A DNA stretch of 64,000 nt from Methylomonas rivi (GTDB lineage: Bacteria > Pseudomonadota > Gammaproteobacteria > Methylococcales > Methylomonadaceae), in NCBI RefSeq assembly GCF_024505165.1, contig NZ_JANIBK010000002.1, positions 1 to 64,000 of the forward strand, read 5' to 3'. Below, piece by piece: positions 1 through 64,000 of this stretch; the stretch's first letter is position 1; each line of letters starts with the position of its first letter. The notes under the pieces were generated by a model. That model made no database searches. It saw only the letters and a program-made list of their open reading frames with translations, and had not been told where the DNA came from. A program made the translations under genes and the position numbers.

Positions 1-1
1 C

Positions 2-3000
2 GGCGTACCCGCCCTGGACGGCCCGCGCGGCATCCTGGCGTTCTTTCTGCTGACCGCCCCCCTGGCCAGCCTGATTGCCGCAACCTTGGGCGTGGCCTGC
101 TTATGGTGGTTTGCCATGACCCCTACCGAGTTATTGGCGGCCGTCTGGCTGAATTGGTGGGTGGGCGACAGTCTGGGCGTAATCATCATCGGTCCGCTGA
201 TGTTTTGCCTGTTTGCGCAACCCAAAAAACTTTGGGCCAGTAGACGGCAAAGGGTCGCCTTGCCCTTAACCATCACCTTGTTGGCGCTGACCGTCACCTT
301 CATGCTGGTTCAGCGGGCGGAACACGACCGGATTCAAATGGATTTCGACGCTCAGGCACAAATGATTAGTCGGAAACTGATCGAATACGGCGAAAATGCC
401 ATCGATAATAGCCTGGCCTTACGCGACCTTTATGTCGCCGCCGGCTCGGTGGATCGGCGGCAATTTGCCCGTTTTTCGCGGTCGCTGCTGGCCCGGCATC
501 CGGAACTGCAAGCGTTGGAATGGCTGCCTAAGGTCACTCCGGCCGAACTGGCCGATTTCGAACGGCAAGTACAAACCGAAGGCTTTCCCGGCTTTAGAGT
601 GGTCGAACGCAATGCCGACGGCTCGTTAACGCCCGTTAAAAGCCGCGCGGAATATTTCCCCGTCACCTATGTCGAGCCGATGCGGGGTAACGAGCCCGCC
701 TTCGGCCTGGACTCGGCGGCCAATTCGCCGAGCCGGGAATCCAAACGGCGGGCGCTTGCCAGCGGCCAACCCAGCGTCAGCCAAGCCTCGACCTTGATCC
801 AGGGCAACGGCACCGAGCAAAGCGTCTTGCTGTCCATTCCGGTTTTCGCGGATCCGGCCCGGCGCACCGCGCAAGATTTGACCGGTTTCGTTTCAGCCGT
901 GATTTTACCGAAGCGCCTGGTTGAAACGGCTTTAAAAGAGCTGGACCTGCAAGCGTTCGCCATCACGATAACGGATACCGGCGCGCCTGCCGGGCCCGCC
1001 GTACTGTATCGAAAAGACGTCGCCCAGCCGATTCGGGCGGGCGGCGGACTGCAACCCTGGCAACGGGATTTTCCGTTCGCCGACCGTATCTGGCGGCTCG
1101 CCATCATTCCCGATACCCGCTTTCTTGGCGAGCGCAGTTCCCTGCTGCCCTGGTTTACCCTATTGAGCGGCTTGGGCTTTACCGGCCTGCTCGGCATTTT
1201 ATTGCTGACCATCAGCGGACGCACGGCGCAAATAGAGACCTTAATCGATAGCCGCACCCGGGACCTGCAAAAAGCCAACACCGAATTGCAAGCCGCCGAA
1301 CGGCATTTGCGCGAGTCGGAAGCCTATCTGCGCACCATTCTCAAGTCGGTGCCCGAGTGCATCATGTTGACGTCCTCCGAGGGCGAATTGCTGGACATAA
1401 ACCCGGCCGGATTGGCTATCCTTGGCGCCGACGACCTGGAGCAGGTAAAAGCGCTTAAACCTTTAAATTTACTGTTACCCTCTTACCGGCAGACGTTTCT
1501 CGCGGCCGTCGAACAGGTATTTGCCGGCAAAAACCGTTCCTTGCTATTAGAGATCGGCAACTTTAAGGGGGACACCTGCTGGCTGGAAAGCACGCTGGCT
1601 CCGCTTCGCAACGATGACGGCCATATTACCGCCCTGCTGTGCATGGCCAGGGATGTCACGGAACGAAAAACGGCCGATGAACGGCTGAAATTGGCAGCAC
1701 GGGTATTCGGCGAAGCCCACGAGGGTATTTTGATTACCGACGTCGCCGGTAACATTATCGACGTCAACCCCACTTTTTGCGACATTACCGGATACAGCCG
1801 GGACGAAGTGATCGGTAAAAAGCCCAGCTTACTCAAGTCCGGCCGGCAGGAACCTGCTTTTTACCGGGATATGTGGCAAGCCATTATGTCCGATCTGCAT
1901 TGGCAGGGTGAAGTATGGAACCGCAAGAAAAACGGCGAACTGTATGCCGAGTTATTGAGCATATCGGCGCTGTGCGACGACCGGGGCCGGATTATTTATT
2001 TCGTCGGTTTGTTCTCCGACATCACTCAGATCAAACACCAGCAACAACTGCTGGAGCTGATGGCGCATTACGATCCGCTCACCCGCCTGCCGAATCGCAC
2101 CCTGTTCAGCGACCGCCTGTCGCAGGCCATTGCCCGCAGCAAGCGCGACAAATTGCTGCTGGCGGTCTGTTTTCTGGACTTGGACGGCTTTAAGCCCATC
2201 AACGACCAACTCGGCCATGGCGCCGGCGACCAAGTGTTGATCGAGGTGGCCAACCGGATCAAACAAAACCTGCGCGAGGAAGATACCGTCTCCCGGCACG
2301 GCGGCGACGAGTTTGCCCTACTGCTGACCGGCCTGCATAGCGTGGATGAAATCAGTCAAACTTTGTCGCGTATTCACCAGGCCATTGCCGAAGCTTTTTT
2401 AATAAACGGCCAAACCGTAAACGTCGGCGCCAGTACCGGGGTCAGCGTGTTCCCGCTGGATGACGCCGATGCGGATACCTTGGTCCGCCATGCCGACCAA
2501 GCCATGTATCAAGCGAAATTGACCGGCAAAAACCGCTTTCGGCTGTTCGACGCTGGCCGGGACCAACTCTTGCTCGACCACCACAATCAACTGCACGAGC
2601 TGGAAGCCGCCTTCGCCAAACAACAATTCTGTTTATATTACCAACCTAAAATCAGCCTCAAAACCGGCCGGGTCACCGGCGTCGAAGCGCTGATACGCTG
2701 GCTGCACCCCGAGAAAGGCATGGTATCGCCGCTAAGCTTCCTGCCCGCCATGGCGGCCACCGAGCTGGAAATCGAATTGGGAAATTGGGTGATGGAGCAG
2801 GCATGGCAGCAATTGTATCTTTGGCACCGGCAGGGTTTGAAAATCGAAGTCAGCGTCAATATTTCCGCTTATCATTTGCTATGGCCGGGCTTTGTTTCGC
2901 ATTTGGAGACCATACTGGCCAAGCATCCGCGGATTGCCTCGCATTATCTACAGCTGGAAATTCTGGAAAGCACCGCATTGGACGATTTGGCGGCGGTCAA

Positions 3001-3730
3001 CCGCATCGTCAAAACCTGCCATGAAGCTCTGGGCATCGGCGCCGCGCTGGACGATTTCGGTACCGGCTACTCGTCGTTGACCCATCTGCGGCACTTGCCT
3101 GTGGACACGGTGAAAATCGATAGAAGCTTTGTGCGGGACATGCTTGACGATCCGGACGATTTCGCCATCGTGGAAAGCGTGATCGGCCTGAGCCAGGCCT
3201 TCGGCAACCAAGTCGTCGCCGAAGGCGTGGAAACCCAGGAGCAAGGCTTGGCCTTGTTATTATTGAGCTGCTATATTGCGCAAGGTTTTGCTATCGCCAA
3301 GCCCATGCCGGCGGACGAAATGGCCGATTGGATCAATCAATACCGGCCTTTTCCGCTCTGGCAGGCTTACGCCAATAGGGAGCTTTCGGCCGATCAAACC
3401 CAAATTGCCTTGCGCCGGCTCGATCTCCGGCAATGGCTGCAGCGGGTCAACCAATGCCTGACCGGCAACCAGAACAGCATGACCCACTGGCCGATCATGC
3501 ATCCCCGTAAAAGCCAGTTCGGCCGCTGGCTCAGGCAAGTCCAACAGCAGGAACAGTATAATAAGGCTTGGCTGCGCCAATTGAGCGCTTTACATGAACA
3601 ACTACTGCATAAAGGGGATGTGCTGATGCACCAGTTTTGGCAGGGCGAAGCGCAAGCAGCCCGGGCCGGTTTCATGGAGCTGGAAAAACTCCAACAACAA
3701 CTGGATAGCTGCCTTAAGGAGCACGCCTGA
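2..3730 (+). CDS. MASE1-CHASE-PAS-GGDEF-EAL c-di-GMP enzyme, 5' end cut off by window
   Basis: The reading frame is open from base 2, so the true start lies outside the window. In order the protein has the last helices of a MASE1-type membrane sensor (to about base 310), a CHASE-like extracytoplasmic region, a helix near 1146-1215, two PAS domains (about 1310-1660 and 1690-2030), a GGDEF domain and an EAL domain. The cyclase signature GGDEF (about 2302-2316) and phosphodiesterase signature EAL (about 2683-2691) are both intact, so it may make or break c-di-GMP at the inner membrane. The roughly 130-residue tail (3340-3730) resembles a CZB zinc-binding bundle (FGRWL, then two spaced His), but the position expected to hold the zinc-ligand Cys is Ser. 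The gene ends 7 bases before the DUF4381 gene, so cotranscription with the Bat genes is possible. Domains are clear; the signal sensed is unknown. Confidence 0.9.
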   Translation, partial: GVPALDGPRGILAFFLLTAPLASLIAATLGVACLWWFAMTPTELLAAVWLNWWVGDSLGVIIIGPLMFCLFAQPKKLWASRRQRVALPLTITLLALTVTFMLVQRAEHDRIQMDFDAQAQMISRKLIEYGENAIDNSLALRDLYVAAGSVDRRQFARFSRSLLARHPELQALEWLPKVTPAELADFERQVQTEGFPGFRVVERNADGSLTPVKSRAEYFPVTYVEPMRGNEPAFGLDSAANSPSRESKRRALASGQPSVSQASTLIQGNGTEQSVLLSIPVFADPARRTAQDLTGFVSAVILPKRLVETALKELDLQAFAITITDTGAPAGPAVLYRKDVAQPIRAGGGLQPWQRDFPFADRIWRLAIIPDTRFLGERSSLLPWFTLLSGLGFTGLLGILLLTISGRTAQIETLIDSRTRDLQKANTELQAAERHLRESEAYLRTILKSVPECIMLTSSEGELLDINPAGLAILGADDLEQVKALKPLNLLLPSYRQTFLAAVEQVFAGKNRSLLLEIGNFKGDTCWLESTLAPLRNDDGHITALLCMARDVTERKTADERLKLAARVFGEAHEGILITDVAGNIIDVNPTFCDITGYSRDEVIGKKPSLLKSGRQEPAFYRDMWQAIMSDLHWQGEVWNRKKNGELYAELLSISALCDDRGRIIYFVGLFSDITQIKHQQQLLELMAHYDPLTRLPNRTLFSDRLSQAIARSKRDKLLLAVCFLDLDGFKPINDQLGHGAGDQVLIEVANRIKQNLREEDTVSRHGGDEFALLLTGLHSVDEISQTLSRIHQAIAEAFLINGQTVNVGASTGVSVFPLDDADADTLVRHADQAMYQAKLTGKNRFRLFDAGRDQLLLDHHNQLHELEAAFAKQQFCLYYQPKISLKTGRVTGVEALIRWLHPEKGMVSPLSFLPAMAATELEIELGNWVMEQAWQQLYLWHRQGLKIEVSVNISAYHLLWPGFVSHLETILAKHPRIASHYLQLEILESTALDDLAAVNRIVKTCHEALGIGAALDDFGTGYSSLTHLRHLPVDTVKIDRSFVRDMLDDPDDFAIVESVIGLSQAFGNQVVAEGVETQEQGLALLLLSCYIAQGFAIAKPMPADEMADWINQYRPFPLWQAYANRELSADQTQIALRRLDLRQWLQRVNQCLTGNQNSMTHWPIMHPRKSQFGRWLRQVQQQEQYNKAWLRQLSALHEQLLHKGDVLMHQFWQGEAQAARAGFMELEKLQQQLDSCLKEHA

Positions 3731-3737
3731 TTAAGCC

Positions 3738-4202
3738 ATGGAACCTTTACCGTTAAAAGACATCCATTTACCCGAAACCATAGGCTGGTGGCCGCCGGCG
3801 CCCGGCTGGTGGCTGGCGGCCGTTCTGCTGGTTTTATCGATGCTGGCGGTTCGATACGCCTACCGCCGCCTGACCCGAAAAACCGCTATCAACCGCGCGC
3901 AAACCTTGTTAAAACAGCTACGCCAACACCCGGGCGACCCGTTGCAAACCCTAACCGCTGTATCGGCCTTGCTCCGCCGCGCCGCCATCAGTACGGATAC
4001 GCGCGGCGGCGTGGCCGGCTTGCGCGGCCAGGCCTGGCTGGATTATCTGGACAGCAAACTCCCCGACACCCCTTTTAGCCGGGGCGCCGGCCGTTGTCTG
4101 GCCGATGCGCATTATCGTCCCACGGCGCCGGAACATATCGACCTCGAAGCCTTGTTCGCCTTGTGCGAACGCTGGTTAAAGCAACAGGGCAAGCCGTCAT
4201 GA
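3738..4202 (+). CDS. DUF4381 membrane protein of the Bat operon
   Basis: A 154-residue protein with one strong N-terminal helix (about residues 25-42, after a tryptophan- and proline-rich stretch) followed by a basic linker and a cytoplasmic helical domain containing the family-typical segment QAWLDYLD. This is the DUF4381 pattern. Such proteins are almost always encoded between MoxR/DUF58 genes and VWA-domain genes, and are thought to help assemble the MoxR-VWA complex; the biochemical role is unknown. Its stop overlaps the start of the BatA gene (ATGA), indicating translational coupling. The usual moxR and DUF58 genes are not visible here: a c-di-GMP gene lies immediately upstream instead. 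Confidence 0.85.
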   Translation: MEPLPLKDIHLPETIGWWPPAPGWWLAAVLLVLSMLAVRYAYRRLTRKTAINRAQTLLKQLRQHPGDPLQTLTAVSALLRRAAISTDTRGGVAGLRGQAWLDYLDSKLPDTPFSRGAGRCLADAHYRPTAPEHIDLEALFALCERWLKQQGKPS

Positions 4203-5185
4203 TGGTGTTTCATTGGCCCTGGCTAGGCCTATTGCTGCCGTTGCCGCTTTTATTGCGCTGGCTGCTGCCGGCCAAGCCGCAAACCCGGCAAGCCGCGCTG
4301 ATCGTGCCCTTTCTGGACGATCTGCCCGCCAACCCGCCCAGCGGTTTTAGCCGTCAACAGCGCTGGCCGCTACGCATGGCCGCGTTTGCCTGGATTTTTC
4401 TGGTTATTGCCTGCACCCGCCCGCAATGGCTGGGCGAGCCTTTGGAACTGGCCGTGAACGGCCGCGACCTGATGCTGGCCGTGGACGTGTCAGGCAGCAT
4501 GGAGGAAAAGGACTTCGTCATTAACGATAAACGCTACGACCGGCTTACCGCTACCAAATACGTGGTGAGCGATTTTGTCAAACGCCGGGTGGGCGACAGG
4601 CTGGGTCTGATATTATTCGGTACCCAAGCTTATTTGCATGTGCCATTGACTTTCGACCGCCAAACCGTGGAAACGCTGCTTAACGAAGCCTTTATCGGTA
4701 TAACCGAGGACGAACCGCAAACCTCCATCGGCGACGCAATCGGTTTGGCCGTCAAACGCCTGCAACATGAAAAAAGCGACAGCCGGGTAGTGATTTTGCT
4801 AACCGACGGCGCCAATACCGCCGGCGAACTGACGCCGCTGAAAGCCGCCGAGATCGCCGCCGAACATCACTTGAAAATCTACACCATAGGCATCGGCGCC
4901 GACGAAATACTGGTACGCAGCCTGTTCGGCACCCGCCGCGTCAATCCCTCCGCCGATCTGGACGAAAAAACCCTGCAAGCCATCGCCGACACCACAGGCG
5001 GCCGGTATTTCCGAGCCCGCAATACCGAGGAGCTGGAGCAAATCTATCAAATTCTGGATCAACTGGAACCGGTGGAAAAGGATAAACAGTTTTTCCGCCC
5101 GCGCGCCGAGCTGTACGTTTGGCCTCTGGCCCTGTCCATGGCGTTGGCCGCGTTGTTGGCCGTCAGCCGTTTGAGGTGGCGCTGA
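4199..5185 (+). CDS. batA: BatA-like von Willebrand factor A membrane protein
   Basis: Start chosen at the ATG overlapping the DUF4381 stop, giving 328 residues. The N-terminal region has two membrane segments (about residues 3-22 and 62-78), a VWA domain fills the middle and a last helix lies near the C terminus, the usual BatA layout. The metal-ion-dependent adhesion site is intact (DVSGSM, then a conserved Thr region and a TDGAN motif). In other bacteria BatA works with BatB and MoxR-type AAA ATPases at the inner membrane and has been linked to aerotolerance and envelope stress, but the client is unknown. The stop overlaps the next start by one base (TGATG). Confidence 0.9.
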   Translation: MMVFHWPWLGLLLPLPLLLRWLLPAKPQTRQAALIVPFLDDLPANPPSGFSRQQRWPLRMAAFAWIFLVIACTRPQWLGEPLELAVNGRDLMLAVDVSGSMEEKDFVINDKRYDRLTATKYVVSDFVKRRVGDRLGLILFGTQAYLHVPLTFDRQTVETLLNEAFIGITEDEPQTSIGDAIGLAVKRLQHEKSDSRVVILLTDGANTAGELTPLKAAEIAAEHHLKIYTIGIGADEILVRSLFGTRRVNPSADLDEKTLQAIADTTGGRYFRARNTEELEQIYQILDQLEPVEKDKQFFRPRAELYVWPLALSMALAALLAVSRLRWR

Positions 5186-6999
5186 TGTGGACCGCGTTTC
5201 ATTTCCTGCGGCCCTGGTGGCTGCTGGCCATCGTCCCGGCCGCGGCGTTGCTGTACTTGCTGGCCCGGCACAAATACCAGCGCGGCGATTGGACGAGCGT
5301 CTGCGATGCGGAACTATTACCGTTCATCCTGCAAGACAAACCGGACCAAATCCGTCCCGGCGGCTGGTTCGCGGCCGCGCTGGCCTGCTTGCTGTGCATT
5401 CTGGCCTTGGCCGGCCCCACTTGGGAACGCTTGCCGAGCCCGGCCTTTCGCAACGATTCGGCGTTGGTGATTGCGCTGGATTTATCCCAATCCATGAACG
5501 CTAACGATATCAAGCCCAGCCGTATCAGCCGGGCCCGCTACAAAATCAGCGATATTTTGCAACAGCGCAAGGACGGCCAAACCGCATTGCTGGTGTATAG
5601 CGGCGACGCTTTTACCGTCACCCCGCTGACTACCGATACGGCCACCATCAATAGCCAAATAGAGGCGCTGACTACCGACATCATGCCGAGTCCGGGCAGC
5701 AACACCGGCGTTGCCATCGAAAAGGCCGCGGATTTATTGCACCAGGCCGGTCTGGCGCAAGGCGATATTCTGCTGGTGACTGACGGCGCCGATGCCGACG
5801 GCGCCCGCCAAACCGGCCGGCTGTTGGGCGACTACCGCCTATCGGTATTGGCATTGGGCAGCCCGGAGGGCGCGCCCATCCCGCTTCCCGGCGGCGGCTT
5901 TTTGAAAGACGCCCGGGGCAATATTGTGCTGGCCCGGCTGGATAGCGCGGCATTATCGCAACTGGCCGTCGACGGGCACGGTATTTTTCAGCAGGTTACC
6001 GCAGACGATGCCGACATCGAGCGGCTGGGCGGCTTATTTAATCAAGTAAAACGCAACGACCCCAACCAAAAAACCGATTTAATGCTGGAGCAATGGCACG
6101 AAGTCGGACCATGGCTGTTATTGTTGGTCTTGCCATGGGCGGCGCTGCACTTTAGAAAAGGTTTGCTGGCCCTTGCCTTGCTGTGCCTGTTGCCGCTGCC
6201 CAGACCGGCCTCGGCATTGGATTGGCACGGCCTGTGGCAAACCCCGGACCAGCGCGGCCAACAGGCGTTTCGGCAGCAACAATTCCAACAAGCGGCGGAA
6301 CAATTCGACAACCCCGACTGGCGGGCCGCCGCCCAATATAAAGCCGGCCGCTTTCAGGAAGCGGCGGAAACCCTAAAAGACACCCGGAGCGCGGACGGCC
6401 ATTACAACCGAGGCAACGCCCTGGCCAAAACGGGGCAATTGCAGGAGGCCTTACAAGCTTATCGGGAAGCGCTAAAGCTAGACCCCAATCACGCCGACGC
6501 CAAATACAACAAGGAGCTGCTGGAAAAACAACAGCAGGAACAACAGAAGCAGCAGAATCGGGATCGGCAGTCTTCAGATCCGTCATCCGAACAAAATAAA
6601 CCGCAAGATCGGCAAAACGAGCAAGCGGAGCAGCCAAAGCCGGAGCGAAATCAGGATCAATCCCGGCGGCCGAACCAAGACCAACAGCCGCAAAAGCCGG
6701 ACCAAAGCCAATCCCAGACGGCGGACAAGCCCGAACAAACCGAGGACAAACAACCGCAACCGGAGCAACAGACCGACAAACCGGACGACGCCCGCCGCGA
6801 ACCTAAAAAACCCCAACCGAATCAGTCATCCAACCAGGAACAAGCGGCTCGGCCGGCTACCGAACTAGACGAAACCAAACGCGCCAACCAACAATTATTA
6901 AAACGCATTCCCGACGAACCCACCGGGTTGTTGAAACGCAAGTTCAAATATCAATACGGCCAGCGCGCCCCACCTCCCCATAGCGGCCCGGACTGGTAA
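5185..6999 (+). CDS. batB: BatB/BatC fusion: VWA domain plus TPR and Q/P/K-rich tail
   Basis: Translation from the ATG overlapping the batA stop gives 604 residues. Two N-terminal helices (about 8-28 and 58-78) precede a VWA domain with MIDAS motif DLSQS. A third helix near 310-330 and a second hydrophobic patch (about 335-350) are followed by tetratricopeptide repeats (about 395-450, including a copy with the typical NPxxAxAxYN-like spacing: DPNHADAKYN). The tail from about 450 is strongly biased to Gln, Pro, Lys, Asp and Glu and is probably disordered. The BatB and BatC functions are thus joined in one chain, as in many proteobacteria. BatD is expected next but appears only at 13345, after an inserted efflux operon. 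Confidence 0.9.
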   Translation: MWTAFHFLRPWWLLAIVPAAALLYLLARHKYQRGDWTSVCDAELLPFILQDKPDQIRPGGWFAAALACLLCILALAGPTWERLPSPAFRNDSALVIALDLSQSMNANDIKPSRISRARYKISDILQQRKDGQTALLVYSGDAFTVTPLTTDTATINSQIEALTTDIMPSPGSNTGVAIEKAADLLHQAGLAQGDILLVTDGADADGARQTGRLLGDYRLSVLALGSPEGAPIPLPGGGFLKDARGNIVLARLDSAALSQLAVDGHGIFQQVTADDADIERLGGLFNQVKRNDPNQKTDLMLEQWHEVGPWLLLLVLPWAALHFRKGLLALALLCLLPLPRPASALDWHGLWQTPDQRGQQAFRQQQFQQAAEQFDNPDWRAAAQYKAGRFQEAAETLKDTRSADGHYNRGNALAKTGQLQEALQAYREALKLDPNHADAKYNKELLEKQQQEQQKQQNRDRQSSDPSSEQNKPQDRQNEQAEQPKPERNQDQSRRPNQDQQPQKPDQSQSQTADKPEQTEDKQPQPEQQTDKPDDARREPKKPQPNQSSNQEQAARPATELDETKRANQQLLKRIPDEPTGLLKRKFKYQYGQRAPPPHSGPDW

Positions 7000-7537
7000 C
7001 CGCTAACTCGCCAGCCACGGGATAAGCAGGGCTCTCGGCTTGTAAGCGCGGGCCGTAAAGTTCCGTTCCGATGCCGTCCGCCGGCGGTTGCCGCTTGGTA
7101 AAAAGGGTATTTTCCCTCCACTGCGGCAACATGATGCAGGCGGGTTATTCTGAAAAAGTTATTGAAATAAGAAACTCAAAAACTTATGATAGAAATGGGA
7201 TACGCAAATAATATTTTTCTTGAAAAATCAAGCGATAGCCGGCATTTTTCGAATTTTCCGCTCCGTCCGGGAAATATTCGGCGAATGTTATTTGGCCGAG
7301 CAAGTTTGTATTTATTCGATATTATTTTGCGTGCAATTTTCCGAATAACTTTTTCTCCGAATCCGCGTTGTCTTGGCCGGGCATGGACGCAAGCAAATGT
7401 TAAGCAAATACCCCGCGCCACGGCTCGGGACCGAATTCTTAATCCCCTTATTGAAACCTTACTACACGCAACGGCTGCTAAGCCGCGCGCAATTAGGCCG
7501 GTTTTACGGGAAGTAACTCATCACCCATCCTTTCAAA
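7000..7537. other. 538-bp intergenic region upstream of the RND operon
   Basis: Between the BatB/C stop and the adaptor start the sequence becomes distinctly AT-rich (about 7140-7370). Frames opening here (for example from 7186 on the plus strand) give basic, compositionally odd peptides with no recognisable family and no convincing ribosome binding site, so I treat the stretch as non-coding. It probably holds the promoter and control region of the efflux operon. I see no adjacent regulator gene and no clear terminator hairpin. Confidence 0.6.
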
Positions 7538-8650
7538 ATGAAAACTAGTCGAATACTATTAATTGCCTCATGTTTAATCGCCTCGGCATGCTCATCGGAA
7601 AAAGAAACCGAAAAACAGCCCGAGAGCTATCAAGTCGTCAACCCCATCGTAAAAAATACCCCTTACACCAGCGAATATGTGGCTGAAATTCAATCGGTAA
7701 GATACGTCGAAGTCAGGAGTAAAATTAAAGGTTTCATCGAAAAAAACTATGTCGACGAGGGCCAAACAGTCGGCAAGGGCCAACTGTTGTTTAGCCTGAG
7801 TTTTATGGAACACGAAAAGGAACTGCAAAAAGCCAACGCCGATTATAAGGCGGCCATCGCCGATTTAAAGGCTTCCGAAGTCGAATTGGCCAACGTCAGG
7901 CGCTTGGTGGAAAAAAATATAGTTTCGAACACGGAGCTTGAAGTATTGGACGCCAAGATTAACGCCTTAAAGGCCAAGGTAGAGGAAGCCCAGGCCAATA
8001 AGGAGCAGGTGGCTTTACACTTGGCTTTTTCGCAGATTAAGGCCCCATACGACGGCGTCATCAACCGTATCCCGCACAAAGTCGGCAGCTTGATCGAGGA
8101 AGGCGACATGTTGACCTCCATTTCCGACAACAGCGCGATATTCGCTTATTTCAACCTCTCGGAAGTCGATTATCTGAATTATATTTCCAATAACGAAGAA
8201 GAAATGAAAATCGTCAGCTTGCGGCTGGCCAATAATGAGCTATACCCCCACAAAGGTAAAATCGAAATGATCGAAAGCGAATTCGACCGGCAAACGGGCA
8301 ATATCGCTTTCCGGGCCAGATTTCCGAATTCGGAAGGCATGTTAAAACACGGCGCCAATGGGGAAATTATTATCAATAAAGAATTGAAGAATGCACTGAT
8401 CATTCCGCAAAAGTCGACCTTCGAAATTCAGGAAAAACTGTATGTATTCGTAGTCGATAAAGATAATACGTTAAAACAGCGCAATATTACGCCGAAAATG
8501 CGCTTTCCCGATTATTACGCGGTCGAATCCGGCTTAACCAAAGAAGACAAAATAATATTCGAAGGGGTGGAAAACTTAAAGGACGGCGAAAAAATACAAC
8601 CTGTCATTATCGATTTGGCGCAAGCCATGTCGCAAAATAAACACGATTAA
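7538..8650 (+). CDS. RND efflux periplasmic adaptor lipoprotein (membrane fusion protein)
   Basis: A 370-residue protein with a lipoprotein signal (hydrophobic stretch, then lipobox IASAC, acylated Cys at about residue 18). The lipoyl/biotinyl-like half-motifs (VRSKIKGFIEK and IKAPYDGVINRI) flank a coiled-coil hairpin at about residues 95-155 rich in Lys, Glu and Ala, followed by beta-barrel and membrane-proximal domains. This is the HlyD/AcrA-type adaptor joining an RND pump to its outer-membrane channel. It starts a three-gene operon with the pump (20-bp gap) and the outer-membrane factor. Codons are more A/T-rich (AAA, AAT, ATA) than in the flanking bat genes, and the wording of the motifs recalls Bacteroidota adaptors; transfer is inferred, not shown. 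Confidence 0.92.
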   Translation: MKTSRILLIASCLIASACSSEKETEKQPESYQVVNPIVKNTPYTSEYVAEIQSVRYVEVRSKIKGFIEKNYVDEGQTVGKGQLLFSLSFMEHEKELQKANADYKAAIADLKASEVELANVRRLVEKNIVSNTELEVLDAKINALKAKVEEAQANKEQVALHLAFSQIKAPYDGVINRIPHKVGSLIEEGDMLTSISDNSAIFAYFNLSEVDYLNYISNNEEEMKIVSLRLANNELYPHKGKIEMIESEFDRQTGNIAFRARFPNSEGMLKHGANGEIIINKELKNALIIPQKSTFEIQEKLYVFVVDKDNTLKQRNITPKMRFPDYYAVESGLTKEDKIIFEGVENLKDGEKIQPVIIDLAQAMSQNKHD

Positions 8651-8669
8651 CCGGGCCGGACAAACTATT

Positions 8670-11600
8670 ATGACGTCTAAATTTATTCACCGCCCGGTAT
8701 TGTCCATTGTGATATCGGTGCTGATTACCTTGCTGGGTTTATTGTCCCTGACTCAATTGCCCGTTACCCAATTTCCGGATATTGCCCCGCCCGAGGTCAA
8801 TGTCAATACCAAATTTACCGGCGCCAACGCGGAAGTGGTGGTTAAAGCGGTTATCACGCCGCTGGAGCGGGCCATCAACGGCGTACCCGGCATGGCCTAT
8901 ATGACATCCGTCTCCGGCAATGACGGCAGCGCGGCCATTCAGATTATTTTTAAAGGCGGCACCGATCCGGAAGTCGCCGCGGTCAACGTGCAGAACAGGG
9001 TGTCCACGGTTCTGGACGAACTGCCAGTAGAAGCGATCAAGGCCGGGGTTATCGTCGAAAAAGTGCAGAACAGTATGCTGTTGTACATCAACATCCTCAG
9101 CGACGACCCCACGCTGGACGAAAAATTTCTGTTCAACTTTACCGACATCAATGTCCTGAAAGAACTGAAACGTATCGAAGGGGTGGGTTTTGCCGAGATT
9201 TTGGGCGCGCGCGAGTACGCCATGCGGGTGTGGCTAAAGCCGGACAAATTGTTGATGTATAACATCTCGGCGACGGAAGTCATCGACAAACTCAGAGCGC
9301 AAAACGTTGAGGCCGCGCCGGGTAAAATCGGCGAAAGCTCCGGCAAGGAGGCGCAAGCGCTGCAATACGTTTTAAAGTACACCGGCAAGCACAACACACG
9401 GGAGGCCTACGAAAACATCGTCCTGAGCAGTACGGAAGAAGGCGAGATCCTGCGCCTGAAGGATGTGGCCGACGTCGAATTCGATTCCAAGGATTACAAC
9501 GTGCTGTCCAAGGAAAACGGCCAGCCTTCCGCCGCCATCCTGTTAAAGCAACGGCCGGGTAGTAACGCCAAGCAGGTTATCGACAATCTCAAAGCCACCA
9601 TGGCGGAAATCAAGGCCAACTCTTTCCCGCCGGGCATGGACTACACCCTAAGCTACGATGTGTCCGAGTTTTTGGACGCCTCCATCCACGAGGTGCTGAA
9701 AACCCTGCTGGAAGCCTTCGTGCTGGTGGCCTTGGTGGTGTTCATTTTCCTGCAGGATTTTCGTTCCACGCTCATCCCGATTATCGCCGTGCCGGTATCG
9801 CTGGTCGGCACCTTTTTCTTCATGCAATTATTGGGGTTTTCGCTCAACCTGATAACGCTGTTCGCCTTGGTACTGGCCATCGGCATCGTGGTGGACAATG
9901 CGATTGTGGTGATCGAAGCGGTACACGCCAAAATGGAACATACCAGCATGGGACCGCGCCGGGCCACGGAACACGCCATGCGCGAAATCAGCGGGGCTAT
10001 TATTGCCATAACGCTGGTGATGTCGGCGGTGTTTTTACCGGTCTCCTTCATGGGCGGTCCCGAAGGGGTGTTTTACCGGCAATTTTCCCTGACCATGGCG
10101 ATTTCGATTGTGCTGTCGGGGATTACCGCCTTGACGTTAACGCCGGCACTCTGCGCGGTATTCCTGAAGAAACACCACCACGAGCCGGGCCAAAAAAAAT
10201 CGGTCTTGCAAAAATTCTTCGACGGTTTTAACCGGCGCTACAACGGGCTGTCCGAGCGTTATCAAAATCTGATCCGCCTGATCGCCAACCGGCGCATCGT
10301 CACCTTCCTCATCTTACTGGGCTTTTCCGTCGGCGCCGGTTTAATCGGACGCGTCGTACCGACCGGTTTTATTCCGGAAGAAGACCAGGGCACCATCTAC
10401 GCCAACATCACCGCGCCTTCCGGCGCCACGCTGGAGCGTACCGAAAAAGTGTCGAATGAAGTACAACAGGTCGCTTCCAGCCTGGATAGCGTCAAATCGG
10501 TTTCCGGCCTGGCCGGATTCAGCCTGCTTTCCGAAGGCACCGGCGCGGTTTACGGCATGAACCTGATCAGCTTGAAAAACTGGGAGGAACGGGAGGCGTC
10601 CGATAAGGACATCATTCGCGAATTGGAAGAGAAAACCCGCCACATCAAGGACGCCAGTATCGAGTTCTTCACGCCGCCGCCGGTACCGGGCTACGGCAAT
10701 TCCAGCGGCTTTGAAATGCGGCTGCTGGACAAAACCGGTTCGGACGATCTTCGGCAATTGCAGAAAGTGGCGGACGCTTTTGTGGAAACGCTCAATCGAC
10801 GTCCGGAAATTAACAACGCCTTTACCACTTTCAATGTCAGTTTCCCGCAGTTTTTACTGCATATCGACACCGATAAGGCGGCGCAAAAGGGGATAACCGC
10901 GGACAATGCCATGAGCACCCTGCAAACCCTGATCGGCAGCGAATACGCCACCAACTTCATCCGCTTCGGACAGATGTATAAAGTGATGGTGCAGGCCTTG
11001 CCGGAATACCGCGCCCAACCCGACGACTTGTTAAAACTTTACATCAAAAACGACGCCGGTCACATGGTGCCGTTTTCGTCATTTTTAAGCGTGGAAAAGG
11101 TTTACGGCCCCGAGCAGATTACCCGTTACAACATGTATACCGCCGCCATGGTCAACGGCCAGCCGGCGCCCGGTTATAGCAGCGGGCAGGCAATTGCGGC
11201 CATTAAAGAAGCGGCCGCGCAAACTCTGCCGAAGGGCTTCGGCTACGATTGGGCCGGCTCGTCGCGCGATCAGGCCAATGCCGGCAACCAAGCCATTTAT
11301 ATTTTCCTGATTTGCCTGGTTTTCGTTTACCTGCTGCTGGCCGCGCAATACGAAAGCTTCCTGCTGCCTTTCGCCGTGATTTTTTCGCTGCCGATAGGCG
11401 TGTTCGGCGCCCTGTTTTTACTGATGGCGATGGGGCTGGAAAACAATATCTACGCGCAAATCGCCATGATCATGCTGATCGGTATTCTCGGTAAAAACGC
11501 CATCTTGATCATAGAATTCGCCGTATTGAAACATAAGGAAGGCAAATCGTCCTTCGAAGCGGCCATCGAAGGCGGCGTGTTGCGTTTGCGGCCTATTTTG

Positions 11601-11828
11601 ATGACCTCGTTCGCATTTATCGCCGGCTTGATTCCGTTGATGTTTGCCTCGGGCGCCGGCGAGATCGGCAACAACACTATCGGCTCCGCGGCGGCCGGCG
11701 GCATGATTTTCGGTACCATTTTCGGCGTCATTATTATTCCGGGCTTATATGTGGCTTTTGCCGGCATTCAAGATAAGCACCATCACAACGGCAAGAAAGA
11801 AGAAGCCCCTTTTACCGAAACTTTTTAA
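8670..11828 (+). CDS. RND multidrug efflux pump, HAE1 family
   Basis: At 1052 residues it has the full AcrB-like length: twelve transmembrane helices in two sets, each after a large periplasmic porter loop. In helix 4, where AcrB carries two adjacent aspartates for proton relay, this protein reads VVDNAIVVIE, so the second is Asn. The helix-10 lysine is kept (ILGKNAILIIEF). The pump would use proton-motive force to expel hydrophobic or amphiphilic compounds through its adaptor and outer-membrane partner. The VDN form occurs in some HAE1 subfamilies, so it need not mean loss of function. The substrate cannot be told from sequence. No local regulator is visible. Confidence 0.93.
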   Translation: MTSKFIHRPVLSIVISVLITLLGLLSLTQLPVTQFPDIAPPEVNVNTKFTGANAEVVVKAVITPLERAINGVPGMAYMTSVSGNDGSAAIQIIFKGGTDPEVAAVNVQNRVSTVLDELPVEAIKAGVIVEKVQNSMLLYINILSDDPTLDEKFLFNFTDINVLKELKRIEGVGFAEILGAREYAMRVWLKPDKLLMYNISATEVIDKLRAQNVEAAPGKIGESSGKEAQALQYVLKYTGKHNTREAYENIVLSSTEEGEILRLKDVADVEFDSKDYNVLSKENGQPSAAILLKQRPGSNAKQVIDNLKATMAEIKANSFPPGMDYTLSYDVSEFLDASIHEVLKTLLEAFVLVALVVFIFLQDFRSTLIPIIAVPVSLVGTFFFMQLLGFSLNLITLFALVLAIGIVVDNAIVVIEAVHAKMEHTSMGPRRATEHAMREISGAIIAITLVMSAVFLPVSFMGGPEGVFYRQFSLTMAISIVLSGITALTLTPALCAVFLKKHHHEPGQKKSVLQKFFDGFNRRYNGLSERYQNLIRLIANRRIVTFLILLGFSVGAGLIGRVVPTGFIPEEDQGTIYANITAPSGATLERTEKVSNEVQQVASSLDSVKSVSGLAGFSLLSEGTGAVYGMNLISLKNWEEREASDKDIIRELEEKTRHIKDASIEFFTPPPVPGYGNSSGFEMRLLDKTGSDDLRQLQKVADAFVETLNRRPEINNAFTTFNVSFPQFLLHIDTDKAAQKGITADNAMSTLQTLIGSEYATNFIRFGQMYKVMVQALPEYRAQPDDLLKLYIKNDAGHMVPFSSFLSVEKVYGPEQITRYNMYTAAMVNGQPAPGYSSGQAIAAIKEAAAQTLPKGFGYDWAGSSRDQANAGNQAIYIFLICLVFVYLLLAAQYESFLLPFAVIFSLPIGVFGALFLLMAMGLENNIYAQIAMIMLIGILGKNAILIIEFAVLKHKEGKSSFEAAIEGGVLRLRPILMTSFAFIAGLIPLMFASGAGEIGNNTIGSAAAGGMIFGTIFGVIIIPGLYVAFAGIQDKHHHNGKKEEAPFTETF

Positions 11829-11835
11829 TTGTTCA

Positions 11836-13272
11836 ATGAAGCGTACATACTCCCCCTCTTTAGCTATTTCCCTGTTGGCATTATCGATACAGGGCTGCGG
11901 CCTGAATACCGACCTATCCATCCGGGAACAACCCATCCCCGCCGATTTTCCCGCCCCGCAGGAAAACCGGCAGGCCGCCAAGGTAACCGACATCAACTGG
12001 CGCGAGTACTTTGCGGATCCGCATTTGCTGAGTTTGATCGATACGGCGATCGGCAATAACCTCGATATGCAGATTGCCCTGCAGCGCATAGAAACGGCCC
12101 GCTCCAGCGTGAAGCTGGCCAACGGCGCCATGCTGCCGAAAGTCGAGTTGCTGGTCGGCGGCAGCATGCGGAAATTCGGCCTGTACACCATGGACGGGGC
12201 CGGTAACGACTCGACCCAAATTACCCCCGGTAACACCGTGCCGGAGCATTTGCCGGACATGTTTGTCGGTTTACAGTCGTCCTGGGAAATCGATGTCTGG
12301 GGCAAATTGGAAAATCAGCGCAAGGCAGCCGCTTCGGAATATTTGGCGAGTATCGAAGGCACCAACTTCGTCATATCCAATTTGGTATCCGATGTCGCCA
12401 TTCACTATAACGACTTATTGGCACTGGATAATGAACTGGAATTTATCCGGCAAACCATAGGCAAGCAGCAAGAAGCGCTGGATGTCATCAGATTGCAAAA
12501 AGAGGCCGGCAGAGCCAATGAATTGGCGGTGCAGCAATTCCTGGCGGAGTTGCTCAGCATGCAGGTACTGGAAACCAACGTTCTGCAGCAAATCACCGAA
12601 ACCGAAAATAAAATCAATTACTTACTCGGCCGTTTCCCGCAAGCGGTTGAAAGAACCAAACACGACTTTTTTAAAGAAAACTCGCATGAAATTTCGGTGG
12701 GCATCCCTTCGCAACTACTGGAAAACCGCCCCGACATACGGGCGGCGGAATTTCAGATTGAAGCGACTAAGTTCGATTTAAAAGCCGCAAAGGCGGCTTT
12801 TTACCCAAATTTCAATATTACGGCCACCTTCGGTTTTCAAGCCTTCGACCCGCAGTTTTTATTTACCTCGCCGGCTTCAATCGCCTATTCGGTTATGGGC
12901 ACATTGATCGCGCCGCTGATTAACATGAAAGCCCTGGAAGCGCGTTTCAATACGGCCCAAGCCAATCAATTGAGCGCAATGTATAATTATCAAAAAACCA
13001 TTCTGAATGCCTATGTCGAGGTGGCCAACCAACTGGCCAATATTAAAAACTTGCAGCAAATCAATGCACTCAAAAAGCAGCAAAGCGAGGTCTTGAAACA
13101 GTCGGTCGACGTTTCCAAGGAACTATACCGGTCGGCCAAGGCCAGCTATTTGGAAGTGCTGATAGCGCAACAGAGTGCGTTGCAATCCAATATCGAATTG
13201 ATCAACGTGACCAAGCAGCAGCGTATTGCCCGAATCAATCTGTACAAGGCCTTGGGCGGAGGATGGCAATAA
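11836..13272 (+). CDS. outer-membrane efflux lipoprotein, NodT/OprM family
   Basis: The start is the ATG at 11836, 7 bases after the pump stop, because it begins a lipoprotein signal peptide ending in the lipobox SIQGC (Cys at about residue 17). The 478-residue protein shows the duplicated TolC-like fold: long helices with heptad-like patterns at about residues 60-120, 180-270 and 380-460, and the segment LLENRPDIRAAEFQI typical of NodT-family channels. It would form the trimeric outer-membrane duct for the preceding RND pump. It closes the operon; a 72-bp gap separates it from batD. Confidence 0.92.
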   Translation: MKRTYSPSLAISLLALSIQGCGLNTDLSIREQPIPADFPAPQENRQAAKVTDINWREYFADPHLLSLIDTAIGNNLDMQIALQRIETARSSVKLANGAMLPKVELLVGGSMRKFGLYTMDGAGNDSTQITPGNTVPEHLPDMFVGLQSSWEIDVWGKLENQRKAAASEYLASIEGTNFVISNLVSDVAIHYNDLLALDNELEFIRQTIGKQQEALDVIRLQKEAGRANELAVQQFLAELLSMQVLETNVLQQITETENKINYLLGRFPQAVERTKHDFFKENSHEISVGIPSQLLENRPDIRAAEFQIEATKFDLKAAKAAFYPNFNITATFGFQAFDPQFLFTSPASIAYSVMGTLIAPLINMKALEARFNTAQANQLSAMYNYQKTILNAYVEVANQLANIKNLQQINALKKQQSEVLKQSVDVSKELYRSAKASYLEVLIAQQSALQSNIELINVTKQQRIARINLYKALGGGWQ

Positions 13273-13344
13273 TGGCATGGCGGCTTTCGGTTAGCTTGGT
13301 TGAGGCGATAGCCGATTTAATGCGTTCCGGGAAATCATACTTTT

Positions 13345-15036
13345 ATGCCGATGCCGAATAGTTGCAATACCGTAAAGTGGCTTTTGGCGGTGTCCGGCTG
13401 GCTGCTGGCCTGCGCGGCGCTGGCCGCCGACATCCGGGTCAGCATCGATCGCAACCCCGTCGGCCTGAACGAGTCTTTTCAAATTACCTTTACCGCCGCG
13501 GAAACGCCGGACGGCAATCCGGACTTCACCCCGCTGCGGGCCAATTTCGAGATTTTGAACCAAGAACGCAGCACCAATATGTCTTGGGTAAACGGTAAAA
13601 GCAGCCGTACCGAACAATGGGTTGTCAGCGTGATGGCCAAGCAGCCCGGCGAATTATTGATCCCGCCGATCGCTTTCGGCGCCGATAGCAGCCAACCCAG
13701 TAAAGTGTCGGTGAGCGACGCTTCGCAAGCGCAACCCGGCGGTAACGACGAGGTATTTCTAACAGTAGAAGCCACTCCCGACAAGCCTTACGTGCAGTCC
13801 CAGGTGTTGTACACCTTGAAATTGTATAGAAGAGTGCAGATTACCCAAGCCAGCCTGAACGACCCGGAAATCAAGGACGCCTTGGTGGAAAAATTGGGCG
13901 ACGACAGCACTTACAGCACGCAGATTAACGGCATGGACTATTGGGTAACGGAACGCAAATACGCGATCTTCCCCCAACAAAGCGGCTTGTTTACCATAGC
14001 CCCGCTGACATTGACCGCCGAAGTCGTTAGCAACGCCAACAATCGCCGCCCGCGCTTCAACGGTTTTTTCAACCGCCAGATTACCGAAACCCGCCGGGTA
14101 TCCTCCGATGCCATTACCCTAAATGTATTACCGGTACCGCCGAGCTTTACCGATCCGGCTTGGTTAAGCGCGGAGTCATTGGAACTCAAGGAAACCTGGT
14201 CCGCCCAGTCGCTACAGTCCAAGGTTGGCGAGCCGCTGACCCGCACCATTACCCTGACCGCAAAAGGCGCAACAGTAGGCCAGTTGCCGGAGTTGTCCAA
14301 ACCCCCGGCCATTCAAGGCATTAAGACCTACCCGGATCAACCTTTGTTGAAAGAAGATAAGCAAAGCGACGGTTTAATCGCCGTACGGGAAGAAAAAATC
14401 GCTTATATTGCCGGCCAACCCGGTCGATATACCTTGCCGGCCCTGGCTATCAGCTGGTTCAACACCAAAACGCAACAAACCGAGGTGGCCCGCCTGCCCG
14501 CGTTTGAATTGACTGCCTTGGGCGCCAGCGGCAACAGCCAAGCCGCTATGCCGGACACTCAACCGCAACAGCAACCGGCCGCCGAAAAGCCCGGCCCGGA
14601 TGTATCCGGCAACGCTTTGTTTTGGCAAGCTTTATCGGGATTTTTAGGGCTCGGCTGGCTAACGCACCTGTTATGGCTTTATCGCCGCGCCAAGATCCCC
14701 CGGGTTTCGGAGCCTCTCCAGTCCGAAAAACAAGCCAAGTCCGACCGGCAAAAACCACTGAAAACCGCCTGCCTGCATAACAATCCGCAAGCAGCCAAGC
14801 AGGCCTTGTTGGAATGGGGGAGACAGCATTTTGCCGCGGATAATCTAACCGCGCTTGCCGACCGCTGTGCGGAGCCGTTGCGGGCGGAAATACAGTTATT
14901 AAATCAATATCTGTATTCCGCCGCCCAAACCGACTGGGACGGGCGGCCGCTCTGGGATGCGTTTAGCAAAACCGGCATAGCCGCAAAGACCCATGCCGAA
15001 CCGGACGAGGTTTTAGCGCCGCTGTATAAAATTTAG
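13345..15036 (+). CDS. batD: BatD-like oxygen-tolerance membrane protein
   Basis: A 563-residue protein with a cleavable signal peptide (hydrophobic about residues 12-25, cleavage near ALAA), extended beta-rich repeats typical of BatD (DIRVSIDRNPVGLNESF at the mature N terminus), a transmembrane helix near 430-450 and a cytoplasmic basic/helical tail. BatD normally follows BatA and BatB/C directly. Here the efflux operon lies between them, so it may have lost transcriptional coupling to batAB. Start could be either of two Met codons (13345 or 13351). Family assignment is firm; the molecular role in this family remains unknown. Confidence 0.88.
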   Translation: MPMPNSCNTVKWLLAVSGWLLACAALAADIRVSIDRNPVGLNESFQITFTAAETPDGNPDFTPLRANFEILNQERSTNMSWVNGKSSRTEQWVVSVMAKQPGELLIPPIAFGADSSQPSKVSVSDASQAQPGGNDEVFLTVEATPDKPYVQSQVLYTLKLYRRVQITQASLNDPEIKDALVEKLGDDSTYSTQINGMDYWVTERKYAIFPQQSGLFTIAPLTLTAEVVSNANNRRPRFNGFFNRQITETRRVSSDAITLNVLPVPPSFTDPAWLSAESLELKETWSAQSLQSKVGEPLTRTITLTAKGATVGQLPELSKPPAIQGIKTYPDQPLLKEDKQSDGLIAVREEKIAYIAGQPGRYTLPALAISWFNTKTQQTEVARLPAFELTALGASGNSQAAMPDTQPQQQPAAEKPGPDVSGNALFWQALSGFLGLGWLTHLLWLYRRAKIPRVSEPLQSEKQAKSDRQKPLKTACLHNNPQAAKQALLEWGRQHFAADNLTALADRCAEPLRAEIQLLNQYLYSAAQTDWDGRPLWDAFSKTGIAAKTHAEPDEVLAPLYKI

Positions 15037-15085
15037 GCGCCCAAAACCGGTAACGCCGGCCGGTTACCGGCAAACCCCGCTCATT

Positions 15086-15637
15086 TTACCACTGGGATTC
15101 GCCGGTCTCCGGGTCGTACATTTCATGCGATATTTTATGCCGATTGGCTATTAATTCCTCAATGCTGGGCGAATTGCTCATGGCCCGCTGTATGGCCAAT
15201 TTCATGGCCTCATAATTAGTCCGATACAGATCTTTCCGGTCCAGATTCGGATTGGATGCGCAGGCGGGATCTATCCAGAGCATGGCAATGATGCATAACT
15301 CGTTAGCTTGCAAGCGAGGTATCACGCCGTCGGCGACACAGTCTATCACCGCGTCGGCCACGGCCGATTGCACGGGGCCACCCAACAGGTTAACGTAAGC
15401 CGAGGATTTGATCGTGACCTTCGGCACGATAATAGTGGCCGGCCGCACTTGCTGATTACAGGCTCGAATAGCGAACATGCGCGTGTGTCCCTCGGTTTGC
15501 CCCATCAAATTGGCAAACGCATGCCCGGCCGGCCCCTTAACGTCGCCGATCAAGATTTCCGGCATGGCATCGGTCCCTTGTCCTTCGCTGGAAAATACGG
15601 TGGCTTCGCCGGTTCTGAACCAATATGAATCTGACAT
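15086..15637 (-). CDS. formaldehyde-activating enzyme (Fae) homologue lacking the canonical His
   Basis: The start is the ATG at 15637, preceded by AAGGA at seven bases; the longer open frame upstream has no Fae-like sequence. The 183-residue protein matches Fae over most of its length (EILIGDVKGPAGHAF, KVTIKSSAYVNLLGGPVQSA, YEAMKLAIQRAM). Fae condenses formaldehyde with tetrahydromethanopterin in methylotrophs. In the Fae signature the catalytic His (His17, in AHIDLIIG) aligns here with Met (AMPEILIG), so activity may be altered or lost, as suspected for Fae-like paralogues (Fae2/Fae3). A C-terminal extension of about 20 residues is also present. The gene stands alone, away from other H4MPT genes, with the batD stop converging from the left. 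Confidence 0.85.
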   Translation of the reverse strand: MSDSYWFRTGEATVFSSEGQGTDAMPEILIGDVKGPAGHAFANLMGQTEGHTRMFAIRACNQQVRPATIIVPKVTIKSSAYVNLLGGPVQSAVADAVIDCVADGVIPRLQANELCIIAMLWIDPACASNPNLDRKDLYRTNYEAMKLAIQRAMSNSPSIEELIANRHKISHEMYDPETGESQW

Positions 15638-15942
15638 GGAATTATCCTTATGCTGGTTGAGTAAAGCGCTCATTCTATGCCCTCGATCTCGTAATCGGCA
15701 ACAGCCGGTCATTATTAGAGTTATGGGCATTAACGAAAAGCTGAGTTTATGAGCGCTTTATACTGGTAAGGCCATGTCCAAAGCGTAAGCTCCTCGCTAA
15801 TAACGAGGAAAAGCCAAAGTAGTGAAGCGGGAGATTGAAAAATGCGGAATCGCGGAAAAAGACAAACGCCAGTTTAAAGTGGAAGGGGATAACAAATAGG
15901 CCGCTCCGCAAGTACCTGGACTTGCGGAGCGGCGGTTAACCC
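15638..15942. other. 305-bp gap upstream of the fae-like gene
   Basis: This stretch separates the fae-like start from the OmpA-like stop, both on the minus strand. The plus strand holds a short frame ending at a TAG at 15897-15899; from a GTG at 15822 it encodes 25 residues (VKREIEKCGIAEKDKRQFKV and a short tail) that look like a helical C-terminal end, possibly the remnant of a lost gene. No ribosome binding site precedes it and I do not recognise the family. The perfect hairpin at 15900-15933 lies at the left side of the OmpA-like stop. Confidence 0.4.
15900..15933 (-). terminator. 13-bp perfect hairpin after the OmpA-like gene
   Basis: The arms GCCGCTCCGCAAG and its exact complement enclose an 8-base loop, ten bases beyond the OmpA-like stop. 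There is no U-tract on either strand, so it is either a terminator of unusual type or an mRNA 3'-end stabiliser. Confidence 0.5.
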
Positions 15943-16638
15943 TTATTTCAGATTAGGGCAATCGATGTATTCTGGATGAGAGGTAATGACGATGGCAACA
16001 CGATGTTCTTGATTCGGTGTGTTATCGGGACCTGACGCCTCGCCAATCGCTTTGACATCCAACTGACTAGGTCTTGCCCCTTTGCCAATTAAACGGTCGG
16101 CCACCGCCTTGGCCCGTCTCTCGGATAAAGCCTGATTGGCGGCCGGCTTGCCCACGGTGTCGGCTGACGCGGTAACGGTTGCGGTCGCATCGGGATGATG
16201 GTGCAGCCAATGGCCGATGTGCTGAATGGCGTTATCCTTCACTTTAAAAGGCACCGCACTGCCGGATTTGAAGTAGGCCACGGTTTCATGAAGCGCTTCT
16301 TCCATGTGGTGGTTTTGCGAGTGCACTTCCGTCAACCACAGGCACATCTCCTTTTCGGATGCTATACGGTGCTCGGCGGCCGATTTTGCCGCATCCAGGC
16401 CCTTTTGTTTTTCGTTGATGTTCCAGTACCAGTCTTTCTCGATATGGCTCAGTACCTTGTTGGCATCTTCCAGGGCTTCTTCGGACATTTCCTCGTGCAG
16501 CATCGCTTGCCCATAGTGGCCCGCTCTTGCCGTATCGATTTCGGCTTTCAGATCGGATGAATCCATTTTGGGTGTTGAACAAGCAGTCAACGCGAGAGCC
16601 AAAGCCGCAAGCGGCAGGTATAAATGTTGTTTTTTCAT
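15943..16638 (-). CDS. OmpA-family peptidoglycan-binding lipoprotein
   Basis: The start at 16638 is preceded by GAGG eight bases upstream and begins a lipoprotein signal peptide with lipobox LTAC (Cys at about residue 20). The 231-residue protein has a His-, Glu- and Lys-rich helical middle (about 30-130) and a C-terminal OmpA-like domain. That domain keeps the LSERRAKAVADRL helix and the EHRVAIVI strand that bind meso-diaminopimelate peptidoglycan. It would tether outer membrane to cell wall, or act as a periplasmic sensor of wall state. It is downstream of the TIGR04073 gene with a 35-bp gap, so both are probably cotranscribed and act in the same compartment. Confidence 0.85.
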   Translation of the reverse strand: MKKQHLYLPLAALALALTACSTPKMDSSDLKAEIDTARAGHYGQAMLHEEMSEEALEDANKVLSHIEKDWYWNINEKQKGLDAAKSAAEHRIASEKEMCLWLTEVHSQNHHMEEALHETVAYFKSGSAVPFKVKDNAIQHIGHWLHHHPDATATVTASADTVGKPAANQALSERRAKAVADRLIGKGARPSQLDVKAIGEASGPDNTPNQEHRVAIVITSHPEYIDCPNLK

Positions 16639-16673
16639 GATGTTATCCTCGTGATTCAATTAGTCGTAATCGT

Positions 16674-17075
16674 TTACTCGCCATCGTCCAATGGACCGTA
16701 AGTGGTCCAATAGCCTGGATAATGCAAACCGAAATAACGACTGTCCTCACTGAACCGATCCCAGACATAAGCAGGCGCGGCAAATTCCTTGGTTGGAATC
16801 GGGGAGGTCACCAGCTCGGCAGTCCCGACCAAGGTACGTCCGACAGTATGTCCAACCCCGCGCAAAAGTCCCCAGCTCATACCGACAAAAATATTTTGTT
16901 CGCTCGAGATGTTGATAATGTTTTTGGGGATTTCGACAAACCCAAAAGCAATATTTGCCAAGCCTTGGCTAACTTTGTTGGAAAAGCCCTGAATATAACT
17001 TTCCGCATGAGCAGCTGGTGCCGCCATTAATGCGCCGGATAAAACGCAGGCGGCCAATATTTTATTTTTATTCAT
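16674..17075 (-). CDS. exosortase system-associated protein, TIGR04073 family
   Basis: A 133-residue exported protein with a Sec signal peptide (hydrophobic about residues 7-22, AHA cleavage). The mature part carries the family hallmarks: KVSQGLANIAFGFVEIPKNI and the Gly-rich segment GLLRGVGHTVGRTLVG. TIGR04073 proteins occur in bacteria with exosortase/PEP-CTERM systems, but their function is unknown and no exosortase or PEP-CTERM gene is present in this window. An AAGGAG-like ribosome binding site (reverse complement of CTCCTT at about 17084-17089) precedes the start. It is the first gene of a likely two-gene unit with the OmpA-like lipoprotein. Confidence 0.85.
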   Translation of the reverse strand: MNKNKILAACVLSGALMAAPAAHAESYIQGFSNKVSQGLANIAFGFVEIPKNIINISSEQNIFVGMSWGLLRGVGHTVGRTLVGTAELVTSPIPTKEFAAPAYVWDRFSEDSRYFGLHYPGYWTTYGPLDDGE

Positions 17076-17362
17076 GAGTAGCTCCTTGTTTTACAGATTT
17101 ATACCGCCCGATACCGCGCGGGCCGGCACGAAAAAAAACTTGCAACGGTTGTTTCGACCTTTCAACCCTAAGCATAGACGCTAACCGCAAGATTGGAAAG
17201 GCTGTAACGCAACAATGCTCCCTAATACGGGAATTTGTCAAATTTGATTTACCCGAAATTGCACTACATTTGGGGCTTGAAACTATACCGGGATTTTATG
17301 CGCCCGCCGATATGTTCAAGGCTATTTTTGCAACCGATTTAACATCTTGATTAACTATGCAC

Positions 17363-18193
17363 TCAGGCCAATACCGGTTTTTGCGCACACCGGCAGTCGA
17401 TACTGATTCGTTGCGGGTTAACGGCATCCAGTTTTAACGCCGTCAACTGCCCGCCCCACAAACAACCCGTGTCTATCGAATAGACGTTGTATCCTTCGTA
17501 AAAGCCCAGTGTCGACCAATGGCCGAAAATAATCCGCATATCCAGACTTTTGCGTCCCGGCACGGCGTACCAAGGCACCAAATCCGGTCCCTGGCTGCCC
17601 GGCGGGCCTTTTTGATGAAAATCCAGCTCGCCGGTAAGCGTGCAATAGCGCAAGCGGGTGAAACAATTCACCGCAAAGCGCAGTTTTTCGGTTTTGGGAA
17701 AATCATCCTGCCAAGCCGCCGGTTTGTTGCCGTACATGGAGCGGAAAAAACGCCGGTAATCGTCGCCTCCGATGGCCTGCTCGACTTCCGCCGCCATCGC
17801 TTTGGTTTGCTGAAAATCCCATTGCGGCGGCAGACCCGCATGCAACATGCAAAACCGATCGTTAAAATAAAATAGACGTTGCCGGCGCAGCCAATCGATT
17901 AATTCATCGCAGTCCGCGGCGCGCAATATGGGGCCCAGGGTATCTTTTTTGCCGGCGTTGCTTAACGACACCACGGTGGCGATCAAATGCAGATCGTGGT
18001 TACCTAAAACGCTGACGGCCGAATCGCCCAAGCCTTTGATAAAACGCAAGGTTTCCAAGGAGTTCGGCCCGCGGTTCACCAAGTCGCCCGCCAGCCATAA
18101 TTGATCCTGGCTAGGATCGAATTTTACGACATCCAGCAGACGGCGTAATTCGTCATAGCACCCCTGAATGTCGCCAATCGCATAAATCGCCAT
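17363..18193 (-). CDS. apaH: symmetrical bis(5'-nucleosyl)-tetraphosphatase ApaH
   Basis: ApaH hydrolyses diadenosine tetraphosphate (Ap4A) to two ADP and removes Np4A caps from RNA. The 276-residue protein has the complete metallophosphatase signature set: GDIQGCYDELRRLL at the N terminus, GDLVNRGPNS, GNHDLHL, HAGLPPQW and a late GHWSTLG motif, each supplying metal ligands. Length matches the family. Its start overlaps the apaG stop (ATGA), the gene pair conserved in gammaproteobacteria. Confidence 0.96.
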   Translation of the reverse strand: MAIYAIGDIQGCYDELRRLLDVVKFDPSQDQLWLAGDLVNRGPNSLETLRFIKGLGDSAVSVLGNHDLHLIATVVSLSNAGKKDTLGPILRAADCDELIDWLRRQRLFYFNDRFCMLHAGLPPQWDFQQTKAMAAEVEQAIGGDDYRRFFRSMYGNKPAAWQDDFPKTEKLRFAVNCFTRLRYCTLTGELDFHQKGPPGSQGPDLVPWYAVPGRKSLDMRIIFGHWSTLGFYEGYNVYSIDTGCLWGGQLTALKLDAVNPQRISIDCRCAQKPVLA

Positions 18194-18570
18194 CAGTGCA
18201 GGGTTCTGGGAATCGACAAGGTAAATTTAGGAATAGCGGCACTGAAATTTTCGCCGGTATCGGACACCATCTTATATTTACCCTGCATAACGCCCACCGG
18301 GGTTTCGATCATGGCCGCGCTGGTATAACGGAATGAATCTCCGGGATTTAAGTGCGGGTTTTCGCCCACAACGCCGTCGCCGTTCACTTCCTGCACCTTA
18401 CCGTTGGCGTCGGTAATCAGCCAATGCCGGGTCAGCAGACGCGCGGGTACGGCGCCGACATTCGTGATGGTGATGGTATAGGCAAACACAAAACGATTTT
18501 GCTCGGGCGACGATTGACTCTCGATGTATTGCGGCTTCGCCTCAACTAATACTTTGTTTTTTTCGCTCAT
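18193..18570 (-). CDS. apaG: ApaG (Co2+/Mg2+ efflux-associated DUF525 protein)
   Basis: A 125-residue single-domain protein with an immunoglobulin-like beta fold, recognisable from RFVFAYTITITNVG, the RHWLITDANG turn and the GEFRYT-like segment SFRYTSAAMIETPVG followed by MQGKYKM. Family members were linked to metal resistance by genetics but the biochemical role is not settled. It lies upstream of and overlaps apaH, and starts 67 bp from the divergent ankyrin gene, so the short spacer between them must hold both promoters. Confidence 0.95.
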   Translation of the reverse strand: MSEKNKVLVEAKPQYIESQSSPEQNRFVFAYTITITNVGAVPARLLTRHWLITDANGKVQEVNGDGVVGENPHLNPGDSFRYTSAAMIETPVGVMQGKYKMVSDTGENFSAAIPKFTLSIPRTLH

Positions 18571-18637
18571 TGATAGATTATGTCATTCCGTATCCGCCGT
18601 ATTTCAACCCAACTGATTTGCAAACGCAAGCCGACAC

Positions 18638-19180
18638 ATGAAGATAAACCGCCTCTTGTTTGCCTTAATGCTGGCACTATCGCCGGCTTTATCGACGGCC
18701 GAAGACGGCAAGGACTTGTTCGCGGCGGCGGCCGACGGAAAACTGGAGCGGGTGCAGGCCTTGTTGGCTCAAGGCATAGACGTCAACAGCAAAATCGAGC
18801 AGGACAGAACCCCCCTGATGGCCGCCAGCTTTAACGGCAATCAACGCATCATCAAACTACTATTGGGCTACGGCGCGGATGTCAATCTGGCCGATAAGCT
18901 CGGCTCGACCGCCTTATCCGACGCCGTGCTTTTCGGTAATGCGGAAGCCGTCAAACTTCTGATTGTCGCCGGCGCCAACGTCAATGCCGCCGACGGCCAA
19001 AAAGCCACGATTCTGGATAAAGCCAAAAAAATCGGCCGGCCCGACATCGTAAAATTACTGGAAGATGCCGGCGCCAAAGCGGCTGAAGCGCCGGCGGAAA
19101 ACCCTCCGGCGGCCGATGCCGAAACCAAACCGGACAGTCAACCCGCTACAGAAGAGAAACCTGCGGACCCCAAACCATGA
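18638..19180 (+). CDS. exported ankyrin-repeat protein
   Basis: A 180-residue protein with a signal peptide (hydrophobic about residues 5-18, cleavage near STA) and about four ankyrin repeats, with typical DRTPLMAASFNGNQRIIKLL and GADVNLAD turns. The last 40 residues are low in complexity (Ala, Pro, Glu, Lys, Asp) and probably disordered. Ankyrin repeats bind proteins, so a periplasmic scaffold role is likely, but no partner can be named. The stop overlaps the mpl start by four bases (ATGA), suggesting coupled translation with a peptidoglycan-recycling enzyme. Confidence 0.85.
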   Translation: MKINRLLFALMLALSPALSTAEDGKDLFAAAADGKLERVQALLAQGIDVNSKIEQDRTPLMAASFNGNQRIIKLLLGYGADVNLADKLGSTALSDAVLFGNAEAVKLLIVAGANVNAADGQKATILDKAKKIGRPDIVKLLEDAGAKAAEAPAENPPAADAETKPDSQPATEEKPADPKP

Positions 19181-20544
19181 CAGCACAACAACCTTTGCAC
19201 ATTCACATCCTAGGCATTTGCGGCACCTTTATGGGCGGCTTGGCCTTGATCGCCCGCGAATTGGGTTATACCGTTAGCGGTTCCGATCAAAACGTCTATC
19301 CGCCCATGAGCACCCAGCTCGAAGAGCAAGGCATCCGCCTGATGAACGGTTATCAAGCCGCCAACCTGGATTGCAAACCCGATCTGGTGGTGATAGGCAA
19401 TGCCATGTCGCGAGGCAATCCCGAAGTGGAGGCAGTGTTAAACCGCAATCTGCCCTATATCTCCGGCCCGCAGTGGTTGGCTGAGCATGTCCTGCAAAAA
19501 CGTTGGGTGCTGGCCGTGGCCGGCACCCACGGCAAAACCACGACTACCGGCATGTTGAGCTGGATATTGGAATTCAACGGTTTCAAGCCCGGCTTTTTAA
19601 TCGGCGGCATACCCTTGAATTTCGGCATCTCCGCCCGTTTGGGCGAGTCGGATTTTTTTGTGATTGAAGCCGACGAATACGATTGCGCTTTTTTCGATAA
19701 ACGTTCTAAATTCGTGCATTACCGCCCCCGCACCGCAATTTTGAATAATTTGGAATACGACCACGCCGATATTTTCGAAAACCTGGACGCGATTAAAAAA
19801 CAATTTCATCATCTGGTTCGCACTGTTCCCGGCGAAGGCCTGATCATCGCCCCGTCCCACGAACAGCACATCGACGAAGTGCTGAAAATGGGGTGCTGGA
19901 CACCGGTGATGAAAACCGCCATCGGCGCCGAGGCCGACTGGCAAGCCGAATTAATTAAAGCGGACGGCAGCTGCTTTAATGTCCATTTTGCCGGAGCATC
20001 TCAGGGCACGCTGACATGGAACCTGACCGGCCGACACAACGTATACAACGCGCTTTCCGCCCTGGCGGCCGCCCGCCATATCGGTATCGCGCCCAAAGAT
20101 GCCATATCGGCACTGCAACAATTCCAAAACGTCAAGCGCCGCATGGAGGTCATCGTCAAAACCAAGGGGCTCACCGTGTACGACGATTTTGCCCACCATC
20201 CGACCGCGATTAAAACCACACTGGACGGCTTGCGCAAACAAGTGGGCCAAGAAAAAATACTCGCCATCGTCGAACCCCGCTCCAACACCATGCGCCTGGG
20301 GGTTCACACTCAATCGTTGGCCGAATCCTTATCGGAAGCCGACGAGGCCATTGTGTATCAGCCGGATAACCTGGGTTGGGATTTGAGCCAATTATTGCAA
20401 TACGCCAACAACATTCGAATTTGTACCGACTTGGACACCATCATTCGAACCATCAAGGCGGAAGCGGGAAATATCTGCCATATATTGCTGATGAGTAACG
20501 GCAGTTTCGGCGGCATTTATCAACGCCTGAGAACGGAATTATAG
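19177..20544 (+). CDS. mpl: UDP-N-acetylmuramate:L-alanyl-gamma-D-glutamyl-meso-diaminopimelate ligase Mpl
   Basis: Mpl reattaches the murein tripeptide recovered from wall turnover to UDP-MurNAc in the cytoplasm, saving it for new peptidoglycan. The 455-residue protein has the Mur ligase order: N-terminal UDP-binding Rossmann region (ICGTFMGGLALIARELG), the ATP loop GTHGKTTTTGML, the central EADEYDCAFFD motif, and the C-terminal domain with DDFAHHPTAI. ICGTFMGG and DEYDCAFFD separate Mpl from MurC. Start is set by the ATGA overlap with the ankyrin gene. Confidence 0.95.
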   Translation: MTAQQPLHIHILGICGTFMGGLALIARELGYTVSGSDQNVYPPMSTQLEEQGIRLMNGYQAANLDCKPDLVVIGNAMSRGNPEVEAVLNRNLPYISGPQWLAEHVLQKRWVLAVAGTHGKTTTTGMLSWILEFNGFKPGFLIGGIPLNFGISARLGESDFFVIEADEYDCAFFDKRSKFVHYRPRTAILNNLEYDHADIFENLDAIKKQFHHLVRTVPGEGLIIAPSHEQHIDEVLKMGCWTPVMKTAIGAEADWQAELIKADGSCFNVHFAGASQGTLTWNLTGRHNVYNALSALAAARHIGIAPKDAISALQQFQNVKRRMEVIVKTKGLTVYDDFAHHPTAIKTTLDGLRKQVGQEKILAIVEPRSNTMRLGVHTQSLAESLSEADEAIVYQPDNLGWDLSQLLQYANNIRICTDLDTIIRTIKAEAGNICHILLMSNGSFGGIYQRLRTEL

Positions 20545-20572
20545 TTTTTGGGTGTCATCGTAAATGACGGGC

Positions 20573-20600
20573 AAAAAAAAGCGGCCTGAAGGGGCCGCTT
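20573..20600 (-). terminator. hairpin with U-tract on the minus strand downstream of mpl
   Basis: AAGCGGCC and its complement pair around a six-base loop. Only the minus-strand transcript gains a U-run (complement of the A8 at 20573-20580), so it can stop leftward transcription before it enters mpl; the plus-strand reading has a stem but no U-run. Confidence 0.6.
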
Positions 20601-20684
20601 AGGAAAGAAGGGTAAAGCAACTCAGTCGCGCATAACAATACTTGAGTTGGGCAAATTATAGACCACGCATAGTTAATCCGAAAT

Positions 20685-20716
20685 GTGACCGATTGTCACG
20701 TGCGGCAAACTGTCGC
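20685..20716. promoter_or_regulatory. pair of 15-bp operator-like palindromes (left pair)
   Basis: Two inverted repeats of form GYGRC-N5-GYCRC lie at 20685-20699 (GTGACCGATTGTCAC) and 20702-20716 (GCGGCAAACTGTCGC), centres 17 bp apart. The same motif pair recurs at 21222-21251. Tandem palindromes usually bind a dimeric regulator; which one is unknown. Confidence 0.45.
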
Positions 20717-20814
20717 ATACGGGTAATAAACCATGGCATTGTCTATATTTAACGGCCGAATATGAGGATTTAAGAGCCGCCCGCGAAGGCAGTAGCCAAA
20801 CAAAATAACCTAAC

Positions 20815-20853
20815 TAAAAAAATGGGCGGATTCGCCGAGCGACAGCCCGCCCA
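20815..20853 (-). terminator. terminator of the EexN-like gene
   Basis: Read on the minus strand, GGGCGG and CCGCCC arms are followed by a run of U (complement of the A-tract at 20816-20822), about 30 bases past the stop at 20883. This is the standard intrinsic terminator form. Confidence 0.7.
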
Positions 20854-20882
20854 ACAGGCCTACGGGAGGGACTTGAATCGGC

Positions 20883-21128
20883 TTAGTTACCGCCCTTAAA
20901 GCTGATCTGGAGTGCGTGCAGGGCATTTTCGCAATCTTCCGTGGCCTTCAGGCTGGGATCGTCGAAACATTGTTGGTTTTTGGCGCGTGCTTCTTTGACA
21001 TTAGCCACATACCAAGCTATGGATTTGGCCTGCTCTGCCGGCTTAGCCTCTTCCGCGCTGATCACTTTAAATGCGCTTAACATTAATGCCAACGAGGCAA
21101 CAAGCAGAATGATACTGTTTTTTTTCAT
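20883..21128 (-). CDS. EexN-like small exported protein
   Basis: An 81-residue protein with a signal peptide (hydrophobic about residues 5-22). The mature part has the layout of EexN-family proteins: WYVANVKEARAKNQQC, then C-N6-10-C spacing through EDCENALHAL. EexN proteins were named for entry exclusion in conjugation but many are chromosomal and uncharacterised. Unlike typical members there is no lipobox Cys after the signal, so the product is probably soluble in the periplasm. A GGGAGA ribosome binding site precedes the ATG. It is bracketed by two pairs of 15-bp palindromes and has its own terminator. Confidence 0.7.
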   Translation of the reverse strand: MKKNSIILLVASLALMLSAFKVISAEEAKPAEQAKSIAWYVANVKEARAKNQQCFDDPSLKATEDCENALHALQISFKGGN

Positions 21129-21221
21129 GGTTTATCTCCCTATAAAATTGCTGGTTTATGCTCGCAAATCCGGGATCCCCGAGCGGCCCAAAGTCTAACC
21201 AATAACCGAATTTCGGAAAAT

Positions 21222-21251
21222 GTGGCGGATTGCCGCGCGACAAATTGTCAC
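21222..21251. promoter_or_regulatory. pair of 15-bp operator-like palindromes (right pair)
   Basis: GTGGCGGATTGCCGC (21222-21236) is directly followed by GCGACAAATTGTCAC (21237-21251). Both fit GYGRC-N5-GYCRC. They lie about 95 bp upstream of the EexN-like start and 105 bp upstream of the broken lipoprotein gene on the other strand, so either or both may have been controlled from here. Confidence 0.5.
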
Positions 21252-21356
21252 GAGTTTGGTTGCTAGGAAACTGCGCGTTCAAGACTCGATAAAATCGGCG
21301 TTTATACTGCCTGAGCCAATTACTATAATGGCTGACTTCGTTCACGGGAGATAATC

Positions 21357-21579
21357 ATGAAGTTTCTATTGCGCTTGGTTTTATTTTAGCTGGCGATCAA
21401 TTTGACCGCCTGTTCCAGTATTTATTTAAACAGCCTGGAAAAAATCCGTCGGATGTATTTCCGCGACCGGTATCCATCAATGAGATTGCCAATCAAGTTG
21501 TGTGCCTTGCGACAAAAGCATCTACTTGGCTGATCGCTATCTTTCGGGCGCTCGCTTAGCCAAAGCGGATTACAAATAA
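21357..21579 (+). pseudogene. decayed small lipoprotein gene
   Basis: An ATG with a GGGAG ribosome binding site begins MKFLLRLVLF, then a TAG stop, then in the same frame LAINLTACSSIYLNSLEK, which is a lipoprotein signal with lipobox LTAC. After a frame change the sequence continues as GCISATGIHQ, a TGA stop, then DCQSSCVPCDKSIYLADRYL and a short tail ending at TAA (21577-21579). The parts read as one short lipoprotein broken by two stops and one frameshift. The lipobox and following residues resemble DUF2959-type starts, but the rest does not let me name a family. The end overlaps the convergent MEKHLA gene stop by ten bases. Confidence 0.6.
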
Positions 21580-22043
21580 ATCCAATCGCTGAAGCAGGCC
21601 GCCTGTCCTCGATACAGGCCATGCCGGTCATGGACATTCCAGATCGCTGCATTGTTGATTCGAAAGCGTCGGCCGGTTTTGGAGACGCGGATACCCGTAT
21701 AATTTTCCACAAAACCATTATTCGTGACCGCCGCCATCAGACGTTCGCGGGCTTGTTGATTTTCGGGCTCTACCGACAGCCGGGACGGCATGCCGATCAG
21801 TTCGTCCCAGTTCAATTCGAACAAATCCAAGGCCTTTTCATTGGCATAATTAAACACAGGGTCGGGGTCGGTATTGTGCGACAGCAGCGCAAATTCAGCC
21901 GTAAACACCCGCCGCCCCAAGGTGTCTTCACCGATGTTTTCCAAAAAAGACCGGTGCAACAGGTTTTGATAACTATCGATCAGCAAAGCCACATGGTCCC
22001 GGTAAAAATGATTGCCCGCGCAGGGCGCTAGCATTTTTTGCAT
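21570..22043 (-). CDS. MEKHLA domain protein
   Basis: A 157-residue stand-alone MEKHLA (PAS-related) domain, recognised from FALLSHNTDPDPVFNYANEKALDLFEL in pieces: FNYANEKALDLFELNWDELI, PSRLSVEPENQQARERLM, RFRINNAAIWNV and YRGQAACFSDW. Such proteins are found singly in bacteria and as the C-terminal domain of plant HD-ZIP III factors; they are proposed to sense redox or small molecules but no function is proven in bacteria. The start at 22043 is preceded by GAGG at seven bases. Confidence 0.85.
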   Translation of the reverse strand: MQKMLAPCAGNHFYRDHVALLIDSYQNLLHRSFLENIGEDTLGRRVFTAEFALLSHNTDPDPVFNYANEKALDLFELNWDELIGMPSRLSVEPENQQARERLMAAVTNNGFVENYTGIRVSKTGRRFRINNAAIWNVHDRHGLYRGQAACFSDWIYL

Positions 22044-22214
22044 TTGGCAGCCTCGATTTGATGATCGCCATGACCGTTTTTGACATGTATCGTTGTCGGA
22101 ATATTACCATTAGATTAAAAAAATCCATTTATCCCTTATAAGGACTAAACTTTGCAGAGTAGCAACTGTCGATTGATGCGGTTGACTCTCAGCCATAACT
22201 AACCGAGGTGATTC

Positions 22215-22481
22215 ATGTCCATACAAAACGAGTTCGAAAATTTGCTCTCCAAACTGAACACCGAGCGCGAAGAGCTGCAACTAAAACTGCATCTTGCCGG
22301 CCTGGAAGCCAAGGATGAATTCGAGCAGGCCGAGCAGCATTGGCGACAAATCAAGCAAAAGGCGGCGGAAATCGCCGACGACTCCATTGAGACATCGGAA
22401 GACTTCATCGCCAAAGCGAAAATCGTCGGCGAGGAACTCAAGGAAACTTATCAGCGTATCGCCAAGCGTTTATCCGAATAA
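22215..22481 (+). CDS. small coiled-coil protein
   Basis: An 88-residue, highly charged protein predicted almost wholly helical, with heptad-like spacing from residue 5 to 85 (FENLLSKLNTEREELQLKLH, then EFEQAEQHWRQIKQKAAEIA). It has no signal peptide, no membrane segment and no Cys. An AACCGAGGTG ribosome binding site precedes the ATG. Similar short coiled-coil proteins are widespread in proteobacteria without a known role. A short hairpin (AGCCGCT/AGCGGCT, 22483-22502) follows the stop. Confidence 0.75.
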   Translation: MSIQNEFENLLSKLNTEREELQLKLHLAGLEAKDEFEQAEQHWRQIKQKAAEIADDSIETSEDFIAKAKIVGEELKETYQRIAKRLSE

Positions 22482-22620
22482 AGCCGCTTAGTTGAGCGGC
22501 TGGATACCGCCGGAGATTCTCGCTCTCAAGCCCGCCGGCCAAATGCCGCTATCGCCCGGCAGGTAATTACTACCCCCCTTTAGCTTTAATTGGCCCCGGT
22601 TCTCTACAAGGTGTAGCACG

Positions 22621-23058
22621 ATGATCCTAATTTTAAAAAGAATCAGTCATTCCACTTTGGTTCCCGATATCGAAGTATTCATCCTACCCGCGCTTAAAGG
22701 CGGATTGTTTGCAAAATCCGGCCACCTGGAAAAAATCAGTATTCAGATGCTGCGGGCGGCCAATTGCGAGGCAGCGGAATTCAATGCGCTGGTCCGCATA
22801 GAACCCGACGCGGCGGCCAAACGCGTCATCAAACAGTTAAACAGAAAACCGCTGAACGGCAAGCCCATCAACATAGCCGAATATTATTTGCGGTTGCGCG
22901 ACAATGACCGCCGCGGCAGCGGTCAAAAACCGCTCACCGACAGGCGCCGGAAAGACCGCAGGCGTTCGGATTTGCAGTTGACCGATATTACCGCGGAAAG
23001 GAAAACCTTGGCCAACAGCCAAACCATCAAAGGCTGGGAAACCGACATTACCCTTTAG
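22621..23058 (+). CDS. RRM-like conserved protein of unknown function
   Basis: A 145-residue protein. The first 95 residues have the beta-alpha-beta-beta-alpha-beta rhythm of an RNA recognition motif: the opening strand ILILKRIS, a middle strand EFNALVRIEP in the RNP1-like place, a helix AAKRVIKQLN, and a closing strand INIAEYYLRL. The tail is strongly basic (DRRRKDRRRSD), compatible with nucleic-acid binding. I do not recognise a named family and the RRM reading is an inference from pattern. It converges on the fumarase gene with a 27-bp gap. Confidence 0.6.
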   Translation: MILILKRISHSTLVPDIEVFILPALKGGLFAKSGHLEKISIQMLRAANCEAAEFNALVRIEPDAAAKRVIKQLNRKPLNGKPINIAEYYLRLRDNDRRGSGQKPLTDRRRKDRRRSDLQLTDITAERKTLANSQTIKGWETDITL

Positions 23059-23085
23059 GCCGCGTTCGGCATGCCGCCGTCCGCT

Positions 23086-24606
23086 TCATTCCAACTTCAC
23101 GAGAATTTTGCCGATCCTGGCCTGCCAGTATTTCGGGGCCGTGTTATGAATCGATTCGCCGCGGCTATCCACTGCCACCGTGACCGGCATGTCCTCAACC
23201 ACAAACTCGTGTATGGCTTCCATGCCCAGGTCCGGAAAGGCCACGATACGGGCCTTGCGAATGGCCTTGGACACCAAGTACGCCGCGCCGCCGACCGCAA
23301 TCAGATAAACGGCCCGATGTTGCTTGATCGCCTCCACCGCCGCCGGTCCGCGCTCGGCCTTGCCTATCATGCCCAGCAGACCGGTTTTTTCCAACACTGT
23401 GTCGGTAAAGCCATCCATCCGGGTCGCCGTGGTGGGGCCGGCGGGACCGACCACTTCGTCGCCCACCGGATCGACCGGGCCGACATAGTAGATAAATTTG
23501 CCGGTAAAATCGACACCGCTGGGCAAGGACTCACCTTTTGCCAACAGATCGACGATGCGCTTATGGGCGGCATCCCTCCCGGTCAACAAGGTACCGCTGA
23601 GCAACAGGGTTTCACCGGGTTTCCAGTCTGCGACGTCCTGTTTGCTGAGCGTGTCTATATTGACCCGGCGGGCATTGCCGGCCGCTTGGGTGATGACCGG
23701 CCAATCCGCCAGTTTTGGCGGCGTCAACAGCGCCGGGCCGGAACCGTCCATGACAAAATGCGCGTGGCGGGTGGCGGCGCAGTTGGGGATCATCGCCACC
23801 GGCTTGTTGGCGGCATGGGTCGGATAATCGAGGATTTTCACATCCAATACCGTGGTTAAGCCGCCCAGACCTTGCGCGCCTATGCCCAGCGCGTTGACTT
23901 TTTCGTACAACTCCAGCCGCAACTCTTCCAACCCATTGCCGGGGCCACGGACGATCAAATCCTGAATATCAATGGAACCCATGCAGGCCTGCTTGGCTAG
24001 TATCATGGCTTTTTCGGCGGTGCCGCCTATGCCGATGCCGAGTATGCCGGGCGGACACCAGCCGGCACCCATGGTCGGTACGGTTTTCATCACCCAGTCG
24101 GCGATACTGTCGGAAGGGTTGAGCATCGCGAATTTGGCTTTGGCTTCCGAACCGCCGCCCTTGGCGGCCAGTTCCACCTCGACTTTGTCGCCGGCTACCA
24201 GCTCCATGTGGATTACCGCAGGGGTATTGTCCTTGGTGTTGATGCGCTTGCCGGCCGGATCCGATAAAATCGAAGCCCGCAACACGTTATCCGGCTGCAA
24301 GTAAGCGCGGCGCACGCCTTCGTTGACCATCTCGCTTACATCCAGATTGGCATCCCAACGCACCTCCATGCCGATCTTCAAAAACACCGTCACTATGCCG
24401 GTATCCTGGCAAATCGGCCGCCGGCCTTCCGCGCACATGCGGGAGTTGATCAGAATTTGCGCCATCGCATCCCTGGCGGCCGGGCTTTGTTCTTTTTGAT
24501 AGGCCGAATACAAGGCCTTGATGAAATCCTGGGGATGGTAATAAGAAATGTATTGCAAGGCATCGGCAATGCTTTGGATGAAATCGTCTTGGCGGATAGT
24601 GGTCAT
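23086..24606 (-). CDS. fumA: class I (iron-sulfur) fumarate hydratase
   Basis: The enzyme interconverts fumarate and L-malate in the TCA cycle using a [4Fe-4S] cluster. Start set at 24606, where the family's conserved N terminus begins (MTTIRQDDFIQSIADALQYI); the frame extends eight codons further but without homology. The 506-residue chain carries both alpha and beta modules, as in E. coli FumA/FumB. Candidate cluster cysteines are visible in SRMCAEGRRPICQDTG, AKQACMGS and PNCAATRH, and the beta-part signature GPTTATRMD is intact. Being oxygen-labile, the class I form would usually be paired with a class II enzyme in an aerobe; none is seen here. The symbol follows architecture only. Confidence 0.93.
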   Translation of the reverse strand: MTTIRQDDFIQSIADALQYISYYHPQDFIKALYSAYQKEQSPAARDAMAQILINSRMCAEGRRPICQDTGIVTVFLKIGMEVRWDANLDVSEMVNEGVRRAYLQPDNVLRASILSDPAGKRINTKDNTPAVIHMELVAGDKVEVELAAKGGGSEAKAKFAMLNPSDSIADWVMKTVPTMGAGWCPPGILGIGIGGTAEKAMILAKQACMGSIDIQDLIVRGPGNGLEELRLELYEKVNALGIGAQGLGGLTTVLDVKILDYPTHAANKPVAMIPNCAATRHAHFVMDGSGPALLTPPKLADWPVITQAAGNARRVNIDTLSKQDVADWKPGETLLLSGTLLTGRDAAHKRIVDLLAKGESLPSGVDFTGKFIYYVGPVDPVGDEVVGPAGPTTATRMDGFTDTVLEKTGLLGMIGKAERGPAAVEAIKQHRAVYLIAVGGAAYLVSKAIRKARIVAFPDLGMEAIHEFVVEDMPVTVAVDSRGESIHNTAPKYWQARIGKILVKLE

Positions 24607-24786
24607 GGCTGGTTCCGATAGGATTAACATAATCCGGGAAATTTATCACGGCAGCCCTCGCCAAGACCAATCCCATGCCGAAACTTCGAAACCGGACGAT
24701 GCTCGAAACCGAGCCGACAAAAGTTCGATCCCGCGGATTGAACTTGGCAACACCGATTATCGGCATTGCGGCGATACGATAACCGA

Positions 24787-27700
24787 TTACTCAATAGTCA
24801 AACTCCGTTTTAGTAACGCGGCAAACTGCTCGGCCGGTAGCGGCTGGCTGAATAAATAGCCCTGCATTTCATCGCAGCCTTGCTGATTCAAGAAAGTCTG
24901 TTGTTCTATGGTTTCGACTCCTTCGGCGATAGTTTGCAACCCCAGGCTCCTGGCTAGACTGATCACGGCACTGACGATGGCTTTGTCCTCGGCGTCGGTG
25001 CCGATATCGCGCACAAAGGATTGGTCGATCTTGAGCTTGTAGACCTTGAATTTTTTCAGATAACTCAGCGAGGAATAACCGGTGCCGAAATCGTCGATAG
25101 CCATGCGTACTCCGCGTTCATGCAGATTGTCGATCAAATCGATGGCGCTTTCCGGATTCAGCATTGCCACGCCTTCGGTCAATTCCAATTCCAGATAGTC
25201 TGGCGCCAAGCCTTCTTGCTCCAACACGCGCGTGACCAAGTCCGGCAGTTCTCGGTTGCGGAACTGTACCGCGGATAAATTGACGGCCATCACCAATGAG
25301 CCCAGTCCCTCGGCTTGCCAGGCCTTAGCCTGCCTCACGGCACTACGCAACACCCATTCTCCGATCGGCAGAATCAATCCGCTATCTTCCGCAACCGGTA
25401 TGAACTCCGCCGGCGAGACCATACCTAAAGCCGGATGCCGCCAACGCAACAAGGCTTCCGCGCCGATGATACGGCCGTCGAACATCGAAACTTGCGGCTG
25501 GTAATAGACCTGCAATTGCTCGAGTGTCAGCGCGTGGCGCAAGGCATTTAACAATAGCAGATTACGCGTTGCTCTCGCCTGCATCTCCGGCGTGAAAAAC
25601 CGATAGCCTTGGCGGCCTTCCTGTTTAGCGCTGTACATCGCGGCATCCGCGCTTCTGAATAATGTTTCCGGATCCTCGCCATCGCCGGGATAAAGCGCAA
25701 TACCGATCGATGCGGTCAGCGTCAAGTTATAGTGCCCGATCGAATACGGCTCCGCGATGGCATCCAACAGTTTTTGCGCCACCAAGGCGGCTCCGCTGGC
25801 ATCGATGCCCGGCAACAGCAAAATGAATTCATCCCCACCCAGGCGCGTGACGGTATCCTCCTCCCTCAGCAATCGGCGCAAACGATCGGCGAGCTTAACC
25901 AACAGAGCGTCGCCGACGCTATGGCCCAGCGTGTCGTTAATATCCTTGAAGCGGTCGAGATCGAGAAACATCAAAGCCAAATATCCATGACCGCGTTTGA
26001 CCAGGCTAACGGCATACCTGACGCGGTCGTCCAACTGAGCCCGATTGGGCAAACCGGTCAATGGATCGAAGTTAGCCAGCAGTTCGATGCGCGCCTGTGC
26101 CAGCTTGCGTTCGGTGATGTCTTGCACCGTGCCGACACCCGCTAAACAGTTACCGGCCGCATCGAACTCCAATTCTGCCCGCTCTTCCACCCAGCGAATG
26201 TCGCCCTTTACGACAATGCGGTGCTCGATGCGGTAAGGCGCGCCTTTCAGCGCGGCTTGCCAGGCATTATTGAGATGGTCCAAATCATCCGGATGCACAT
26301 GGGATAGGAATAATGGGTAGTCCACCGGAATATCCGAGGATAATCCGAAAATGCGATAGGTTTCCGCCGACCACTCCAAACTGCCTTGCCCCAAATCCAG
26401 ACGCCAACTGCCGATTTTGGCCACGGCCTGCGCCCGATTCAGGTTGGCTTCGCTACGCAGCAGTGCCAGCTCGGTCTGCTTTATCGCCGTTATATCCTGA
26501 TAGACGCCCAGTACGCCCATGGTTTGCCGCTCGGAGCTCAGCAAAGGCACTTTGGAAGTTCTCAACCAGATAGCCTCGCCACCCGGCTTGGTCAAGGGCT
26601 CTTCATAAAAAAGCTTGGGCACGCCGGAACTCATCACTTGGCGATCATCGTTTCGATATAACTCGGCCAGCTCCCGCCACGCCAATTGAGTGTCGTTCTT
26701 GCCGATGATGTCCCGGGGACTGTCGGCGCCCGCATCGCGGGCAAAGGCCGGATTACAGCCCAAATACGTCAATTCCGAATCTTTCCAAAAAATACGCAGC
26801 GGTACCGTGTCGATGATGGTCCGCAGCAAATTACGGGAGTCCGCCAATTCCGCCAGCGCTTGCCTACGCTGACTTTCTCGTTCAAGGTTATCGAGGGCAT
26901 AATCGATGTCCATCGCCATTTCCACCAACAGGTTACGCGCATCTGCGTCAAAGGCGTTGACGGTGGCGGCATAAAGCGTCAGCGCCCCAACCACTCCGCC
27001 ATTTCCATGCAAAGGCAGCGCGGCCGACGCTTTCCAGTCGAACTTGGCACCGCGCTCGCGCCAGGGGGCGGTAGCGGGGTTTTGTTGAAAATCCTGGCAC
27101 CAGAAAGGACGGTTGTCGCGCATGGCCGTGCCGGTTGGCCCGCTACCGAACGGATTATCGGGATCGATCGAGATCTCGATGTCTTGTAGATAATCGGCGT
27201 CATTGCCATACCAAGCCACGGGCTTGATTTTCCCGCTCTCACTATCCAGCCAACCAATCCAGGCCAGCTTCATGCCGCCGAAGGTCACCGCGGCGCGACA
27301 GATTTCCGAAAACAGCTGCTGCTGGTTACCGCAACGCACGATAGCCTGATTGCACTGGCTCAAGGCGGCATAGAGTTGCGTCAAGCGCTGATTTTTGGCT
27401 TCGGCCTGCCGGTGTTCGGCATCGAGTTGGGCCAGCTGGACTTGCGTTTCGGACACCCACGCCATGATGTTGTTTTTCCTGCCGCGGCCGGCCGGAATCA
27501 CCGATGAAAAATCGCCGCTGCCCAGGCGGACAAGAGCGTCATGCAGTTGATCAAGCGAGCCGCCCAAAATGTTGAATAAACTCCGATAAGCCCGCCATAA
27601 CATCAGCACCAACAATAGGCCGAACGCGATGAACACCCCTCTCAATAGTCCGGCTTTAAACAATGCATTTTGAACCGCCGCCGAGGTACGGCTATCCACA

Positions 27701-28305
27701 CTCCGATAGAACTCATCAATCAACCGCATAATCTCGGCCTTGGCTTGATAATACGCCGTATCTTGCAGCATCAGGTTCGCTCGGTTCCGATCGGCCTCGG
27801 TTGGCGAAGAAACGGACTCGAGCTGCTGCATCACGGCATATTCGGTGCGAGCAAGCGCGTCCGATTTGTCTTTGGCTTCAGCCAACTTCGCAAATTCGGC
27901 TTCGGTGAATCCGGCCTGTCGCATCAGGTCCAACAAGGGAATATTCCTTGAGCTGTCCGGCCTGGGCCGGCGATCGTCCTGTAACACCAAATCCCAATAG
28001 ATCAAATGATAATCAACCGGTCTTGCCTGCTTGCCGTCACGGATATCGAGGATTTCTTGAAAGTGGCGTTTATGGATGGGGTCGCCGGTTGCTACATAAC
28101 TGCGAACCGTCCGTGTCAAATCGTCGGACGATTGGCGCAATTCGTCCGCCAACAAAAAAGATTGGAACCGTTGTTCGTTGGCTACATCGATTTGTTTTTC
28201 GGAGCGGACATAGATCGCAAACACAACCGCGAATACGATGAACATCGCCATGGTCAGCCAAAGACCGGCGGAGAATCGGAACAAATACTGCTTGAGAGAC
28301 GTCAT
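24787..28305 (-). CDS. GAF-PAS-PAS-GGDEF-EAL membrane c-di-GMP enzyme
   Basis: A 1172-residue protein. A first helix (about 12-32) and a second (about 218-240) enclose a helical periplasmic sensor rich in charged residues, followed by a HAMP-like linker, a GAF domain (about 320-470), two PAS domains (about 490-610 and 625-745), a GGDEF domain and an EAL domain. The cyclase signature is intact (RLGGDEFILLLPG) and so is the phosphodiesterase one (GAEALLRWRHP), with the later DDFGTGYSSL loop. Both activities are therefore possible. It is divergently transcribed from another GGDEF gene over a 296-bp spacer, so the pair may share control. Confidence 0.93.
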   Translation of the reverse strand: MTSLKQYLFRFSAGLWLTMAMFIVFAVVFAIYVRSEKQIDVANEQRFQSFLLADELRQSSDDLTRTVRSYVATGDPIHKRHFQEILDIRDGKQARPVDYHLIYWDLVLQDDRRPRPDSSRNIPLLDLMRQAGFTEAEFAKLAEAKDKSDALARTEYAVMQQLESVSSPTEADRNRANLMLQDTAYYQAKAEIMRLIDEFYRSVDSRTSAAVQNALFKAGLLRGVFIAFGLLLVLMLWRAYRSLFNILGGSLDQLHDALVRLGSGDFSSVIPAGRGRKNNIMAWVSETQVQLAQLDAEHRQAEAKNQRLTQLYAALSQCNQAIVRCGNQQQLFSEICRAAVTFGGMKLAWIGWLDSESGKIKPVAWYGNDADYLQDIEISIDPDNPFGSGPTGTAMRDNRPFWCQDFQQNPATAPWRERGAKFDWKASAALPLHGNGGVVGALTLYAATVNAFDADARNLLVEMAMDIDYALDNLERESQRRQALAELADSRNLLRTIIDTVPLRIFWKDSELTYLGCNPAFARDAGADSPRDIIGKNDTQLAWRELAELYRNDDRQVMSSGVPKLFYEEPLTKPGGEAIWLRTSKVPLLSSERQTMGVLGVYQDITAIKQTELALLRSEANLNRAQAVAKIGSWRLDLGQGSLEWSAETYRIFGLSSDIPVDYPLFLSHVHPDDLDHLNNAWQAALKGAPYRIEHRIVVKGDIRWVEERAELEFDAAGNCLAGVGTVQDITERKLAQARIELLANFDPLTGLPNRAQLDDRVRYAVSLVKRGHGYLALMFLDLDRFKDINDTLGHSVGDALLVKLADRLRRLLREEDTVTRLGGDEFILLLPGIDASGAALVAQKLLDAIAEPYSIGHYNLTLTASIGIALYPGDGEDPETLFRSADAAMYSAKQEGRQGYRFFTPEMQARATRNLLLLNALRHALTLEQLQVYYQPQVSMFDGRIIGAEALLRWRHPALGMVSPAEFIPVAEDSGLILPIGEWVLRSAVRQAKAWQAEGLGSLVMAVNLSAVQFRNRELPDLVTRVLEQEGLAPDYLELELTEGVAMLNPESAIDLIDNLHERGVRMAIDDFGTGYSSLSYLKKFKVYKLKIDQSFVRDIGTDAEDKAIVSAVISLARSLGLQTIAEGVETIEQQTFLNQQGCDEMQGYLFSQPLPAEQFAALLKRSLTIE

Positions 28306-28601
28306 GGTGTCTTTTAGATTATTAGGCGTTGGATATTGCCTGCAAAAAACATCAAATTCGATATTGTTTTAATGCTTATTCTATGTGAATTAGAAAGGCG
28401 GATACGAATATTAATGGCCTCGGGCCAGGGATGAACGGATCGAGCGGGCAAAACAGCCGCTCAAGTTCGCTCAGCGACAAGCCCGTATATTCGGCTTCTA
28501 AACTTCCCTTGTGTAGGTAACGACTTACAATCGGCTTCGGATATACTGTTGCTCATTGCATCCCCGCGTGTTTGACCGTTAAAGGATTGTTTTTTAATTC
28601 T

Positions 28602-30506
28602 ATGCCTTCGCTTTCCCGAATCCGAACCATTGCCAGCGCCTTATTCTCTCACCCGGCGCATGCGGCCTACCTTGCACCCATCCTGGTCGGCATCGGCTAT
28701 TATCTTGGCGCGGTGCTCGGCGTTAAGGCTTCGATCATGTCGGAAGGCATCGCCATTCTGTGGCCGCCGAATGCGTTTTTACTGACGGCATTGCTGCTGT
28801 CGCCGCCACGGTACTGGCCCGCCTTCGCATGCGCCATCGTTCCCGCCGAAATTTTGGCGGACTGGCCGACTTTCAGCATAAAACAAGCACTGATGTTTGC
28901 AGCGGTCAATATTCTGGAAGCCGTCCTGACCGCTGTTTTTCTGAAACATAGCATCGGCCTGCCGGTCAAGCTGGATCGCCTAAGGCATGTCGCATTATTC
29001 GGTTTTTTTGCCCTGGTCTTGGCCAGCGGCTTGGCGGCCCTGCTGGGAGCCGCCGTTTATACGGCAACGGCCGACGGCGAGGTTTCTTACTGGGCGAATT
29101 GGCGCATCTGGTGGTTTGGCGACGGCTTGGGACTGTTGATTATCACGCCGGTATTGCTGAGCTGGTTTCAGCCTCAAATCCAAGACAAACCCTCACCTAC
29201 GGCCAAACGCCTGCCCGAAGCCGCGCTGTTGCTGGTTACAACCATTGCCGTGGGTATATGGATATTTTCTCAATCCGAGTATTTGACCAACCAATTTCCG
29301 ATCAGCCCCATGCTGTTGCTGCCGATGACGATTTGGGCCGCCGGGCGTTTCGGCATGCGCGGGGCGGCTTCGATCAATCTGCTGATTGCCGCCATCAGCA
29401 TTTATTGCACCATCAATCAGATGGGCCCATTCGTCTCGATGCAGGCGGCCGACAATGTACTCCGATTGCAGGAATATATTGCCGCCTTGGCTTTATCGTC
29501 GCTGACACTGGCCGCGCTACTGCAGGAACTGAATTTACAAAACGAGCAGCTCAAAATTCTGGAACGCGCCATAGACGCCGTCAACGACGGCATTCTGATC
29601 GCCGACGCCAGAGCAAAGGATAACCCGATTATTTACGTCAACAGCGGTTTCGAAGCTATTACCGGTTACCGGGGCGACGAAGTCAAGGGCAGGAATCCGC
29701 GTTTTTTGCAGGCAGGATTCGATCCGGCCGTGCTCGACAGAGTCAGGCAGGCCATTGCCGGCCGGCGGCAGGTACGCGCCTTATTAAGAAACCGCCGGAA
29801 GGACGGCTCGATTTTCTGGAACAATATCATCATCGATCCCGTGTGCGACGACAGAGGCCAGGTCAGCCATTTCATCGGCATTCAGCATGACATTACCGAC
29901 ATCATGGAAACCGAAACCGCCTTGCGTAGTGCCAGGGATGAACTTGCAGAGATTAATCGCGATCTGGAACAACGCATAGAACAACGCACCCGAGAACTTC
30001 AACAAGCCAATCGGAAACTTGAAGGCTTGGCCGCAACCGATCCGTTGACCGGGGCCTATAACCGCCGCTATTTCTTAACGCATGCCGGCGAGGAACTCGA
30101 GCGCGCTATTAGGCATCGGCGCCCGCTGTCGGTTATTGCCATCGATATCGATCATTTCAAATTAATTAACGATCAACACGGACATGTTACCGGCGACAAA
30201 ATATTGGTCGCGTTGACCGAAACCGCTAAAAACGCGCTGCGTCCCGCCGATATTTTCGCCCGCTTTGGCGGCGAGGAATTTTTTATTCTGTTGCCGGAAA
30301 CCCTACTGGACGAAGCCGTCAACGTTGCCGAACGCCTGAAAGCCAGGATATTGGAGCTCCGGGTTGCGGATGTAGGCTTTACCGTCAGTATCGGCATCGC
30401 CCCATGGGCGGACGACACCGACATTGAGCCGTTGCTGGAGCGCGCCGATCAAGCCTTGTATGCCGCCAAAAACCAGGGCCGCAACTGCATTCGTATCGCG
30501 GCCTAA
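28602..30506 (+). CDS. MASE1-PAS-GGDEF diguanylate cyclase
   Basis: Synthesises c-di-GMP. From the ATG at 28602 it has 634 residues; a TTG at 28572 would add ten. Eight to ten hydrophobic segments in the first 300 residues form a MASE1 sensor (SEGIAILWPPNAFLLTALLL, WWFGDGLGLLIITPVLL). A PAS domain follows (about 315-440) and a coiled-coil signalling helix leads to a GGDEF domain with the active signature FGGEEF. The N-terminal WPPNA/GDGLG wording is the MASE1 hallmark also seen, truncated, in the first gene of the window. No EAL domain is present. Confidence 0.92.
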   Translation: MPSLSRIRTIASALFSHPAHAAYLAPILVGIGYYLGAVLGVKASIMSEGIAILWPPNAFLLTALLLSPPRYWPAFACAIVPAEILADWPTFSIKQALMFAAVNILEAVLTAVFLKHSIGLPVKLDRLRHVALFGFFALVLASGLAALLGAAVYTATADGEVSYWANWRIWWFGDGLGLLIITPVLLSWFQPQIQDKPSPTAKRLPEAALLLVTTIAVGIWIFSQSEYLTNQFPISPMLLLPMTIWAAGRFGMRGAASINLLIAAISIYCTINQMGPFVSMQAADNVLRLQEYIAALALSSLTLAALLQELNLQNEQLKILERAIDAVNDGILIADARAKDNPIIYVNSGFEAITGYRGDEVKGRNPRFLQAGFDPAVLDRVRQAIAGRRQVRALLRNRRKDGSIFWNNIIIDPVCDDRGQVSHFIGIQHDITDIMETETALRSARDELAEINRDLEQRIEQRTRELQQANRKLEGLAATDPLTGAYNRRYFLTHAGEELERAIRHRRPLSVIAIDIDHFKLINDQHGHVTGDKILVALTETAKNALRPADIFARFGGEEFFILLPETLLDEAVNVAERLKARILELRVADVGFTVSIGIAPWADDTDIEPLLERADQALYAAKNQGRNCIRIAA

Positions 30507-30610
30507 GTTCTAAAGCCTGGACAATCGCCTCGTCCCATGCAAGAACGCTTGCTTGCCGTACAGGACGCCGTGAATACTTCCCTGCAGGCGTTCCCCACTT
30601 TCACGGCAAA

Positions 30611-30871
30611 CTAGCGCGATATTTCGCTCCCGAATTCAATCCCGGTTTGCACCAAGAAATCCCGAATCCCTTCCTCGTCGAACGGCCATCCCAGTTCCGA
30701 GCCGCTCGGCGGATGCAGCAATACCGGTATGCGAATCGCATAGCGTTGCTGCCATTGTTCGCCGGCCATGATGTCTTGCTTCTCAAAACTCAAACCGGTC
30801 CGCAATAGCAAACCCTCGGCGTCCTCGCACAAATGGCAGCCCTCGGTACCGAATAAAACCAAGTCGGCCAT
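30611..30871 (-). CDS. DUF836 glutaredoxin-like protein
   Basis: An 86-residue thioredoxin-fold protein starting at 30871, where the ATG overlaps the upstream UPF0114 stop by one base (TGATG). The redox motif is CHLC in the first loop (FGTEGCHLCEDA), and the cis-proline segment reads RIPVLL. DUF836 members are small glutaredoxin-like proteins; some may reduce disulfides or carry metal. Coupled translation with a membrane protein of UPF0114 suggests a joint function that is not known. Confidence 0.85.
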   Translation of the reverse strand: MADLVLFGTEGCHLCEDAEGLLLRTGLSFEKQDIMAGEQWQQRYAIRIPVLLHPPSGSELGWPFDEEGIRDFLVQTGIEFGSEISR

Positions 30872-31371
30872 CAGTGTTTGGAAATTTTGTCCAGGTAACC
30901 CATGATGAAAGCCGAAACCACCAAGGTAAGGTGAATGATTACATACCAGAGCATCTTCTCGTTGTTGATATTTTCCACTTCCATGAACACTTTCAACAAG
31001 CGGATCGACGAAATGGCCACGATGGAAGTCGCCACTTTCAGCTTTAACGAGCCGTAATCGTGCGTGCCCAGCCATTCCAGCTTTTCGGCCTCGCTGCCGA
31101 TATCCAGCCGGGAGACGAAGTTTTCGTAGCCGCTGAACATCACGATCAGTGTCAAACTGCCGACCAGGGTCAAATCGATAAAGGTCAGCAATTTGAGGAT
31201 GATCTGGCCTTCGTCGATGTCCAGAACATGGGGGATGAAATGGTACAGCTCTTGAAAGAACTTAACCGCCAGCACCAACAGGATCAGGCTCATGCCCAGA
31301 AAAACCGGCGCCATGATCCAGCGGCTGGCATACATCAGGCGTTCCATAAAATGTTCGAGGCGTAATTGCAT
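30871..31371 (-). CDS. UPF0114 (YqhA-type) inner-membrane protein
   Basis: A 166-residue protein with four predicted membrane helices (about 18-40, 57-80, 108-125, 137-160) and the family signatures [16 protein letters not shown] and [23 protein letters not shown]0114 is widespread in proteobacteria and uncharacterised; topology suggests a small transporter or channel. It lies 15 bp after metH on the same strand and overlaps the glutaredoxin gene, so metH, this gene and the glutaredoxin may form one transcript. Confidence 0.9.
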
Positions 31372-31385
31372 GCGGTTTACCGTGG

Positions 31386-34300
31386 TTAATGGTGTAAATG
31401 CGCGGCCAACCAGCGCTCGGCGACTTCAATATTGATTCCTTTACGTCTGGCGTAATCCTGCAACTGGTCTTGGTCTATCTTGCCGACATTGAAATATTGC
31501 GACTCGGGATGCGAGAAATACCAACCGCTGACCGCCGCGGTAGGGTACATGGCGAAATTTTCGGTCAATTCGATGGTCGTCGACTCGGTCACGTTCAACA
31601 GCTCGAACAACTTGGCTTTCTCGGTATGATCGGGGCAGGCCGGGTAACCGGGAGCAGGGCGAATGCCCTGATAAGCCTCCTCGATCAAGGCATGGTTTTC
31701 GTGCGTTTCGTCCGCGGCATAGCCCCAATAATCCTTGCGGACCGCTTGATGCATGTATTCGGCAAACGCTTCCGCCAAGCGGTCGGCCAAGGCTTTCAGC
31801 ATGATGCTGCTGTAATCGTCGTGATCCTGTTCGAATTCGGCCAGCTTGGTTTCGATGCCGATACCGGCCGTCACGGCAAAGCCGCCCATATAATCGGCGA
31901 TACCGCAGCCGACCGGCGCGATAAAGTCGGACAGACAGTAGTTGGGCCGTCCCGGCGCCTTGACGTTTTGCTGACGCAAATGATGCAGCACTTCCCGTTG
32001 CTGGCTACGGCTGTCGTCGGTGTACAGCACGATATCGTCATCGACGCTGTTGGCCGGAAAGAAACCGATCACGGCTTTGGCGGTCAGCCATTGTTCATCG
32101 ACGATGCGTTTCAGCATGGCCCGGGCGTCTTCGAACAGCTTGCTTGCTTCCTGGCCGACCACCTGATCGCTCAGTATGGCGGGATAACGCCCGGACAATT
32201 CCCAGGTCTGGAAAAACGGCGTCCAGTCGATATACGAAACCAAGCTATCGAGGGGAAAATGATCGATAACCCGGATTCCGAGGAATTTGGGTTTTACCGG
32301 TTGATACCCTGCAAAATCGAATTTATTATGCCGGGCTTTTTGCAGATCGAGCTGCGGGTTTTTGGCATGGCGGCCTTTGTGCCGTTCGCGCACCTGCTCA
32401 TATTCTTCGCGGGTTTTTGCCACGAAATCCGCTTTCAAGTCCTCGCTGAGCAGGGCGCTGACCACCCCCACGCTACGGGAGGCGTCGGTAACGTAAATAG
32501 TCGGATGCCGGTAATTCGGTTCGATTTTGACGGCGGTATGCGCGCGCGAGGTGGTGGCGCCGCCTATCATCAGCGGAATGCTGAAACCCTGGCGCTGCAT
32601 TTCCTTGGCCACATGCACCATTTCATCCAGCGATGGGGTAATCAGGCCGCTCAGACCGATCACATCGACTTTTTCTTCGCGGGCGGTTTTTAAAATGGTG
32701 TCGGCCGGCACCATTACCCCCAAGTCAATGACTTCGTAGTTGTTGCATTGCAACACCACGGAGACGATGTTCTTGCCGATGTCGTGCACATCGCCTTTTA
32801 CGGTGGCCATCAATACCTTGCCGTTGGTTTGACGCACGGAACCGTCCACTTCGGCATCCATGAACGGCATTAAATAAGCCACGGCTTTTTTCATGACCCG
32901 GGCCGATTTCACCACCTGCGGCAGGAACATCTTGCCTTCGCCGAACAAGTCGCCGACCACATTCATGCCGTCCATTAGCGGCCCTTCGATAACATGCAGG
33001 GGTTTTTCCGCTTCCTGCCGAGCCTGTTCGGTGTCTTCATCGATGTAATCGGCAATGCCTTTCACCAAGGCATGCTCCAAGCGTTTTGTGACCGGCCATT
33101 CGCGCCATTCCAGGGTTTCCTGCTTGGCGGCCTGGCCGCTGCCGCGATATTTTTCGGCGATTTCCAGCAGCTTTTCGGTGCCTTCCGGGGTGCGGTTCAG
33201 GATCACGTCTTCGACGGCGTTACGCAATTCTTCCGGAATGTCGGCGTAAATCGCCAATTGGCCGGCGTTGACGATGCCCATATCCATGCCGGCTTGCACC
33301 GCGTGATACAAAAATACCGCGTGGATGGCTTCGCGCACCGGATTGTTACCGCGAAACGAGAACGACACGTTGGAAACGCCGCCGGAAATCAAGGCATGCG
33401 GCAAGGTCTGCTTGATGATACGGGTGGCTTCGATGAAATCGACGCCGTAGTTGTTGTGTTCCTCGATGCCGGTGGCGACCGCGAAAATATTGGGGTCGAA
33501 GATGATGTCTTCCGGCGGGAAGCCGATTTGTTCGGTCAGAATTTTATAAGCGCGGCCGCAAATCTCCACCTTGCGCGCCATGGTGTCCGCCTGGCCTTGT
33601 TCGTCGAAGGCCATCACGATCACCGCCGCGCCATAGCGGCGCACCAGTTTGGCCTGTTCGATGAATTTGTCCTCGCCTTCCTTGATCGAGATGGAGTTGA
33701 CGACCCCCTTGCCCTGAATGCATTTCAGGCCGGCTTCCAGAATTTCCCATTTCGAGGAATCCAGCATGATCGGCACCTTGGCGATATCCGGCTCGGCGGC
33801 GATCAAATTCAAAAACCGCACCATGGCGGCTTTCGAATCCAGCATGCCTTCGTCCATGTTGATGTCGATGATCTGCGCGCCGTTTTCGACTTGTTGCTTG
33901 GCGACTTCCAGAGCATCTTCGTAACGCTCTTCGACGATCATTTTCTTGAAGACCGCGGAACCTGTGACGTTGGTGCGTTCGCCGACGTTGACGAACAAGG
34001 TCTCGGGACCGATGCTCATGGCTTCCAGTCCGGCCAGATGGCAGCGCTTTTCCTGCTCGGGAATTTGCCGCGGCGGGTATTTGCTAACGGCCTTGACGAT
34101 GGCGCGGATGGTGTCCGGGGAAGTGCCGCAACAACCGCCGATGATATTCAAATAGCCACTGGCCGCCCAGTCGGCCAGTTCGGCGGCCATTTGTTCAGGC
34201 GTTTCGTCGTATTCGCCGAATTCGTTGGGCAAGCCGGCGTTGGGGTGGGCGGAGACGTAAGTATCGGCAATGCCGGATAATTCCTCGATGTATTGGCGCA

Positions 34301-35057
34301 ATTCCCGAGCGCCCAACGCGCAGTTGAAGCCGATTGAAATCGGTTGCACATGTTTCAACGAATACCAAAACGCGGCGGCGGTCTGCCCGGACAACGTGCG
34401 GCCGGAGGCGTCGGTGATGGTGCCGGAAATCATCACCGGCAATTTATAACCGAGTTTGTCGAAAGTTTGTTCGACCGCGAATATCGCCGCCTTGGCATTC
34501 AGGGTATCGAAGACGGTCTCGATCAGAATGATGTCCGCCCCGCCGTCTATCAGGCCTTGAGTGGCTTCGCTGTAAGCATCGACCAAGTCGTCGAAGCTGA
34601 TATTGCGGAAGCCGGGATCGTTGACATCCGGCGACATGGAGGATGTGCGATTGGTAGGCCCCAATACGCCCGCGACAAATCGCGGTTTGTCCGGCGTCGA
34701 TGCGGACATTTCGTCCGCGGCCTGCTTGGCCAAGCGCGCGGAAGCGATATTGATTTCATAGGCCAAGTCTTCCATGCGATAGTCGGCCATGGCTATCTTG
34801 GTGGCGTTGAAGGTATTGGTTTCGATAATGTCGGAACCGGCCTCGAGATAGGCCTTATGAATGGCCTTGATGATGTCCGGTTGAGTCAGCGACAACAGAT
34901 CGTTATTGCCTTTAAGATCGCTATCCCAATCGGCAAAACGCGCCCCTCGATAGTCCTTTTCTCCCAGCTTATAGCTCTGTATCATGGTGCCCATGGCCCC
35001 ATCCAGATATAAAATCCGTTGTTTTAATTGCTGGTTTAATCGTTGTATGCTGTTCAT
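31386..35057 (-). CDS. metH: cobalamin-dependent methionine synthase MetH
   Basis: Transfers a methyl group from 5-methyltetrahydrofolate to homocysteine through enzyme-bound B12. The 1223-residue protein has the full module order: homocysteine-binding barrel (zinc Cys in GFNCALG and GGCCGTSPD), pterin-binding barrel (about 355-620), cap and B12 domain with the histidine motif [10 protein letters not shown], and the C-terminal activation domain with [15 protein letters not shown] and SHPESQYF for S-adenosylmethionine-dependent rescue. Length equals E. coli MetH. It is divergent from the DUF2970 gene across 80 bp, and I see no B12 or SAM riboswitch in that short spacer. Confidence 0.97.
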
Positions 35058-35137
35058 TGGCGGGAATAAATCGATGTTAATTCTGAATGGGCCGTAACAG
35101 CCGCATTGTTTTTTGAACCTTGGAAATTGAGGAAATC

Positions 35138-35326
35138 ATGTCCAAACCCAATCTACTACATGTTGTAAAAAGCGTTCTTGCCGCCGCAATTGGCGTACAA
35201 AGCGACAAAAATCGGGAAGTGGATTTCAAGCACGGCTCGCTGCCCGCCTATATCATTGTTGGCTTGATTGGGACAGTGTTATTTATTTTGGCTATTGTAA
35301 CGATAGTATCGCTGGTTACCGGTTGA
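35138..35326 (+). CDS. DUF2970 single-span membrane protein
   Basis: Start chosen at 35138, preceded by TGAGGA; an in-frame ATG six codons earlier lies within the ribosome binding site. The 62-residue protein has the DUF2970 pattern: SVLAAAIGVQSDKNREVDF followed by a C-terminal transmembrane helix (about 38-60). Members are small inner-membrane proteins of unknown function in beta- and gammaproteobacteria. A strong bidirectional terminator follows. Confidence 0.85.
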   Translation: MSKPNLLHVVKSVLAAAIGVQSDKNREVDFKHGSLPAYIIVGLIGTVLFILAIVTIVSLVTG

Positions 35327-35344
35327 TCTTGGGGGCTTTTAACG

Positions 35345-35374
35345 AAAAAAGCCCAAGAAAACTTGGGCTTTTTT
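35345..35374. terminator. bidirectional intrinsic terminator
   Basis: AAGCCCAAG and CTTGGGCTT pair around a four-A loop, with an A-run on the left and T-run on the right, so both the rightward DUF2970 transcript and the leftward 139-residue membrane-protein transcript meet a hairpin plus U-tract. Confidence 0.9.
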
Positions 35375-35389
35375 CAGGCCGCCAACAAG

Positions 35390-35809
35390 TTAATTGCCGG
35401 AAGTTTTAAAGCTGTTTTTAATGCTTTCGAACATTTCCTTAACGCCGCCGAACAGATTGGCGGGCGTCGGAGCTTCTTTAAATATAAACAAAGAGCGGAT
35501 CACCGAAACCGCCAAAAAGCCGGCGATAGGCGGTAATAATTCGAAAATTACCGGCATAATCCATCCCCCCGCGCCTTCCTGAGTTTTACGGTCGCCAACG
35601 CTGGTTAATTCGCGGTCATACTCGCCGCCAACGTCTCTGCCGTCCAAACCGTCGATAATCATGATGTTGATGTTGTAGAACAGCACCTGAACCACCAAAT
35701 AGACGATGGCGCAAATGCCCACCCACATCAACACATTATCTTTTTTCGCTTTCATCAGTGATTGATAAACCCAGATCACTGTCAAAACCATAATAATACC
35801 GCCAATCAT
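35390..35809 (-). CDS. three-helix membrane protein of unknown function
   Basis: I do not recognise this 139-residue protein. It has hydrophobic segments at about residues 1-18, 26-50 and 82-110, a polar loop rich in Gly, Asp and Glu between the second and third (GLDGRDVGGEYDRELTSVGD), and a short Lys/Ser-rich tail. AAGGGGAAAG lies just before the ATG at 35809, a good ribosome binding site. It is divergent from the 42-residue membrane protein gene over 212 bp that contain a near-consensus promoter for the latter. Confidence 0.7.
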   Translation of the reverse strand: MIGGIIMVLTVIWVYQSLMKAKKDNVLMWVGICAIVYLVVQVLFYNINIMIIDGLDGRDVGGEYDRELTSVGDRKTQEGAGGWIMPVIFELLPPIAGFLAVSVIRSLFIFKEAPTPANLFGGVKEMFESIKNSFKTSGN

Positions 35810-35928
35810 ATCTTTCCCCTTAATTAACTGTTTTTATTTTTGTAAAGTCAGTCTGAAACTTCATACTACCATAAACCAACGCATTGGCAATTTGTGGCGG
35901 CATCTTTACTTAAATAGCTATCAATCGC

Positions 35929-35956
35929 TTGACATTAAAGTCAGCTAAAGTAACAT
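35929..35956 (+). promoter_or_regulatory. strong sigma-70-type promoter for the 42-residue protein
   Basis: A perfect TTGACA (35929-35934) is followed after 16 bases by TAACAT (35951-35956), giving an untranslated leader of about 60 bases before the gene at 36022. This is the best promoter match I noticed in the window. Confidence 0.6.
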
Positions 35957-36021
35957 ATCAGCCTCGAAGGCCGGTTGGCTGGCAATTTTTATAACAACTA
36001 AACAAAAGGTAGGAGGCACCC

Positions 36022-36150
36022 ATGGGAGCGATCTTAGACTTAACAGAAATGTTAAAAGAACCATCAGGTATGATTGGAGCGGTAGTAATTATCGCTGCAG
36101 GATACTTCTTCGTAAAATGGGTGTTCCAAGAGCCTAAAGACGAGGAATAA
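36022..36150 (+). CDS. 42-residue single-span membrane protein
   Basis: The ORF is short but well supported: a perfect AGGAGG (36011-36016) five bases before the ATG, a near-consensus promoter upstream and a terminator after the stop. The product starts MGAILDLTEMLKEPSG, has one strong helix (about residues 17-35: MIGAVVIIAAGYFFVKW) and ends in an acidic tail (PKDEE). No signal cleavage site or Cys is seen. Codon choices (GTA, GGA, TTC, many single-type) and the control signals suggest high expression. It could be a minor subunit of a membrane complex or a regulatory micropeptide; no homologue comes to mind and function is unknown. Confidence 0.8.
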   Translation: MGAILDLTEMLKEPSGMIGAVVIIAAGYFFVKWVFQEPKDEE

Positions 36151-36185
36151 GCTAGATAGCTTCTCGGAGCCTAGTTTTTCTGATT

Positions 36186-36219
36186 AAAGGCGGCACGGTT
36201 TCCCGGGGCCGCCTTTTTT
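36186..36219 (+). terminator. intrinsic terminator of the 42-residue protein gene
   Basis: AAAGGCGGC and GCCGCCTTT enclose a 13-base loop and run into T6, 36 bases past the stop. Confidence 0.9.
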
Positions 36220-36284
36220 GTGTCCGAGCGATTTCACCAGCCAAAATACCTTATACTTTGTATATTTTTTGTCTGGCCGATTAG

Positions 36285-38192
36285 ATGTCTAACTTGTTCG
36301 CATCCAAAATTCACACCCTTTATCAACAACAAGCACCCGCCACCGGCATCGGCCTCTTCAGACTGCTGTTCGGCCTGATCACCTTACAGGAAATACTTTT
36401 CCTGATTTATTTTAACCACCTGATTTTCGACCCCATACCCTATATGGACGTCGAGTTTCCGATGATCGTTTTTTTTCTGTGGCTATGGGCCGCCATTGCC
36501 TTTTGCCTGACGATTGGCTACCGCTGCCAGGCCAGCAGCATCGCCAATTACATTTTTTGGCTGGTTTTCGTCAATTTCACCCCCATGCAACGGGATTTCG
36601 ACGGCGGTTTCGATTTATTCATGATCGGCGCCAATTTTTTTCTGATCTTTATGCCCACCGATAAGGCGTTTGCAATTGACGGACTCAGAAAAAAACTGGC
36701 CACGCCTTTTGTTCACTATGCCCAATATGCCGCCGCGCACGTATCCAAACTAGCCTATTATCTGCCCGTGATCGCCTGCCTAGGCTTTCTGTATTTCGAT
36801 TCGGCCATCCATAAAATGTTCGCCGAGCACTGGCGCAACGGTCTTGGCGCTTGGCTGCCGTCGTCCATGCCTTATTACATTTCCGCGCTGGACATGTCCC
36901 GGCTATTAAACGTCGAGCCGCTGCAAAAACTCATTGGCTACACCATCATTGCGTTCCAATTCAGCTTTTTGCCTTTGTTTTATTTCAAATTATTACGGCC
37001 GCTGTATTTTTTAATAGGCACTGGCTTACATCTGGGTATAACTCTGTCCTTCAACATCTACCCCTTCGGCATGGGCATGTTGATTTTCTACACGCTGATG
37101 ATGCCCTTTTCCTGGTATAAACAACTAGGCGAATGGCTCAGAAAACCGCGGCCCATCCTGACGGTTTTTTTCGACCAACAATGCCCGCTGTGCAATCGCA
37201 CCGTGCTGATTTTGAATCATTTCGATATTCTGCACGCCGTCGACTTCAAGCCGGCCCAAACCTATGCCCGCCAATATTCGGCACTGGATCAACTGGACGA
37301 CGCCACTTTATTAACCGATCTCTACGCATTGGACGCCCAAGACAAGCTGTACGCAGGTATCGACACCTACGCGCAAATTTTTATTGCCATGGGCTACACG
37401 GCGGTAATCGGCTGGATCATCAAACTGCCTTTGGTCCATTCCCTGGCCGGCGCCAGCTACCGCCGCATCGCCGACAATCGCGCCCGCCTGAACTGCGACG
37501 TCAGTTGCATAAATGAGCCGCGAAGCATTTTCCAGCCCACGCTCTACGAGCGGATTTTCGAAGCGGAAACAGCCCAACAACAAAAACGCAACGCTCATAA
37601 AATCAGCAAGGTGCTGTTAGCCATCATTTTGCTGCAACTGAACAGCAGCTTGCACTATGGCTTACTGTACCGTCTAAAAGTGGACACCCGGCAATCGCCC
37701 ATCGCCAGCGTCATGGCCGATATGAGCAATGCCATACTGATGTTCTCGCATACTTTCCTGGGTATTACTCCACATGCCTTGTATCTGCATGACCATTTCG
37801 AAGGCTACAACCATTTGCTGGCGATTACCTACCTGGATGCAAACGGCATCGAACACTGGCTACCCTTTGTCGACGAACAAGGCCGGCTGCTGGCACCCAA
37901 TTGGGGTAGAGTCCATTCGATGTGGGCCAACATAGCCGTCACCCCCAATATCGATGAATTGCGCTTAAAAAAATTCATCATGAAACTAACCGCATTCTGG
38001 GGCAAAAAACTCGATCTTGATTTTGAAAACACCCGCTTCATCATCAAAATGAAAAAAACCGACGCGCCGTCCGTTTGGGAAAAAGATCTAAGGAATAAGA
38101 ACCTATCGGGAGCGTGGCAGGCCATAGGCTCGGCGCAATGGAGCGGCAAAGAGTTCAAGATCAATCTGCCCAGGGATATCGACATGCTTTGA
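36285..38192 (+). CDS. HTTM membrane protein fused to a DCC thiol-disulfide oxidoreductase domain
   Basis: A 635-residue fusion. Residues about 1-285 are an HTTM domain (the membrane part related to vitamin K-dependent gamma-carboxylase), with at least six helices and the motif DGGFDLFMIGANFFLIFMPT. Residues about 293-405 are a DCC (DUF393) domain with the motif DQQCPLC. A further hydrophobic stretch (about 435-475) and a soluble C-terminal region follow. HTTM and DCC genes often neighbour each other in bacteria, possibly acting on thiols or exported substrates; a fused form of this length is less usual. A TATACT box (36252-36257) precedes the start. Substrate is unknown, and I infer no gamma-carboxylation. 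Confidence 0.85.
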   Translation: MSNLFASKIHTLYQQQAPATGIGLFRLLFGLITLQEILFLIYFNHLIFDPIPYMDVEFPMIVFFLWLWAAIAFCLTIGYRCQASSIANYIFWLVFVNFTPMQRDFDGGFDLFMIGANFFLIFMPTDKAFAIDGLRKKLATPFVHYAQYAAAHVSKLAYYLPVIACLGFLYFDSAIHKMFAEHWRNGLGAWLPSSMPYYISALDMSRLLNVEPLQKLIGYTIIAFQFSFLPLFYFKLLRPLYFLIGTGLHLGITLSFNIYPFGMGMLIFYTLMMPFSWYKQLGEWLRKPRPILTVFFDQQCPLCNRTVLILNHFDILHAVDFKPAQTYARQYSALDQLDDATLLTDLYALDAQDKLYAGIDTYAQIFIAMGYTAVIGWIIKLPLVHSLAGASYRRIADNRARLNCDVSCINEPRSIFQPTLYERIFEAETAQQQKRNAHKISKVLLAIILLQLNSSLHYGLLYRLKVDTRQSPIASVMADMSNAILMFSHTFLGITPHALYLHDHFEGYNHLLAITYLDANGIEHWLPFVDEQGRLLAPNWGRVHSMWANIAVTPNIDELRLKKFIMKLTAFWGKKLDLDFENTRFIIKMKKTDAPSVWEKDLRNKNLSGAWQAIGSAQWSGKEFKINLPRDIDML

Positions 38193-38213
38193 AAATCACA
38201 TTTAAATTGGGTC

Positions 38214-38242
38214 TTGCATGCTGCTTTTGGTCATGCTATAAA
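38214..38242 (+). promoter_or_regulatory. promoter of lipopeptide copy 1
   Basis: TTGCAT (38214-38219), 17 bases, TATAAA (38237-38242), about 60 bp before the ATG. Comparable elements precede copy 2 (TTTGCA near 38527, TATAAG at 38550) and copy 3 (TATAAA at 38882). Confidence 0.5.
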
Positions 38243-38303
38243 TTTTATGTGCTTAACTTAAGTGCACAAAATTATAAAAACCTTATTTTACTCGGAGGAT
38301 GTT

Positions 38304-38441
38304 ATGAAAAAAGTATTTTCTGTCTTAGCTATGGCGCTTATGATTGTCAGCTTGAGCGGTTGTATGGACGACCCTGATCAAGGCAATCCAAAACCAAAAA
38401 ACTACGGCACACCTAACCAAGTAGGCTCTGGCGTCAACTAA
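38304..38441 (+). CDS. small lipoprotein, tandem copy 1
   Basis: A 45-residue prolipoprotein: basic start MKK, hydrophobic core, lipobox LSGC with the acylated Cys at residue 20, then a 26-residue mature peptide CMDDPDQGNPKPKNYGTP plus a Gly/Ser/Asn end. GGAGG sits seven bases before the ATG. Asp at position +3 and Met at +2 after Cys do not match the classical inner-membrane retention signal (Asp at +2), so outer-membrane location is possible. Architecture recalls entericidins and colicin-lysis lipopeptides, but sequence similarity beyond the lipobox is not evident. Two more copies follow directly. Confidence 0.8.
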   Translation: MKKVFSVLAMALMIVSLSGCMDDPDQGNPKPKNYGTPNQVGSGVN

Positions 38442-38478
38442 GCAATAGCGTTGACAGGATTTCTCTTAAATCCTTTGT

Positions 38479-38500
38479 AAGGCCCACTTCCGTGGGCCTT
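38479..38500 (+). terminator. hairpin after lipopeptide copy 1
   Basis: AAGGCCCAC and GTGGGCCTT around a four-base loop, 38 bases past the stop. The same hairpin follows copy 2. The U-tract is poor. Confidence 0.65.
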
Positions 38501-38618
38501 ATGCCTTCCTCCAAGCCTATATTTATTTTGCAGCCAAGGCTTTCCGTGTTATAAGCCTTACCGTGCTTAATATATCTAGTACAAACAAAACTATAAAAAT
38601 ACCTATTTGGAGGATGTT

Positions 38619-38756
38619 ATGAAAAAAATATTATCTCTTTTAGCGATGAGTCTGATGCTTGTTAGTTTGAGCGGCTGCATGGACGACCCTGATCAAGGCA
38701 ATCCAAAACCAAAAAATTACGGCACGCCCAACCAAGTAGGCTCTGGAGTCAACTAA
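38619..38756 (+). CDS. small lipoprotein, tandem copy 2
   Basis: A 45-residue prolipoprotein whose mature 26 residues are identical to those of copy 1; only the signal peptide differs (MKKILSLLAMSLMLVSLSGC). The coding DNA differs from copy 1 mainly at third positions and in the signal region, showing a fairly recent duplication with selection on the mature peptide. The leader GGAGGATGTT-ATG is conserved exactly. The copy has its own promoter-like region and terminator hairpin. Confidence 0.8.
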   Translation: MKKILSLLAMSLMLVSLSGCMDDPDQGNPKPKNYGTPNQVGSGVN

Positions 38757-38797
38757 GTAGTAGCGCGCGTTGACAGGATTTGGTTTAAATCCATTGT

Positions 38798-38819
38798 AAG
38801 GCCCACATCCGTGGGCCTT
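38798..38819 (+). terminator. hairpin after lipopeptide copy 2
   Basis: Same AAGGCCCAC/GTGGGCCTT stem as after copy 1, loop ATCC. Confidence 0.65.
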
Positions 38820-38946
38820 ATGCGTTTAGGGCCTTTACCTTCAAAATTGCTTTTTTTTGGTACACGCGCGGTATTCCGTGTTATAAATAACAGTGCTTAA
38901 TATATTTAGTACAACCAAAAATAAAAAACTTAATTTGGAGGATGTT

Positions 38947-39066
38947 ATGAAAAAAGTATTATCTCTTTTAGCGATGACCCTGATGATTGTTGGCTTGAGC
39001 GGTTGCATGGATGATCCTGATGCGTCAAAACAAAAAGTTTCCAGCTCTACTTCAGTACAGCTGTAA
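38947..39066 (+). CDS. small lipoprotein, diverged tandem copy 3
   Basis: A 39-residue prolipoprotein sharing the leader GGAGGATGTT, the signal peptide with lipobox LSGC and the first mature residues CMDDPD with copies 1 and 2. It then departs completely (ASKQKVSSSTSVQL). The conserved GNPKPKNYG part is absent, so this copy is either specialised or decaying. Its downstream hairpin (near 39075-39105) is degraded compared with the other two. Confidence 0.75.
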   Translation: MKKVLSLLAMTLMIVGLSGCMDDPDASKQKVSSSTSVQL

Positions 39067-39153
39067 CTTTTAGACGTAAGGCTCATGCTCACCTAGGTGG
39101 GCCTTCTTATTTTTCATAATCCTCCTTTCAATACCCCCACTCGCGAAAACCGA

Positions 39154-39915
39154 TTATTTACCGGATTCCGCTGAAATATTCAGCATGGCTTGAGAAATCC
39201 AAGCCTCCGCCTCCGCATTAATATCCTTGGTACTTTTATTTAGCGTTGAAATCATGGGACCGATTTTGACTTTGATTACCCCGGGGTATTTCACGAAACT
39301 GTTACGCGGCCAAAACTCACCGGCATTATGCGCCAAAGGAATCACCGGAAAACCCGTTTTATTGGCCAGCATGGCACCGCCGGCATTAAACTTTTTATAC
39401 GCGCCCGGCGCTACCCGCGTCCCTTCGGGAAAAATCAGCACGAACAAACCTTCCCGCAAACGCTCGACACCTTGTTCGAGCAGCATCTTCAAAGCTTCTT
39501 TCTGGTTGCTGCGATCGATTGCAATCGGTTTTAGGGTGGCCAACGCCCAGCCGCCGAATGGAATTTGCAATAACGACTTTTTCAGAACCGCCGTTTGCGG
39601 AGAGATAATTTGCCGTAAGGCGATGGTTTCCCAAGCCGACTGATGCTTGCTTAGAATGACGGCCGCCTGGTTTTTAGGGATATTTTCCGTTCCTTCCACT
39701 TCGTAGCTCAAGCCGCAACATAATTTCAGCATGTACAACAGACAATCGATCCAGATGTCCGCAAATCTATACCTCATCGAAAAAGGCAGAAAAAAACCGC
39801 CTAAAATCGCTACACCGACAATCGGCGTGGAAAATAAAACGTAGATAAAAAATAAAGTCGAGCCTAAATAGACTTTGAAATCAGCTTGTCGAGACGATGT
39901 AGTGTGCTGCGTCAT
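39154..39915 (-). CDS. plsC: 1-acyl-sn-glycerol-3-phosphate acyltransferase (PlsC family)
   Basis: Adds the second acyl chain in phosphatidic acid synthesis at the inner membrane. From 39915 it has 253 residues, with a membrane segment near 15-45. The acyltransferase motif I reads KHQSAWE, that is HX4E where the classical form is HX4D, a variant common in one proteobacterial PlsC branch; the substrate-binding motif FPEGTR and the later VIPLAHNAG are intact. It overlaps the end of gmhB by about 35 bases in a shifted frame, so an internal start further downstream is possible. It ends the glyQ-glyS-gmhB-plsC unit. Confidence 0.88.
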   Translation of the reverse strand: MTQHTTSSRQADFKVYLGSTLFFIYVLFSTPIVGVAILGGFFLPFSMRYRFADIWIDCLLYMLKLCCGLSYEVEGTENIPKNQAAVILSKHQSAWETIALRQIISPQTAVLKKSLLQIPFGGWALATLKPIAIDRSNQKEALKMLLEQGVERLREGLFVLIFPEGTRVAPGAYKKFNAGGAMLANKTGFPVIPLAHNAGEFWPRNSFVKYPGVIKVKIGPMISTLNKSTKDINAEAEAWISQAMLNISAESGK

Positions 39916-40423
39916 AAAGGTTATCAAATATGGGTAAATTGAGCCGAGGATGGTTCTGCAGGGTTTTCAGACCTTTGCCGGTTTTAACCAGCACGGGACA
40001 AGCGCCCGCGGCCTGAGCGGCCTCTATGTCGCGATATGAGTCACCGACAGCATAAACCGTCTGTAAATCAACCTGCTTGTCTCTGGCAAAAGCCTCGAAC
40101 AGTCCCGCCTTGGGTTTTCGGCAACCGCATCGATCTTTCGGTCCGTGGGGGCAAAAATAAATGGCTTCAATTCGTCCGCCCAGCGCCGCCGCCATGCGCT
40201 GCATTTTGTCGTGCATCGCCGACAGCGTAGACAGGTCGAACAAGCCTCTCGCCACCCCGGATTGATTGGTGATGACAACCACTTTGAAGCCATGCCGATT
40301 CAGCTCGGCGATGGCTTCCAGGCTACCGGGTAGCGGCAGCCATTCTTCGGGCGATTTAACGAACTCATCGGAATCGACATTGATCGTGCCGTCCCGATCC
40401 AGTATGACCCAACGCTCCGTCAC
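39881..40423 (-). CDS. gmhB: D-glycero-beta-D-manno-heptose 1,7-bisphosphate 7-phosphatase GmhB
   Basis: A HAD-superfamily phosphatase that removes the 7-phosphate in the ADP-heptose pathway for LPS core. The 180-residue protein has DRDGTIN (nucleophile and acid/base Asp), VITNQSG, the zinc-binding set CPHGPKDRCGCRKPK, and AVGDSYRDIEAA for Mg2+. Its start overlaps the glyS stop by four bases. The isomerase of the same pathway (gmhA) is at 57737 in this window; the kinase/adenylyltransferase is not seen. Confidence 0.95.
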   Translation of the reverse strand: MTERWVILDRDGTINVDSDEFVKSPEEWLPLPGSLEAIAELNRHGFKVVVITNQSGVARGLFDLSTLSAMHDKMQRMAAALGGRIEAIYFCPHGPKDRCGCRKPKAGLFEAFARDKQVDLQTVYAVGDSYRDIEAAQAAGACPVLVKTGKGLKTLQNHPRLNLPIFDNLYDAAHYIVSTS

Positions 40424-42483
40424 GGTTGCAGTTTTGATATGTCGGCAATTTGTAAAAATTGATTGGACAGCATGGATAACAGAGCCAGACGGCTGTTGCG
40501 CAAGGCGACATCATCGGTATTTACCATAACGTGGTCGAAAAATGCGTCCACGTTGTCGCGCAGTTGCGCCAAGCGGTTCAATGCCAGCTGGTAATTTTGC
40601 TCGGCCAATAAAGGCACGATATCCGACTCCGACGCTTCGGCCGCGGCCAACAGGTTCTTTTCCTCGGCTGCAACCAGCACGCCGATAGCAGCGGAAACCG
40701 CTTGTTCGGATTTTTTCAAAAGATTGATGATGCGTTTGTTGGCTGCCGCCAGACTTTCCGCTTCCGGCAACTGCCTAAATGTCTGTACCGCCCGAATTCT
40801 CTGCCAAAAATCGAAAGGCCGGGTCGGATTGACCGCCAATACCGCTTCGAATTCATCGCCGCTATAGCCCTGATCCAGACAATAACCTCTCAAACGGTCG
40901 AAGATAAAACCGCTCACCTTTTGCCGCGTTTCGGCTTTGTTAAAAGCATGGCTGAATTGTTCCAGCGCCGCATCCAACAGTTCGACTACATCCAACCGCA
41001 AGCCGTTTTCAATGATGATCCGCAAAATGCCTAAGGTGGCTCGGCGCAGGGCATAAGGATCCTTATCGCCGGTCGGGATCAAACCCGCGCTGAATATGCC
41101 GGCCAAGGTATCGATTTTTTCCGCCAACGCCAGCGCCACGCTGATCGGCGCGCGCGGGATTTCGCCGCCGGATTGCTTGGGAAAATACTGTTCTTCCAGC
41201 GCCCGCGCTACGGATATATCCTCGCCATCCGCCCTAGCATAATAAAAACCCATGGTGCCTTGCAGATTGGCGAATTCGCCGACCATGCTGGTCATCAGAT
41301 CGGTCTTGGCCAGCAATGCCGCGCGTTTGGCTAACGCAACATCGGCATCCAATTTTTCGGCTATCAGTGCCGTCAGACCGGTTACCCGCTCGGTCTTGTC
41401 GAACAAAGTACCCAAGTCTTTCTGGAATACGATGCTTTTTAAGCTCTCGACCCGATCGGCCAAGGTCTGCTTTCTATCCTGTTTCCAGAAAAATTCCGCA
41501 TCCGACAAACGCGGCAACACCACCCGCTCGTTACCTTGCTGAATCGAAACCGGATTAGAACTTTCGATATTGGCGAAAGTAATGAAATGCGGCAGCAAAC
41601 CGCCTTGCGCATTCTTGACCGGAAAATACTTTTGATTGGATTGCATGGTGGTGATCAGCACTTCCTTCGGCAATTCCAGGAAACGGGCATCGAAATTTCC
41701 CACTACCGGTACCGGCCATTCGTTCAGCGCCGCGATTTCTTCCAGTAAGTCCGCTTCGATATGCGCTTCGCCGCCGAGCTCAATTGCGGCCTGTTGCGCG
41801 CCGGTCTCGATTTGCCCCATGCGCTGTTCAAAGTCGACCGTTACTTTAGCCGCCAACAATTTTTCGACATAATCGTTTGGATGGTTCAGTTCGATAGCGC
41901 CGGGCGCATGCATGCGATGGCCGAAACTGATGCGACCGGTTTTCAAGCCCAAAATCTCGGCATCTATCACGTCGTTACCGAACAGCAATACCGCACTGTG
42001 CACCGGCCTTACGAATTCGTGCTCGTAGGCACCCCAGCGCATGCGCTTGGCGATCGGCAATTGCGCCAGACTTTTGCGGATGATGTCCGGGATCAGTTCG
42101 GCAGTGGCTTGGCCTTTCACCGCTTGCTTGAAAATCAACCACGCCCCTTTGTCGGTCTCCAGTTTTTCCAGCTGATCGAAGCCGGCACCGCAACTCGACG
42201 CAAAACCCAATGCCGCCTTACTCGGCGCGCCATCGGCGCCATAAGCGGCTAGTAGCGCCGGACCGCGCTTTTCGACCACCCTATCGGCCTGCCGACTGTC
42301 CAGATCGCGGATCAACACCGTCAGACGACGTGGAGTGGCGTAGGCTTTGGCTTCGCCGAAGTTCAAACCGGCATCCTGCAAACCGGCGATCATGCCGTCC
42401 AGTAACGCCTGACTGAGTTTTTTCAAGGATTTGGGAGGCAGTTCTTCGCCGCCCAGTTCGAATAATAAATCGTTGTTGCTCAT
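40420..42483 (-). CDS. glyS: glycyl-tRNA synthetase beta subunit
   Basis: The large subunit of the bacterial alpha2beta2 glycyl-tRNA synthetase, carrying tRNA-binding and editing-like parts. At 687 residues it matches E. coli GlyS. The N terminus DLLFELGGEELPPKSLKKL and internal PTGDKDPYALRRATLGILRI are signature segments of the family, and the C-terminal anticodon-binding-like part ends the chain. It follows glyQ by two bases and overlaps gmhB, so the group is one transcript. Confidence 0.97.
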   Translation of the reverse strand: MSNNDLLFELGGEELPPKSLKKLSQALLDGMIAGLQDAGLNFGEAKAYATPRRLTVLIRDLDSRQADRVVEKRGPALLAAYGADGAPSKAALGFASSCGAGFDQLEKLETDKGAWLIFKQAVKGQATAELIPDIIRKSLAQLPIAKRMRWGAYEHEFVRPVHSAVLLFGNDVIDAEILGLKTGRISFGHRMHAPGAIELNHPNDYVEKLLAAKVTVDFEQRMGQIETGAQQAAIELGGEAHIEADLLEEIAALNEWPVPVVGNFDARFLELPKEVLITTMQSNQKYFPVKNAQGGLLPHFITFANIESSNPVSIQQGNERVVLPRLSDAEFFWKQDRKQTLADRVESLKSIVFQKDLGTLFDKTERVTGLTALIAEKLDADVALAKRAALLAKTDLMTSMVGEFANLQGTMGFYYARADGEDISVARALEEQYFPKQSGGEIPRAPISVALALAEKIDTLAGIFSAGLIPTGDKDPYALRRATLGILRIIIENGLRLDVVELLDAALEQFSHAFNKAETRQKVSGFIFDRLRGYCLDQGYSGDEFEAVLAVNPTRPFDFWQRIRAVQTFRQLPEAESLAAANKRIINLLKKSEQAVSAAIGVLVAAEEKNLLAAAEASESDIVPLLAEQNYQLALNRLAQLRDNVDAFFDHVMVNTDDVALRNSRLALLSMLSNQFLQIADISKLQP

Positions 42484-42485
42484 GA

Positions 42486-43412
42486 TTACGCTCCCTGTCT
42501 GGCAAGAATCGGGAAACCCAAGGCTTCGCGGCGGGCATAGTAGGCTTCGGCCACAGACTTGGCGAGGTTGCGTACCCGTAAAATGTAACGTTGACGTTCG
42601 GTAACCGAGATGGCGTGACGCGCATCCAGTAAATTAAAAGAATGCGAAGCTTTCAAGACCATTTCGTAGGCAGGCAAAGGCAGGTTTTGTTCCAGTAATT
42701 TCAGGCATTCCGCTTCGTAGGTGTCGAAGCATTGGAACAGGAATTCGACATTGGCGTATTCGAAATTGAACGCCGACATTTCCACCTCGTTTTGATGGAA
42801 AACGTCCCCATAAGTCACCACGCCTTGCGGGCCGCGAGTCCAGACCAAGTCGAACACCGATTCCACGCCTTGCAGATACATGGCGATACGTTCCAGTCCG
42901 TAGGTAATTTCGCCGGTAACCGGCTTGCATTCCAAACCGCCGACTTGCTGAAAATAGGTAAACTGAGTGACTTCCATGCCGTTCAGCCACACTTCCCAAC
43001 CCAAGCCCCAGGCGCCCAGCGTCGGCGACTCCCAGTTATCCTCGACGAAACGGATGTCATGTTCCAGCAAGTCCAAGCCCAGATGACGCAGCGACCCCAA
43101 GTACAGCTCCTGAATATCGGCCGGCGACGGCTTCATCACCACCTGAAATTGATAGTAATGCTGCAAGCGGTTGGGATTTTCGCCGTAACGGCCGTCGGTA
43201 GGGCGACGCGAAGGTTGTACGTAAGCGGAATTCCAGGGCTCAGGGCCGATAGCGCGCAGAAAAGTGGCGGGGTGAAAGGTACCGGCGCCCACTTCCTGAT
43301 CCAAAGGTTGCAGCAACACACACCCCTGATTCGACCAGTATTCCTGCAAGGTCAAAATCAGGCCCTGAAAAGTTGAGACATCGTTTTTGCTAGTCGACAC
43401 GCTGAGAGCCAC
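42486..43412 (-). CDS. glyQ: glycyl-tRNA synthetase alpha subunit
   Basis: The catalytic class II subunit that activates glycine. The 308-residue protein has [20 protein letters not shown] at the start, [11 protein letters not shown], the motif-2 region around [20 protein letters not shown] in two parts, and [11 protein letters not shown] as motif 3. It leads the glyQ-glyS-gmhB-plsC series. Its promoter must lie in the roughly 100 bp before 43412, where the YheT-type gene ends on the same strand. Confidence 0.97.
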
Positions 43413-43517
43413 TTGAATGATAAAAATCGCTGAATTATACCTGAAAAAGCTTGTATAAGCAGGCTGGACAAGGTTTATGCCAGCTTGCTCACCGAGCCTA
43501 AACCCTCAGAAAATCCG

Positions 43518-44513
43518 CTAATTCGGCAGATATTTCCTTAAAAATAACGGAATCCGCCGCTCCAGCCAATAGTCGGCTCCGCAACGGTTTCGCCCGCTGA
43601 CAAAGCCGACATGGCCGCCACCGCTGCACACGTCCAGCTGCACCAGCGGCGCCAGTTCACCCGCATCCGGCAAGACCGCCGGCGTCATAAATGGATCGTC
43701 TTCCGCTTGCACCAGCAAGGTCGGCACGCGGATCGCCGAGAGAAATTGCCGAGAACTGGAACGACGGTAGTAATCATGCACATCCTTAAATCCGTGTAAT
43801 TTGGCCACCACCTGGTCATCGTATTGCCAAAACGAATGAATGTCCGCCAAACTGCCTAAACTGGCCAACTTATCAGCCTCTTTTTCAAGACCGTTGGCCA
43901 GCAAAAAACCTTGTTTGGTATGCATGTAATGCTTTAATTCATCCAGCAAATGCTTGCGGTAAACTCTGGAAAAACCGTGATCCAATTTAGTGGCGCATTC
44001 GTTTAACAGTAATGGCACCGACACCGCTACGGCCGCGGCTAAACCGGCTTTGTCGCCTTGTTCGCCCAACCATTTCAACAAAACATTGCCGCCCAGGGAA
44101 AACCCGACCGCCGCAAAAACCGCTTTCGGATAGCGTTGCCCGAGGGTCCGGTAGACAAAATCGATATCCTCGGTTTCTCCCGAATGATAACAACGGGCCA
44201 GGCGATTCGGCTCACCGCTGCAACCGCGAAAGTTCATGGCTACACTAGCAAAACCATTTTGTTGCAAGGTACGTTGTAAGCCGATTATGTACCCCGACCG
44301 GGAGCTGCCGGACAAGCCGTGCAGCAATATCACGATAACGCCGTGGTTTTCCCCATGCCAATCCAGATCGATAAAATCGCCGTCCGGGGTCGACAAGCGT
44401 TCCCGCGTTCGCTGCAACGACGGCACTTTACGTAATAAGGCCGGATACAAGGTTTGTAAATGGGGGTTATTCAACCACCATGCGGATTGAAAGTAATGTC
44501 GAGTAATGGGCAT
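43518..44513 (-). CDS. YheT-family alpha/beta hydrolase
   Basis: A 331-residue alpha/beta hydrolase with the family N terminus (AWWLNNPHLQTLYPALLRK), the oxyanion segment LLHGLSGSS, the nucleophile elbow GFSLGGN and a later EDDPFM/GGHVGF pair for the acid and histidine of the triad. YheT members are predicted esterases or lipases; the physiological substrate is unknown. It is divergent from cbpA over about 110 bp. Confidence 0.9.
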   Translation of the reverse strand: MPITRHYFQSAWWLNNPHLQTLYPALLRKVPSLQRTRERLSTPDGDFIDLDWHGENHGVIVILLHGLSGSSRSGYIIGLQRTLQQNGFASVAMNFRGCSGEPNRLARCYHSGETEDIDFVYRTLGQRYPKAVFAAVGFSLGGNVLLKWLGEQGDKAGLAAAVAVSVPLLLNECATKLDHGFSRVYRKHLLDELKHYMHTKQGFLLANGLEKEADKLASLGSLADIHSFWQYDDQVVAKLHGFKDVHDYYRRSSSRQFLSAIRVPTLLVQAEDDPFMTPAVLPDAGELAPLVQLDVCSGGGHVGFVSGRNRCGADYWLERRIPLFLRKYLPN

Positions 44514-44623
44514 GGCTTATTTTCCAGACAACAATTTAACAGTTGATGTTGTATGCTATTTTTTATTCGGACGGATTTACCCACTCAGAGTACCTGGCGT
44601 GACAGCAATCACAAGGGGGATCA

Positions 44624-45580
44624 TTGCAATACAAGGATTATTATCAAATCTTGGGCGTGAAGAAAGATGCCGCGCTGGCCGATATTAAAAAGGCCTTTCG
44701 CAAACTCGCCCGCAAATATCATCCCGACGTGTCCAAGGAGCCGAATGCCGAAGCGAAAATGAAGGAAATCAACGAGGCTTATACCGTGCTGTCCGACGTC
44801 GAAAAACGCGCCGCTTACGACCAGCTGGGCCGCGGCTATCAACCCGGGCAGGAGTTTAAACCGCCGCCTAACTGGGATGCCGGATTCGAATTCTCCGGCC
44901 GTGGCTTTAATGCCGGAGAAGCGGCAGAATTTAGCGATTTTTTTGCGGAACTGTTCGGCAAAATGCGCGGCGGCGCGGGCAAACAAAGCGGATTTTACAG
45001 CCATGGAAACTTTAGCGCCCGCGGAGAAGACCACCACGCCAAGGTCATGCTGGACCTGGAAGACAGCTTCAGAGGCACGTCCAGACAAATCGGCCTGCGC
45101 GTGCCGCGCATGGACCAACAAGGCCATGTGTTACTGGAAAACAGGTTGCTCAATATTAAAATCCCCCAAGGCGTTTACGAAGGCCAAATCATTCGCTTGG
45201 CCGGCCAGGGCGCGCCCGGCGTTGGCGATGGCAAGGCCGGGGATTTATTATTGGAAGTCTGTTTCAACCCGCACCCCAGATTCCGTATCGACGGCCGCAA
45301 CCTGCATCTCAATTTACCGGTGGCGCCTTGGGAAGCCGCATTGGGCGCAACGGTGAATGTCAATCTGATCGATAGCCAATTGAAAGTACGCGTACCGGAA
45401 GGCACGCAAAGCGGCCGGCAGTTGCGTCTGAGCGGCAAGGGCATTCCTAGCCGGCCTCCGGGCGACCTGTTACTGGATATTCAAGTGGTATTACCGCCCG
45501 CCGACACCGAAACAGCCCGGCAACTTTACCGGAATATGGCACAGGAACTGGCCTTCGATCCGCGCGCGGCAAGGAGTTAA
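44624..45580 (+). CDS. cbpA: curved DNA-binding DnaJ-like co-chaperone CbpA
   Basis: An Hsp40 co-chaperone that stimulates DnaK and also binds DNA. The start is a TTG at 44624, with AAGGGGGA four bases before, and no ATG fits the conserved N terminus ([20 protein letters not shown]). The J domain has the essential HPD (KYHPDV), a Gly/Phe-rich linker follows (about 75-130) and the two C-terminal substrate-binding domains complete the 318 residues; there is no zinc-finger region, which separates CbpA from DnaJ. The modulator gene cbpM follows after three bases. Confidence 0.93.
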
Positions 45581-45583
45581 ATC

Positions 45584-45913
45584 ATGTCACATACCGAAAT
45601 GACGTTAACCGCTGTAATTGAAGACACTTATCTAACAGTGGAGCAATTGGCGGCGCTGTGCTCGGTCGAACCCGAGTGGGTGAGGCGGCGCATCGAGGAG
45701 GGCTTGTTGTCCGCCACTAAGTGCGAAGCGGATCAATGGTGCTTCACCGCCATGGAACTGACCCGGGCCAAACGCATGGTAAGCATCGAACGCAATTTCG
45801 AAGCCCAACCGGAACTAGCTGCCTTGGTAGCCGATCTGCAGGAAGAACTCGATCAGTTACGGCGCCAGTTGTTACGGGCAGGTAAAACGGAGCCCTGTTA
45901 CCGGCAACGTTAG
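45584..45913 (+). CDS. cbpM: chaperone modulator CbpM
   Basis: A 109-residue MerR-like helix-turn-helix protein (YLTVEQLAALCSVEPEWVRR) with a C-terminal coiled coil (LVADLQEELDQLRRQLL). CbpM binds the J domain of CbpA and inhibits both its co-chaperone and DNA-binding activity. Position directly after cbpA, as in other gammaproteobacteria, supports the call. Confidence 0.9.
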   Translation: MSHTEMTLTAVIEDTYLTVEQLAALCSVEPEWVRRRIEEGLLSATKCEADQWCFTAMELTRAKRMVSIERNFEAQPELAALVADLQEELDQLRRQLLRAGKTEPCYRQR

Positions 45914-45925
45914 ACAGTACCTAAT

Positions 45926-45951
45926 TTAGCCGCAAATCCTTTTGCGGCTAA
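45926..45951. terminator. 11-bp perfect hairpin between convergent cbpM and phoU
   Basis: TTAGCCGCAAA and its complement enclose a TCCT loop, midway between the two stops. U-tracts are short on both sides, but location suggests a shared bidirectional terminator. Confidence 0.65.
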
Positions 45952-45974
45952 CCCGTCGGGAATGGACTGCCTGC

Positions 45975-46697
45975 TTAGCGCGCCTCGTTGACGGTCTTTT
46001 CCAATTCTTCATGGCTAAGATGGCGCACATCCTTGCCTTTGACCATATAAATCACATGCTCGCAGACGTTGCAGGAATGGTCGCCTATCCGTTCCAGGGC
46101 ACGGGCGGTCCACAGCATATCCAGGGCGCGGGTGATATTGCGCGGGTCTTCCATCATCTGGGTGATCAACTGCCGGGTAATACTGGTGTACTCGCGGTCT
46201 ACCTTATGGTCTTGAGCGGTAATGGCGATCACTTCCTCGGTATCGGTCCGCGCGTATGCATCCAGCGCGCCGTTGAGCATTTCCTTGACCATTTCCAGCA
46301 AGTGCTCGATTTCGTAGTATTTATCCTGATAATAATCGGCCGCCTCGATTCGCATGGTCATTTTGGCGATACGCGCCGCCTCGTCGCCGATACGTTCCAA
46401 ATCGGTAATGATCTTGATGGTGGCGATCAACATGCGCAAATCGAACGCCGCCGGCTGGCGCTTGGCCATGATTTCGGTGCATTCGTGGTCTATGTCTTTT
46501 TCCAGCGCGTTGATCAGCTGATCCTGCTGAATCACTTTTTCGGCGCTTTCCATGTCGTAACTCATGAAGGCATTGGTGGCCAGATCGACCTGCTGTTCGA
46601 CCAAGCCGCCCATGGTCAACACCTTGTTGCGGATGTCTTCCATTTCCTTGTTGAATTGACGGGAAATGTGTTGATTGATGAAACTGCTGTTATCCAT
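45975..46697 (-). CDS. phoU: phosphate signalling protein PhoU
   Basis: A 240-residue all-helical protein with the two PhoU repeats: FNKEMEDIRNKVLTMGGLVE and later ERIGDEAARIAKM / ERIGDHSCNVCEHVIYMVKG, with the conserved E(R)IGD metal-binding motifs in each. PhoU connects the Pst transporter to the PhoR sensor kinase and keeps the Pho regulon off when phosphate is ample. It is the last gene of the pst cluster, 11 bp after pstB. Confidence 0.96.
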   Translation of the reverse strand: MDNSSFINQHISRQFNKEMEDIRNKVLTMGGLVEQQVDLATNAFMSYDMESAEKVIQQDQLINALEKDIDHECTEIMAKRQPAAFDLRMLIATIKIITDLERIGDEAARIAKMTMRIEAADYYQDKYYEIEHLLEMVKEMLNGALDAYARTDTEEVIAITAQDHKVDREYTSITRQLITQMMEDPRNITRALDMLWTARALERIGDHSCNVCEHVIYMVKGKDVRHLSHEELEKTVNEAR

Positions 46698-46708
46698 GAA
46701 TGATGCTC

Positions 46709-47542
46709 CTAACCGTAACGCCCGGTAATGTAATCTTCGGTTTGTTTTTTTGCCGGATTGGTAAACAGCTCGCTGGTTTCACCAAACTCGATCAGCTCGC
46801 CCATGTACATAAATGCAGTGTAATCCGAGACCCGGGCTGCCTGTTGCATATTGTGGGTAACAATGACGATAGTATATTTTTCCTTCAGCTCGTCTATCAA
46901 TTCCTCGATTTTCAAGGTGGAAATCGGGTCCAATGCCGAAGCCGGTTCGTCGAGCAGGATAACCTCCGGCTCGATGGCGATGGCGCGGGCAATCACCAAA
47001 CGCTGTTGCTGACCGCCCGACAAGCCCAAGGCGTTATCGTTCAAGCGGTCCTTGGCCTCGTCCCACAACGCCGCCCCGCGCAGGGATTTTTCGACGATTT
47101 CATCCAACACCCGTCTGTCATTGATGCCTTGAATCCTTAAACCATAGGCAACATTTTCATAAATACTTTTCGGAAACGGGTTGGGCTTTTGAAACACCAT
47201 GCCCACCCGCCGCCGCAAGGCCGCTACATTGATGTTTTTATCGTAAATATCTTCCCCATCCAGCAATAATTTGCCTTGAATGGTGACGCCATCGACCAGA
47301 TCGTTCATGCGGTTGATGCAGCGTAATAAGGTCGATTTGCCGCAGCCGCTGGGGCCGATATAAGCGGTGACTTTTTTACGGGGCATTTCCATGTTGACAT
47401 TGTGTAACGCTTGTTTGCTGCCGTAAAACAAATTCAAATCCTGTACCGAAATACAGGTATCGAACTTGTCGCGGCCGGACTTGCCCGCTCGATTCAGCGC
47501 ATTGATATCAATGGCATGGGTTTTTCTTGCTTCTGTTGTCAT
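46709..47542 (-). CDS. pstB: phosphate ABC transporter ATPase PstB
   Basis: The 277-residue ATP-binding subunit of the high-affinity phosphate importer. Walker A (GPSGCGKST), Q-loop region ([20 protein letters not shown]), ABC signature (LSGGQQQRL) and Walker B ([13 protein letters not shown]) are intact, and the PNPFP stretch is specific to PstB. It lies between pstA and phoU on one transcript. Confidence 0.97.
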
Positions 47543-47579
47543 TGTGTTTAATCCAAACGTGTCGTGTTGATGAACAACG

Positions 47580-49235
47580 TTAATTTTCCAGTGCGCGGTA
47601 TTTTTCTCTTAAATTGTTACGGATGGCGATCGCGAACATATTCAGGCCGACAATCACCATCACCAGCAGCAGGGAGGTGGCATAAACCAATGGCCGCGCC
47701 GCTTCGACGTTAGGACTTTGAAAACCCACGTCGTAAATATGAAAGCCCAAGTGCATGAATTTTCTGTCCAGATGCAGATAGGGAAAGTTGCCGTCCAGCG
47801 GTAAAGTCGGGGCCAGTTTGACCACCCCCACCAACATCAAGGGCGCCACTTCGCCGGCCGCGCGCGCCACGGCCAAAATCAGGCCGGTCATGATGGCCGG
47901 GCTGGCCATCGGCAGCACGGTACGCCACAAGGTTTCGGCCTTGGTGGCGCCCAGCGCCAGGCTGCCTTCCCGAATCGATTTGGGTATGCGGGACAAACCT
48001 TCCTCGGTGGCGACGATCACCACCGGCAGGGTCAATAATGCCAGGGTCAAGGACGCCCACAGCAAACCCGGGGTGCCGAATACCGGGGCAGGGGCCGCTT
48101 CCGGAAAGAATATCTTGTCGATGCTACCGCCGATGATGTAAACGAAAAAGCCCAAGCCGAACACGCCGTAAACAATCGACGGCACCCCGGCCAGATTATT
48201 GACCGCAATGCGGATGATACGGGTAATCAAGCCTTGTTTGGCATATTCCCGCAGATAAACCGCCGCAATCACTCCGAACGGCGTCACCACCACAGCCATC
48301 AACATCACCATCAATACCGTGCCGAAGATCGCCGGGAAAATACCGCCCTCGGTATTGGCTTCGCGCGGCTCCTCGGTAATGAAAGCTTTAAAGTTTTTCA
48401 CGTATTCGATGGATTTATCCAGCACGCTCATGGCATTGGGTCGGCTCAGTTTCACCACTCTGTTCAGCGGAATGTCGATTTCTCGGCCGCCCGCTTCGGA
48501 AACCACGATGCTGTAGGTCTTGATTTCCCGGTTCAACTTGCTCAGTTCCGCCTGAATGACTTTATATTGCGCTTCGTAAGTTGTTTTTAGCGCCGCAAAC
48601 TCCTGAGCTTTAGTATCGTTCCATTGATTTTTCAATTCCAGCGCGCGCTGCTTTAAGCGCAGCCGTTCCAGATTGTAATTGATCGCTCCCACATCTTTAT
48701 CCTGCAGGCGGTCTATCTCGTCGAACAAGACCAAGTCTTTAGCCAGTTTTTCCTGTGCCACGGGCCAGGCTTGCTCGCCTGCCGCGATCACTTCGCCGTT
48801 CTGTTTCACAGCCCGCAAGCGGCCGTAAAAATTACCCCACTCCCTGCGCTCCACGGCAATCAGGTCGTCCGGAGCGGTTTTTTCGCGGATATATTGATCC
48901 TGAATCCAGCGGAAATCGCTGCCCAGAATGTCGCGGTTGCCGGTTTTGACCAGATACTGATGCAGATATTCGACATCGTTCAGCACCTCGAATCCAGCCG
49001 CCCTGGCTTGAGCTTCATGCAACAAGGATTCGTCGACTTCCTCGCCGATGATGACCGAGTGTTGGCCTTGTTGATTTTGGTATTGATATTCCAGGATATC
49101 GGCCGGCCAGAAATGCCCCAGACCGCGTATTGCAATCAGCAGCAACAAACCCACGACCAGCAGCAAATTGATGCTGACCGCGCCCGCGGTCATCCAAATC
49201 CACGGCGAACCGCTCTTAAACCATGCTTTAATCAT
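47580..49235 (-). CDS. pstA: phosphate ABC transporter permease PstA, long form
   Basis: A 551-residue permease, nearly twice the size of E. coli PstA. After an N-terminal helix (about 14-37) comes a periplasmic, highly charged helical insert (about 45-290), with heptad-like [16 protein letters not shown] and similar segments, before the standard permease domain with the EAA loop ([20 protein letters not shown]). Long PstA/PstC pairs are also known in pseudomonads. Its start overlaps the pstC stop by four bases. Confidence 0.94.
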
Positions 49236-51511
49236 AACGAACTGTATTTTTGTCTCAAATTCTGACGCACCAATTCAGCCAGCGAATTGACGATGAAAGT
49301 GAACATGAACAGCACCAGGGCTGCTAAAAACAGCACCCGGTAATGGGTGCTGTTGACCTCGGCTTCCGGCATCTCCACGGCAATATTGGCCGACAAGGTG
49401 CGCAAGCCTTGAAAAATGCTGATGTCCATCACCGGCGTATTGCCGGTTGCCATCAATACGATCATGGTCTCGCCTACCGCGCGGCCCAAGCCTATCATCA
49501 CGGCGGAAAAGATACCGGGGCTGGCGGTCAGAATCACGACCTTGGCCAAGGTCTGCCACGGGGTTGCTCCCAAGGCCAGAGAACCCGTTGTCAAATGTTT
49601 GGGCACGCTAAAGATGGCGTCTTCGGCAATCGAGAACACCATCGGAATTACGGCGAATCCCATGGCCAAACCCACCACCAGGGTATTGCGCTGGTCGTAG
49701 CCGATACCGAATTCGTTACGCATCCAGGTGCGTAAATCGCCGCCGAAACAAAGCTCTTCGATAAAAGGACTCAATTCGAACGCCAGCCAGCCGCAGAAGA
49801 TGATGACAGGCACCAGCACAACGGCATCCCAGCCTTCGGGAATTTTATTGCGAACCGATTTAGGCGCATACTGCCAAACATAGGCAAAAATCATCACGCC
49901 CAACGGCACGATCATCAGTAGGGCAAAGATGCCGGTCAAATGCATTTCCACAAACGGCGCCAGCCACAAACCGGCCAGAAAACCCAGAATAACCGTGGGC
50001 AATGCCCCCATGATTTCGATACCGGGTTTAACGTACTGGCGCATGCCCGGCGCCATGAAATAACCGGTATAAATCGCCCCGAACAGCGCCAGCGGAATGG
50101 CCACTATCATGGCATAAAACGAGGCTTTCAAGGTGCCGAACACCAACGGCGTTAAACTCATTTTCGGTTCGAAGTCATTGCTGGCCGCGGAGGATTGCCA
50201 AATGTAGTCGGGTTCGGGGTAACTCTCGTACCAGACTTTTTGCCACAACGACGACCAGGACACCTCGGGATGTTCATTTTCCACTTTCCAGTGGTGGACT
50301 TTACCGTCTTCGGTTTGCATCAAAAAGGCATTGGCGCGCGGGGATAAGGTTACGGCAACCGGCTTGGCATCCGCCACTTTTTCCCTGATCGATTCCCGCT
50401 CGGCGGTGGTATTGTAGATACCCATTTCGCCATTGGCGTCGACCGCCAACAAGCCTTTACGGCGCTGTTCCGGATTGATGGTGATGATGGGCTGGCCGGA
50501 TACCTTGAACGAGCGCAATTTCTGCACGCTGTAATGATTTTGTTTGTCGCGCACGATAGTCCATTGCGCCAGATCGCCACGGCTATCGCCTATCAGCACG
50601 GAAATATCGCCGTTCAGAAACTCCATGCTGGTGATTTCGCCGCCTTGTTTCATGACGTTGAGTTTGTGCTTGATGACCGGTTCGCTCTTATTGGAGACAT
50701 CCACCACGGCCAAATCGCCGCCGCGGCCGGCCAAATAAAGGTTACGAAACTCTTTGTCCAGCAGCATGAAATCCACATCGCCGGCCATCATATCCAATAC
50801 GGCATCGGTGCGGTCCCAGGTCACCTCATCGTCAAACATCGATTCTTTTTTGCCCAATGTCACAAATAGCAGGCGGCTATCCGCGGTTTTGGCCAGAAAG
50901 CTGGTGTTTTTATCGCCGACTTTAACGGTAATTTTGGTCAATGCCTGTCCGCTGTTGTCGATAATCATGGGCTGGGTACCGAGCGGATAAGAAATAGCCG
51001 GCGTGATTAAACGCTTGCCTTCGGGGTAAGATAATTTGTATTCGTGCCTGACGACTAATGCCCTGCCATCCGACAAACCATAGACGATGATGCCTTTATC
51101 GACGCTGCCATGGGCATAACTGGTAATCCGGACGCCTGCCGGTATCGGCAAATCGACTACCCGGTTTACTTGTCCGTCCGCCACGGCAAAAAAGATAGCT
51201 TTACCCGTATCGGTAAAGCGAACCCCGATCTCGTTTTGTTCTTCCATGGACAGAAACACCGTGCTGCCCATCGCGGCTTCCGGCGTGTCGTAGCTGCTTA
51301 CCGATTCCGCATGCGACGGCAGTAACAACGGAAATACCACGTAAAGCAGATAGAAAAAGATCAACACAATCGCCAGAATAATACTCAAACCGCCGATCAC
51401 AACGGCTTGAGCCACGATTTTATCTTTTAATAGCCGCCAACGCTGATAAGAATCGCTTGACGACAGCTGCAACAACGTCGATTTCGGCGCGGAAGATTGA
51501 GTTTCAGACAT
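49232..51511 (-). CDS. pstC: phosphate ABC transporter permease PstC with large periplasmic domain
   Basis: At 759 residues it is more than double the E. coli length. One helix (about 35-58) is followed by a roughly 380-residue insert of beta-strand repeats that read like a beta-propeller (for example KTADSRLLFVTLG, LDKEFRNLYLAGRGGDLAVV), then the normal permease domain with its EAA loop ([20 protein letters not shown]). The insert faces the periplasm by topology and may dock PstS or sense phosphate; that is inference. It follows pstS after about 200 bp that contain an attenuator-like hairpin. Confidence 0.93.
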   Translation of the reverse strand: MSETQSSAPKSTLLQLSSSDSYQRWRLLKDKIVAQAVVIGGLSIILAIVLIFFYLLYVVFPLLLPSHAESVSSYDTPEAAMGSTVFLSMEEQNEIGVRFTDTGKAIFFAVADGQVNRVVDLPIPAGVRITSYAHGSVDKGIIVYGLSDGRALVVRHEYKLSYPEGKRLITPAISYPLGTQPMIIDNSGQALTKITVKVGDKNTSFLAKTADSRLLFVTLGKKESMFDDEVTWDRTDAVLDMMAGDVDFMLLDKEFRNLYLAGRGGDLAVVDVSNKSEPVIKHKLNVMKQGGEITSMEFLNGDISVLIGDSRGDLAQWTIVRDKQNHYSVQKLRSFKVSGQPIITINPEQRRKGLLAVDANGEMGIYNTTAERESIREKVADAKPVAVTLSPRANAFLMQTEDGKVHHWKVENEHPEVSWSSLWQKVWYESYPEPDYIWQSSAASNDFEPKMSLTPLVFGTLKASFYAMIVAIPLALFGAIYTGYFMAPGMRQYVKPGIEIMGALPTVILGFLAGLWLAPFVEMHLTGIFALLMIVPLGVMIFAYVWQYAPKSVRNKIPEGWDAVVLVPVIIFCGWLAFELSPFIEELCFGGDLRTWMRNEFGIGYDQRNTLVVGLAMGFAVIPMVFSIAEDAIFSVPKHLTTGSLALGATPWQTLAKVVILTASPGIFSAVMIGLGRAVGETMIVLMATGNTPVMDISIFQGLRTLSANIAVEMPEAEVNSTHYRVLFLAALVLFMFTFIVNSLAELVRQNLRQKYSSL

Positions 51512-51571
51512 AACAAAACATAAGTAATAATACGTGGCGTCCTTGTATCACACTACAAGGATTTGAAGTAT

Positions 51572-51607
51572 AAAAAAGCCGACAAATCACCAGGGTAATT
51601 TATCGGC
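51572..51607 (-). terminator. hairpin with U-tract between pstS and pstC
   Basis: On the minus strand GCCGATAAAT and ATTTGTCGGC form a stem and run into six U. It lies after pstS and before pstC, so it likely ends most transcripts and gives more PstS than transporter subunits. Confidence 0.75.
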
Positions 51608-51716
51608 CTTAAAGAGGGCGTAAAATCAAACATTATGTTTAAATTATTGATTTTACTTTAATTCCTTGGAGCATCCTTGCCATTAATTCCCTGTATCACT
51701 CGTCCGTAAATGATGA

Positions 51717-52706
51717 TTATTGAATCAATGTTAAGGCTTTCTCTACTGCTTTAGCCGGCAGCGGAATATAACCGTCTTTGACCACGACTTGCTGACCGGT
51801 TTTGGACAGTACCATTTTGATGAACTCCTGTTCTAATGGCGCTAACGGCTCGTTTGGTTTTTTATTGACGTAGACGTACAGGAAACGAGACAGCGGATAG
51901 GCGCCGGAAATGGCATTCTCGGGATTTGCCTCGACGAAAGGCGCGCCGTCTTTGGCGGCCAAGGGAATCGCTTTTACGCCGGAAGTGGTATAACCGATAC
52001 CCGAATAGCCGATACCGTTATTGGATGTGGTGACGGCTTGCACGACGGAAGCCGAACCGGGTTGTTCGTTGACGTTGCTTTTGTAATCGCCTTTGCACAG
52101 CGCTTCATCCTTGAAGAAACCGTAAGTACCGGAAACCGAGTTACGGCCGTACAATTGAATCGGTTTGCCTGCCCAACCGCCGGTCAGACCCGCTTCGCCC
52201 CAGGTAGTAATGTCCGAGGCATAACCGCATTTGCGGGTGGATGACATGATGGCGTCCACTTGCGGAATGCTCAAACCTTTAACGGGGTTATCCTTGTTGA
52301 CGAATACGGCCAGGGCGTCGATCGCAACCGGGATCGCGGTCGGTTTGTAGCCGTATTTGCTTTCGAAATCGTCGATTTCGTTGTCTTTCATTTTACGGCT
52401 CATCGGTCCCAGGTTTGAAGTGCCCTCGGTCAGCGCCGGCGGCGCGGTGGACGAACCCGCCGCTTGAATTTGAATATTGACGTTGGGATATAACTTGCCG
52501 AACTCTTCAGCCCACAAAGTCATCAGGTTTGCCAGGGTATCGGAACCGACACTGGAGATATTACCCGATACGCCGCTAGCTGGCGCATATTCCGGCAATG
52601 CGGCGTCAACGGATGCGGGGGCCGCCGCCACGCCACTTGCCATAAATGCGGTAGAAGCAAAGCCAAATCCAAGGATGAGTGACTTCAGCTGAAATGTTTT
52701 TTTCAT
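51717..52706 (-). CDS. pstS: phosphate-binding periplasmic protein PstS
   Basis: Captures phosphate in the periplasm and hands it to PstC/PstA. Start put at 52706, giving a classical signal peptide (MKKTFQLKS then a hydrophobic core and a VAAA cleavage region) and 329 residues. The mature protein has the phosphate-binding [11 protein letters not shown] and [13 protein letters not shown] loops and the [10 protein letters not shown] motif. It is the first gene of the cluster and follows two tandem Pho boxes. Confidence 0.95.
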
Positions 52707-52737
52707 ATTATTTCTCAATCAATGTTTAAAACCAGTG

Positions 52738-52796
52738 TCTATACTGCCCTTTGAGCGTGACAATAGTATGAAGCGAATATGACAGTTTTGTGACAA
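52738..52796 (-). promoter_or_regulatory. double Pho box and -10 of the pst promoter
   Basis: Four half-sites spaced exactly 11 bp apart are visible: at 52790-52796 (TTGTCAC on the minus strand), 52779-52785 (CTGTCAT), 52768-52774 (weak, GCTTCAT) and 52757-52763 (TTGTCAC). Two PhoB dimers could bind. A TATAGA -10 follows at 52743-52738 with no good -35, the arrangement of PhoB-dependent promoters. Confidence 0.85.
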
Positions 52797-52834
52797 TATG
52801 CAATTGTAAGCCGCTATTGGGCTTTTTGCTATCG

Positions 52835-53329
52835 TTAAACCCCGTTTGGCCTGGCCAACTTCAAAAAACTATACGAAAAATCCACATTCGAATCATCGGC
52901 CACATCGACCCGCTCCAGCACCCGCCAGGCCGAATAGTCTATCTCCGGGAAATAGGTGTCGCCGGCAAATTCGCGTTGAATCAGGGTTAAATAGAGATAA
53001 TCCGCTTGCGGCAGCAAGGCGTCGTAAAGTGTGGCGCCGCCGATTACAAATACTTCGGAACAGGTTTGGGCATAGCGTAACGCGCTATCGATATTGGCGA
53101 AGACCCGGCAACCGGGCTGGCGATACTCCGGATTACGGCTGATGACGAGATTTTCCCGGCCCGGCAACGGCCTGCCGATGGCATCAAAAGTTTTACGCCC
53201 CATCATAATGGGCGAACCCAGCGTGATTTGTTTAAAGCGCTTTAAATCCGCGGACAAGTGCCAGGGCATCGTCCCATTCAAACCGATGACCCGGTTACTG
53301 GCCATGGCGACAATCAATGAAATTTTCAT
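52835..53329 (-). CDS. folA: dihydrofolate reductase
   Basis: Reduces dihydrofolate to tetrahydrofolate with NADPH. The 164-residue protein has the N-terminal strand SLIVAMASNRVIG, the substrate Asp in MPWHLSADLKRF, NADPH-binding MMGRKTFDAIGRPLPGR and the second nucleotide segment VFVIGGATLY. Length and motifs are standard for the chromosomal trimethoprim-sensitive type. It is divergent from the asparaginase-like gene. Confidence 0.96.
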   Translation of the reverse strand: MKISLIVAMASNRVIGLNGTMPWHLSADLKRFKQITLGSPIMMGRKTFDAIGRPLPGRENLVISRNPEYRQPGCRVFANIDSALRYAQTCSEVFVIGGATLYDALLPQADYLYLTLIQREFAGDTYFPEIDYSAWRVLERVDVADDSNVDFSYSFLKLARPNGV

Positions 53330-53343
53330 GGTTTGTGATTACT

Positions 53344-53372
53344 ATGCGCAGCTTAACTTTTTGGCTGCGCAT
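53344..53372. promoter_or_regulatory. 9-bp perfect inverted repeat between folA and the asparaginase-like gene
   Basis: ATGCGCAGC and GCTGCGCAT enclose an 11-base loop. The right arm ends five bases before the asparaginase-like ATG, where a ribosome binding site would be, and no Shine-Dalgarno is seen. An operator or a translation-controlling hairpin is possible. Confidence 0.4.
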
Positions 53373-53377
53373 TTTAT

Positions 53378-54388
53378 ATGAAACATATCCTTTTAGTCTT
53401 TACGGGCGGCACCATCGGCTCCCGGGCCGAACACGGCACTATCGACACCGATGCCAATGCCGGCTTTCAATTGCTTCGGCTATTCGAACGCCATTATGCC
53501 GATCACGGCCGAATTCATTTTACCTGCTTACGGCCGGTGCAAATTCTCAGCGAAAACATGCATCCGAATGCTTGGCAACACATCATTGCCGGCATAGAAA
53601 GCCAGGATTTATCCCGATTCGACGGCATTATCGTCACCCACGGTTCGGATACTTTAGCCTATAGCGCGGCTAGCTTCGGCATTTATTTTCACGGCCTAAA
53701 CATCCCAATACTGCTGGTATCCAGCAATTTTCCGCTGGAACACCAGCAAGCAAACGGCTTGAACAATTTTATCTGCGCAGTGGAATTCATCCGACAACAA
53801 CGCCAAGCCGGCGTTTTCGTGCCTTATCAAAACCCCGGGCAATCCATGCACGTGCATATCGGCACCCGTCTAAACAGTTGCCAGCCCCTCAGCAGCGATT
53901 TTATCAGCGTGCAATCCAAGCCCTATATGACTTTTGAAAATGGCGGCCTCACACCCTTGCATGACTTGCCGCCCAGACACAACCCGGTAAGCGATCTACA
54001 AAACCAATTTGCGCGCCTTTTGTTGATCAAACCTTATCCCGGCCTGAATTACAGTTGTTTCGATTTGGCGAATGTCGATGCCGTACTGCACGACCTTTAC
54101 CATTCAGGCACGGCTTGTGCCTCGGCACAATGGAGCTTAGCCAACAGCCTGCCGGCTTTTTGCGAACGCTGCCGGCAAGAAGGCATACCGTTTTATATGG
54201 CGCCGGCCATCAAATCCGCCGCGGCTTATAGCTCCACCCAGCAGATACTCGACTGCGGCGGCAAGATGATCTGGAATACGTCCATCGAATCGGCCTATGC
54301 CAAACTTGGCTTGGCTTTTGCCAGCTTTACCGACATAAAAACGATAGATGATTTTCTGTCCCGGAATGTCGCCTGGGAACAGGTTTAA
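53378..54388 (+). CDS. L-asparaginase family protein (type I-like)
   Basis: A 336-residue cytoplasmic protein (no signal peptide). It has the first catalytic-Thr motif TGGTIGS at residues 9-15 and the second as VTHGSDTLAYSA at about 86-97, where most asparaginases read HGTDT. It would hydrolyse asparagine to aspartate and ammonia, or a related amide such as in glutamyl-tRNA amidotransferase GatD-like proteins. The middle and C-terminal halves are less typical, so substrate is uncertain. The translation start has no clear Shine-Dalgarno and sits beside a hairpin. Confidence 0.8.
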   Translation: MKHILLVFTGGTIGSRAEHGTIDTDANAGFQLLRLFERHYADHGRIHFTCLRPVQILSENMHPNAWQHIIAGIESQDLSRFDGIIVTHGSDTLAYSAASFGIYFHGLNIPILLVSSNFPLEHQQANGLNNFICAVEFIRQQRQAGVFVPYQNPGQSMHVHIGTRLNSCQPLSSDFISVQSKPYMTFENGGLTPLHDLPPRHNPVSDLQNQFARLLLIKPYPGLNYSCFDLANVDAVLHDLYHSGTACASAQWSLANSLPAFCERCRQEGIPFYMAPAIKSAAAYSSTQQILDCGGKMIWNTSIESAYAKLGLAFASFTDIKTIDDFLSRNVAWEQV

Positions 54389-54417
54389 TTTTTATTTGCC
54401 CATTTTCGCCGGAGCGT

Positions 54418-54906
54418 TCATCTTGAAAATACCTCGAACACTCGCATTTTCTCTAGCGTGGCAACCGCCAAGGGATTGCCGATGTCCGGTGTAATCTTCA
54501 ATTCAAGAGTCGTTACGCCTGCCATATCGACAAAATGCATTGCGGATTCCACAGTCGATCCGTCGGGACTGAAATTCCATTGCTGCCGGACTATTTCTCT
54601 GAATGTGGCGCCGCTGTCCTGGGACACGCGCAGCACATATTCCTGGGTTCTGCTAACGGCGACTTCCAAAAACTCGAGCTGTACGCAGCGAATATAGTGC
54701 GCTTGCCCGAATAACAGACGAATGGTTTGCTCGCCCGGCCCGCCGGCTTGCCAGCCTTGCTTAAAACCGGGCAGCAAAGCCGCTTCTATGGGACGGTCCG
54801 GATTTTCAGAGCTCACTTCAACGCTGGCAAGAGTATCCAGGTCGAGCCAGTTTTCCGCCTTGGCCGTTGTGGCGGTTCTAATGTCGCCGCTGACGCGTTT
54901 TTCCAT
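54418..54906 (-). CDS. discoidin (F5/8 type C)-like domain protein
   Basis: A 162-residue protein without a signal peptide, predicted mainly beta. The segments LDTLASVEVSSENP, GEQTIRLLFGQAHYIRCVQL and TTLELKITPDIG follow the jelly-roll pattern of discoidin-like carbohydrate-binding modules. Similar solitary proteins occur in gammaproteobacteria; neither ligand nor role is known. Start taken at 54906; an in-frame Met four codons earlier is the alternative. Confidence 0.65.
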   Translation of the reverse strand: MEKRVSGDIRTATTAKAENWLDLDTLASVEVSSENPDRPIEAALLPGFKQGWQAGGPGEQTIRLLFGQAHYIRCVQLEFLEVAVSRTQEYVLRVSQDSGATFREIVRQQWNFSPDGSTVESAMHFVDMAGVTTLELKITPDIGNPLAVATLEKMRVFEVFSR

Positions 54907-54964
54907 TTTCGCTCGCACGTTAATAATCCCCGGAAATAATCCGTCTATTTACCGAGGATTTACG

Positions 54965-55093
54965 TTACTTCGGTAACCCCGACAAATAATTGGAGACATT
55001 ATTTTTAAAAAAAACGCTTATTTTATCTCCCAGTACAACGTAAATAACATAAGAAAAATAAAGCACGGTTAAAGCATAAATAATTGTAGACAT
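54965..55093 (-). CDS. possible 42-residue single-span membrane protein
   Basis: An ATG-to-TAA frame encodes MSTIIYALTVLYFSYVIYVV followed by a polar tail ending GLPK. The N-terminal 20 residues form one convincing helix. Support is weak: the ribosome binding site is poor (only AAG before the ATG) and the region is AT-rich. It lies between transketolase and the discoidin-like gene on the same strand. Could be spurious. Confidence 0.3.
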   Translation of the reverse strand: MSTIIYALTVLYFSYVIYVVLGDKISVFFKNNVSNYLSGLPK

Positions 55094-55152
55094 AACTTAA
55101 ATTTTATTGAACAAATCGATATTAACTGAATAAGATTATTCCCTTAAAGAAC

Positions 55153-55169
55153 GGGCACATCCTGTGCCC
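55153..55169 (-). terminator. terminator of the transketolase-like gene
   Basis: GGGCACA and TGTGCCC pair around a three-base loop 18 bases past the stop; the minus-strand transcript continues GUUCUUUAA, a modest U-rich tail. Confidence 0.6.
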
Positions 55170-55186
55170 TATATTAAGGAGGGGGA

Positions 55187-57079
55187 TTAATCTTTTAAGA
55201 AGCTGGTCATAATGCCGGCGGGATCGATACCCTGATGAGGGAACTGCTCCCACAAGCCGCCGCAGCCTTCTTTATGGGTACCCAAATGCGCGTATTTGGG
55301 CGTATAACCGCGTTCCAGCAACCAGGTCCCCATGCGGCTACCCAAGCCGGTCTTGCGATTGAAGGCTTCAACCACCATTACTTTCGGCGATTTGCCGATC
55401 TTGGCCAGCATATCTTCGTCTATGACGTTCAACGTCGGTTTGTTGATTAGGCCGACATCGATACCTTGTTGTTTCAGGCGTTCCACGGCATCCAGCGACC
55501 GGTACAGGGCTTCGCCGAAACTGACGATGTAACCCGCGCTACCTTCTCGAATCACTTCGTCCTTGCCGGAGACGAATTTGTAATCGCCGCCGAAGAACTC
55601 GTTGCCGTTGCTGTCCAGAATGGTCGGCACCTTGGAGCGGGTTGAGAACACGAAGCGCAGGCCCGGGTTGAAGAAAATGGTTTCCAGACAGGCTTTCATC
55701 TGCAGCGGATCGGCCGGGAAATACAGATTGGTAGCGTAACCGTCGCTCAAACCGTTATCGGCGAACATATTGTTCAAACCGAAGTGGCAGGTGTTGTCCG
55801 CCATGTCGTCGATACCGGAATGCGAGAAATGGCTCAGCACATTGGAATTGTTCAGACGCGCCATGGTGATTTCGGAAATACACATTTCCAAAAACGCACT
55901 GAATGTACCGAAGATGCCTTGCTTGCCCGCTTCCATGCCGAAACCGGCGGCGGCGGCGAAATTACCCCGCTCCATGATACCGGAGGAAATGAACACTTCC
56001 GGGAAGGCTTTGTGGATTTTGATCAAGCCGCAAGAGCCTTCCAAATCGCTATCAACCACCCGCACCTTTTCCACTCTTTCGGCATCGCTCATGCGGCCGA
56101 GGATTTCCACGCAAGCATCGCCGAACACATTGCGGTTGGCATCCCATTTATCGCTGGAACCCAAGAATACCGCGTCGTTTTTAGGCGCTTGTACGGTTCT
56201 CAAATGGTCCGCCGCCGCCTGCTGGCCATGCGATTCCAGATATTCCAGTGCGACTTTGACCGACACCACGTCGTGGCCGTGCGTCGAACCTTCCAGGCCG
56301 ACAATACCCGGGCACATCGGTCTGTGATTGATGACCGCCACCGGGCCCGGCGTATTGATAGCCGTGCAAATGCGTTGATACAAATCGTCGAGATCTTCGC
56401 CGTCACCTTCCAGAACGGTAACGCCTTGACCTGCCAGAGTCTTGGCGGTACTGCAGCCTTTTAAATAATCGGACGGGTGGCCGGCGATGGTGACATTGTT
56501 ATCGTCGATAATCAGTTTTACATTCAGCCCTTGCGCCACCGCCAGACGGGCGGCTTCCGCATCGTTACCTTCCTGCTGCGAACCGTCGGAACCCAGACAA
56601 AATAAAATCTTGCCAGGGTTGGCGATAGCCACACCGTTTACATACGGCCACATGTGGCCTAAACGACCGGAACTGAATTTTACCCCCGGCGTAAAACCTA
56701 GCTCCGGATGGCCGGGCAAATGCGAATGCGCGGCGCGGTATTCCATTAGGCGTTCGGCCGGCAAATCGCCGTTCAGGGTAGACATCAAATATTGGGTAGC
56801 CACCCGGTGCCCGGCTTCATCGAAAAATATCGGCACGAAGCTATCGGAACCACGGAACAACGCGTCCATGATCATGACTTCGGGTACCGTATCGTAAGGC
56901 CCGCCGGTATGTCCGCCCACGCCGCGAGCTGCACCCGTGGCAGTGAAAAATACGATAGCGTCGCGACAAAGCTGGATATTGGCTTTGAGGCTGGCTCTTT
57001 GCTCGGCAGTTAAAGTTGGATTGTTTGGGTTTAAAGCGATGCGCTGATAAGCGCCGAGATCAATTGGAAATTGGGACAT
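55187..57079 (-). CDS. divergent transketolase
   Basis: Starting at 57079 (MSQFPIDLGAYQRIAL) it has 630 residues, near the family length. The thiamine-diphosphate motif is present (GSDGSQQEGNDAEAARLAV then IIDDNN), as are a LPGHPELGFTPGV segment matching the transketolase TPGHPE region and an acidic second-domain helix (GIMERGNFAAAAGFGM) supplying the Glu that activates the cofactor. The N terminus (RGVGGHTGGPYDTVPEVMIM) differs clearly from the usual SGHPGAPMG form. It should transfer two-carbon ketol units, useful in ribulose-monophosphate or pentose-phosphate sugar rearrangement of a methylotroph. It is alone, with its own terminator. Confidence 0.85.
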   Translation of the reverse strand: MSQFPIDLGAYQRIALNPNNPTLTAEQRASLKANIQLCRDAIVFFTATGAARGVGGHTGGPYDTVPEVMIMDALFRGSDSFVPIFFDEAGHRVATQYLMSTLNGDLPAERLMEYRAAHSHLPGHPELGFTPGVKFSSGRLGHMWPYVNGVAIANPGKILFCLGSDGSQQEGNDAEAARLAVAQGLNVKLIIDDNNVTIAGHPSDYLKGCSTAKTLAGQGVTVLEGDGEDLDDLYQRICTAINTPGPVAVINHRPMCPGIVGLEGSTHGHDVVSVKVALEYLESHGQQAAADHLRTVQAPKNDAVFLGSSDKWDANRNVFGDACVEILGRMSDAERVEKVRVVDSDLEGSCGLIKIHKAFPEVFISSGIMERGNFAAAAGFGMEAGKQGIFGTFSAFLEMCISEITMARLNNSNVLSHFSHSGIDDMADNTCHFGLNNMFADNGLSDGYATNLYFPADPLQMKACLETIFFNPGLRFVFSTRSKVPTILDSNGNEFFGGDYKFVSGKDEVIREGSAGYIVSFGEALYRSLDAVERLKQQGIDVGLINKPTLNVIDEDMLAKIGKSPKVMVVEAFNRKTGLGSRMGTWLLERGYTPKYAHLGTHKEGCGGLWEQFPHQGIDPAGIMTSFLKD

Positions 57080-57736
57080 AGTCAAACTCTTGGTATATAT
57101 ATTATTGTTATAGACGCACAATCGGATTGTGCAGTCATTTTACCCCTGTATAAAACTACAACGGCCATTAAAACCTTGAAAAAATAATTTGCCAATTAGC
57201 AACATTATTGATGCTTTTTTACAAAAGACGTTGTTTATAAGTCGCTAATTTAAATTAAATTTTCCATGCCGTTGGGCTCAACCTTACACCCATTAAATCG
57301 CGCTTTGCAAGCTTTTTTAAAGGCCCTTGGTTTTGTACCGAAACAAGCAATGCGAGAGGAGTTTAACCGCAAAATACCAAAATCGGTATTCGCATAAATC
57401 AATAATTCACGGCGCCATTATTTATTCATTTAAATTTTTCTAAAAAAATAATAAAGGCCGAAATAAAAATATTTCAAACCAATATCCGGTCGCCAATTAG
57501 ACAAGATATTCATGTAAAATTACCGTCGTACCGCATTCAGCCCCGGAAACCACATAACAAATTGAATTGCAAAGATTAATTGTGCCGGTCGCGTAACCGT
57601 GGACTATGGTTCCGATATTCATGCGGAATATTTATAATCCGCAATTTGCGGATATCCCATTCCAGCCAAGCCGCTTTAAATCCCAGCGGAAATTCATCCA
57701 TAAAAATTACGGACCGTCCTTGCCGGGATAACTCGC
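57080..57736. other. 657-bp AT-rich intergenic region upstream of transketolase
   Basis: Between transketolase start and gmhA stop (both minus strand). The central part (57170-57500) is very AT-rich. A minus-strand frame (57576-57779, beginning inside gmhA) encodes a short basic peptide with no recognisable family. A palindrome ATCCGCAATTTGCGGAT lies at 57637-57653. Otherwise I see nothing. The gene that often follows gmhA/diaA in enterobacteria (a BON-domain lipoprotein) is missing. Confidence 0.5.
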
Positions 57737-58697
<961 letters not shown>

Positions 58698-58698
<1 letters not shown>

Positions 58699-60491
58699 TA
58701 TTCGGCATATCCGGAAGCCACCGGCACTCCGCCCTTGAATTGGGCGCAGACCAATTTACGGGTGACGCGGTTTTGCCCGTTCAGCGCCAAATGCCCGGTA
58801 GCCCCCGCATAAGGCACGGTTGCTAATTGATCCAGCCGCCCCAACAGATTGTAAGCGTCGATGCCCAGCGCCACCAGCCTGCTTAAACTGTCCGGCATGC
58901 CTTGCAGACTATCCCGTAACGCGGATTGGCTCAACGGCCCGCCAAAATAACTATCGAACAACCAAGGCATATCGCAAAACCCGAACGAACCTAATTCGGC
59001 ATCCTGTGCCGGGTTGGGCGATCCGGAATAGATAGTCGGCATGGCGTAGACGGCCAAATCGGCGCTTTGACGGTATTTCAATTGCGGCGCCAGTTCGCGG
59101 GCGGCATCGGCATTGGCGCTCAGCAACAGGGCACGGGACGGTTGCCGGCCGTCGGGGTAGCTCGAAGCAGCGATTAGCCGATTCAAGGCATCCCCAATAT
59201 CATGCTGTTTCGGATCGTAGGATTGTATGCCGGCCACCGTGCCGCCATGATTCTGCCACGCCGACGCCAGATAATTGCCGATCCGTTCGCCTTGCGCGGT
59301 ATTCGGCACCAACACCAGGGCGCTTTGCCTGCCCTCATGCCGAGCCTTTGCCGCCAAGGCTTCCGCTTCATCGATAGGACTCAGGCCGAACTGATACAAC
59401 TGGGTTTGACTCAGTTCATCGACGTGGTTCAACGCCAGCACCGGTACGCTCAGATTGGCGTTATACGCCAGGGCCTGGATCTGCTCTTTAACCAGCGGCC
59501 CTATCACTTGCTTGGCCCCTTCGGCCACCGCCTGTTGATACAGGCTGCCGACATCGTCCTGAGCGCTGTCGTAAAACTTTAACGGCAGCTGCGGCGAGGC
59601 ACTGGCGGCCAGACGATAAGCCGCTTGCAAACCCAGTTTAACCGCCTTGCCGGCCGGGGCGTAAGCGCCGGAAGCCGGCAATAATACCGCAATCACGCCA
59701 GCCTCCGGCGGCTGGGTTTGCGCTTCTTGCCCGGAGGCATTTTCCTGCGGCGCGGCACTAGCCGGCATGTCCAGATAAGCCTGCAAAAACCCCGCATTGG
59801 CGGCATGTCCCGGATAATCTTGCCGCCATTGCTGAATTTGGCCGTTTAAATCGACACCCGGCTGATTACGCTGCTTAAGTAGCTTGGCGAGAGACATCCA
59901 GCCTCTTAATTCGCCGGCCATTTGCGGCCGGGTTTGCAGGGTTTCTTCCGGCAATACGCTGAGCATGTCGATAATGGCGGAAATATTGGCTTGCTGCTGT
60001 TGCGGGTCCCGCAACAAATTACCCAGCCCGATACGAGCGCTAACCCCTTGCAGCACATCGCCCATCAATAAATTGGCAAACGCCAGCGACTGGTAATAAA
60101 CGATCTTATCTTGGGCCGGCAACAACGTGGGGCGAACCGTTTTCAGTTTTTGCAAGGCATGCTCGGCGTCACCCATGCTCAGGGCGATTTGCGCATCCAG
60201 CAGATTGAATTTGCCGCGTTGTTCCGGGGACAATTCGGCTTCGTTAATCAAGTCCAGTTCTTGCCGGGCCGTCTGGTTATCGCCGCCTTGGATCGCGGTG
60301 TCCGCACGCAACAAATGCTTGTCGGCCCGCTCATCCGCCAAACCGTAACTCTTAACCGCGGGCGCAACCGGCCGGCTAGGCTGGGGCCGGGTTTTTACTT
60401 CCAGATGCGTCCGGTTTTTCACGGGTTCAGGCGCGCAGGCCGTTAAAAAAAAGCCGGCAAAAATACAGCAGGCCAAACGGCGACCGGGCAT
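58698..60491 (-). CDS. lpoA: penicillin-binding protein activator LpoA
   Basis: An outer-membrane lipoprotein that activates PBP1A during peptidoglycan synthesis. Start placed at 60491, where a lipoprotein signal begins (MPGRRLACCIFAGFFLTAC); the open frame upstream is unrelated. The 597-residue protein has an N-terminal helical TPR-like domain (about 55-230) and a C-terminal periplasmic-binding-protein-like domain (from about 260, with VIAVLLPASGAYAPAGKAV). It is divergent from rsmI, as in gammaproteobacteria at large, across only 49 bases. Confidence 0.93.
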
Positions 60492-60540
60492 AATGAAAAA
60501 AGACTTTGAATCAGACATAGCGGCGGAGGGCCCAAAACAG

Positions 60541-61392
60541 ATGTCCGGAAAATTATACGTGGTTGCCACGCCAATAGGTAATCTGGCGGATTTCAGTTTT
60601 CGGGCGGTCGAGGTTCTCAAGCAGGTGGATTTGATCGCCGCCGAAGATACCCGCCACGCCAAAATGCTGCTGCACCATTACGGCATCAATAAACCGCTGG
60701 TTTCTCTGCATCAGCATAACGAAGAGCATGCCTCGCAAGGCTTGATCGACAAAATACAAGCCGGTCTATCCATTGCACTGGTTTCCGATGCCGGTACCCC
60801 GCTACTCAGCGACCCCGGCCTGCCCCTGGTGAAACTGGCGAAACAGGAAGGCCTGGATGTCGTACCCATTCCCGGCGCCTGCGCGCTGATCGCCGCCTTG
60901 TCCGTCTCCGGCCTGCCCGTCACCCGCTTTACCTTCGAAGGATTTCCGCCGCGCACCGCCTCGGCCCGCAAAAGCTTTTTTCAGGAAAAACTGACCGATG
61001 CCACCACCTGGGCTTTTTACGAGTCCAGCCACCGCATTCAGGCCGCCTTGGAAGACATGGCGGACATCTTCCCCGCCGATCATGAAATCGTCATCGCCCG
61101 CGAAATCACCAAGCTGCATGAAACCATTTTGAAAGCCCCGCTGGCCGACGCCGTGCGGGCGGTACAAAACGACGACAACATGCGCAAGGGCGAATTCGTG
61201 GTCATTGTTGCCGGGCGCAAAACCGAAGCCGATAACCGACAACTCAACGACGAACAACTAAAAATCCTGCGCTTGCTGCTAAAAGAATGTTCGATCAAAA
61301 CCGCCGTGGCTCTAGCCACGGAAATTACCGGACAGCGTAAGAAACTGTTGTATCAGGCCGCGCTGGAGATACAGGAAAGGCGGGAGCATTAA
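60541..61392 (+). CDS. rsmI: 16S rRNA 2'-O-ribose methyltransferase RsmI
   Basis: Methylates C1402 in 16S rRNA. The start is the ATG at 60541, where conserved sequence begins (SGKLYVVATPIGNLADFS); 16 upstream codons are also open. The 283-residue protein has the tetrapyrrole-methylase fold motifs AAEDTRHAKMLL, LVSDAGTPLLSDPG and GACALIAALSVSGLP. It is divergent from lpoA. Confidence 0.96.
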   Translation: MSGKLYVVATPIGNLADFSFRAVEVLKQVDLIAAEDTRHAKMLLHHYGINKPLVSLHQHNEEHASQGLIDKIQAGLSIALVSDAGTPLLSDPGLPLVKLAKQEGLDVVPIPGACALIAALSVSGLPVTRFTFEGFPPRTASARKSFFQEKLTDATTWAFYESSHRIQAALEDMADIFPADHEIVIAREITKLHETILKAPLADAVRAVQNDDNMRKGEFVVIVAGRKTEADNRQLNDEQLKILRLLLKECSIKTAVALATEITGQRKKLLYQAALEIQERREH

Positions 61393-61624
61393 GGCCATCC
61401 TTCGAATACGCTTGGCCAAGTCAGGAAACCGCGGAAAGGCCAAAGCGTTATCGACCGGGAAATTTTTAGCGGCAAGGCACAAAACAGGGCATCTAATTGT
61501 TTTTGTTAAGTTCATTGCCTTTTTATACGATTATCTGTTTCGATATTATGTAAGCTTCTATCCCATCAACCCGTAGACATCATGCTGCCTACGGCATCCC
61601 GTGATGTTTTGATCAGGAGCGGGT

Positions 61625-61792
61625 ATGGCCGTTACATCGAAATGGCGTCGGCATATTGAACGCTGGCAAGGCAGCGGTTTGTCGCAGACCGAGTATTGCG
61701 GGCAGCACGGCATCAATATCCGTACGTTCGCGGCGAGACTGAGCGACTCTCGCAAACGACCTGCAGCCGTATCGGGATTAGTTTTGCCGTAG
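61625..61792 (+). pseudogene. IS66-type accessory transposase (TnpA-like) remnant
   Basis: A 55-residue frame whose first 45 residues match the N-terminal helix-turn-helix of IS66-family accessory proteins: WRRHIERWQGSGLSQTEYC then GINIRTFAARLS. Related proteins are longer, and the sequence here becomes unrelated after DSRKRP. No tnpB, tnpC or terminal inverted repeats accompany it. The end overlaps the stop of the converging flavoprotein by 15 bases. It is best read as the stub of an old insertion, though a domesticated small DNA-binding protein cannot be excluded. Confidence 0.6.
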
Positions 61793-63025
61793 CCAGCGCA
61801 AAGCGCCCAACCCGGCCGTTCGGCCGGTTGCCAGGCAGGCGGTCAGCAAATAACCGCCGGTGGGGGCTTCCCAGTCCAGCATTTCGCCGGCGCAAAACAG
61901 GCCGGGCAGCTGGCGCAGCATTAAATGCGAGTCCACGGCCCTAAAGCTGACGCCGCCCGCGCTGCTGATGGCTTCGGCCAGCGGGCGGGCGGCGGATAGC
62001 GTAACAGGCAGCGCTTTTAAGCTGCCGGCCAGTATTTCCGGATTTTGCATCTGGATTGCGGACAGCGCTTCGCGCAGCAACGCCGTTTTGGCGCCATCCA
62101 AATTCAGCCGCTTGCGCAGATGGTTGGCCAGGGTAGCCTTGCCGCGCGGCTGAGACAAGCGGGAGGCGATGTTATGAACATCCCTATCGGGGCAAACATC
62201 GATAAAGATACGGGCGGAACCGGTATTGTCAATTTCATCCCGCAACAGCGCCGAACAGGCGTAAATCAGGCCGCCTTCCAGACCGTAGCCGGTCAGCATC
62301 AGTTCGCCGGTTTGGCTGAAGGTTTCGCCGCGGCCATGGGTAAAATGTAAACGGACCGCTTTTAACGGTTGGCCGGCGAAGCGTTCCCGGAAATATTCGC
62401 TCCAAGACACATCAAATCCGCAATTGGCCGGTTTTAAAGGCACAACTTCGATATGGCGTTGCGCCAACAAGGTTTGCCACGAGCCGGTAGAACCCAACTG
62501 CGGCCAGCTGCCGCCGCCCAAGGCCAGAACAACCGCATCGGCTTCGATAAGCAGTTCGCCGCTAGGGTTGGCGAACTTAAGCCGGCAATCGTCCGACCAC
62601 CCGTGCCAATAGTGGCGCATATGAAAACGTACACCGGCTTCCCGCAGCCGATGCAACCAGGCGCGCAACAAGGGCGCCGCCTTCATTTCGGTGGGAAATA
62701 CCCTGCCGGAGCTGCCGACGAAGGTGTCTATGCCCAAACCTTTAACCCAGGCGCGTAACGAGTCGGGGCTGAAATCGTTTAATATCGGCTCCAGCTCACT
62801 ACGATGCCGCGCGTAACGGCATAAAAATTGTTCGAAGGGTTCGGCATGCGTGATGTTCATGCCGCCCTTGCCCGCCATTAAAAACTTGCGGCCGGCCGAC
62901 GGCATGGCGTCGTAGACCTCGACTTTCGCGCCGGAGGTCATCAAAACTTCGGCCGCCATCAAGCCGGCCGGTCCCGCGCCTATGACGGCTACCGATTTGT
63001 TGGAAATGCTCATATTGCCGGCCAT
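61778..63025 (-). CDS. HI0933-family FAD-dependent oxidoreductase (TIGR03862-like)
   Basis: A 415-residue flavoprotein with an N-terminal dinucleotide fold (VAVIGAGPAGLMAAE), the HI0933 signature GRKFLMAGKGGMNITHAE, a second glycine motif VVLALGGGSWPQLGSTGSW and a closing FAD contact LFCAGEMLDWEAPTGGY. The family (related to E. coli YhiN) has known structures but no firm function. Either Met at 63025 or 63013 could start it. Its 3' end abuts the IS66 remnant. Confidence 0.9.
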   Translation of the reverse strand: MAGNMSISNKSVAVIGAGPAGLMAAEVLMTSGAKVEVYDAMPSAGRKFLMAGKGGMNITHAEPFEQFLCRYARHRSELEPILNDFSPDSLRAWVKGLGIDTFVGSSGRVFPTEMKAAPLLRAWLHRLREAGVRFHMRHYWHGWSDDCRLKFANPSGELLIEADAVVLALGGGSWPQLGSTGSWQTLLAQRHIEVVPLKPANCGFDVSWSEYFRERFAGQPLKAVRLHFTHGRGETFSQTGELMLTGYGLEGGLIYACSALLRDEIDNTGSARIFIDVCPDRDVHNIASRLSQPRGKATLANHLRKRLNLDGAKTALLREALSAIQMQNPEILAGSLKALPVTLSAARPLAEAISSAGGVSFRAVDSHLMLRQLPGLFCAGEMLDWEAPTGGYLLTACLATGRTAGLGALRWLRQN

Positions 63026-63086
63026 TATTGTTGGAGGGCGCCGTCGGCGGCGTTACCCCGCGGGCTTGGCGAGGGGGGATGAATGA

Positions 63087-63536
63087 TCAGTGCCGGCATT
63101 CGCCTATGTCTTCGAACCAGATTTGCGGTGACTGTTCGATGAATAGCCGCATTAACGCCGTGCATTTTTCATCGTTTAACTCGATGATTTTGACGCCGGC
63201 TTCGCGTAGCCAGTCCAGGTGCCCAGGGAAGTTTGCCGACTCGCCCACCACCACGGTGCCGATATTGAACTGGCGAATCAGGCCGGAGCAATACCAGCAC
63301 GGCGCCAAGGTCGTTACCAGAATCTTGTCGCGGTAATTGGTTTGGCGGCCGGCCTTGCGGAAGGCGTCGGTTTCGCCATGCACCGAAGGATCGTTGTCCT
63401 GCACCCGCCGGTTGCGGCCGCGCCCCAGCAAATTGCCGTCGGCATCGAACAAGGCCGCGCCGACGGGTACGCCGCCTTCGTCGAATCCGGCCTGGGCTTC
63501 TGCGTAGGCAATGGCTAGCAGGTTTTCGTAGTTCAT
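63087..63536 (-). CDS. cytosine deaminase-like nucleoside deaminase
   Basis: A 149-residue CDA-fold zinc enzyme with the HxE motif (VHGETDA) and PCxxC (APCWYC), the full zinc and proton-shuttle set. Overall wording (GGVPVGAALFDADGNLLGRG, IGTVVVGESANFPG) is closer to yeast-type cytosine deaminase than to tRNA adenosine deaminase TadA, so it probably deaminates free cytosine or a related base. The ATG lies two bases after the TAA that ends the read-through frame of the retropepsin-like gene, so the two were probably one operon. Confidence 0.85.
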   Translation of the reverse strand: MNYENLLAIAYAEAQAGFDEGGVPVGAALFDADGNLLGRGRNRRVQDNDPSVHGETDAFRKAGRQTNYRDKILVTTLAPCWYCSGLIRQFNIGTVVVGESANFPGHLDWLREAGVKIIELNDEKCTALMRLFIEQSPQIWFEDIGECRH

Positions 63537-63537
63537 T

Positions 63538-63867
63538 TTATTCTCCAGAATTAATCAAGGCCTGCTGGCGCGGATCGACAATTCAATCCATCGCTTCCAG
63601 CGGAATCACTCCCGACAAGGGTTCGTTGCCTAATACGATAGCTTCGGTGACATAGATTCGATTGACGAAAGCGATTTCAATCGGGGCGATTTTGGGTGCC
63701 TTGCGCTGGTAATTCGCTACCTGCTGGCTGACTTCGGTAATATCAAAGCTCAGTTGCAATGCAATGTCTTCGGTTGCACCGGTATCGGCCAGAGCGTTGA
63801 TCTCAACTTGTTTGCGGGTGAATAGGTTGGTTAATTTGAAGAGAACAGTCGTACTATTAATATGCAT
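63538..63867 (-). pseudogene. retropepsin-like clan AA aspartic protease gene with internal stop
   Basis: The first frame (63583-63867) gives 94 residues with the single-copy aspartic protease motif ADTGATEDIA and the closing strand LSGVIPLEAMD. At that point a TGA (63585-63583) appears; read through it, the same frame continues IVDPRQQALINSGE to a TAA at 63540-63538. Related proteins end LEALGLVVDP-like, so the tail after the stop belongs to the gene. The TGA therefore looks like a nonsense change near the C terminus (or a sequencing error). The truncated product keeps the catalytic Asp and might still fold as a dimer. A short open frame lies upstream at the window edge. Confidence 0.65.
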
Positions 63868-64000
63868 ATCGAAATCAAGTGAACGATATTCGAACTAAGA
63901 TCGGATCAAACCAAAAGAAGACAGTTCCGTCATTTGTCTTGGTTGCCGTCCGGGCAGCAGCTTTCCACACACTCGAATATAAGCGCCTTCGGTCATATGT

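Follow-up and report, generated by a model that had tools for sequence, protein, structure and literature searches.

A stretch of 64,000 nucleotides from Methylomonas rivi, called the window in the following, contains three short open reading frames in tandem on the forward strand. They encode prolipoproteins of 45, 45 and 39 amino acids with the lipobox LSGC in all three, and an earlier note had described them as amplified genes for a tiny secreted lipopeptide. The questions raised by this locus are what kind of genes these are, and whether their product works together with the membrane protein encoded upstream. The tandem trio was confirmed at the positions given in Table 1. From sequence comparison, the three genes belong to a real, widely conserved and apparently undescribed micro-lipoprotein family of Methylococcales.

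Table 1. Features of the lipopeptide locus, in positions of the window (GGCX, vitamin K-dependent gamma-carboxylase)
Feature	Position	Strand	Description
GGCX-like membrane protein, 635 aa	36285..38192	+	upstream neighbour; DCC1-like thiol-disulfide domain at residues 294-404
Promoter-like site, copy 1	38214..38242	+	TTGCAT - 17 - TATAAA, extended -10 (TGC); read from sequence
5' leader hairpin, copy 1	38248..38266	+	
Copy 1, A type	38304..38441	+	45-aa prolipoprotein, 26-aa mature part
3' hairpin, copy 1	38478..38501	+	palindrome, poor T run; not called as terminator
Promoter-like site, copy 2	38528..38555	+	TTGCAG - 16 - TATAAG, extended -10; sequence reading and alignment
5' leader hairpin, copy 2	38563..38582	+	GTGCT..AGTAC
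Copy 2, A type	38619..38756	+	45 aa; mature part equal to that of copy 1
3' hairpin, copy 2	38797..38820	+	palindrome, poor T run; not called as terminator
Extended -10, copy 3	38879..38887	+	TGTTATAAA; no clear -35; read from sequence
5' leader hairpin, copy 3	38893..38912	+	GTGCT..AGTAC
Copy 3, B type	38947..39066	+	39 aa, 20-aa mature part; form usual in other genera
3' hairpin, copy 3	39087..39105	+	followed by T-rich run

Over 162 nt, the DNA identity with copy 1 is 86% for copy 2 and 60% for copy 3. Consistent with the earlier description, copies 1 and 2 differ in the signal peptide and at synonymous sites and are identical in the mature part (C20-N45, 26 residues). The comparison of substitution types between copies, which had been proposed as a check, gave 5 synonymous and 0 nonsynonymous changes for this part (S=16.3, N=61.7 sites). 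By simple arithmetic, the chance of finding no nonsynonymous change among five random changes is about 0.0004. In the signal parts of the two copies, the counts are 6.7 synonymous and 6.3 nonsynonymous. Between genera, pN/pS is 0.26 for the signal and 0.22 for the core. These results support the proposal of a selected short acylated peptide, insofar as the product would be a real, selected and probably acylated envelope peptide. A whole-genome protein search recovered these three copies only; one profile search of the same genome (E<=0.1) counted four matches with the fourth unlisted, and the other searches gave three.

The family is recognized by its head, in which the lipid Cys is followed by roughly x-[DN]-x-P-D-G-[SD]-K-Q. 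Matches were found in 36 of 37 Methylomonas genomes and, by profile search over the bacterial family (E<=0.1), in 223 of 237 genomes and all 29 genera; among the high-quality genomes of the bacterial family, 7/173 had no match at this threshold. In a panel with one genome per genus, all 29 genomes matched at E<=1e-8. The search for homologues in Methylococcales, also proposed beforehand, gave matches in 269 of 311 genomes of the order (E<=0.01), and 23 of the 228 high-quality order genomes had none. Outside the bacterial family the scores are weak, yet 17 of the 20 genomes examined have a best match bearing the motif. These 17 best matches are lipoproteins of similar size with ..SPDGD[KSR]Q.. 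or a CLDDPN variant. The motif is absent from the other three (G254, G304 and G292), and the order-wide count at E<=0.01 therefore includes some false matches.

Of 369 genomes sampled across the class, only three (G000, G159 and G270), all from Methylococcales, contained the lipopeptide; a fourth Methylococcales genome in the sample, G254, was without it. At E<=1e-3, 22 of the 369 genomes matched, and the 19 from outside Methylococcales had E values of at least 3.4e-6, with matches in open frames 84-586 aa long. That the family extends more widely through the class was rejected, as 16 of the 20 loci in these 19 genomes encode ordinary longer lipoproteins; these 16 could be translated from a start close to the match, and L199, L212, L214 and L216 were left unparsed. 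Among the 16, the 422-aa lipoprotein of L203 agrees with the motif when this is taken loosely. For the three copies, no model of Pfam or NCBIfam scored above its cut-off. Even at E<=10, Pfam gave 0, 0 and 2 families for them, and both of the two are unrelated and below cut-off. A literature search, with supplements outside its reach, found no paper on the lipopeptide family. These searches agree with the earlier impression that no described family has this mature sequence.

The copies fall into an A form (copies 1 and 2) and a B form (copy 3). Copy 3 had been said to keep only CMDDPD. This is true locally and misleading in a wider frame: its tail (..SKQKVSSSTSVxL) recurs nearly unchanged within Methylomonas, and at the loci of other genera B-like forms are the rule. 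Decay of a duplicate was therefore rejected as the origin of copy 3. For the same reason, it is the A form that looks like a derivative, of Methylomonas type. At one locus (L071), the head is intermediate between A and B, CMDNPDGGNKKP.

The copy number varies between loci. In a pattern scan of 30 Methylomonas loci, an A gene is followed by a B gene about 330 nt later in 15 and the A-A-B arrangement is found in 2 (G000 and G013), with some of the remaining loci cut by contig ends. Methylomonas sp. SURF-2 (L059) has a single copy in its 12-kb locus, and by pattern one copy per locus is present in 64 of 81 loci of the bacterial family. The A-B, A-A-B, A-A and single-gene loci together indicate that amplification is local and is not the general state. 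The idea of gene amplification with selection on a short acylated peptide thus holds for the selection, as seen in the mature sequence that copies 1 and 2 share, but not for amplification as a general feature. In M. rivi, the A form would have been duplicated and the B form retained. Two loci (L070, 5597-6135, and L074, 4488-4930) carry two A-type genes and no B-type gene, which looks like a replacement of one form by the other. L116 and L131 contain tandem copies with similar heads (CMDxPDGSKQ) and very different tails, some of which end with NPYK.

Each copy has its own set of expression signals. The leader of each unit and the matching hairpins of the first two, pointed out in the earlier note, were found again; the leaders are alike in all three units, the 3' hairpins of copies 1 and 2 are near-identical, and that of copy 3 is related to them. 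A GGAGGA ribosome site precedes each of the three copies. A consensus scan of the window called none of the three promoters, and the sole terminator it called was the copy-3 hairpin. Within the lipopeptide family, the signals were examined in 106 genes that differ in their upstream regions. Of these genes, 83 have a sigma70-like site upstream (4.0 in shuffles, maximum 8) and an extended -10 in 77 (3.5 in shuffles, maximum 8), and a terminator-like hairpin follows 88 (5.0 in shuffles, maximum 7).

The leaders were compared after reducing 98 of them to 94 usable ones and 72 representatives. A hairpin just after the -10 was found in 67 of the 72, compared with 33.1 ± 3.5 (maximum 43) in controls with everything behind the first arm shuffled. 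This count is lowered because the pattern misplaced the -10 in some leaders (such as L107). The arms include GTGC..GCAC, GTGC..GTAC, GTGC..GCGC, GCGC..GTGC and GTAC..GTAC. The first 42 nt of the leader have a mean folding z of -1.78, with 50 of 72 below -1, and the remaining leader is unstructured (mean z +0.59, n=56). An mRNA that is stable and well translated would be expected to begin with a hairpin, followed by a spacer rich in A and T and a strong ribosome site. We infer that the lipopeptide is constitutive and abundant, the abundance being read solely from the promoter-like site and the leader. The gene after the lipopeptide varies between loci. Outside the bacterial family the lipopeptide gene occupies other places, with neighbours that, from their translations, are presumably rplU/obg, gshA and others, and no common partner was found among these neighbours. 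Among the ten genes with the highest expression in Methylomonas sp. DH-1, four code for hypothetical proteins, which are unnamed in the passages reporting them (PMC6373157).

The precursors have the features of a lipoprotein, with a Lys-bearing n-region, a hydrophobic stretch and a lipobox ending in Cys. Gly19-Cys20 is present in all 27 recovered members of the panel; A9, G16, L17 and G19 are invariant in 27/27 genera, and L12 and M13 are found in 26/27. Short lipoproteins of the LptM type served as the only control for conservation of the signal peptide. Across 19 genomes, each from another genus and with both genes parsed, the mean identity of the signal core between genera is 0.73 for the lipopeptide versus 0.31 for LptM, and the lipopeptide core is the more conserved one in 168 of 171 genome pairs. 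For the mature head the values are 0.78 for the lipopeptide versus 0.83 for LptM. Ten of the 29 panel genomes were left out of this comparison: six without LptM over the cut-off, two with unparsed LptM genes (G215 and G051) and two with lipopeptides missed by the start window (G186 and G145). The mature part has 20-26 residues here and 16-27 in relatives. By the Lol rule of E. coli, the residue after the lipid Cys governs sorting, and a residue other than Asp leads to the outer membrane. The lipopeptide has a residue other than Asp at this position and is therefore probably located in the outer membrane, on the side that faces the periplasm.

Several known small lipoproteins resemble the family in part. 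LptM (NF047847) is likewise a very short lipoprotein, and in it, too, the residues that directly follow the lipid Cys are conserved. In contrast to the 27.7-bit cut-off of this model, the three copies score 12.8, 11.7 and 12.3 bits, over positions 1-20 only, and their head is CMDDPD instead of CGxxGPLY. A true LptM (..ACGQTGPLYLP..) with 36.9 bits is encoded elsewhere in the genome (L220, G000:C188:1980-2057), and the lipopeptide as a replacement of LptM was rejected on account of this separate gene. Lpp, like the lipopeptide, is a small lipoprotein from a stand-alone gene. Its mature chain is a long coiled coil with a C-terminal Lys. In contrast, the short mature part of the lipopeptide has no room for a long heptad helix, and there is no conserved C-terminal Lys, the ends being VN, QL, SL and others. 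In one paper (PMC10260701), WP_009060351 of Methylacidiphilum fumariolicum SolV is presented as an abundant, highly expressed lipoprotein partly peculiar to a methanotroph group; it has 139 aa, compared with the 39-45-aa precursor here, and belongs to Verrucomicrobiota.

The reading that we favour, with somewhat better than even confidence, is a family of stand-alone micro-lipoprotein genes that is typical of Methylococcales and provides a constitutive housekeeping peptide of the envelope. On the sequence evidence, the lipopeptide is most likely a constitutive acylated envelope peptide. Each gene would act as its own unit, with an extended -10 promoter-like site, a leader hairpin at the likely 5' end, GGAGGA and usually a terminator-like hairpin. 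The precursor would be exported, acylated on Cys20 and cut before Cys20, as the invariant lipobox suggests, to give an acylated peptide of 20-26 residues in M. rivi. The working parts would be the conserved signal peptide and the head CxDxPDGSKQ next to the membrane, with the tail free to vary. With only 39-45 codons, a gene that persists in almost all genomes of the bacterial family and also in other Methylococcales, with a constant expression cassette, is likely to encode a basic part of the methanotroph envelope.

Three other explanations of the gene itself were weighed against this housekeeping peptide. The conservation of the signal peptide, both in its near-invariant residues and by comparison with the LptM signal core, would fit a hydrophobic leader that is itself the active part, cleaved or uncleaved, like peptide pheromones or single-helix membrane microproteins; pheromones derived from lipoproteins do exist. 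However, the head CxDxPDxSKQ is about equally conserved and the lipobox Cys is invariant, and efficient processing may explain the conservation, since abundant lipoproteins such as Lpp also have conserved signal peptides and LptM is the sole control. An active leader is thus considered quite improbable. Still less credence, very little in fact, is given to a toxic lipopeptide with dose-dependent action. Entericidins and colicin-lysis lipopeptides are short prolipoproteins too, and size, lipobox and the tandem copies of some species agree with such a role; the likeness was said in the earlier note to concern architecture and not sequence, and this agrees with the Pfam search, in which no family of this kind matched at E<=10. 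The single gene at most loci and its retention in nearly all genomes of the bacterial family also argue against a toxin. That the RNA is the main product, as a structured or dual-function small RNA, is just as remote. The frequent leader hairpin and the short transcript expected would suit it, but the purifying selection acts at codon level, the rest of the leader is without structure, and the window has no Rfam match at gathering thresholds.

The protein encoded upstream offers a possible partner. Against Pfam, it matches the DCC1-like domain only (PF04134, E 1.5e-18), and its sequence profile had no match in the PDB at E<=1. Its AF2 model (pLDDT 75.3, pTM 0.76) was compared with the PDB. In Foldseek, the first 15 matches are all GGCX (E<=3.6e-4, best E 2.9e-6), with 12-18% identity and TM of 0.34-0.41 by query length. 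In VIA, the first 16 rows are all GGCX with Z of 15.5-23.1, and the next row has 7.8; the match with Z 23.1 has an rmsd of 4.0 over 322 residues. Residues 1-550 of the model correspond to 44-435 of GGCX. The neighbour is therefore predicted, from its model, to adopt the fold of the vitamin K-dependent gamma-carboxylase. His176 is kept in 99 of 100 orthologues and Lys177 in 98 of 100. Placed by simple offset only (model 1 versus GGCX 44), Lys177 lies about two residues off Lys218 of GGCX, which we take to be the catalytic Lys of the human enzyme; the titles of PDB entries 9l6r and 9l6s name K217A and K218A in GGCX. The neighbour thus shares with GGCX the predicted fold and, judged by offset, may share a Lys near the expected place, and differs from it by the low identity and by the DCC1-like domain. 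GGCX-like relatives occur in 277 of the 311 order genomes, usually as a single copy. In the class sample of 369 genomes, full-length relatives were found in G000, G159 and G270 and, outside the order, in G483; G473 has a C-terminal piece, and eight further matches are partial only.

The two genes are often found together. At 69 of 81 loci, the GGCX-like gene lies directly upstream of the lipopeptide on the same strand with a median gap of 123 nt, and the gap is 90-140 nt in 64 of these 69. At seven informative loci the lipopeptide has no adjoining GGCX-like gene, at L137 this gene is on the other side of the lipopeptide, and four loci are uninformative because the contig begins there. Among the 311 genomes of the order, 264 have both genes, 13 the GGCX-like gene only, 5 the lipopeptide only and 29 neither. 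The five lipopeptide-only genomes are four assemblies of 63-80% completeness and G254, with its match without the motif. For the 74 genomes outside the bacterial family, the corresponding numbers are 47, 6, 1 (G254) and 20. No lipopeptide was found within 900 nt downstream at 30 GGCX-like loci outside the bacterial family, of which 29 have at least 1.2 kb of downstream sequence and one has 296 nt. Because the lipopeptide gene has its own conserved promoter-like site, which lies between the two genes, and its own terminator, and because unlinked cases exist, one operon with the upstream gene was rejected as a rule.

A functional link between the lipopeptide and the GGCX-like protein is plausible, and by co-distribution and adjacency this protein is the likeliest partner. 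A more specific proposal, which we regard as rather unlikely, is that the precursor is the natural substrate of the GGCX-like protein, docking on it by the signal sequence and being modified on the acidic head (Asp22, Asp25). The docking would resemble that of GGCX on a propeptide, and the modification would occur at the surface of the membrane, with acylation either still to come or already complete. In one paper, the propeptide-binding site of GGCX is suggested as the primary meeting place with substrates (PMC5343777). The adjacency with its narrow gap, the co-distribution that persists outside the bacterial family without adjacency, the GGCX fold of the neighbour (Z up to 23.1), the retained His176/Lys177 within about two residues of Lys217-Lys218 by offset and the unusually conserved signal peptide all speak for this substrate role. 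Against it, the lipopeptide gene is an independent transcription unit as a rule, the conserved acids are Asp and not Glu, and only Asp25 of the two is kept in most relatives outside the bacterial family. The lipopeptide genes at the seven loci without an adjoining partner, the 30 GGCX-like loci without a lipopeptide behind them, and the GGCX-like genes without a lipopeptide match in 13 of the 311 order genomes and in G483 also weigh against it. The co-distribution itself is confounded. Outside the bacterial family, 17 of the 20 joint absences come from G237-G253, of which at least seven belong to one genus of family f2, and shared ancestry may explain the co-occurrence where the genes are unlinked; inside it, linkage and incomplete assemblies confound the counts.

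In its fullest form, the proposal describes a minimal membrane-docked 'vitamin K-type' modification system of methanotrophs, in which the signal sequence would serve as the propeptide and an Asp of the CxDxPD head would be carboxylated or otherwise modified on an acylated peptide. This we consider unlikely. If true, it would show what a GGCX homologue of prokaryotes has as its natural substrate, and the link to the GGCX-like protein makes the question of the substrates of such homologues directly testable. As a separate observation, small exported-looking proteins (..NANDRVDRARQKANN..), which for L078 and L096 had no match in Pfam, stand beside the lipopeptide at three loci (L078, L096 and L106) that contain no GGCX-like gene.
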